Positions 1 through 32,561 of a stretch of DNA of 32,561 nt are shown one piece after another. The position numbers were made by a program, and so were the translations under genes. The DNA comes from Syntrophomonas sp. Lineage in GTDB: Bacteria > Bacillota > Syntrophomonadia > Syntrophomonadales > Syntrophomonadaceae. The stretch spans positions 61,946 to 94,506 of the forward strand of contig JAENZN010000015.1 in NCBI GenBank assembly GCA_016841245.1, in the 5' to 3' direction. The notes under the pieces are model-generated. The model was not told the DNA's origin and made no database searches. It saw only the letters and a list, made by a program, of their open reading frames with translations. Each line of letters starts with the position of its first letter. Position 1 is the first letter of the stretch.

Positions 1-348
1 GCCTGTGTCGGTACTGGGCTTTTGGCTGTTGGGGCATGATTTGTCGGTGCTGCCGCTGAAACTGTGATTGGCACGGTCACATCCGCGGTCAATGTCCCGT
101 CACTTACTTCTACCACTACTGTCGTTGTCCCATATACTACACCTGTTACCGTAACTGTTTCGCTGCTTAAAACTGCTGTCGCTATTGCGGTATTCGGCTC
201 AGTTACGATTGAGGTAATGGTCAATGTGTCCCCGGCATCTTCATCCTGAGCTACATCGGCAGCGATAAAACTGGCTGTACCGGTGCCGGTTATGGCCTGT
301 GTCGGTACTGGGCTTTTGGCTGTTGGGGCATGATTTGTCGGTGCTGCC
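1..348 (-). repeat. Second coding repeat, period 294 bp (copies 1-54 and 295-348)
   Basis: The first 54 bases of the window recur at 295-348 and encode the module start APTNHAPTAKSPVPTQA. More copies therefore probably lie beyond the left edge. The unit between them reads as a VCBS/cadherin-like beta-sandwich. Confidence 0.8.
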
Positions 349-2443
349 GTGGTAATGTCTATGGTTGTTACTGCAGAGGTATTGGCAGCCGCATCCTCTA
401 CAATGACATATGCCTTGTAGGCGCTTGATGCACTCAGGCCGGTTACGTCCGCGGTGTTGGCTGCCGCTGCCGCTGCCGCTGCTGCGGTACCTTTGGCTAT
501 GGCTGCACCTTGCGCTTTGATCGTCGCTGCATTAGGTGCTGGGTCTGCTGCGGCATAGACCAGGTAGTAATAGGTTCCTGCTTCATCCGAAGTGAAGTTC
601 AGGGTTGCTGTTGTGGCTGATATCCCGCTGGCACTGCTGGCACTTATAGTAGGGGCCGTGGTGTCTGCGGCTGCTGTCGTGGTAATGTCTATGGTTGTTA
701 CTGCAGAGGTGTTGGGAACCGCATCCTCTACAATGATATAGGCCTTGTAGGCGCTTGATGCACTCAGACCGGTTACGTTCGCGGTGTTGGCTGCCGCTGC
801 CGCTGCTGCTGTACCTTTGGCTATGGCTGCACCCTGCGCTTTGATCGTCGCTGCATTCGGTGCTGGGTCTGCTGCGGCATAGACCAGGTAGTAATAGGTT
901 CCTGCTTCATCCGAAGTGAAGTTCAGGGTTGCTGTTGTGGCTGATATATCGTTGGCACTGCTGGCACTTATAGTAGGATTATCCCTGTCGGCAGTATGAA
1001 CAGCCCCCGAAGTATAGGCCGCAGGAGGAGTATTTCCCGACCCATCAGCTATGTTGGTAGATGCGTTTAAATCTAATCTCAATGTTCCAGTTCCAGTAAT
1101 ATTATTCACTGTTACATTGATACTTGTTCCTGTTGAAGCATCTACCGAAGCAATTGTGCCATTTACAGTACCTCCCTTGGTTAAGCTGAAGTCATCGGTA
1201 CTCACATTCACAACCGACTCGGAAAAGGCAACGATATAAGTGATTGCAGCAGCGGCAGCAGAAGGTGATCCGCTTATTGTTATGCTGCTGATTTCCGGAT
1301 TTATTTCATCCACGTCGTTGATGGTAATGGTAAAGGCTTTCTCATACCACAGGCTTCCCTGATCGGTGGTGCGTACCCGTACTGTATAACTGCTTTTGGT
1401 CTCGAAATCGGGACTGTCGGTGATACGCAAACTGCTGCCGCTGATATTGAAGGCGGCATTGTCCGTATCACCAATTCCTGCTGCAAGGGTATAGGTAAAT
1501 GTATCGCCCGCATCAGGATCTGTTGAACTCAAAGTACCCACTGCTGAGTCAGGGGCTGCGTTTTCGTTTATGGAGCTGGCTGACAAGGCAATATCGGTAG
1601 GTGTATTATTAGCACTTAGAACTGTGAAGCTGGCAGGAAAAGGATAAATAGTATATGCGGTAGAATTTGTAAGATCAACATCCCAGTTATTTAAATCATT
1701 AATAGCATCTCTCAGTTCAGATGGAGTTCCCGAGGTAGTGGAACAATTATATCTAAAATTATCTTTTCTGTTGCACCTGCTTGATCATATACCCAGATAG
1801 CATTTACGCCATTGCTTAACTGATTGGGTAAAGCAGATGTTTTATTGGAATCTGAAGAACCATCCCAATTATCGTTATTAGTTGCATCCTCAACATTATA
1901 ATGTATACCGGTAATAATAGTTGGGTCTGCCTCAGTTCCCTGATAAAGAAAAATCTGATCTCCGGTATAAGATATTACAGCATTACCGGATCCTTCAATC
2001 CATTCAACTAAACCAGGTTCAGCTGCTAAACTCCCAGGCTCAATTATGCCATTATTAGTGGTTTTAATATGAACAATGGTTCCAGCGCTTAGATCAGAAG
2101 CGGTTGACCATTGCCAGATACCATCTCCAAGATCCGAATAGAAACCTGTACCATCGTCGTTCCAGCCCTTATCGGTAACATAAATGGAGGTCCCGGCGGT
2201 GATATCTTTCAATAATAAAAATGAAAATTCATCATCACCATCGGAGTTAATACCAACGATGACAATATCGCCAGTACTGAGAGTAGTGGCTGCCATGGCA
2301 GGAATAATTGGTAAACAAAGTAGAATTAGGGTAACAACTATCAGTACCAAAAGACTTCTTGTTCTTGCCCCCTGGCCTACTCTGCTCCTGTTGGTAAACA
2401 TTTCTTTTAATTGTTCCTTTTCAAAGTTCGTAATATTATTCAA
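1..2443 (-). CDS. Large secreted repeat protein (N-terminal part), frameshifted, runs off the window
   Basis: The reading frame enters from the left edge, so the C-terminus is missing. I place the start at the TTG at 2443 because AGGAGG lies six bases upstream. A basic stretch and a hydrophobic segment ending in PAMA form a signal peptide. The first about 230 residues resemble secreted lamin-tail-like modules (for example VYVTDKGW-type and ELRDAINDLNNW motifs). The frame then ends early at 1712, but the same protein continues in the next frame from about 1763 to position 1: a cadherin-like domain (STDPDAGDTF, DFETKSSYTVRVRTTDQG), a bacterial Ig-like domain, two near-identical FN3-like repeats with poly-alanine linkers, and VCBS-like segments starting NHAPTAKSP. 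Restoring one A in the AAAA run at 1764-1767 joins both frames. The likely role is a surface or matrix protein. The frameshift may be real or a sequencing error. Confidence 0.8.
349..976 (-). repeat. Two near-identical FN3-like coding repeats of about 300 bp
   Basis: The segments at about 349-649 and 679-976 are nearly identical at DNA level and encode the same FN3-like domain (EAGTYYYLVYAAADPAPNA and GLSASSAYKAY motifs). They differ mainly in the length of a GCN run: nine alanine codons in one copy and seven in the other. This points to recent duplication plus slippage. Confidence 0.85.
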
Positions 2444-3028
2444 ATAAATCCTCCTCATAGTAAAAAAATAATTTTTCCGCAACCTTTTGCCAAGTAAATA
2501 TTGCAATTGAATAAAACACGATATCTGCTATAAATATAATATCTGATAAATCGACATTCGGCACGGTATTTATTAGGATTTTTATTTAAATCAACTATAA
2601 TCCGGCAAGCAAAGGTTAGTTTCAAATCAATCGTTGAGGTAATTATTTAATTGAAGATGATATATCCATAGCAATGTCATATTTATCAAAAATCGAATTA
2701 TTGCAACTTTCTTTCCTGACATAATTCTCCAGAAAACACAGTGTTGTATCATGTATAAATATTCAAAGAACAAGATCCCTGATGAGTAAACTTGAATATA
2801 CAGAAGGAGCAGCGGGAAGAAGTGCTTTCAAGGGCAAAAAGTACCGAAGGGGTGACGCAGCGGCAGGCAGCAAGAATTCTTAGCACTTCCCCCAACTTGA
2901 TACTCGATGCATAGAAACAGAACCGTCCCCTTACTTCCATAAGTATTGTTAATTGGTAACATTAACCGTAAATAGGATCGTGTCAGTATGTAAAAAATAT
3001 ATTAAATATTTTAATGAGGAGAATTTAT
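2444..3028. other. Intergenic region between divergent genes
   Basis: AT-rich leader DNA for the divergent genes at 2443 and 3029. It contains the possible structured RNA at 2819-2889 and an isolated copy of the end sequence AGAACCGTCCCC-type (CAGAACCGTCCCC at 2918-2930), the same motif that ends the MITE-like elements at 11.3 and 13.3 kb. I see no convincing coding sequence; short frames through 2760-2930 look like debris. Confidence 0.5.
2819..2889 (+). ncRNA. Possible structured RNA, weakly c-di-GMP-I-like
   Basis: GAAGTGCT (2819-2826) pairs perfectly with AGCACTTC (2882-2889). Inside are GGGCAAA (2832-2838) and GACGCA (2854-2859), 15 bases apart, flanking a small ACC/GGT hairpin. That order and spacing match the core of c-di-GMP-I riboswitches, including the clear one at 22.2 kb. 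However, the AAG after ACGCA and the long second hairpin with its tetraloop receptor are missing. It may be degenerate, another RNA, or chance. Confidence 0.25.
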
Positions 3029-3583
3029 ATGGGACTGAAATCAATTACAAATAAATTAAGCCAAGAATCAGAAATTAATAATATCACATCTCCAATGACA
3101 CCTTGGCAAGTTTATGAACTAGGCCTAATGATAAATAGGGTAATAGCAAAAATATATCAGTTGCTGGCTGAAAATTGCATTGATAGAAAAGTAGTTTATA
3201 ACATGTTAAAAAGCAATCAAATAGAAGCTGATACTTTAAAAGAAAGAATTTCTCTTCATCTAAACTGTGAGATGTATGATTATTATGGATCAAGAGGGAG
3301 ATTGACACATAGTATAGCAAGTGAAGTGGATAGCAATATATTTAGCACTTTTGATAATGAAGTCAAAAATTTTTTAATTAGGATTGATCATCTTATAGAA
3401 ACCATTAATAATAAAAAGCAAAAAAATATCCCTTTTAATTCTGAAGAAGTTCGTAATTTCCATATAAATATTGCAAATGATATCCATGATTTTTATAAAG
3501 CTATTTTAGATCTTTATTCCCAGGGAGAAACTAAAGATGCTATTGATGACATATATAACTTGACTTGCAATTACTATAATTGA
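3029..3583 (+). CDS. Hypothetical protein, 184 aa
   Basis: I do not recognise this protein. It starts at the ATG at 3029, eight bases or so after AGGAGA; an in-frame ATG fifteen bases upstream overlaps that ribosome site and is less likely. It is soluble, without signal peptide or membrane segments, and predicted mainly helical, with many Asn, Ile, Lys and Asp residues. Its base composition is clearly more AT-rich than most of the window, which suggests horizontal origin. It stands alone on the plus strand, and its end nearly touches the convergent small ORF at 3587-3694. No conserved catalytic motif is visible. Confidence 0.7.
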   Translation: MGLKSITNKLSQESEINNITSPMTPWQVYELGLMINRVIAKIYQLLAENCIDRKVVYNMLKSNQIEADTLKERISLHLNCEMYDYYGSRGRLTHSIASEVDSNIFSTFDNEVKNFLIRIDHLIETINNKKQKNIPFNSEEVRNFHINIANDIHDFYKAILDLYSQGETKDAIDDIYNLTCNYYN

Positions 3584-3586
3584 AGG

Positions 3587-3694
3587 CTACAGTAAAACAC
3601 CGTCAGTAGGTTGGCCTGCCGGGCAGACCTCTAATTCATGCTGATATTCTAAATCATGATCATCGTCACCAGAATATTTGTTCGTTTTTTCCAT
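3587..3694 (-). CDS. Small ORF, 35 aa, acidic N-terminus and CPAG motif
   Basis: An ATG at 3694 is preceded by GGAGG seven bases upstream, a strong ribosome site. The 35-residue product is acidic and His-rich in the middle (SGDDDHDLEYQHELE) and ends in CPAGQPTDGVLL. No family is recognised. The good ribosome site argues for expression; the shortness argues for caution. It is convergent with the hypothetical gene ending at 3583. Confidence 0.4.
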   Translation of the reverse strand: MEKTNKYSGDDDHDLEYQHELEVCPAGQPTDGVLL

Positions 3695-3960
3695 TTCGGC
3701 TCCTCCACCCTTTCCAATAAAATAGGAAAAGGAGATAGTGTTCTTGTCTCAATCCACGGCCGCGGTGCTTAACTGTCTCCGGATGCCAGGAATAACCTGG
3801 TTTATGGGAGGATGTTGCTGAATCCTCCCTTCTGTTATTCTTAATAAAATATTATTAAAAACTATCTGAACAATTTTATAAAACAAAAAGGTATAAATAC
3901 TTCCCTTTAGAAAGCAAATTGAGGTTCCAATCCCTAATGGCGAGCTCACATTTGACACAT

Positions 3961-4004
3961 ATATTGATACATATTGATACATATTGATACATATTGATAC
4001 ATAT
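3961..4004. repeat. 10-bp tandem repeat (ATATTGATAC, four units plus partial)
   Basis: Four perfect units at 3961-4000, followed by ATAT and flanked by related ACATAT sequence. The period equals about one helical turn. The region is non-coding; frames through it are low-complexity. It could be a protein-binding array or simple slippage DNA. Confidence 0.85.
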
Positions 4005-4063
4005 ATGTAAAGTATTTTGATCAATAAGCCAGTTTTAAACTATGATATAGCCTATAGTTACAC

Positions 4064-4222
4064 CTAACTAACATCCTTGAGTAGTTCAGACCGATAATAT
4101 TGAACAATGAGTTCATCAAGTCTCTCGCTCAAATTAATTACATCAGGATCCGAAAGCCCCTTCTCTTCCCCAAGTTTATTTAACTCCAACCGTAACTCTT
4201 CTATCTTCATACAAATGTTCAT
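4064..4222 (-). CDS. Spo0E-like sporulation phosphatase, 52 aa
   Basis: The product (48 or 52 aa, starting at ATG 4210 or 4222) has the pattern of the Spo0E family: a basic and acidic N-terminal helix (KIEELRLELNKLGEEKG), the turn LSDPDVINLS, and the signature S-E-R-L-D followed by ELIVQYY. In this family the SQ-ELD-type motif dephosphorylates the aspartate of Spo0A~P, which delays sporulation. The canonical Q is E/R-shifted here (SERLD), as in several Spo0E-like proteins. Upstream AAAAGGA serves either start. The gene stands alone on the minus strand. The family call rests on motif and length, and the precise target is inference. Confidence 0.8.
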   Translation of the reverse strand: MNICMKIEELRLELNKLGEEKGLSDPDVINLSERLDELIVQYYRSELLKDVS

Positions 4223-4481
4223 CCTTTTAACCGTCCCCCTTTAAGATGAAATAATGCAATATTCGTGCCAGTCTCTGTTTGCACATGCAACAGTCACTGC
4301 AATTGAAAGGTTAATACGGTTCAATGAAACAGAGAATGAAGACAAATGCTTAGATGATGATAACGGTTGAAGAAGCACGGGAAAAGATAAAGAAAGTACT
4401 TGCTTGAAAAGATCATTCATTTAATTGAAAGAATTCATTGGACCCCTTTCCCATATACGGTTGACCCAATAGTAAAAGGCA

Positions 4482-4515
4482 AATAAAGCCGCGCAAACTT
4501 GCGTGGTTACTTTAT
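4482..4515. terminator. Hairpin with AATAAAG/CTTTATT flanks
   Basis: CCGCGCAA pairs with TTGCGTGG (one mismatch-type pair), and the outer AATAAAG/CTTTATT arms extend the stem. It resembles a bidirectional terminator, but no intact gene ends next to it. Confidence 0.4.
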
Positions 4516-4701
4516 TCTTAGTAGAGCTGACATCCGAATATGCAGCGGGCCCTAGTGATTGCACCGTATTATATATGCATTAAGAGAAATGGCAATATAA
4601 GGATTTAAAGCGAATACCCGATTATTCATTCTTCACTGGAATTGTTTTATAACCTGAAAAGATCAGAATATTGGAGCCAACTTAACTTTCAGCAATTAAC
4701 A

Positions 4702-4738
4702 ATGCTGCCAATTAGATTTATCATCTCCTTGGCAGCAT
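4702..4738. terminator. Putative terminator after the metallophosphoesterase gene
   Basis: ATGCTGCCAA and TTGGCAGCAT form a perfect 10-bp stem with a 17-base loop, about 57 bases after the stop codon of the gene ending at 4795. A clear T-run is not seen on the minus strand, so efficiency is uncertain. Confidence 0.5.
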
Positions 4739-4794
4739 CATTCTTATTTTGGATAATTACCCCGATATTTGACTAACAGCTTTTTTTGTATCAA

Positions 4795-7785
4795 CTATTC
4801 CTGTGACAGGATATATTCAGCATACTCAGCAAGTAATGCAGAAGCTTCCTCACTGATATGCTTTTTGTTTGCCTTCGCTTGCAGTTCATTAATAAATGGG
4901 TTCATATTACCTTTTTCTATTTTTGTTTTTAAGCTGTTGTAAATGCCTTGATTTGTAATTAATCCTTCATCATATACATTGTCCAAAAGCATTGCCAGGG
5001 TTCCGATATCTCCTGTAATGTAAAAAGTAATTTCTTTAGTGGTGACATTCCCTGCATTATCTTCGGCATTTAATACTAGTTGATGTTCTCCGAAGCTCAG
5101 TTCCTCCAGGTATATTACTGTGCCAGGATGGATGGCAACACCGTCTAAGGATACATTGAAGGTACTGATACTGGATTCATCATCATTTGCTTCACAGGCT
5201 AATTCGAATTCACCGATTCTCTCCATTACGGCACCATCTTCAATATTTACCGTAATGGTCGGAGCTGTGGTATCCGCAGGTTCTTCTTCCACCTTATACG
5301 AAATATATAAGGTTGGTATCTGATCAATGTTGTCTCCTGCTCCTTCAAAGGACTCCGCGGTTCTGTTGCCGCTGCCGCTGAACAGGAAGCTGATGGCATT
5401 TCCTTCATTCCAGCCGCCTTTGTTTACGATTTCCTGAACCAGAACAGCCAGGTTCGGAGTCTGCTGGGCTGAATCTGCTTCATGCTCAGTAGCCCACATC
5501 GGGATACCTGTCCATTGGACGGATGCCGTTGTTTTATTGGTATATTTTGAGGAAACAACTCCGTCAACATTTTCAAAGGCAGCTGAATCTGCTGTATCTT
5601 CAGCATAAATATCTACATCGAACGGATCGAAACTCTTATCGGGCTCGTCTACAGAAAACTGTATGTAGGCGTCGGTGATCGTTGCTCCCTGCGGAATGGC
5701 CAGATCAGCAAAACGGACTCCGATCAATTGATTTTTAACATCGTCACTGGTAGGTTTTTCCCAGGTGATTTCCAGGTCGGAACTGTCGAAGTCCAGGCTT
5801 CCGTCCGCCCGCTCTTCCATATCATCCAGGGCATTCTTGACCGGTACTGCGATCAGTGCTCCAGCACCCGATACCATAACGGTAATCGGAACTTCATTAC
5901 TGTTAATTGTTTTTTCATCGACAGTTACATCAGCAGTAATTGTAACAGTTACATTACGATCAGGATTATTTTGGACTGTTACTACGCCATCACCAGAAAT
6001 ATTAACGATATCAGCTTTATCTGTATGGTATACGATCGCAGCAGAAGAAAGATCCATAGCAGCACCCAAAGTATCTATCCCAGTTACGCTGAGTTGGGCA
6101 CTAGAAGTTGCTGAAACACTATCTCTGTCTGCTGACAGGCTAACCTCAGCTAAGCCATAGGGAACTGTTACTTCAATTTCCACTTTATTGCTTTCTACAA
6201 AGCTGCTGCCATCAAACACTTTAGCCCAAACTTGAACAATTTCATTCGCAGCAGGTGCATTTTTTACGGTAACCAGGCCAATAGTCCCATCAGCGCTGTC
6301 CTTTTCAATCGTGATCATGTCAGGAGCATCAGTCTGATAAATGATATAAGCATCGGAAAGATCTACCGCAGTTCCCTCACTGTCTTCCGCTGACACATTG
6401 AGGGTAATACTGGCAGCAGGATCTTCCGAACCCAAGGTATTGCCGTCTGCCGTCGTCGTTACCTGGGCGAGATCCAAATATTCTTGCGCCTGTTTACTAA
6501 TCGTATAGGTATCGGTCATCGCCATAGTGTCAGCTCTATAAGTGGAAATAGTCAAAGTATCGGGGGTGACATCAATTTTGGAGAATGTAGGTACCTTAAT
6601 CTGCTCTCTGACCGCTGCATAAGTTTCCGGTGTAGGCTGCAAATTATAATATTTACTTCCGCTACCGCTGTTTAAGGTCATATAGAGTGTTCCTATCACA
6701 TTCTGCTCCGGAAGCGGCTGGTCACCATACATCATATAAGTTCTGGTATAGCTGTGATCATGTCCATTCATTACGAGATCAATATCATATTGATCAAATA
6801 CCGGGTATAAGCCCTGTCTTAAAGCAATAATGCTTGACTCTAAGGAATGGCTGGCTGAACCATAAATATCATGGTGGAACATGACTACTTTCCAGGCAGC
6901 ATCCGGATTTGCTGCAACGGTTTCTTGGATAAAGGCTTCATGACTTGCACAACTTGTATTATTGGAGTTTAACACCATAACCAAAGTATTGCCGTAAGTA
7001 AAGTAATAATCACTGCTGCCCGGATCGGTAATTCCATACTCTAAAGAAAGATTGGGGAGATTGAAATGATAGCCATAATTGGCAGAACCATTGTCATGAT
7101 TACCCAGCAATGGGGCAACCGGCAGGCTTCTAAGTTCCGTCGGAGAGAAGAAACCAGAAAATTCGGTTTCATTGCTGCTGGATTCTACCTGGTCGCCCAG
7201 AGATAAGAGAAAACTGGCTTCCGGGAATTCCCCCACCGCCTGGGTCATCGTATCCTGCCAGCCAAGGATGTCGGTACTGGTGTTCCCTGCGCCAATCTGC
7301 ACATCACCAACTACCAGACAGCTAAAGGAGTCAGTTCCATTGGTGGTAAATTCATAGACCGGACTCCAGTTTTCCTCACTGCCGTCACCTAAACGGTAGA
7401 CATATTCCGTGGATTGTTCCAGATCGGTAACAATTACTTTATTGGAGTAAAAATCTGATACTGCAGGTGAAACAGTACCTGTAAACGTGGCAGCCGCAGC
7501 AACCGGAAATTCATCACCAATCATTTCACTTTTTTCTGCCACCTGCACTGCACTATCAGCCGTTTCCATATTGGAATACCAGGCGAAATTCAGTTCCTCT
7601 TCATTTTGGCCAGGCGCAAAGGTAATTGCAGAAGCTTCATACACAGCAGCCTCGGCTGTGGTCAGTATCCCTGCGTTTTCCGGACTGCTGTTTTCAACAG
7701 CTGCAGCAGTAAGCGGTGCAGATAAGCTGCTTAAGAGCATACCCAGTATAAGCAAAGTTGGCAGCCATTTTTTTGTTAATCTCAT
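4795..7785 (-). CDS. Secreted multidomain metallophosphoesterase, 996 aa
   Basis: A signal peptide (residues 1-28, ending LTAAAV) is followed by an FN3-like purple-acid-phosphatase N-domain (about 48-148). The calcineurin-like phosphoesterase core spans about 155-400, with metal-site motifs GDVQ (D161), GDQVE (D198), GNHDN (N229, H230), FHHD (H304, H305) and GHDHSYTRTY (H342, H344). Two bacterial Ig-like domains follow (about 435-640), then a DNRLRE-type domain (about 650-830), a further Ig-like domain, and a C-terminal FIMAH-like helical module (about 915-993). The family hydrolyses phosphate monoesters or diesters outside the cell; substrate and metal are not readable. The first motif has Q instead of the usual H after D-x. 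No SLH or sortase signal is visible. The ATG has a GGAGG-type site (gaggaggaaa) just upstream. Confidence 0.9.
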   Translation of the reverse strand: MRLTKKWLPTLLILGMLLSSLSAPLTAAAVENSSPENAGILTTAEAAVYEASAITFAPGQNEEELNFAWYSNMETADSAVQVAEKSEMIGDEFPVAAAATFTGTVSPAVSDFYSNKVIVTDLEQSTEYVYRLGDGSEENWSPVYEFTTNGTDSFSCLVVGDVQIGAGNTSTDILGWQDTMTQAVGEFPEASFLLSLGDQVESSSNETEFSGFFSPTELRSLPVAPLLGNHDNGSANYGYHFNLPNLSLEYGITDPGSSDYYFTYGNTLVMVLNSNNTSCASHEAFIQETVAANPDAAWKVVMFHHDIYGSASHSLESSIIALRQGLYPVFDQYDIDLVMNGHDHSYTRTYMMYGDQPLPEQNVIGTLYMTLNSGSGSKYYNLQPTPETYAAVREQIKVPTFSKIDVTPDTLTISTYRADTMAMTDTYTISKQAQEYLDLAQVTTTADGNTLGSEDPAASITLNVSAEDSEGTAVDLSDAYIIYQTDAPDMITIEKDSADGTIGLVTVKNAPAANEIVQVWAKVFDGSSFVESNKVEIEVTVPYGLAEVSLSADRDSVSATSSAQLSVTGIDTLGAAMDLSSAAIVYHTDKADIVNISGDGVVTVQNNPDRNVTVTITADVTVDEKTINSNEVPITVMVSGAGALIAVPVKNALDDMEERADGSLDFDSSDLEITWEKPTSDDVKNQLIGVRFADLAIPQGATITDAYIQFSVDEPDKSFDPFDVDIYAEDTADSAAFENVDGVVSSKYTNKTTASVQWTGIPMWATEHEADSAQQTPNLAVLVQEIVNKGGWNEGNAISFLFSGSGNRTAESFEGAGDNIDQIPTLYISYKVEEEPADTTAPTITVNIEDGAVMERIGEFELACEANDDESSISTFNVSLDGVAIHPGTVIYLEELSFGEHQLVLNAEDNAGNVTTKEITFYITGDIGTLAMLLDNVYDEGLITNQGIYNSLKTKIEKGNMNPFINELQAKANKKHISEEASALLAEYAEYILSQE

Positions 7786-7851
7786 GTTTTTCCTCCTCTC
7801 ATTGATTCAAGCTAATCAGATTTTCGAAAGTGTTTTCTTTGACCAGCATGT

Positions 7852-8793
7852 TTATTCATCTGCCCTCGACATCTTCTTTTCCAAAGACCTTTTTCCACCT
7901 CCCTTTTTTTCTTTTTCAGCCATTGGACTCCTGCTCATGGACGGAATCAGCCTGGAAGCGATAAAAGCTACAACAGGGACGGTCAAAATCACCGCCAGAC
8001 TTCCGGATAAACCCTGAATAACCTCAATTCCTATGAAATTCAGGTTCAGCAGTTGATAATAGGAAACGTTATAGGCATAAATCAAAAGAATAGCATTCAG
8101 TGATGTACCCGTAAAAGCCAGAATAAGCGTATTGGACATGGTACCCATCATATCGCGGCCCACATTCAACCCGGACGCGAAAAGCTGATTCGGCCCAAGT
8201 TTATGGTTGGAACAGTAGACTTCCTGAATAGATGACGCCACTGATATACTGATATCCATAACCGCTCCCAAAGAAGCAATAAGTATACCTGCAAATAAAA
8301 GCTCCGGAACATGCAGACCCGTTTTGGAAGCAATCAAAAGCAGGGATTCTGCTTCCTCAGCGTTTAGCCCGGAGATATGTGCCAGCGATCCTGCTGCGCT
8401 GGCAGCTATCCCTGCAATCACCACCCCGATTATAGTTCCCAGAATAGCCGCAAGCGTTTTCGCCCCCCAGCCATTCAATAATAGCAGTGTGCTGGCTGTT
8501 GAAAGAATAACCAGCAGTACGGCAGCCCAAACTGGTGAATAACCCCGGTATATCATGGGAACAAACAAAAAGAGCATACAGATAATAGTTATCGTTAACC
8601 CCAGAACAGACAGAATTCCTTTTTTCCCTCCAATTCCCCAGAGAGCAGCAAAAAAAATCAGAACCAAACCGTATAATACGGGGGTTCTGTTATAATTAAA
8701 TACCGAAACCTGTGTGTGATTGGCACCGGCGGAATCAATATTCACAATAATTTCCATGCCTTTTCCGACCAGGACATTATAATATTTACTCAA
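7852..8793 (-). CDS. YibE/F family membrane protein, N-terminally short
   Basis: The 313 residues from the TTG at 8793 contain about seven or eight hydrophobic segments and the family's conserved features: GxxVPELLFAGILIASLGAVMD, SIQEVY, GLNVGRDMMGTMSNTLILAF and a C-terminal permease-like helix. The frame is open upstream to 8892 and still encodes family-typical sequence there (GTQELEVEILTGEHKGEV), but it then hits TAA with no good start codon or ribosome site. The usual N-terminal membrane anchor is absent, so the gene is either truncated or uses a rare start such as CTG. YibE/F proteins are multi-pass proteins of unproven transport function. Just upstream lies the divergent MerR promoter. 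Confidence 0.8.
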   Translation of the reverse strand: MSKYYNVLVGKGMEIIVNIDSAGANHTQVSVFNYNRTPVLYGLVLIFFAALWGIGGKKGILSVLGLTITIICMLFLFVPMIYRGYSPVWAAVLLVILSTASTLLLLNGWGAKTLAAILGTIIGVVIAGIAASAAGSLAHISGLNAEEAESLLLIASKTGLHVPELLFAGILIASLGAVMDISISVASSIQEVYCSNHKLGPNQLFASGLNVGRDMMGTMSNTLILAFTGTSLNAILLIYAYNVSYYQLLNLNFIGIEVIQGLSGSLAVILTVPVVAFIASRLIPSMSRSPMAEKEKKGGGKRSLEKKMSRADE

Positions 8794-8935
8794 GCGATTT
8801 TTAACAGTACGTACCTCTCCCTTATGTTCTCCGGTCAGAATTTCTACTTCAAGTTCCTGAGTACCCAGGTATAATCCGGTCAGGGAATCGCCTTAATATT
8901 CGTTTCTTCTTTTCTTCGCTCAAATAAATATCAAG

Positions 8936-8966
8936 TTGACCCGCCCCTTGGGGTTGGTTTTATACT
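8936..8966 (+). promoter_or_regulatory. MerR-type promoter and operator with 19-bp spacer
   Basis: TTGACC (8936-8941) and TATACT (8961-8966) are separated by 19 bp, the over-long spacer typical of MerR-controlled promoters. A dyad sits inside the spacer (ACCCGCCCC-TT-GGGGTTGGT). The merR-like gene begins 20 bp downstream, so autoregulation is likely. Confidence 0.75.
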
Positions 8967-8986
8967 AACTGTAAGGTGGGATAGTG

Positions 8987-9796
8987 ATGGAGAATCGTAT
9001 AAAAATCGGTGAGTTTATTAAATTAACCGGAAGTACCCTAAAAACTATTATTTATTATCATAAGATAGGTTTACTGCCAGAACCGGAGCGCTCTCTGGGT
9101 GGATACCGCTTATACGGACCGGCGGAGCTGAATCGTATGCGTTTGATCAAACGCCTTAAATCTCTGGGACTGGACCTGCAGCGTATTAAAGAAATAATGG
9201 GAGACTTGCAAAACCCCAGAACATCGCAGGAAGTCCTGCTATCCTTGCGTCGTGAGTTGCTAAGTGATATGAAAGCCCTGGAAGTAGCGAAAATCGACAT
9301 CCTTCTGGGTGAAGATGCACTGCTCCTGGACGAGGACAGTTTTGATTCCCCTTCTTTTCAAATGATCACTGAGATATTAGGGGAGGATCAAATTGAAAAA
9401 TATGCCCGAATCTGCCCGGATATCTATGATCAGCACCGTAAATTGTATGGCATCCTGGATGATTTCCAGTGGGGTGAGGATTACCAGGAAACCTTTCGCA
9501 CCCTGGCCGAGTATTTTAAAGCGCATCCTGATCAATATCAGCTGGCTTTGGATTCAGGAGCTCGTTGGTCCCGGCTTTCCCAACTTCATGAAGATGATCC
9601 CCAGATAGAAGCTTTGGCTCGTGAATCTGTCGCATTCGTCAAAAGCATGCCTCAAGTAAAAGAGCTGATATGCAATCATTCAGGAATGAAAAAACCTCTA
9701 GAAAGCTTATATCAGGAAATGGTGGCGAGTGTGCTTTCACCGGCCCAAATTAAGTATAACCAACTTTTTGAAAAGTTTCTCTCATCAGAAGACTAA
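8987..9796 (+). CDS. MerR family transcriptional regulator, 269 aa
   Basis: The N-terminal 75 residues are a MerR winged helix: IGEFIKLTGSTLKTIIYYHKIGLL, then GGYRLYGPAELNRMRLIKRLKSLGLDLQRIKEI. A dimerisation helix follows (about 80-110). The C-terminal about 150 residues are helical, without the cysteines of metal-sensing members, so the effector is probably not a thiol-bound metal. I prefer the ATG at 8987, six bases after AAGGTGGG, over the adjacent GTG at 8984. The promoter has a 19-bp spacer. The next gene on the same strand encodes a membrane methyltransferase, and a YibE/F gene is divergent; either could be a target. Confidence 0.85.
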   Translation: MENRIKIGEFIKLTGSTLKTIIYYHKIGLLPEPERSLGGYRLYGPAELNRMRLIKRLKSLGLDLQRIKEIMGDLQNPRTSQEVLLSLRRELLSDMKALEVAKIDILLGEDALLLDEDSFDSPSFQMITEILGEDQIEKYARICPDIYDQHRKLYGILDDFQWGEDYQETFRTLAEYFKAHPDQYQLALDSGARWSRLSQLHEDDPQIEALARESVAFVKSMPQVKELICNHSGMKKPLESLYQEMVASVLSPAQIKYNQLFEKFLSSED

Positions 9797-9864
9797 TTGG
9801 CAGTTGTTAAGAATAAGGGGAAAGGTTCATTTCCCAAGTTGGCGAGGACTAGGAGGTAATCTCT

Positions 9865-10545
9865 ATGGAAGAAGACAATACGGATTTATCCAAGATTAAA
9901 GCTTATCTGGTACCGATATTAATTATGATTGTGATGGGCCTTATCTTATTCCTCCCCGCAGGTTCGTTGAAGTATTGGCAGGGGTGGATCTGGTGGTTAG
10001 TGATCTCTGCCATAACGCTATTTATTACCGCCTTTTTTATAAAGAAAGATCCCGGGCTTTTATCAAGGCGAATGAAGGTTAAGGAAAAAGAACCCCAGCC
10101 TTTTATCATCCGCAGTTTATCATTATTATCTATGTCCGCCTATTTAATCCCCGGCTTTGATTACCGTTTTCACTGGTCGGCAGTGCCGGTTGGGGTTGTA
10201 ATTGCCGCCAATGCTATTGTCTTGATTGGATATATATTCATCTTCTTTGTTTTTAAAGAGAATAGTTATGCTTCGACTGTTATACAGGTGGAGGAAGAAC
10301 AAGAGATTATTAGCACTGGCCCCTACGCTATTGTCCGTCATCCCATGTATATGGGGTTATTGTTAATGAATTTGTTCACTCCTCTGGCCCTTGGTTCTTA
10401 TTGGGCATTGATATTTGCTTCCCTTTTCATTCCTACAATAATATTCAGGATAAGAAAAGAAGAGGAGGTGCTTCTTCGCTGCCTCCCAGGATATGCAGAC
10501 TATTGTCTAAAGGCTAGATATCGCCTGATTCCGTCAATCTGGTAA
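9865..10545 (+). CDS. ICMT/PEMT-like integral membrane methyltransferase, 226 aa
   Basis: There are about five hydrophobic segments (roughly 13-32, 40-59, 84-98, 108-130, 166-195). The family's SAM-binding signature GPYAIVRHPMYMG is at residues 152-164, and the C-terminal R-x-x-K-E-E-E-LL...GYADY motif at about 195-213. These match the isoprenylcysteine carboxyl methyltransferase/phospholipid methyltransferase superfamily, whose bacterial members methylate largely unknown small substrates at the membrane. TAGGAGG lies ten bases before the ATG. The gene follows the MerR gene by 68 bp and is probably co-transcribed with it. Confidence 0.85.
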   Translation: MEEDNTDLSKIKAYLVPILIMIVMGLILFLPAGSLKYWQGWIWWLVISAITLFITAFFIKKDPGLLSRRMKVKEKEPQPFIIRSLSLLSMSAYLIPGFDYRFHWSAVPVGVVIAANAIVLIGYIFIFFVFKENSYASTVIQVEEEQEIISTGPYAIVRHPMYMGLLLMNLFTPLALGSYWALIFASLFIPTIIFRIRKEEEVLLRCLPGYADYCLKARYRLIPSIW

Positions 10546-10634
10546 ATAATTGATAAAGCTTAATGACTATAAGGTTGGTATGTTTGTTTTGAAGTAATAA
10601 CTCTAAATAAATCTTAACAGAAGGGGGTAATTCC

Positions 10635-11207
10635 ATGCGGGATATTGCCGACAAAATGTCTAATAAAACTATAAAAGAAGATTTCGGCATTGATATGCAA
10701 CGAACACTACATTTAATTCGTGGCCACGATCTAGTTGGGACAATGATAGCAAAAGCTATGGAACGAGGGGAATTTAATAATCTGGAGGGGGCCGGTAAGC
10801 CGCTTAACCTGGAAGAAAACCCCTTTGAGCCCGCTGAATTGCATATGGTTCATAAAATCCTCAAGGATAACGGTTATGCGCCCTACTGGATTGAACTTGG
10901 CAAAGAAATCGATATCCTTAGAATAAAATTTAATAAGGATATTGATTACTTCAAACGGTATACCTGGATTATTTTTAGCGAAAAACGAAGCAGCGCGGCT
11001 ATACGGCGATATGACCTAAAAAAGAATGACTTCTATAGCCAAAGCCGGGAACGCCTGATGGAAATTTCGAAAAAAATACTAGATTATAATGTTCATTGCC
11101 CAATTTCGTTAGGTCGGGCCAATTTCGACGTAGATGATGAGATGAGCAGCATATTTAAAGACATAGAAAATATAATTGAAACCAGCACTGGCAAGCAAAA
11201 CAAGTAA
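10635..11207 (+). CDS. DUF1992 (DnaJ-homologue C28 domain) protein, 190 aa
   Basis: The conserved core is visible at residues 35-80: I-x-KAMERGEFNNLEGAGKPL followed by NPFEPAELHMVHKILKDNGYAPYWIEL. This matches DUF1992, found alone in bacteria and fused to J-domains in eukaryotes; its function is unknown. The rest is helical and charged. The protein is soluble, with no signal peptide. The ATG at 10635 follows AGAAGGGGG, and a strong terminator lies 24 bp after the stop. The first ten residues precede the usual family start. Confidence 0.85.
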   Translation: MRDIADKMSNKTIKEDFGIDMQRTLHLIRGHDLVGTMIAKAMERGEFNNLEGAGKPLNLEENPFEPAELHMVHKILKDNGYAPYWIELGKEIDILRIKFNKDIDYFKRYTWIIFSEKRSSAAIRRYDLKKNDFYSQSRERLMEISKKILDYNVHCPISLGRANFDVDDEMSSIFKDIENIIETSTGKQNK

Positions 11208-11231
11208 TCGACATAAATCACAGGAAAAGCA

Positions 11232-11255
11232 AAACCGCGCTAACCAGCGCGGTTT
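11232..11255 (+). terminator. Rho-independent terminator of the DUF1992 gene
   Basis: AAACCGCGCT and AGCGCGGTTT form a perfect 10-bp GC-rich stem with a four-base loop, followed by TTTCTTCATT. Confidence 0.85.
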
Positions 11256-11298
11256 CTTCATTCTGCATGGAGCCGATGGGCGGATTTGGAGAAAACCA

Positions 11299-11488
11299 GG
11301 GGGACGGTTCTAGTGGTTTGACACAGGTTATGAATCACGCCTTCAAAATCATACCTCTGCTTATTCCCGTTGATTGAGCCAATTGTCTTGTGGACAGCCC
11401 CTCATCTTGCAAAGACTTCCAAAATCTATCTCTTTTATCCTTTTGCATACAAGAATCAGCAAACCACGCAACCACTAGAACCGTCGCC
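11299..11488 (-). mobile_element. MITE-like element from the 3' end of a REP-associated transposase (copy 1)
   Basis: The ends are inverted copies of GGGGACGGTTCTA (left 11299-11311; right 11476-11488 with one change, CCGTCGCC). The interior is about 80% identical to the element at 13265-13436. On the minus strand it still reads VAWFADSCMQKDK...DEGLSTRQLAQSTGISRGMILKA then stop, the C-terminal helix-turn-helix typical of Firmicute Y1 REP-type transposases. The catalytic HUH part is gone, so the element cannot move itself. Confidence 0.7.
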
Positions 11489-11505
11489 GAGGGTAATTAT
11501 TGAAT

Positions 11506-11551
11506 AAAACCAAAAGAGCCGATCTGTTTGATGATCGGCTCTTTTGGTTTT
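11506..11551. terminator. Strong bidirectional terminator after the anti-sigma gene
   Basis: A perfect 19-bp stem (AAAACCAAAAGAGCCGATC and its complement) with an eight-base loop, flanked by A- and T-runs. It lies eight bases beyond the stop of the minus-strand gene at 11559. Confidence 0.9.
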
Positions 11552-11558
11552 TTGGTTA

Positions 11559-12461
11559 TTATACAGACTCAGCGATTTTTATAATCTCTTCTTTGCTGCA
11601 CCCTTCAGCGATAAGGGTACAATTTACATCGCCTATATTCCACGTCAGGGTTGAATCATACCAGGCTCCATTGTTGCCATTAATCGTGACCGGCTCAATC
11701 TTATCACTACCCAGTTCGTATTTGGTCTGTTCATTCATAAGTCGCTGCATCAGGATAATGTCTTTTCCCGATCCCTGAAAGTTAAGAGTAATATGATCTT
11801 GAGAGCCTTCATAGCACTCCGCATTTTTAAAGGAATAGCCTTTAGGTAAATATGTCGGGGCCAGAATTGTATAAGATATTCCTTGCTGAGCATCAGCCAG
11901 GTTGGAATAGTTGACCTTGTTTGTCGGTGGTTGACCCCAAGTGCTCACTACACAGGGGTGCCCATTTTTATCTGTATATTCAACATATCCGTTTTTATCT
12001 AATTGGGCCTGCTGCTCAGAGGTTAGCGGGTTTGCCTTTGATGGGACAGGATCCGTATTGTCAGCTTGAATTATAGTGACATATGGTCCAAGTTTCAGTA
12101 TATTTCCAATGCCCTTAGCCATTGCTGTCAATGATCCTGGGAAGATCAGATAAAAACCTAGTAGGGCAACCATGGCGAATGATCCCGCCAGCAGTGCAGG
12201 ACGGTGTTTCCCGAAAAAATTCTTCATAATAGCCTCCTTGTTATTTCTTGCCGTATTTTTCGCAAGGCAGCGATTCATTAATTGCCGCCGCAGTATTTGT
12301 TGCTTTCCGTTTTGGGGGATAAGATCTGTTGCTAAAACAGTAGCTAAATTCAATAGATTATCATATTCGGCCGGGGCTTCTTTTCTGTTAGCTTTTGGCT
12401 TACCATCCAAAATACTATCTACATCCTCATTGAAATGCTTCACAAGATCAAATTGGTCCAT
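11559..12461 (-). CDS. Membrane anti-sigma-type protein with DUF4367, 300 aa
   Basis: The chosen ATG at 12461 lies five bases after the stop of the sigma gene, with GAGGCG as ribosome site. About 90 cytoplasmic residues precede a single membrane segment (about 97-115, LLAGSFAMVALLGFYLIFPG). The extracellular part ends in a DUF4367 domain (LPKGYSFKNAECYEG...ILMQRLM...GNNGAWYD...LTWNIGDVNCTLIAEG.SKEEIIKIAES). This layout and the coupling to an ECF sigma fit an anti-sigma factor that holds the sigma until a surface signal arrives. The DUF4367 domain is shared with sporulation-linked surface proteins. No zinc-binding HxxxCxxC motif is visible in the N-domain, so sigma binding is inferred from synteny only. 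Confidence 0.8.
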   Translation of the reverse strand: MDQFDLVKHFNEDVDSILDGKPKANRKEAPAEYDNLLNLATVLATDLIPQNGKQQILRRQLMNRCLAKNTARNNKEAIMKNFFGKHRPALLAGSFAMVALLGFYLIFPGSLTAMAKGIGNILKLGPYVTIIQADNTDPVPSKANPLTSEQQAQLDKNGYVEYTDKNGHPCVVSTWGQPPTNKVNYSNLADAQQGISYTILAPTYLPKGYSFKNAECYEGSQDHITLNFQGSGKDIILMQRLMNEQTKYELGSDKIEPVTINGNNGAWYDSTLTWNIGDVNCTLIAEGCSKEEIIKIAESV

Positions 12462-12465
12462 TGAA

Positions 12466-13029
12466 TCACGCCTCGCTTTCAAGTATTTCTCGTAATTGAT
12501 GCAGAGATCTGTAAAGGATCACACCGGTATTGCTTTCCGACAGTCCCATTAATTCAGCGATTTCTCGGTTCTTCAATCCACCGGCAAATTTCATAGCAAT
12601 GATGTTGCGTTCCCGTCCATCTAAAGAAGTAAGGGCTGCCAGCAGCCTGCCTTGATCCTCACTGTGAACTGCCGCTTCTTCAGGGCTGGGTTGTCCGGAG
12701 GGCAAATCGCAGATGCTTTCCAGAGTTAACCATATCCTGCGTTTGCGTTTTCGGTAATGGGCATTGACCGTGTTTTGAGCGATGGTAAAAAGCCAAACTT
12801 CAAAGGGTGCCCGCTCCGCATTATAAGTCTCGATTTTCTGCATAACCTGTTCAAAAACCTGACTGCTAAGGTCTTCGGCTTCCTCAATGCTATTGAGGCG
12901 ATATCGCATGTATTTATAAATGCGTTGATAATAACGGTCAAAAATATCAGCGATAACATCGGCATGAGAATGCGCCTCATCCCGGGGACATAACTCTTTA
13001 GACAGTGACATTGTTAAAGCTCTTTCCAT
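12466..13029 (-). CDS. ECF-type RNA polymerase sigma factor, 187 aa
   Basis: Region 2 is at about 25-95 (FDRYYQRIYKYMRYRL...AEDLSSQVFEQVMQ...FEVWLFTIAQNTVNAHYRKRKRR) and region 4 at about 130-183 (LDGRERNIIAMKFAGGLKNREIAELMGLSESNTGVILYRSLHQLREIL). The length is typical of the ECF group. The stop codon is followed after four bases by the anti-sigma ATG, so the two are translationally coupled. The upstream region contains two perfect palindromes (13083-13098 and 13141-13152). The start at 13029 has GGGGAAGG very close; the ATG at 13011 (MSLSKEL) is an alternative. Confidence 0.9.
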   Translation of the reverse strand: MERALTMSLSKELCPRDEAHSHADVIADIFDRYYQRIYKYMRYRLNSIEEAEDLSSQVFEQVMQKIETYNAERAPFEVWLFTIAQNTVNAHYRKRKRRIWLTLESICDLPSGQPSPEEAAVHSEDQGRLLAALTSLDGRERNIIAMKFAGGLKNREIAELMGLSESNTGVILYRSLHQLREILESEA

Positions 13030-13082
13030 TACCTTCCCCTCTCAAAAATCCTGTCTGACTGAAATCCTAAAAATGTCGGCAT

Positions 13083-13152
13083 TATATGCGCGCATATATA
13101 TCATATTATCTTCTTATTTGGGTTTAGGGTAAATTTCGCAACCTGGCCAGGT
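13083..13152. promoter_or_regulatory. Two perfect palindromes upstream of the sigma gene
   Basis: TATATGCGCGCATATA (13083-13098, 16 bp) and ACCTGGCCAGGT (13141-13152, 12 bp) are perfect palindromes 54 and 112 bp upstream of the sigma start. They may be operators, or part of the promoter region for minus-strand transcription. No regulator can be assigned. Confidence 0.45.
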
Positions 13153-13264
13153 GCTTCTATAAGTTAGTATGATTAAAACACAAAACCATTACAGAGAATC
13201 AAAACAAAATATCACACCAGTAGCTATTCTACCTACTCGCTATCATCAGGAATAGGGAAACCGA

Positions 13265-13436
13265 GGGGACGGTTCTTATGAATCACGCCTTCAAAATAAT
13301 ACTTCTGCTTATTCCCGTTGATCAAGCCAACTGCCTTGTGGACAGCCCCTCATCTTTAAAAGTTTTCAAAAATCTTTCTTCCTTATCCTTTTGCATACAA
13401 GAATCAGCAAACCATGCAACCAATAGAACCGTCCCC
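13265..13436 (-). mobile_element. MITE-like element from the 3' end of a REP-associated transposase (copy 2)
   Basis: It is bounded by GGGGACGGTTCT (13265-13276) and its exact inverse AGAACCGTCCCC (13425-13436). The right-end flank CCCCCTGGTTTCTA is tandemly doubled (13433-13462). The interior encodes on the minus strand DEGLSTRQLA-stop-STGISRSIILKA-stop, the same decayed transposase tail as in copy 1 and in the same orientation. Confidence 0.7.
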
Positions 13437-13558
13437 CTGGTTTCTAGTCCCCCTGGTTTCTATAAAGAAACATTGCTTCTGTTTAGCTTTAATTAATTTT
13501 GGGCCTATGCCGATATTTATGGTAGGATAACTTCGGCAACCCTAAAGGGGGCATTAGA

Positions 13559-16057
13559 TTGAAATCGAAAAAATATGATATGAATAATTTATATTTTCCT
13601 TCGCGGCTGCTTGATAAATTGGATGGTATTCTCGACTATCCTTTAACCATTGTCGAGGCCCCGATGGGCTACGGTAAAACAACAGCCGTTAAAGAGTTTT
13701 TAAACAACTCGGATGCAATTATACTCTGGCTCAGAGTCTATGACGGTTCTTTGGACAGCTTCTGGAATGAGTTTGCCAGGTTAGCCGGTGAGCTGAAAGA
13801 CGGCCTTTATAACAGCCTGATCAAGCTCGGTTTTCCTAATGATGCCGTTTCTGCGCGGGAAGCGCTTGGGCTGATTTCAAGTCTTGATCTTTCTGAAAAA
13901 TACGTTTTGGTCATTGACGACTACCATTTGATCGACAGCCCCGAGATCGACGAATTTATTGAAAAACTCACCACGAATGAAATTGAGAATTTCCATGTTG
14001 TTTTAAACACGCGCTTTTCAGGATTTCAAAGGCTGGAAGAATACAAGCTCAAAGGCCTGCTGCACCATATCACCAAGGAGGCTTTTGAGCTGTCTGCTGA
14101 AGAAATAGCGGAGTATTATAAGACATGCGGTGTTTCGATTCAGGATACTCAGGCACAGCAGCTTTATTCAGTAACTGAAGGCTGGATCAGCGCTCTGTAT
14201 CTTATGATGCTTGGGTATATTGCAGACGGCAATCTTGACCCGCCCGATAATATATATACACTGCTTGAGAAAGCAGTGTATATCCCGCTTTCCGAAAATA
14301 TTAAAGAGTTCATCATATCAATGTCCATATTTGACGATTTCAGTTTGAATCAGGCGGAATACATATGCCGCGGCATAAATGCCGGTGAATTTCTTCGTGA
14401 GATAATCAACAGAAACTCATTCGTAAACTACGACGGAAGATCAAAAACATATCAAATCCACAGCTTATACAAAAAATATCTCCGCGAGGTCATGGAAGAA
14501 AAAAGTACGGATTATAAAAACGAGCTGTATCGGAAGTCGGCAGAATGGTACAGGCAAAACCGCGACTATACCTCCGCACGGCAATTCTGGTATCAAGGCG
14601 GAGACTTTGAAAACATATTGCAGTCTGTTGAAGAAGAAAAAGCCAAGTATTTTATGGAAAATAATTTAAAAATACTGCAAAAGTATTTTGACGACTGCCC
14701 GCCGGAAATCAGGCGGCACCATCATTATGCGCTTTTAGTCCTTGCGGTTCATCTGTTCGTCCATAATAAATATGAATTGTTTTTGAAGGTTTGTGAGGAA
14801 GCGGGACGAAATGTTGAAGCGGACAACAGCCTGGGCGGCAAAAACCGTGATGAGCTTTTGGGCGAACTTGAAATACTCTATAGTTTTTCTGTTTTCAACG
14901 ACCTGAAAAAAATGTCCACACATTTTGACAAGGCGTGGTCGCTCCTCGGCAGAAGCACATCGATTTACGACGTTGAATCGGACTGGACTTTCGGCTCACC
15001 TTCCGTTTTGTACCTGTATTACAGAGAAAGCGGGAAACTCCGCGAACATGTTGAGGACTTAAAACAAGGGTTGCCCTGCTACTACCGTTTGGCGAAGGGC
15101 AACGGCAGCGGCGGCGAGTATGTCATGGAAGCGGAGTATTATTATAACATGGGAGATTTCATCAATGCTGAGATTTCTCTCAACAAAGCGCTCCACAAAG
15201 CACGCCCGGCCGGCCAATGGAGTATTGAGCTTGCCGCAATGTTTCTCAAAATTCGCATCGATTTTATGAACGGTGATTTCGAAAATATGTTTTATTTGCT
15301 CACCAAAATGCGAAAAGATGTGACGGATCAGGTTGCATACCAATCCCTGCGAACAGTTGAATTGTGCGAGATGGGCTTCTATTCCTGGCTTGACCAGAAG
15401 TATAAAATCCCTGAGAGTCTGGCCCAGCCGGAAACCGGCAGCATACGCCTGATGCACCCGGCCTATGCCATGTTCAACATCATATACGGCAGAGTTTTAC
15501 TCATAAATGAAAAATACACCGAGCTTTTAGGCAGTGCGGAATACTTTTGGGAAACCGCCGCTGTCTATCCCAACCTGCTCGGCATTGTTTATACCCATAT
15601 CTTTCTCGCGGCGGCAAACCTGAAACTGTTCCGAAAAAACGAGGCGCGCGAAAATCTGAAAAAAGCCTTGGATATCGCGATGCCGGACAGGCTTTACATG
15701 CCGTTTGTGGAAAACTGTGATTATATTGAGCCTCTTATCAATGCGCTTTCCGACGAGGGGCTTTATATCGAGGAAACACAACAGATTTTTGATCTATATA
15801 AAACCTACTCAGCTTTAAAAGATGCGATCAAACGCAAATATTTTCCAAATGATACGAATATTCTCTCGGAACGTGAAATGGAAATTGCCGTGCTGGCAGC
15901 CGACGGCCTTACCAACAATGAAATTGCCCAAAAGCTTTTTATCTCCCCGAACACGGTGAAATATTCGCTTAAATCCATTTATTCAAAGCTTTCAATCAAT
16001 AAAAGAGTCCACCTGAAACAGTATATGGATAAGCTCGACAACAGCAAAAATCTGTGA
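13559..16057 (+). CDS. MalT-type (LAL) LuxR family transcriptional regulator, 832 aa
   Basis: The start is TTG at 13559, seven bases after AAAGGGGG. The layout is that of LAL/STAND regulators: P-loop APMGYGKTT (residues 34-42), Walker B VLVIDDY (116-122), a NACHT-like winged-helix region to about 330, a long TPR-like helical sensor (about 330-760) and a C-terminal LuxR helix-turn-helix (about 765-825: LSEREMEIAVLAADGLTNNEIAQKLFISPNTVKYSLKSIYSKL). Such proteins bind ATP and an inducer, oligomerise and activate transcription. The next genes on this strand encode a DUF2442 protein and two surface proteins, plausible targets. A fragment of a close relative lies at 21.06-21.18 kb on the other strand. 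Confidence 0.92.
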   Translation: MKSKKYDMNNLYFPSRLLDKLDGILDYPLTIVEAPMGYGKTTAVKEFLNNSDAIILWLRVYDGSLDSFWNEFARLAGELKDGLYNSLIKLGFPNDAVSAREALGLISSLDLSEKYVLVIDDYHLIDSPEIDEFIEKLTTNEIENFHVVLNTRFSGFQRLEEYKLKGLLHHITKEAFELSAEEIAEYYKTCGVSIQDTQAQQLYSVTEGWISALYLMMLGYIADGNLDPPDNIYTLLEKAVYIPLSENIKEFIISMSIFDDFSLNQAEYICRGINAGEFLREIINRNSFVNYDGRSKTYQIHSLYKKYLREVMEEKSTDYKNELYRKSAEWYRQNRDYTSARQFWYQGGDFENILQSVEEEKAKYFMENNLKILQKYFDDCPPEIRRHHHYALLVLAVHLFVHNKYELFLKVCEEAGRNVEADNSLGGKNRDELLGELEILYSFSVFNDLKKMSTHFDKAWSLLGRSTSIYDVESDWTFGSPSVLYLYYRESGKLREHVEDLKQGLPCYYRLAKGNGSGGEYVMEAEYYYNMGDFINAEISLNKALHKARPAGQWSIELAAMFLKIRIDFMNGDFENMFYLLTKMRKDVTDQVAYQSLRTVELCEMGFYSWLDQKYKIPESLAQPETGSIRLMHPAYAMFNIIYGRVLLINEKYTELLGSAEYFWETAAVYPNLLGIVYTHIFLAAANLKLFRKNEARENLKKALDIAMPDRLYMPFVENCDYIEPLINALSDEGLYIEETQQIFDLYKTYSALKDAIKRKYFPNDTNILSEREMEIAVLAADGLTNNEIAQKLFISPNTVKYSLKSIYSKLSINKRVHLKQYMDKLDNSKNL

Positions 16058-16098
16058 TTCAGATAAAAAACTACCCGAACGGGTAGTACACAGAGAAA

Positions 16099-16129
16099 AA
16101 CAACCACTGTAAAATATGCAGTGGTTGTT
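16099..16129 (+). terminator. Rho-independent terminator after the LuxR-type gene
   Basis: AACAACCACTG and CAGTGGTTGTT form an 11-bp stem with a nine-base loop and a following T7 run. A smaller hairpin (CTACCC-GAAC-GGGTAG at 16071-16086) lies just before it. The regulator and the surface-protein genes are therefore separate transcription units. Confidence 0.9.
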
Positions 16130-16152
16130 TTTTTATTGCAAGGAGAGATTTT

Positions 16153-16383
16153 ATGACATATATAAAGGAAGTTACGCCAAAAGAAGATTATCAGCTTGAG
16201 GTGAAGCTGGATAACGGAATCAGTTTTGTTCTCAATTTGAAGCCCAAGCTTAATACCATACGATTTGGACTGCTGCGTGACAAAGCATTTTTCAGCCGCG
16301 CTGAAACAGACGGTAAGATCATAAATTGGGATGACAAGGTAGAGATTTCTGCAAGCGAGGTTTTTGAGCTAATTAAAAAATAA
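16153..16383 (+). CDS. DUF2442 protein, 76 aa
   Basis: The small protein matches DUF2442 in length and pattern: an N-terminal strand pair (VTPKEDYQLEVKLDNG), a central L-x-LKPKL, and a terminal W-D-D-KVEISASEVFELIKK. Many members sit beside DUF4160 partners in toxin-antitoxin-like pairs, but no partner is seen here. AAGGAGAG precedes the ATG by seven bases. The stop is 24 bp before the next gene, so the two are probably one operon. Confidence 0.8.
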   Translation: MTYIKEVTPKEDYQLEVKLDNGISFVLNLKPKLNTIRFGLLRDKAFFSRAETDGKIINWDDKVEISASEVFELIKK

Positions 16384-16407
16384 TATACTGGAAAGAAGGT
16401 ATTAAAT

Positions 16408-19400
16408 ATGTCAAAGATAATGCGATTAAACAAATATAGATTCATATCTATAGCATTGAGCTTACTGCTGGTTATCGGTCTTCTCCCGCAGCTGACCGCC
16501 CCCGTAAAGGCGGCAGCCTATACATTTGACCTTTTTTTCGGAAGTATAAGCATAACATCTAATACGGTTACATATTACGATTCTTCAAGCACGGAACAAA
16601 CACAGTCGTTTTCAGCCGGTGACGAGCTTGTAATCACACAAACGAACAGCAGTTCAACAGTTTCATCAGGCAGCATAACGGTAAATGGAGGTACTGAAAG
16701 TGATCCGCTAAATATTACGCTGTCCGGAGTAAATATTGACAGCAGTGGCTGCGCCTTTAAACTAACAAATACGTCAAATGTAATTTTGAAGCTTGATGAC
16801 GAAACGGAAAACACCTTAATAAGCTCAGGGTATAACGCCGGAGTGCAGGTTCCGTCAGGTACGACTCTGACAATTGACGGAAACGGGTCGCTTGATGTGA
16901 CCGGCGGCACAAACGCACCGGGCATCGGCGGAAATGGCGGCAGCAACAGGACCTTGACTAACGGCGGCAATGGCGGCAATGGCGGCAATGGCGGTGTGGT
17001 AACAATAAACGGCGGCACAGTGACTGTGTCCGGAAGGATAAGCGGCGGCGGCGGCAACAGCGGCGGCACTGGCGGTTGGGGATATAGCTGTCCTTCGGGC
17101 TACAACGGCGGCAACGGCAGCAGTGGCGGTACCGGCAGCTGTAAAATCACAGGAGGCTCTTTCTATATCTCCAGTACTATTGCTTCAACTCCCACCAACG
17201 GAAGTGATACAGTATATCTGACTTCCGTTACCCTTGACGGTGTTACCGCAGAAATTCCTGTGTCCGCGCTGACAACGAATGCAGTAAGCACTTACGGCAT
17301 CAACGACACGATGACAGACACCAGCGGGAACCTATATCTATGGCTGCCTGACGAGACAAAAACAACAGGCGCGCAGACGCCGGCAGGCAGATATGAGGGT
17401 TCAATTACAACAACGACAAGCCCCTTGACATCAGTTGGTACTTTAACTAAAATCCCCGAAACAGTAAAACCAACGGTCAGCAGTGTTGATTACAACGAAG
17501 ACAACACACTATTGGGCGGAGAAATTATTGTAACCTTCAGTGAAGCAATGGACAATTCAGTGTCGGGCAGCATATCTCTTGACGGAGGAATTACAATCTT
17601 AAGCTCAGGTGTTTGGTCAAACTACAACCAGACGTATACTATTTCGTATTCAGGTCTGTCAGACAGTACCACATACACAATCAGCATTTTCGGCTTTGCT
17701 GATACATCAGGCAATATAATGGAAGACGATACCGCCAACACCTTAACGACTATAGAAAAGCCAGAGTTTATAACCCAGCCGTCAAATGTATCGGTATTTC
17801 AAAACGAAACAGCAACGTTACCGGTATTGGCTGTTAGCAGCAAGTCTCTTTCCTATCAGTGGTACAGCAATACAACAGATTCAAACAGTGGAGGAGTATT
17901 GATTTCCGGTGCGACAGGCAATACATATTCAGCGCCTACAGATACCTTGGGCACAACATATTACTACTCTGTTGCCACAATTGTCGGTACAACAATGTCT
18001 GTTACCAGCGAAACCGCGGAAGTCACTGTAGGTATAAAAATAACGTCCGGTCCAACCTTAAGCGAAACGGGCGGAGAAATAACCCTTAGTATAACAGCTC
18101 AAGGCAGCGGAACACTGACCTATCAGTGGTACAAAAACACCGTAAAATCAAACCGCGGTGGAACTATCATTTCCGCTGCGACGGACAGCAGATATATATT
18201 GCCGGCTGACGGCTCCGGCACCAGCTATTACTATTACTGTGTAGTTACAGATGACAGCACCTCGGTTTCCGCCGCCAGCGCAACGATCTCGGTGAGCGTG
18301 GTCAAGGATACGTCAACCGACCTGGAAAGCCTCAGTGTGAGTACGGGCGCCTTAAGCCCAAGTTTTGACCCGGATACGGTAGTGTACAGCGTTTATGCTG
18401 CTTCCCAATTTAACAGTATCGGAATTACAGCTGACCCGGACACGGTGGCTTACAGCGTTTATGGTGCTTCCGAATTCAACAGTATAGGAATTACAGCGGT
18501 GATGAACGACCCCAGCGCAGCCCTAACGATAAACGAAAACACCGCTGTCAATGGAGAAGAAACAACCGTAGACCTTGATAACGGGAAAAACCTGATCCCC
18601 ATCGTCATCACAGCGGCAGACGGCGCGACGCAGAAATCTTATATCATCTCGGTCAACGGCACGGTGAGCAACGCCGATCTGAGCAGCCTGTCGATTGCCG
18701 GTCACACGCTGAATGAAACCTTCTCTCCGAACACAACGGATTATACCCTCGATCTTGCCAACAGCGTCAGTTACATTGATTTAACGGCAGCAACCAGCGA
18801 CTCCGGCGCAGTGATGCTCGTTGACGGAAAAATAATAGACAGCGGAGACAGTTCGGAAATCTCCCTTGACGGGGATACTCTTATTGAAATCATGGTGGTG
18901 GCGCAGGACGCCTCGACCAAAACCTATACCCTCACCGTCAACCGGGAGGAGACCCTGGCCATTACTATCGGCAAGCTTCCCACAGGTATCATCGGGGCAG
19001 AATACAGCGCCGCCCTCACAGCCACAGGCGGCAGCGGCGGCTATTCCTGGAGCGCGACAGGACTGCCGGACGAAATAACCCTTTCCAGCGGGGGAACGCT
19101 CAGCGGCCTCCCGACAGCCGGGGGACAATATTCGATTGACCTGACAGTGACCGATACCAACAGCAATACGGCGTCCAAAACTCTGACCCTGACCTTCAGG
19201 CCCGGCTGCGGAAACGGCGCCTACGCCATAGCGCCCGACGGTGATTTGGCATATACCGGCAGCTATACTGACGACGGCCTTTTGAATCTGACCGTAAACA
19301 GCGGCGTTTCCGGCTTTACCTATTTCAGCGTTGACGTTTCCTCCCTAACAGGCCACCCGGGAAACGAGATTTGTCTGTTTGTTCACATACGAAACGGAGC

Positions 19401-19548
19401 GCAGATAGGGTTCAGCTTTATTAAAGCCGATTATGAATCAGTCTGCGCTGCAGGGGCGGCTTTCAACGTAAAAGCCGGCGACGTGATAGAAGTGTTTATC
19501 GTGGATTCTCTGTCGAACGATTCCAGCTCTAACCCCCATGTGCTTTAG
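16408..19548 (+). CDS. Large secreted surface protein with beta-helix and Ig/cadherin-like domains, 1046 aa
   Basis: A signal peptide (1-35, ending PVKAAA) leads into a carbohydrate-binding-like right-handed beta-helix domain (about 36-250) with a Gly/Asn-rich segment (NGGNGGNGGNGG). Then come a Big_5-like Ig domain (about 350-450), two similar Ig-like domains with the SYQWY/TYQWY motif (about 452-545 and 550-632), two cadherin-like beta-sandwich modules (from DLESLSVS at about 637 and DLSSLSIAG at about 755), a putative He-PIG-type Ig domain (about 850-930) and a C-terminal domain of unknown type. There is no SLH or sortase signal. The next gene starts 17 bp after the stop and does carry SLH domains, so the pair may assemble on the surface together. 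Confidence 0.85.
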   Translation: MSKIMRLNKYRFISIALSLLLVIGLLPQLTAPVKAAAYTFDLFFGSISITSNTVTYYDSSSTEQTQSFSAGDELVITQTNSSSTVSSGSITVNGGTESDPLNITLSGVNIDSSGCAFKLTNTSNVILKLDDETENTLISSGYNAGVQVPSGTTLTIDGNGSLDVTGGTNAPGIGGNGGSNRTLTNGGNGGNGGNGGVVTINGGTVTVSGRISGGGGNSGGTGGWGYSCPSGYNGGNGSSGGTGSCKITGGSFYISSTIASTPTNGSDTVYLTSVTLDGVTAEIPVSALTTNAVSTYGINDTMTDTSGNLYLWLPDETKTTGAQTPAGRYEGSITTTTSPLTSVGTLTKIPETVKPTVSSVDYNEDNTLLGGEIIVTFSEAMDNSVSGSISLDGGITILSSGVWSNYNQTYTISYSGLSDSTTYTISIFGFADTSGNIMEDDTANTLTTIEKPEFITQPSNVSVFQNETATLPVLAVSSKSLSYQWYSNTTDSNSGGVLISGATGNTYSAPTDTLGTTYYYSVATIVGTTMSVTSETAEVTVGIKITSGPTLSETGGEITLSITAQGSGTLTYQWYKNTVKSNRGGTIISAATDSRYILPADGSGTSYYYYCVVTDDSTSVSAASATISVSVVKDTSTDLESLSVSTGALSPSFDPDTVVYSVYAASQFNSIGITADPDTVAYSVYGASEFNSIGITAVMNDPSAALTINENTAVNGEETTVDLDNGKNLIPIVITAADGATQKSYIISVNGTVSNADLSSLSIAGHTLNETFSPNTTDYTLDLANSVSYIDLTAATSDSGAVMLVDGKIIDSGDSSEISLDGDTLIEIMVVAQDASTKTYTLTVNREETLAITIGKLPTGIIGAEYSAALTATGGSGGYSWSATGLPDEITLSSGGTLSGLPTAGGQYSIDLTVTDTNSNTASKTLTLTFRPGCGNGAYAIAPDGDLAYTGSYTDDGLLNLTVNSGVSGFTYFSVDVSSLTGHPGNEICLFVHIRNGAQIGFSFIKADYESVCAAGAAFNVKAGDVIEVFIVDSLSNDSSSNPHVL
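18367..18498 (+). repeat. 66-bp tandem duplication inside the surface-protein gene
   Basis: Copies 18367-18432 and 18433-18498 encode DPDTVVYSVYAASQFNSIG and DPDTVAYSVYGASEFNSIG. They duplicate 22 residues inside the first cadherin-like module. The copies have diverged at several silent and non-silent sites, so this is an old event rather than an assembly artefact. Confidence 0.9.
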
Positions 19549-19564
19549 AAGCTGCGGAGGTGTA

Positions 19565-21061
19565 ATGATGATTAAAAGGTTTAAGATAATTGCCGCCTGC
19601 GTATTGAGCGCGGCGATGCTTTTTCAAATACTGATAATTACCGCTTTTGCGGCTGACTGTACTCTGAATTTGAGTACATCAAGCGGTTACGCGGGAGACA
19701 GTATCACCATATCAGGGAACTGTGACCCGAACGAATGGATAACCGTCAAGGCCGGGGATTCAGACGGCAACATCGTATATATCAAGCCGGTACTGTCCGC
19801 AAATGACGGTAAATACAGCACCGGCTTGATCGTACCGGATATCGATGCCGGGATGCTTACGATAATAGCCGGCTCAGGCAGTAATGTAGCAAATATTGAT
19901 TTCACGGTTAAGAAAACTTCTTCTCATGAAGGGGACGGCAACGACGACAGCGCAGTTAATAATGAGGAGAGTTCGAAAGAAATTGAGATTGTAAACTCTG
20001 GCGGCGAAACAATATCCGGCACCATTGAGGAAACAGAAGACGGTTACGATATAACGATAGGCGGAGACGATTTCAGCAAGATCACAGGCGGGTCGGTCAA
20101 AATCGCGGCGCCGTACGTTGAGGTCACCTTCGATGAAACGGCGGCTGAATATATCTCCAAGCAAGCTGGTTCGGGCAACGTTGTACTCAGTATCATAAAT
20201 GCGGGTGTTTCCGGACTGTCCGATGAAGCACAGGCACTTATCGGGGACAGCCCGGCTTATGAATTTATCCTCAATGCTGGTGGCTCGGACCTTTCATCCT
20301 TCGGCGGAGGGCTAGCATATGTTTCCATACCGTATACTCTGGCGGACGATGAGGAAATAAAAAGGATCGTCATCTATTATATATCTGACGCCGGCGGGCT
20401 TATGGTTATGACGGACTCCATTTATGATGGCGCATCGAAGAATGTTAAGTTTTCAACCGGTCATTTTTCTGTATACGCTGTGGGGTACAACGATATTTCT
20501 TTCGACGATGTTTCAAACTCCAACTGGTTTTATGACGCGGTCACTTTCTGCGCCGCGCGTGAGATAACGTCGGGCACGGGAAATAACATGTTCAGCCCGG
20601 ATATGACATTAACGCGGGGCCAATTCATCACTCTGCTGATGCGGGCTTACGACATCGAAGCCGACGGGGATATCTCCGGCAACTTTGCTGATGCGGGACA
20701 CGCCTATTATACGGAATACCTCGCGGCGGCAAAGCGACTTGGCATTACAAAGGGCTTGGGAAACAATATGTTCGCTCCGGAAGATGAGATAACCAGACAG
20801 GATATGTTCACGCTGCTGTACCGGGCGCTGGATGTTCTGGAAGAATTACCGGAGGCGGATACCTCTTCATCCCTGTCGGATTTCAGCGACACGGACGAAA
20901 TTTCCGATTATGCCGACGATGCTATGAAGACACTGGTTGCGGCAGGCATCATATCCGGCAGCGACGGGAAACTCATGCCCATGGGCAATTCCACCCGCGC
21001 GCAGATGGCGCAGGTGATCTATAATCTGCTATCTTCATCTTATGCAGATCTCAAACATTAG
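19565..21061 (+). CDS. SLH-domain cell-surface protein, 498 aa
   Basis: The start is ATG 19565 or the adjacent ATG 19568, after GGAGG; an in-frame ATG at 19538 overlaps the previous gene and has no ribosome site. A signal peptide (ending TAFAA) precedes an Ig-like region, an acidic linker (about residues 120-150) and a ZU5/GAIN-like segment. Three S-layer homology repeats occupy about 320-495 (FDDVSNSNWFYDAV...TSGTGNNMFSPDMTLTRGQF; FADAGHAYYTEYL...TKGLGNNMFAPEDEITRQD; FSDTDEISDYADDAMKTLVAAGIISG). SLH repeats bind pyruvylated secondary cell-wall polymer. The gene is coupled to the preceding surface-protein gene. Confidence 0.92.
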   Translation: MMIKRFKIIAACVLSAAMLFQILIITAFAADCTLNLSTSSGYAGDSITISGNCDPNEWITVKAGDSDGNIVYIKPVLSANDGKYSTGLIVPDIDAGMLTIIAGSGSNVANIDFTVKKTSSHEGDGNDDSAVNNEESSKEIEIVNSGGETISGTIEETEDGYDITIGGDDFSKITGGSVKIAAPYVEVTFDETAAEYISKQAGSGNVVLSIINAGVSGLSDEAQALIGDSPAYEFILNAGGSDLSSFGGGLAYVSIPYTLADDEEIKRIVIYYISDAGGLMVMTDSIYDGASKNVKFSTGHFSVYAVGYNDISFDDVSNSNWFYDAVTFCAAREITSGTGNNMFSPDMTLTRGQFITLLMRAYDIEADGDISGNFADAGHAYYTEYLAAAKRLGITKGLGNNMFAPEDEITRQDMFTLLYRALDVLEELPEADTSSSLSDFSDTDEISDYADDAMKTLVAAGIISGSDGKLMPMGNSTRAQMAQVIYNLLSSSYADLKH

Positions 21062-21184
21062 AGCAAAATTGCCCTTCATGAAATCCAGCTGTATTTGCAG
21101 GTATTCGGCGCAGAGTATGAAACTGTCCTGCATTTTTGATCGGGCTTTGTGTACTGAAATCTCTGCGTTGTCAAAGTTCCCCAT
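21058..21184 (-). pseudogene. Fragment of a second MalT-type LuxR regulator
   Basis: The minus-strand frame from 21184 reads MGNFDNAEISVHKARSKMQ, then a stretch ending LQIQLDFMKGNFALMF. This lines up with the TPR-like part of the intact regulator at 13559-16057 (MGDFINAEISLNKALHKA ... LKIRIDFMNGDFENMF). Roughly 45 codons remain, without start, ATPase or DNA-binding parts. It directly follows the stop of the SLH gene. Confidence 0.65.
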
Positions 21185-21260
21185 GTCGAATAATTCAGTC
21201 TACCCAGACTATGAATTTTTGAGGAAAGGGGCGGTTACTTTTAACGAAGCATAACGAGAA

Positions 21261-21321
21261 TATAAAAAAGGGAACATGATTTCCCTTACCAGTCCAGTTC
21301 CTGCGTAGTTCCTTTTTTATA
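21261..21321. terminator. Large hairpin, probable bidirectional terminator
   Basis: TATAAAAAAGGGAAC and GTTCCTTTTTTATA pair except for one bulged G. The A/T tracts give it terminator character in both directions. It would end the surface-protein operon 200 bp after the SLH gene. Confidence 0.55.
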
Positions 21322-21326
21322 ATATC

Positions 21327-21392
21327 GGAATCAACCGGCGCCGGCGTTTTAATGTCAATATTAGTTTTATTGCGCATTCCCCGTGACTTGTT
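21327..21392. repeat. 66-bp direct repeat, left copy
   Basis: It matches 24014-24079 at 63 of 66 positions in the same orientation. It begins GGAATCAACCGGCGCCG and ends CCCCGTGACTTGTT. The GGCGCC palindrome lies near the left end. It may be an attachment-like site or the end of an old mobile element. Confidence 0.85.
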
Positions 21393-21434
21393 TTGCTAAA
21401 AATGGTAAAGGCCACCCATAAGGGGGCACCTTCC

Positions 21435-21554
21435 AGACCGTCAAAAAACGCGAATATCTGCGTTGCTGTGAAAAGCCCATTCAATCACCGTACTTCAGTA
21501 CGGCTCAATCACGGGCTTTTCGAGCGCCTTGATCTTCACATTTTTGCTCGGTCT
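21435..21554. repeat. 120-bp imperfect palindrome
   Basis: The two halves pair along most of their length. AGACCG pairs with CGGTCT at the ends, GAAAAGCCC with GGGCTTTTC in the middle, and CCGTACT with AGTACGG around a short apex. Internal loops are nearly symmetric. No protein frame is convincing. It resembles a palindromic repeat element or a long structured RNA. Confidence 0.65.
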
Positions 21555-21724
21555 GTTCTTCACAACAGCTGCTACCATGATCGGCCGGGGGGTATATCCG
21601 TCTGAACCGATCATTTTTCAACCCCCCCCAAGCTTGCGCCCGGGGGGTGTCCTTATTGTGAAACAAAAAGGTTCCCGGGACCCGCAAGCAATCTTTGATT
21701 GCGTCAGCGGGGGGGGTTTCTTAT
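21555..21724. other. Non-coding stretch with GC-homopolymer hairpins
   Basis: ATGATCGG/CCGATCAT (21577-21625 area) and C8/G6 runs (about 21630-21660) form further inverted repeats, and a G8 run lies near 21710. No gene is seen. The homopolymers make the assembly here less certain. Confidence 0.5.
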
Positions 21725-22080
21725 TTACAAGGTCTCACTCAGGCCGTCGTCATTTTTTACCGGTGCGTGAGCCGTTGCAGGCATTATTTTGCGATAGACT
21801 TCTTGGTGGGATTTCTTTTGTTTATCCACAGTGAGAAGTCGATCTTTACTGATAGCAAAGAGTTTTTCATTTTCTTCCAAGTACGGCAGGATGAGATCCC
21901 AGTCCGCATCGCTGATTTCATTAAATTCACCGCCGTTAAGCTGTTCATCTACCAGCTTTTTCTGCGGATCACGAACATAGCGGGATAGAGCCGTCCTCAT
22001 CATTAAAGCCGATGCCGTTTAAGACGACAAACCCACCGCCGTTAAGCGGATCGCCGGCCATGAAGGAATATTGTCGTATT
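21725..22080 (-). pseudogene. Decayed glutamate-synthase GXGXG-domain gene
   Basis: Upstream frame: RQYSFMAGDPLNGGGFVVLNG then IGFNDEDG. After a change of frame it continues SRYVRDPQKKLVDEQLNGGEF, then EISDADWDLILPYLEENEKLF and VYRKIMP to a stop at 21725. I recognise these as pieces of the C-terminal GXGXG-type domain of stand-alone glutamate synthase subunits. About 20 residues between the two pieces are missing (PYPGGNLFS-type region), and the N-terminal part is gone. It is not functional. Confidence 0.55.
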
Positions 22081-22174
22081 AGCTGGTTACTTATGCCATT
22101 ATATCCTATACATTCTAGTAGTGCTAAAAGAAGTACATAAGGCCATCATCCGATAAATGTATAAGGTTATTTAA

Positions 22175-22272
22175 ATCTGCATTGAGGCTGTCATAGTCCA
22201 TTATGCACCATAGATCCTATGACTTTGCGTCTCTATCTTTTGATAAGTTTGCCCGTAGCGCTGCTGACAATT
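22175..22272 (-). promoter_or_regulatory. c-di-GMP-I (GEMM-I) riboswitch aptamer, orphan
   Basis: On the minus strand the conserved core is intact: GGGCAAA (22254-22248), a TATC-AAAA-GATA hairpin with a GNRA-like apex, then GACGCAAAG. A second stem GTCATAG/CTATGAC follows, with an internal hairpin, and then AGCC closing towards the GGGC strand. This is the c-di-GMP-binding aptamer that controls motility, adhesion and surface genes in Clostridia. Downstream on the same strand only the glutamate-synthase remnant is left, so the original target gene seems lost. Confidence 0.85.
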
Positions 22273-22368
22273 AGGTTGTTAATATAACCTAAGACATAAT
22301 TTTATAAAATGAACAAAAGCATTTCTTGAAGGATCGGATGGAAGTATCTTGTGTGTTAATGCTAATAC

Positions 22369-22905
22369 TTAGACCTTTTTAAAGTTATACACAAAGCTTT
22401 CTTCGAAAAAATTATAATGTATCAAGTGTCCTTTACAATTTCCTTTATAAACAAATCCAGCCTCAGTTATTGCATTTATCAATTGTTCATAATCTGTAAG
22501 ATGAGTAGGATGAATTGAAAGTATAGCTTCTTTCTTTAATAATCTGCGCATTTCTTTAATAAGGTTTTTTCTGTTTTGATCACTAAAGTAATGTAACACA
22601 TCATATAACAAAGCTACATCAGCGATTTCGTTTTGAAGGTTTAAATCCAACTCTCCGTTTGTTTTTATCATCTCGATATTATTTAATCCGCTTTGAGAAT
22701 ACCGGTCTCTTAAACTTCGAAAACCGTTCCCGCTTTTATCAATCGCATAAACTTTTCCTCCTGCCCCAACAATAAACGCTGCTGAAATACAATAAAAACC
22801 TGCACCACATCCAAAATCAATTACAACATCTTTTTCTTTAATACCAATATCGTGTAAAAAAGTTATTCCCTCCGTCTTTTCCCAATTAATATGTTCCCTT
22901 TTCAA
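22369..22905 (-). CDS. Class I SAM-dependent methyltransferase, 178 aa
   Basis: The Rossmann fold is clear: motif I VVIDFGCGAGFYCISAA (residues 27-43), motif II VYAIDKS, and post-motifs IADVALLYDVLHYF and RLLKKEAILSIHPTH. It belongs to the broad Methyltransf_11/UbiE-like group; the substrate cannot be read. The TTG start at 22905 follows AGGGGTG. The gene is AT-rich. A TACTAC-N4-GTAGTA palindrome lies 52 bp upstream, and the same site precedes the TrmB-type gene upstream, so the two form one regulatory unit. Confidence 0.88.
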   Translation of the reverse strand: MKREHINWEKTEGITFLHDIGIKEKDVVIDFGCGAGFYCISAAFIVGAGGKVYAIDKSGNGFRSLRDRYSQSGLNNIEMIKTNGELDLNLQNEIADVALLYDVLHYFSDQNRKNLIKEMRRLLKKEAILSIHPTHLTDYEQLINAITEAGFVYKGNCKGHLIHYNFFEESFVYNFKKV

Positions 22906-22956
22906 TGTTTCACCCCTTTATCCTTTTTTGAACGCGCATAAATAACCGCAAAAACA

Positions 22957-22972
22957 TACTACATTTGTAGTA
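22957..22972. promoter_or_regulatory. Palindromic operator upstream of the methyltransferase
   Basis: TACTACATTTGTAGTA, with perfect 7-bp arms. It shares the consensus TACTAC-N4-GTAGTA with the site at 23858-23873. Confidence 0.7.
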
Positions 22973-23027
22973 AGCAAAGGATGAAATAAATTGCCTATTA
23001 ACAGGCAGTTGATTAATTGCTATAAAA

Positions 23028-23846
23028 TTAAAGATTTAATAGTCCTTCCAAATTACTGCCATACTTTTCGAGTACCAATTCCTTAAAATCCGAAATTAAT
23101 CTGTTAATGTAAATATCGTGACATATATAATTCTCTATTATGCTAATCACGCCCTGGTTGGAAGTATAATAGCCTTCAGTTTTCTGATCCTGATTCTTAA
23201 AAGCAAACATGCAGAATAAGTCGTCAACCACCAGAATGAACTCTGAAGAATGCACCTTTTCGACTGCCGGCAGTATTTCTGTTTCGTGCCTGAATACCTG
23301 TCCCAGCGGTATTATTTCTTCACTCATCTGGTTGCTTATTATTTTTACTCCTCGCTTGATCGCATCTTCCATCTGATTTTGCACCTTAACACCGTCATTG
23401 TGCCAGAAACTGATCATAATAGTCTTCTCAGCCTTACTAATTAATTCTCTCGCTTTATCCATCAGATTGTCGTAGCCTTGAATCTGCCAAAGCCAACTGG
23501 GATACTTATTTTGGCTTATGGAATTTTTATGATCAATTAGATAATTATTGATTCTCAGGTGTTTTGTAATATTGTTTTGTACAAAATCCTCCAGTGGCAA
23601 AGGTTGATAGCGAACTGGATTATCACCGGATGGATAAATTAGTCCCTTATCGATTAAAGCGTTTAAAGTTTCATACACCTTAGGTCCAGGAACCCCTGAA
23701 AACTTCTGGATTTCTCTGCCATAGCTGAGATTGTTGCGCAGTAAGGCTAAATATATCTTCCCTTCATATTTTGATAATCCCAGTTCATTAAAACAATTAA
23801 TGACTTCATCATCGGAAAAGCCGCCTGGTTCTTTGATCTTAAACAC
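23028..23846 (-). CDS. TrmB-type transcriptional regulator, 272 aa
   Basis: The N-terminal winged helix (about 14-80: LGLSKYEGKIYLALL...GREIQKFSGVPGPKVYETLNALIDKGLI...RYQPLP) is of the TrmB/SugTrmB type. A helical linker follows, then a C-terminal domain (about 120-260: DNLMDKARELISKAEKTIMISFW...LVVDDLFCMFAFK...GYYTSNQGVISIIENY), the PLD-like effector domain of this group. Known members bind sugars or other small ligands. The annotated GTG start at 23846 sits directly against AAGGA; a few residues may be miscalled. A small hairpin (22993-23006) may attenuate readthrough into the methyltransferase. The upstream palindrome suggests autorepression. Confidence 0.88.
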   Translation of the reverse strand: MFKIKEPGGFSDDEVINCFNELGLSKYEGKIYLALLRNNLSYGREIQKFSGVPGPKVYETLNALIDKGLIYPSGDNPVRYQPLPLEDFVQNNITKHLRINNYLIDHKNSISQNKYPSWLWQIQGYDNLMDKARELISKAEKTIMISFWHNDGVKVQNQMEDAIKRGVKIISNQMSEEIIPLGQVFRHETEILPAVEKVHSSEFILVVDDLFCMFAFKNQDQKTEGYYTSNQGVISIIENYICHDIYINRLISDFKELVLEKYGSNLEGLLNL

Positions 23847-23857
23847 TCCTTTTTCAG

Positions 23858-23873
23858 TACTACTAATGTAGTA
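23858..23873. promoter_or_regulatory. Palindromic operator upstream of the TrmB-type gene
   Basis: TACTACTAATGTAGTA, arms TACTAC/GTAGTA, twelve bases before the GTG start and just downstream of the predicted transcription start. This is a classic repressor position. Confidence 0.7.
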
Positions 23874-23884
23874 ATCTTATTTAT

Positions 23885-23914
23885 ATAATAAAATAAGTTC
23901 ACATACTCAGTCAA
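23885..23914 (-). promoter_or_regulatory. Sigma-A-type promoter of the TrmB-type gene
   Basis: On the minus strand TTGACT (23914-23909) and TATTAT (23890-23885) are 18 bp apart. The palindrome at 23858-23873 lies immediately after the expected start point. Confidence 0.55.
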
Positions 23915-24013
23915 TGGGGTCCTACGTCCAGTGTAACAAATGCAGCTAACGGCTAACAAAGAAACAGCAGACTATGTGAAAATAAGGCTTATCAGCGAAT
24001 TCCAATCGTTGAT

Positions 24014-24079
24014 GGAATCAACCGGCGCCGACGCTTTAATATCAATATTAGTTTTATTGCGCATTCCCCGTGACTTGTT
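24014..24079. repeat. 66-bp direct repeat, right copy
   Basis: 63 of 66 positions match 21327-21392 in the same orientation. Together the two copies enclose the remnants, the riboswitch and the TrmB/methyltransferase module. Confidence 0.85.
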
Positions 24080-24604
24080 GGAATAGTATCCGTAATACCT
24101 ACCAGTTGTTCCCCCTTATTGGGAATATGGGTGATAATTCTGGACAGCCAGTGACGTCCAAGGATGGACTAATGTCGCGGTGCCATGGATGGCAAGGAGC
24201 GACCCAGGGCCGTAAAGCTTTCCCGAATGCTGCTGTTTTTCCCTTTGTAGATTACTCGGGCTATACCGTCGGGTACTGCGGATGAAGGTATATAAAGTAG
24301 TCTTTCCTGCAAGAGGGGGGCTCTTATAATATATTCACTTATTACGGCAGGATATAAATTGGGGGTGGATATGAACCGGGTTGGAAAGATGGCCAGTGTT
24401 ATATTTGATACTCCACAATACGGAACAGGTATGGCCATGGTAAATTATCGGATCAGCATCAATGAAAATTCTTTTGCTCGGCTGCTACAGCCCTAAATAT
24501 ATAAAGCCTTTGCAGACCTGGACAGAAAAATTAAGAACGGTAGGGGCACATTGTCAAAGAAATGTACCCGGATGAATATTATAAAGAAGATGTTCTTATG
24601 GAAT
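24080..24604 (+). other. Region of unrecognised gene remnants
   Basis: A 41-codon frame at 24371-24496 (MNRVGKMASVIFDTPQYGTG...) has a GGGGGTGGA ribosome site but ends in TAA, after which the same frame continues as YKAFADLDRKIKNGRG. A neighbouring frame reads KEMYPDEYYKEDVLMELND. Another frame has MKILLLGCYSPKYIKPLQ. All look like decayed coding DNA, and I cannot assign a family. Confidence 0.4.
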
Positions 24605-25229
24605 TAAACGACACACCTGCTGAAGCAGGTGGATTTTCTTGCAAGTAAAACTTGCTTTAAGTCTAAAGCCTTCTGAAAAGTCCATTTGCTCAAGCAAAAT
24701 AAATGTTTCTAACTAAAACTTAGTTGTCAATTTTAAAGTTATCGCCTTTTTCTTGTATTTCTTGATCCTCAATGTATTTCCTGACGGTTTCTTCAGTTAC
24801 AGTACCTACGGTTGCACAAAAATATCCTCTTGCCCATAAGTGTTGACCCCAATATCTCTTTTTTAGTTCTGGGAACTCTTCCTGTATCAAATGTGAAGAT
24901 CTTCCCTTTAAGTACTGTACAATCTTGCTTGGGGCCAACGTAGCAGGACAGGACAGCAGCAAGTGAACATGATCTTGACCTATACTTCCTTGTACTATAG
25001 TAATACTTCGAGCTTCACAGCCTTGTCGTATCAGTTCTCTTAGTCTTAGCCCTATATCGCCTTTTAATATTTTGTATCTGTATTTTGTAACCCAGATTAC
25101 ATGATATTTGATATCGTATATCGCGTGGCTGCTTTTCCTGTATTCAACCATTATCCTCACCTCTTGAGTATAATATGGCTGAAATACTACCTGCTAAACC
25201 TTTCCCGCCTTTAAGGCGGGGGATTTAAA
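24605..25229 (-). mobile_element. IS200-type insertion sequence
   Basis: A single Y1 transposase gene is flanked by subterminal hairpins instead of inverted repeats. The left end is CCCGCCTT-AAGGCGGG (25204-25220) and the right end ACCTGCTTCAGCAGGT (24614-24629). This is the architecture of IS200/IS605-family elements without tnpB. Exact ends are estimated. The left end abuts the stop codon of the methyltransferase gene. Confidence 0.85.
24720..25151 (-). CDS. tnpA: IS200-type Y1 transposase, 143 aa
   Basis: The small single-domain HUH transposase has the core strands HAIYDIKYHVIWVTKYRYK, the HUH motif in DHVHLLLS (about residues 59-66 of the full frame) and the C-terminal helix GTVTEETVRKYIEDQ carrying the nucleophilic tyrosine. 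It catalyses single-strand peel-and-paste transposition using the terminal hairpins. I choose the ATG at 25151, placed correctly after GAGGTGAGG, over the GTG nine bases earlier. The length is typical and the frame intact, so it is probably active. Confidence 0.95.
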   Translation of the reverse strand: MVEYRKSSHAIYDIKYHVIWVTKYRYKILKGDIGLRLRELIRQGCEARSITIVQGSIGQDHVHLLLSCPATLAPSKIVQYLKGRSSHLIQEEFPELKKRYWGQHLWARGYFCATVGTVTEETVRKYIEDQEIQEKGDNFKIDN

Positions 25230-25821
25230 CCTGGCACATTGATATTAAACAGTTCTTGCGAATGATTGGAATTAATAATTGACCATCTTTTGTTTCCAGA
25301 CACTTAGGAATTTCCTTTATAGCCTGGTTTTCCAAATATTTCGGTGCATCCAACTGATGGCGCAAGAAGTTCCATGCTTCCTGATAATCCCTTATCGGCT
25401 GGCTAAAATTATGTACTAATATTTGGCATTTAACATCAAGCCCTTTGCTCTCAAGAAATCCTTTTTCCCAGCACCCGTTGGCACAGGGAGTATTTTTGCT
25501 CGGCAACCCCAGTTGACAAGCTAATCCATTGATTGAATCATTGTCTTTCATATCCTGGCAGGCATTTTCCCGACCTGACATTTCAGCCTTTTGCTGTAAT
25601 ATTTTAAGAGCTTCTGATTGCATGTCCACTGCTAGAACACGCTTACAAAGAGCAGCTACATATAAAGAAATGGCGCCTATACCGCATCCGGCATCCAGGA
25701 CCGTGTCACTATCCTCTATTTCTGTTTGTAAAACCTCTCCTAAGATAGCCTGGGGATAATTGGACCATTTCACCGCCTGTTCGTACCAATCAACTATTTG
25801 CGTATTCCATACTTGTGCCAA
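25225..25821 (-). CDS. Class I SAM-dependent methyltransferase, 198 aa, 3' end at IS border
   Basis: I place the start at TTG 25821, six bases after GAGGTG. Motif I (TVLDAGCGIGAISLYVA) and the acidic loop (VLAVDMQSEALKIL) are intact. The middle part is unusual, Cys-rich and Asn-rich, followed by PIRDYQEAWNFLRHQL. The last residues MCQV and the TAA stop lie at the left end of the IS200 element, so the original C-terminus may have been slightly changed. It lies about 300 bp after the unknown protein of the transporter/radical-SAM cluster on the same strand and may be its last gene. The substrate is unknown. Confidence 0.82.
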   Translation of the reverse strand: MAQVWNTQIVDWYEQAVKWSNYPQAILGEVLQTEIEDSDTVLDAGCGIGAISLYVAALCKRVLAVDMQSEALKILQQKAEMSGRENACQDMKDNDSINGLACQLGLPSKNTPCANGCWEKGFLESKGLDVKCQILVHNFSQPIRDYQEAWNFLRHQLDAPKYLENQAIKEIPKCLETKDGQLLIPIIRKNCLISMCQV

Positions 25822-25830
25822 TCTTCTCAC

Positions 25831-26120
25831 CTCACTTTTAAAAAATACCAGCTACATTAAGATTAAGGACAATTTTGTTTAATAATAAGATATAACTCAA
25901 CTTTCGCAGATTATCAATGCAAAGGGCTGTGGTTTAGCGAGCATTAAGCTTTGTTCCGACGTCACCCTTCACTCTCCGGGTACTACCCCGAAACGGGACA
26001 ATTGATGTGCATTCACTTTTTTACCGCACTATTAAGCTAGCTGATACTTCCGCTGGTCGTAATTAATATTGCGGTCGGGCTTAATTTATCAAATAGAAAC
26101 ATATTATCTGGAGCAGTAAT
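25831..26120 (-). other. Leader region before the methyltransferase gene
   Basis: No ORF is seen. On the minus strand the hairpins CCCG-TTT-CGGG and GGGTA-G-TACCC overlap and are mutually exclusive (about 25969-25997). A GC-rich block around 25940-26000 stands out from AT-rich flanks. It could be an RNA leader, but it matches no riboswitch consensus I know. Confidence 0.4.
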
Positions 26121-27257
26121 TTATATAATCTGATTTAAAACTGCCATAGATCCGTAATTATAAAGGGAGCGGGCAAAGCATTCCACGACAATATCGGCTC
26201 CGCTGGCTACATGAGTCAAAATACTGCGGCTTCCTACTGCCGCACTTTTGATACCCGGGTCAACTCCCAGAGCCTGGCTGGAGATACATTGATACGGCCC
26301 TGAAAATGGCCAGGGCTTATTTTCCCCATCATCTTCGTAGTAGCGATAGCCGGGCGGATAAGGATGACCTGGCAGATGAAGACCGGTGCAGATACAATGA
26401 TACTGTTCGTCAGGCCCATTATAGGTATAGGTTCCATAGGTATTGCTGCATTCTGAATATTTCCAGGGGAAATCTTTTATACCCATACCTTCAAGCAGTA
26501 TCAGAGCGACTTTATTATTCTTAAGCATCTTTCTCACCAATCCTGCTATATCTGTAATATTATGCACTGTTGCATCTGCCTTCACTGGTATTGTCGAGTC
26601 CTGACTGCTAACTCGATGGATTATTCTGGACATGCTGCCCAATCCTCGAAAGACATATCCGGGACGGGCTATAAGCAAATAGTCAGGAAGGTGATCCTGG
26701 AAACTGCTATTACCCGGCCAATCCTTTTCCATCTGACTTCTGGGAATAACTGTGGCAATAAGTTGATTATTCTGCAAATATTCTAAATCCCTGCTGGAAG
26801 GATCATATAGTCCAGCATAAAGGGGACCCATACCTCCAGATATTGCCAGACCATCCAGCTGAGTCAAATCAATATTACCGGCCAAAGCTGTTGTGCTTCC
26901 AGTCCCTACAATTACTGGCGTAAATCCGCTGGTATTTATAAAACGCTCCACTTCATCTTTTACATTGCTTACTAGTTTCTCCCATGCTGTTTGCTCCCGG
27001 GGAGCAAACATACTCTGAAAGAAGGTAGTTGCATAGCTTAGGAACATTAACTCGGGCTGGTATATATGGTCAAGCTGCAGAGCTACAGTACTGACCCAGC
27101 TATTGCTTTCCCATCGCAGATCACCAGGGAAAGGGTTGTTGCTTAGTAATTTGAATATTTCTCTGGTTAACGGAGTAGGCGTAACCTCAACGTGATACCC
27201 GGTTTCCAAATTAACAGTAGTCTGCCATTCTCTAACATCAATAATTCCCAGTTTCAA
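26121..27257 (-). CDS. Unrecognised protein of the transporter/radical-SAM operon, 378 aa
   Basis: The start is TTG at 27257, seven bases after AGGAGGG, overlapping the end of the radical SAM gene by 20 bp. I do not recognise the family. There is no signal peptide and no clear membrane helix. Visible features are a Gly-rich segment VIVGTGSTTALAG (about 116-128), LAISGGMGPLYAGLYDP (about 138-154), KVALILLEGMGIKDFP (about 255-270), a Cys/His/Tyr/Pro-rich loop (YHCICTGLHLPGHPYPPGYRYY, about 289-310, shown here in part) and a conserved-looking C-terminus (GSRSILTHVASGADIVVE). A nucleotide- or SAM-type fold is possible, but that is a guess. Confidence 0.85.
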   Translation of the reverse strand: MKLGIIDVREWQTTVNLETGYHVEVTPTPLTREIFKLLSNNPFPGDLRWESNSWVSTVALQLDHIYQPELMFLSYATTFFQSMFAPREQTAWEKLVSNVKDEVERFINTSGFTPVIVGTGSTTALAGNIDLTQLDGLAISGGMGPLYAGLYDPSSRDLEYLQNNQLIATVIPRSQMEKDWPGNSSFQDHLPDYLLIARPGYVFRGLGSMSRIIHRVSSQDSTIPVKADATVHNITDIAGLVRKMLKNNKVALILLEGMGIKDFPWKYSECSNTYGTYTYNGPDEQYHCICTGLHLPGHPYPPGYRYYEDDGENKPWPFSGPYQCISSQALGVDPGIKSAAVGSRSILTHVASGADIVVECFARSLYNYGSMAVLNQII

Positions 27258-28251
27258 AAGGTTCCCTCCTATTCCAATCCATATGCTTACCTACCATACG
27301 GATTTGCGTTCCGCAATTGGGGCAAGTATTCCCCACCACTTTACATTTCACCATTTTGCTGCCACAGCCTGCGGAACTAATCCTTTCAATGAGCATCTGC
27401 CCACATCCTGGACAGCTGGTACTGACCCAGGTAGAACCCACAAAATTGCTGAAGTACACATAGGGCAGCCGGGCAGCTGCTTCTTCAATCGAGGCACTGA
27501 TGCGATATACCGAAGTAGGGGAAACATCATTCATCTTATACTCCGGCAGCAGACGGAATAAATGCCAGGGTATCTGGGGATCAAGATGATAAATAAAATC
27601 TGCTATTGCAGGTATATCTATATCATTAATACCCTCAATAACCGGGGTAGTTAACTCCACGTGGGTCATTCCGGACAGCAGCTTGATGTTGCGTATAACT
27701 GGATCAATATCCACCCCGCCAGCATACCTGCGGTAGAAATCAGGGTTTATGGATTTTATGCTTAAATTTACAAAAGCAAAATATTGTCCCATTTCTTCTG
27801 CCATATATTCCGTCATATAGCTATTGCTGAGACAACCCATAGGTATCTCAGCTTTCCTTGCCAACTTCACAATTTCCATTAGAAAAGGCCAGGACACAGC
27901 TGGCTCGTTAACCGCAAACACAATGTTATGACATCCAGTCTGAATAGCTCTTTCAATCACTTGTTCCGGCTGATAATGATATTTATAGATGCTATTTGGG
28001 TCTGATCGAGCAATGTACGAATTTGAACAGTAGTGACAGTCAAAATTACATCCCAAGGTGCCGATAACCAGACTTCTGCTGCCAGGATAGGCATGGTAAA
28101 AAGGCAGAGATTCAATATGACTGACGAATAAACTGCTTAATACATAGGGGTAGCATTCAACAATTTTGTTCTCAACACAGGTGTACATGCCGCAGAATCC
28201 TTTTTGACCATTTTCAAATCGACAGTACCTTTCACAGAAATTACATTCCAA
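27238..28251 (-). CDS. Radical SAM enzyme with N-terminal and C-terminal cysteine motifs, 337 aa
   Basis: The likely start is TTG at 28251, ten bases after AGGAGG; the permease stop lies 15 bp before it. The radical SAM CxxxCxxC motif is GCNFDCHYCSN (C68, C72, C75). A further N-terminal set (C3, C6, C10, C20: CNFCERYC, GFCG) matches AmmeMemoRadiSam/PflA-like enzymes. The TIM-barrel part continues to about 270. A C-terminal zinc-ribbon-like pair follows (CPGCG at about 280, CPNCG at about 310), not usual for the AmmeMemo group. It should use a [4Fe-4S] cluster and SAM to make a 5'-deoxyadenosyl radical; the substrate is unknown. The overlaps point to co-translation. Confidence 0.9.
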   Translation of the reverse strand: MECNFCERYCRFENGQKGFCGMYTCVENKIVECYPYVLSSLFVSHIESLPFYHAYPGSRSLVIGTLGCNFDCHYCSNSYIARSDPNSIYKYHYQPEQVIERAIQTGCHNIVFAVNEPAVSWPFLMEIVKLARKAEIPMGCLSNSYMTEYMAEEMGQYFAFVNLSIKSINPDFYRRYAGGVDIDPVIRNIKLLSGMTHVELTTPVIEGINDIDIPAIADFIYHLDPQIPWHLFRLLPEYKMNDVSPTSVYRISASIEEAAARLPYVYFSNFVGSTWVSTSCPGCGQMLIERISSAGCGSKMVKCKVVGNTCPNCGTQIRMVGKHMDWNRREPFETGNY

Positions 28252-28265
28252 CCTAGGTTCACCTC

Positions 28266-29279
28266 CTAATCTTCCCACTGGCGCTGCTGTTGTTGAAGCA
28301 GTAAATAGGCCAGGAATGGGGCTCCTACAAAAGAAGTAATAATGCTTATGGGAATCTCAACCCCGGTTATGGTTCTCGCCAGCGTATCCATGGTCAACAT
28401 GAATACTGCACCAATTAGGGCAGAGAAGGGAATGAGGATTTTATGGTCCGGCCCAACCAGCATACGAGCAATATGTGGAACTACCAGACCCACCCAGCTG
28501 ATAGATCCACAGGCCGATATGCAGACTGCCACAATCAGCGTGGCCATAATAATATAAAAGGTCCTGGCCTTACCTACATTCAAGCCAAGAGTCAGGGCTT
28601 CCTCATCTCCCATAGCCAACAGGTTAAGCCGCCAGCGAAATAGATACAGAAACAGCAACCCGCCCGCAACCAGAGGTAAAGCCCGCCACACATCCATCCA
28701 CACGATATAGTTAAAGCCTCCCATAGTCCAAAATACTATAGTAGGCAGTTGTTCGTAAGGATCGGCAACATACTTGAGAAATGAAAGTCCAGCCGTAAAC
28801 AGGGCAGACACAATAATACCAGCCAGAACCAGATTGGTTATGGAACTATAACCCCGATTACCTATCTGGTAAGCAATCATCACCGCCAGCAGTGCAAACA
28901 CAAAGGCTGATATCTGGATCGCCAGGGCAGATGTTCCTACCAGAATAATTGCCAGGGCAGCTCCAAAACCGGCCCCGGAAGAAACCCCCAGTATATCCGG
29001 TGAAACCAGGGGGTTTCTAAAAAGGCCCTGGAAAACCGCTCCAGAGACTGACAGCGCCGCTCCTACCAGCATCGCCATCAGCACCCGGGGCATTCTTATC
29101 ATCCATAACACTGTAGCAATATTAGCCGCTTCCCCTACCGCAGGCTGGTTATGAAGTTTTAGGTTAATCAGGTAATAAACATCCTGAAGATGCAGTGGGT
29201 AACGCCCCAGCAGAAGACCGATTAACATGGCAGCGAGCAAAATAATCAATCCTGCAATAGTTCTCCTATATGTATGCAT
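28266..29279 (-). CDS. FecCD/BtuC-type ABC transporter permease, 337 aa
   Basis: About ten hydrophobic segments and the family landmarks are present: an N-terminal LGRYPL segment after the first helix, RMPRVLMAMLVGAALSVSGAVFQGLFRNPLVSPDILGVSSGAGFGAA (shown in part), the GSISWVGLVVPHIARML coupling region and GVEIPISIITSFVGAPFLAYLL at the end. The family moves iron-siderophore, heme, corrinoid or related chelates through the membrane. The ATG has AAGGTGG upstream. It follows the binding-protein gene by 15 bp and precedes the radical SAM gene by 14 bp. Confidence 0.95.
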   Translation of the reverse strand: MHTYRRTIAGLIILLAAMLIGLLLGRYPLHLQDVYYLINLKLHNQPAVGEAANIATVLWMIRMPRVLMAMLVGAALSVSGAVFQGLFRNPLVSPDILGVSSGAGFGAALAIILVGTSALAIQISAFVFALLAVMIAYQIGNRGYSSITNLVLAGIIVSALFTAGLSFLKYVADPYEQLPTIVFWTMGGFNYIVWMDVWRALPLVAGGLLFLYLFRWRLNLLAMGDEEALTLGLNVGKARTFYIIMATLIVAVCISACGSISWVGLVVPHIARMLVGPDHKILIPFSALIGAVFMLTMDTLARTITGVEIPISIITSFVGAPFLAYLLLQQQQRQWED

Positions 29280-29294
29280 CGATCTTATACCACC

Positions 29295-30344
29295 TTACAA
29301 AGTACCTCCCAGCTCTGTAAAACTCTGGCCGTAAAACTGCTGGTAGAATCTGTCAACTTCATCCTGGATATTAATATCCTTAAACTGATCAGGATTAAGA
29401 GTAGTGGCCAACCATGTTATCCCCAATACTGCCTGGGGTGAAGGATAATCCCAGGGATTAAACTTGGAGGGAAACCAGGACACCTGACCATTTTTCACTG
29501 CATTGATGTTCTGCCACCGACTGTCAGCCAGGATTTCTTCAGGAGTGCTGGTGCCATATTGCACTACCAGAATGATATCCGGATTCCACTCCACAACCTG
29601 TTCCGGAGATATTTCGACCCAACCGGTGCTTCCTATATCACCTTCAATTAAGGCTCCTGCGTTTTTTCCTCCGCATAAATCAATCAAATGATTTTGGTAC
29701 ATATCTGCCGAACAGGTGGACAAAAATCCCATAGGGCCAGCCAGATATACCACAGGACGATCCTCTTCAGCCAATCCAGCAGTACGTTCTTGAACCAGTT
29801 TTACCGTATCTTGATAATAAGCAGAAAATTGTTCCGCAGAATCTTCACATCCCAGGGCCAGTCCAAGATTGGTCATGGAACTTTCCAACTGCTCCAGGTC
29901 TTCGGCTACAACGCCAAAAACAGTAAGTCCATTCTGTTCCAGGTTTTCTACCAGTTCTGTGTTCCGGCCGGGTACAAGTACCAGATCAGGGTTTAACGCC
30001 AGTATCTGTTCCACGTTCACTTCTTTGGGGCTGCCAGCTGCTGCCATTTTGGCTGTTTCAGGCATGAGGGCATTAAAAAACTCGTTAGTCTGAGAAGGAG
30101 AATCCATACCCACCAGTTTGTCCTGGGCTCCCAGGGCAAAAAGCATATGGGTAGCTATGCCGTAATTGGTGGCTACGCGCTCAACATGTCCCTCAATAGT
30201 CACCTCACGTCCTAAACCATCGGCAACCACGATTTTGCTTTTCTCTTCCGGAAGGACTTGTTCTTCCTGTTTCTGACAACCAGTTATAAATAGACTCAAC
30301 ACCAAGACCACTATAAGTAAATAATTAACAATCTTTCTCAACAC
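29295..30344 (-). CDS. FepB/BtuF-type substrate-binding lipoprotein, 349 aa
   Basis: The lipobox FITGC (C23) ends the signal peptide. The two-lobe class III binding fold is recognisable: DGLGREVTIEGHVERVATNYG, LVGMDSP, VNVEQILALNPDLVLVPGR, DIGSTGWVEISPEQVVEWNPDIILVVQYG, and ADSRWQNINAVKNGQVSWFP. The protein delivers the ligand to the permease. No His or Tyr cluster identifies a metal or corrinoid. The GTG start follows AGAGGAGG. Confidence 0.94.
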   Translation of the reverse strand: MLRKIVNYLLIVVLVLSLFITGCQKQEEQVLPEEKSKIVVADGLGREVTIEGHVERVATNYGIATHMLFALGAQDKLVGMDSPSQTNEFFNALMPETAKMAAAGSPKEVNVEQILALNPDLVLVPGRNTELVENLEQNGLTVFGVVAEDLEQLESSMTNLGLALGCEDSAEQFSAYYQDTVKLVQERTAGLAEEDRPVVYLAGPMGFLSTCSADMYQNHLIDLCGGKNAGALIEGDIGSTGWVEISPEQVVEWNPDIILVVQYGTSTPEEILADSRWQNINAVKNGQVSWFPSKFNPWDYPSPQAVLGITWLATTLNPDQFKDINIQDEVDRFYQQFYGQSFTELGGTL

Positions 30345-30370
30345 TATTAAACCTCCTCTATTAAGTGTTT

Positions 30371-31156
30371 TTACTTTCCCGCCGGTACAATAACTTCTCT
30401 TCCTTCGCCGATACTCTCAACTCTCACCTCCATGTCATATACCTGCTCCAGGTTTTTGGCCTGCATCACTGAATGGCACCTGCCATTCTGCAGTAAAATG
30501 CCATTACGTAGCATTATCACCTGATCACAATACCTGCTGGCTAAATTCGGATCATGCATGGTTATCACTGTAGCCAGGTTTTTTTCTGCCGTTAGCTGTC
30601 TGACCCGATCCAGTATCATGAACTGGTTTTTAAAATCAAGATGTGCAGTTGGCTCGTCGAGCAAAAGTATTTGAGGATCCTGGTACAATGCCCGAGCTAG
30701 TAGTACCAGCTGTCTTTCTCCTCCACTCAACTGATTAAAAAACCTTTTTGCCAGATGGGATATATCGATATTTTCCAGCACCTCTTCAGCGCCTTCATAT
30801 TCTTTTTTCCCGGGGGAGCTTGTCTTTCCCAACGAGGGAGCTTTGCCCATGACCACTATATCAAGCACTGTGAAAGCAAATACAACATTGGTCTGCTGCG
30901 GCACAACGGCCATAATCCTGGCAATCTCAGTGCGGCTAAGCTGGTCGATGTATGTTCCCCGGGCTTCTATATAACCCCCGCTGCTTTTCAACAAACCATT
31001 TATACATTTCAGAAGGGTCGTCTTACCGGAAGCATTGGGACCAAGCAGACCACAAATTATGCTCCTATCTACGGAAAAGTTTATACCATGAAGAATCTTG
31101 CTGGAACCATAGCTAAACTGAAGATCATGAACGCGTAATATACTATCCTCTGACAT
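30371..31156 (-). CDS. FecE/BtuD-type ABC transporter ATPase, 261 aa
   Basis: Walker A GPNASGKTT (39-47), Q-loop VPQQ (85-88), signature LSGGERQ (143-149), Walker B ILLLDEP (163-169) and the switch histidine H201 (VITMHDPNLAS) are all present, so the ATPase should be active. GGAGGG lies nine bases before the ATG. It is the first gene of a unit that runs through the binding protein, permease, radical SAM enzyme and the unknown protein. Confidence 0.96.
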   Translation of the reverse strand: MSEDSILRVHDLQFSYGSSKILHGINFSVDRSIICGLLGPNASGKTTLLKCINGLLKSSGGYIEARGTYIDQLSRTEIARIMAVVPQQTNVVFAFTVLDIVVMGKAPSLGKTSSPGKKEYEGAEEVLENIDISHLAKRFFNQLSGGERQLVLLARALYQDPQILLLDEPTAHLDFKNQFMILDRVRQLTAEKNLATVITMHDPNLASRYCDQVIMLRNGILLQNGRCHSVMQAKNLEQVYDMEVRVESIGEGREVIVPAGK

Positions 31157-31898
31157 CTTTGCTTTCCCTCCAATATAAGAGCACTCTGCACTTCTGGTAC
31201 ACTATCATCCGGCAGACATCTAATTCCTATCTGCCAGCTAAAAGCGTTGAAAAACACACCTAATCTATACAATATTTCCACCCCGGGTTGCCTGACTGAC
31301 AGTTAAATTCTCTTATGGTTGGCTTATCAGCGAAACCAATAAATAACTGAATACATGGTCATACTGATATGCCATTTACCGAGGGTGACATATCCTCACC
31401 TTATAAACAGGGACAGAAAAACCTGACGGCAAAGGAAGGCACGTCAGGTTTATTAACGGTTATATACAAATACTCCCCTTTCCAAACATGGGAGGCATAC
31501 CCGTTTCCCGGTATACCCATAGGTTTTGCGCCATAGTGCTCGCACTTCAGGATACAAAACTCGGAGATAAATTAATATTCGATTTTGATAATATAATTCT
31601 ATCATTTTTAATAAAATCCTCTAAATTTATCATAACATTGTTAAATAGGAATTTGCTTTTTCCATTTCAGTATACCTTAGTATATTATTAGTACGCTAAA
31701 CATACTTGAGCAAGGAAATGGGGTCGGGGTTTCATGATATTGGGCAATGTATAGCCAGTGAGGGAAAGACATCTTGCTGGTTTCATAAAAATTTAATCAG
31801 ATTTCAGAAACTTATCCAGAATCCGGGCGTGGTTAAATAAACTATGAAAAATTCACTATCCTGTCGTGACAATCAACATAGTCCTCATCATTGCTTGC
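31157..31898. other. Upstream region of the transporter operon and non-coding DNA
   Basis: No intact gene is visible. The 250 bp before the ATPase gene contain no cobalamin, Moco or other riboswitch consensus I can recognise. An imperfect dyad (ATGG-T-CATA-CTGA-TATG-CCAT, 31355-31375) could be an operator, and a hairpin lies at 31419-31451. 31460-31898 is AT-rich, with scattered short frames. Confidence 0.5.
31419..31451. terminator. Hairpin, possible terminator
   Basis: AAACCTGACG and CGTCAGGTTT form a perfect 10-bp stem with a 13-base loop, followed by TTATTAA on the plus strand. Confidence 0.5.
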
Positions 31899-32377
31899 CT
31901 AAAGCTCAGCCAGTGAAATACGATCCCTGAATTTTATGTAACGGCCCTGGCTGTGATCAAATACTCTAGCTAAGAGTTCTGCCTTTTTACTACGGTTTCG
32001 TGCAACAGGTGAGTCATCAATGATAAAAGCTCTGACTCTTTTGTCCGATGTCAGGTGGTCAAAAGTATCAATGACTTTAGATGCCAGCATAAGTAGGAAA
32101 CGTCTCCATGCATAGTATGGATTGTTTAGGAAATTGTAATAACCATCTTTCCCGGGTAATCCTTGACCACGCTTGCTCTCCAGGAATCTATACTGATTCT
32201 TGCCAAAAAGAGCAAGCAGGAAAATAAACTCAAAAACCTGCTTAATACTGATACCGCGTAGCTTTTTGATGTTGGCTGCACGAAGCAGTTGGTTTATTCT
32301 AAGTTGTTTAAAGAGCTATGGATTTCGTTAATAACCTTTTCAGACGGATCGATTTGGTGTAGCATTAACTTGTGCAT
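31899..32377 (-). pseudogene. Truncated and frameshifted IS4-type transposase
   Basis: An upstream frame (MHKLMLHQIDPSEKVINEIH) switches near 32310 to LFKQLRINQLLRAANIKKLRG. It continues through KDGYYNFLNNPYYAWRRFL, FDHLTSDKRVRAFIIDDSPVARNRSKKAELLARVFDH (in part) and GRYIK. The IIDDS motif holds the first catalytic aspartate of the DDE domain. After GRYIK the homology ends and an unrelated tail reaches a stop at 31899. The remaining two thirds are missing, so it is inactive. Confidence 0.75.
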
Positions 32378-32507
32378 CCCTTCTGTTTGGAATGTTTTGT
32401 TGACCAACTTACATTTTACCAAACGAGGGTGCACTTTTGATGTCAATACTGGTTTTTTAGCTGTTTGTTTTATTATTTTTTCGGGCTTTTCAGCCAGTTT
32501 TTTTGGT

Positions 32508-32561
32508 GTCGAGTAGACCGCGGGAGTTTCACCCGCAGTCTCTCACGGAACCGTACGTGAA
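32508..32561 (-). ncRNA. Group II intron 3' end (part of domain V, complete domain VI)
   Basis: Read on the minus strand, the edge gives CACGTACGGTTC, the 3' strand of domain V. Then follows a hairpin GACTGCGGG/CCCGCGGTC with GAG/CTC below it and an unpaired A in TACTC, the branch-point layout of domain VI, ending CTCGAC. The 3' splice junction is therefore near 32508. The rest of the intron lies beyond the window. Confidence 0.75.

Follow-up and report, generated by a model that had tools for sequence, protein, structure and literature searches.

What does a c-di-GMP-I riboswitch regulate when no open gene lies behind it? The question is raised by a 32,561-nt stretch of Syntrophomonas sp. 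DNA (the window), in which a minus-strand aptamer sits among truncated genes and transposase remnants. The features on which the argument rests are listed here in window coordinates.

21268-21287, minus strand: terminator-like hairpin with a U tract, in the interval that separates the aptamer from the convergent SLH gene (pattern scan)
21291-21392, minus strand: the shorter of two remnants of one transposase gene (the other at 24014-24204), 92% identical to G000:C15:2651-2752
21556-22067, minus strand: gltB-like (glutamate-synthase) gene lacking its 5' part, the 3' end being followed by the region natively downstream
22068-22174, minus strand: post-aptamer leader up to the junction, without a terminator hairpin and without a start codon that has an evident ribosome-binding site
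22068-22373: 306-bp piece carrying the aptamer, between two junctions; among the genomes searched, found only in this one
22175-22263, minus strand: c-di-GMP-I (GEMM) riboswitch aptamer (RF01051 match, with an alignment in which non-standard pairs are marked)
22281-22308, minus strand: TTTATA-16-TATATT, a weak match to a sigma-70-like promoter immediately upstream of the aptamer (pattern scan only)
22374-24013, minus strand: block of a TrmB-type regulator (23028-23846) and a class I methyltransferase (22369-22905), sharing 92% identity with its counterpart in another genus
24014-24204, minus strand: IS91/ISCR-like transposase gene remnant and element end, 94% identical to G000:C15:2687-2878

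Identity and condition of the aptamer

The first-pass annotation had proposed a c-di-GMP-I aptamer at this locus, and running the RF01051 covariance model over the window bore this out: in a cmscan search with 4227 families, positions 22263 to 22175 of the minus strand match the full model (1-87) at 50.0 bits (E 4.5e-7), against a gathering score of 35, which places the sequence within the family. The upstream limit had been set at 22272, about 9 bases too far, as the model match begins at 22263. Rfam covariance models recognize two RNAs in the window, this aptamer and a Moco riboswitch (31578-31459, minus strand). The genome holds five RF01051 matches (82.2, 72.1, 50.0, 47.8 and 38.1 bits), and among the matches listed for 61 relatives, few score below the 50.0-bit aptamer.

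The aptamer core had also been described as complete, which holds for the ligand contacts only. In Vc2 of Vibrio cholerae, c-di-GMP is contacted by G20, A47 and C92 (PMC4744006; contacts also in PMC11218506); after Vc2 numbering was mapped by hand onto RF01051 model positions, the equivalents of all three were found to be kept in the alignment, within GGGCAAA, GACGCAAAG and UGC. The helices, however, are worn, with 5 of the 22 consensus pairs non-standard, as compared to one and two broken pairs in the genome's two best aptamers (82 and 72 bits) and two in a same-genus aptamer. The P2 tetraloop is AAAA rather than GNRA (most relatives have GAAA), and the aptamer does not possess intact P2 and P3 helices with a GNRA tetraloop. 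It thus shares a full-length aptamer match with the class exemplified by Vc2, Vc1 and Bc1 of Bacillus thuringiensis, but departs from that class in its P2 loop, its five broken pairs and the absence of both a platform and a downstream gene.

Such wear must be read with care. The GNRA loop is typical but not strictly required, because an altered loop is also present in other aptamers of the same genome. Nor does a weak score or wear by itself prove decay, because another aptamer of this genome (L004, 47.8 bits), nearly as worn with four broken pairs, has about 350 nt behind it an open frame whose start resembles a signal peptide. The genome also contains 12 strong GGDEF matches, from which it follows that the ligand is probably made in this organism.

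The leader and the joined pieces

No terminator hairpin or start site was found between the aptamer and base 22068, and the RNA across this interval folds no better than shuffled sequences. The best U-tract hairpin after the aptamer reaches -3.1 kcal/mol, whereas the same script applied to related loci finds, within about 75 nt, hairpins that in most cases have -8 to -30 kcal/mol and in a few cases are weaker; a hairpin of this kind is present at nearly all the related loci checked, often with a gene for a secreted (signal-peptide-like) protein behind it. The aptamer at 22263-22175 is followed neither by an expression platform (a terminator or a sequestered start) nor by a gene, and the frame downstream of the leader has stops throughout. 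A coding reading of the leader itself (LALLECIGYNGISNQ...) was rejected, as it gave no family match. The promoter match scores 9 of 12, and such sites are no commoner than in shuffles; the hairpin at 21268-21287, at -7.8 kcal/mol, is likewise not better than shuffles.

The decayed glutamate-synthase sequence previously reported downstream of the aptamer is real. At G000:C15 lies an intact 863-aa gene with the Pfam domains GATase_6 and GXGXG; positions 21779-22067 share 93-100% identity with its 3' part, and the whole of 21556-22067 is collinear with the intact loci G000:C15, G003:C5, G009:C105 and G035:C45. The gltB sequence upstream of 22067 is absent from the locus, and the remnant contains a frameshifting internal deletion (about 59 nt net, at 21980/21983), through which alone a 92-aa open frame (21725-22003) arises. 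The hairpin-rich stretch downstream of the aptamer folds better than shuffles (z -3.3); the palindromic stretch there is part of the gltB end. We also considered whether c-di-GMP and glutamate synthase might be linked and rejected the idea, as none of the gltB loci examined in relatives has an RF01051 match.

The 306-bp piece ends sharply on both sides, meeting the truncated gltB 3' end at 22067/22068 and the TrmB/methyltransferase block at 22373/22374. A DNA search of 54 family genomes gave no match to this piece beyond its ends and 32 bp within the aptamer core, and none was found in plasmids and phages. The counterpart of the neighboring block lies in JAQUXM010000131.1 (a Syntrophomonadaceae MAG of another genus, 92% identity), where similarity stops at the methyltransferase and no riboswitch follows; the block ran on into the aptamer piece in neither of the two relatives found through the TrmB neighbor among 84,980 named genomes. 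At its other end, the boundary between the block and the transposase remnant (24013/24014) is exact. IS91/ISCR-like remnants flank the whole mosaic (21291-21392 and 24014-24204), the first being 95% identical to 24014-24079 over 66 nt; the transposase ORF at G000:C15 weakly resembles the C-terminus of the ISCR (IS91-like) transposase, below the family cut-off. Three pieces of different origin are joined here: the TrmB/methyltransferase block, the 306-bp piece and the gltB end.

Other repeats and riboswitches

Several further elements were observed in the window and the genome. An imperfect palindrome at window positions 21434-21556 is dispersed, with 27 matches in the genome (including loci L103-L128) and many more in two sister species. 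A hairpin resembling an intrinsic terminator often adjoins a copy immediately, and roughly half of the copies have this hairpin, or a large part of it (17-37 nt), a second time beyond their opposite end, which far exceeds what shuffled controls show. Its appearance suggests a small mobile element for which terminators serve as targets and become duplicated; this terminator-inserted repeat is more unusual than the riboswitch. A second dispersed repeat (25893-26109) occurs in many copies, 75-87% identical, both here and in two sister species, and an IS200-like transposase segment (24596-25249) has an identical 654-bp copy at G000:C8.

As for riboswitches, the Moco riboswitch (31459-31578, minus strand; 78.7 bits) lies upstream of a gene cluster encoding an ABC ATPase, a binding protein, a FecCD permease and a radical-SAM protein. 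L002 (1501-1593; G000:C16:243446-243538) is a c-di-GMP-I aptamer in good condition that has a strong terminator. Behind it, in place of a long gene, come a 13-codon frame whose ribosome-binding site is strong (AAAGGAGGGCAAAATG) and a second terminator, which makes L002 the stronger candidate if a small RNA or peptide under c-di-GMP control is sought. In the 38.1-bit match at L005 (1501-1571; G000:C7:61555-61625), the P2 half is preserved and a terminator-like hairpin stands in place of the P3 half.

Origin and present role of the aptamer

We conclude that the window probably holds a stranded, decaying c-di-GMP-I aptamer whose platform and target were lost through rearrangement. On the simplest history, a rearrangement beside the insertion-sequence remnants would have fused the riboswitch leader to the gltB end and, in so doing, cut out the expression platform and the target gene, after which the aptamer would have begun to drift. 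Its ancestor probably resembled the switches of its relatives, in which c-di-GMP binding would determine whether transcription ends at an intrinsic terminator or continues into a gene whose protein is secreted or displayed on the surface. A present-day transcript would pass through the truncated, frameshifted gltB end into palindromic sequence and stop there, and the aptamer would therefore control no protein. The first-pass annotation had called the riboswitch an orphan whose target was probably deleted. The missing platform, the lack of an open gene and the sharp 22067/22068 junction agree with an orphan; the deletion, like the lost target and the lack of function, is something that we infer, because a search for the 306-bp piece in the 54 family genomes, plasmids and phages brought up no related locus where an intact gene accompanies this aptamer. 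The idea that surface-protein genes nearby point to the target is not supported, the nearest being an SLH gene (19538-21061) that is convergent on the opposite strand. Against decay, the score is still above the gathering cut-off and all three ligand contacts are kept.

A survey of antisense riboswitches (PMC9943018) includes cases next to transposase genes or pseudogenes (its groups f and g), which it explains by insertions or chance events at riboswitches that were once canonical. The same reading fits the window aptamer, although here, unlike in the published cases, the pseudogene end is on the aptamer's own strand and the canonical ancestor was not found. Literature searches found no description of an orphan c-di-GMP riboswitch in this group.

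Alternatively, and in line with the unannotated RNA that the first-pass annotation also proposed, the aptamer may still work and govern a short non-coding RNA ending at the palindromic region 21640-21720 or at 21268-21287. Intact ligand contacts, the folding of the hairpin-rich stretch (z -3.3) and the weak upstream promoter match would suit such an RNA. However, no hairpin lies near enough for switching, the 306-bp piece is absent elsewhere and so gives no sign of conservation, and the downstream palindromes are found at the gltB end without any riboswitch; we regard this possibility as unlikely. That the aptamer took on a new use in place of the lost gene, as a non-coding RNA which c-di-GMP controls and which lacks a classical expression platform, seems more doubtful still; if it were true, with ligand bound and RNA made, a riboswitch would have turned into a stand-alone RNA sensor.

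From sequence alone, a mis-assembled junction is possible, the genome being a draft of 56 contigs with repeated IS remnants around the region, and the real gene of the aptamer would then lie elsewhere. Yet a unique 306-bp piece and diverged remnants (92-95% identical) are not the identical repeats that mislead an assembler, and such errors would leave the broken pairs and the gltB frameshift unexplained; we consider them quite improbable. An antisense riboswitch, with its transcript directed against the 3' end of the SLH surface-protein gene, is suggested by the convergent arrangement and by a survey in which c-di-GMP riboswitches had the strongest antisense tendency (PMC9943018), but with about 1.1 kb between aptamer and gene, and with the minus-strand terminator-like hairpin (21287-21268) and other palindromes intervening, we give it very little credence. 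Least credible of all is regulation of the translation of the 92-aa frame as a small gltB-end protein, for the frame, although open over 92 codons with C-terminal gltB residues kept, was opened only by the frameshifting deletion, has no family match and has no ribosome-binding site evident in its sequence.

The stranded, decaying aptamer is, in kind, an ordinary relic in the genome, and the riboswitch class from which it comes is a known one. It would provide a clean example of how rearrangement can strand a regulatory RNA without its gene, and it suggests that caution is necessary when inferring function, since a covariance match alone does not show a working switch.
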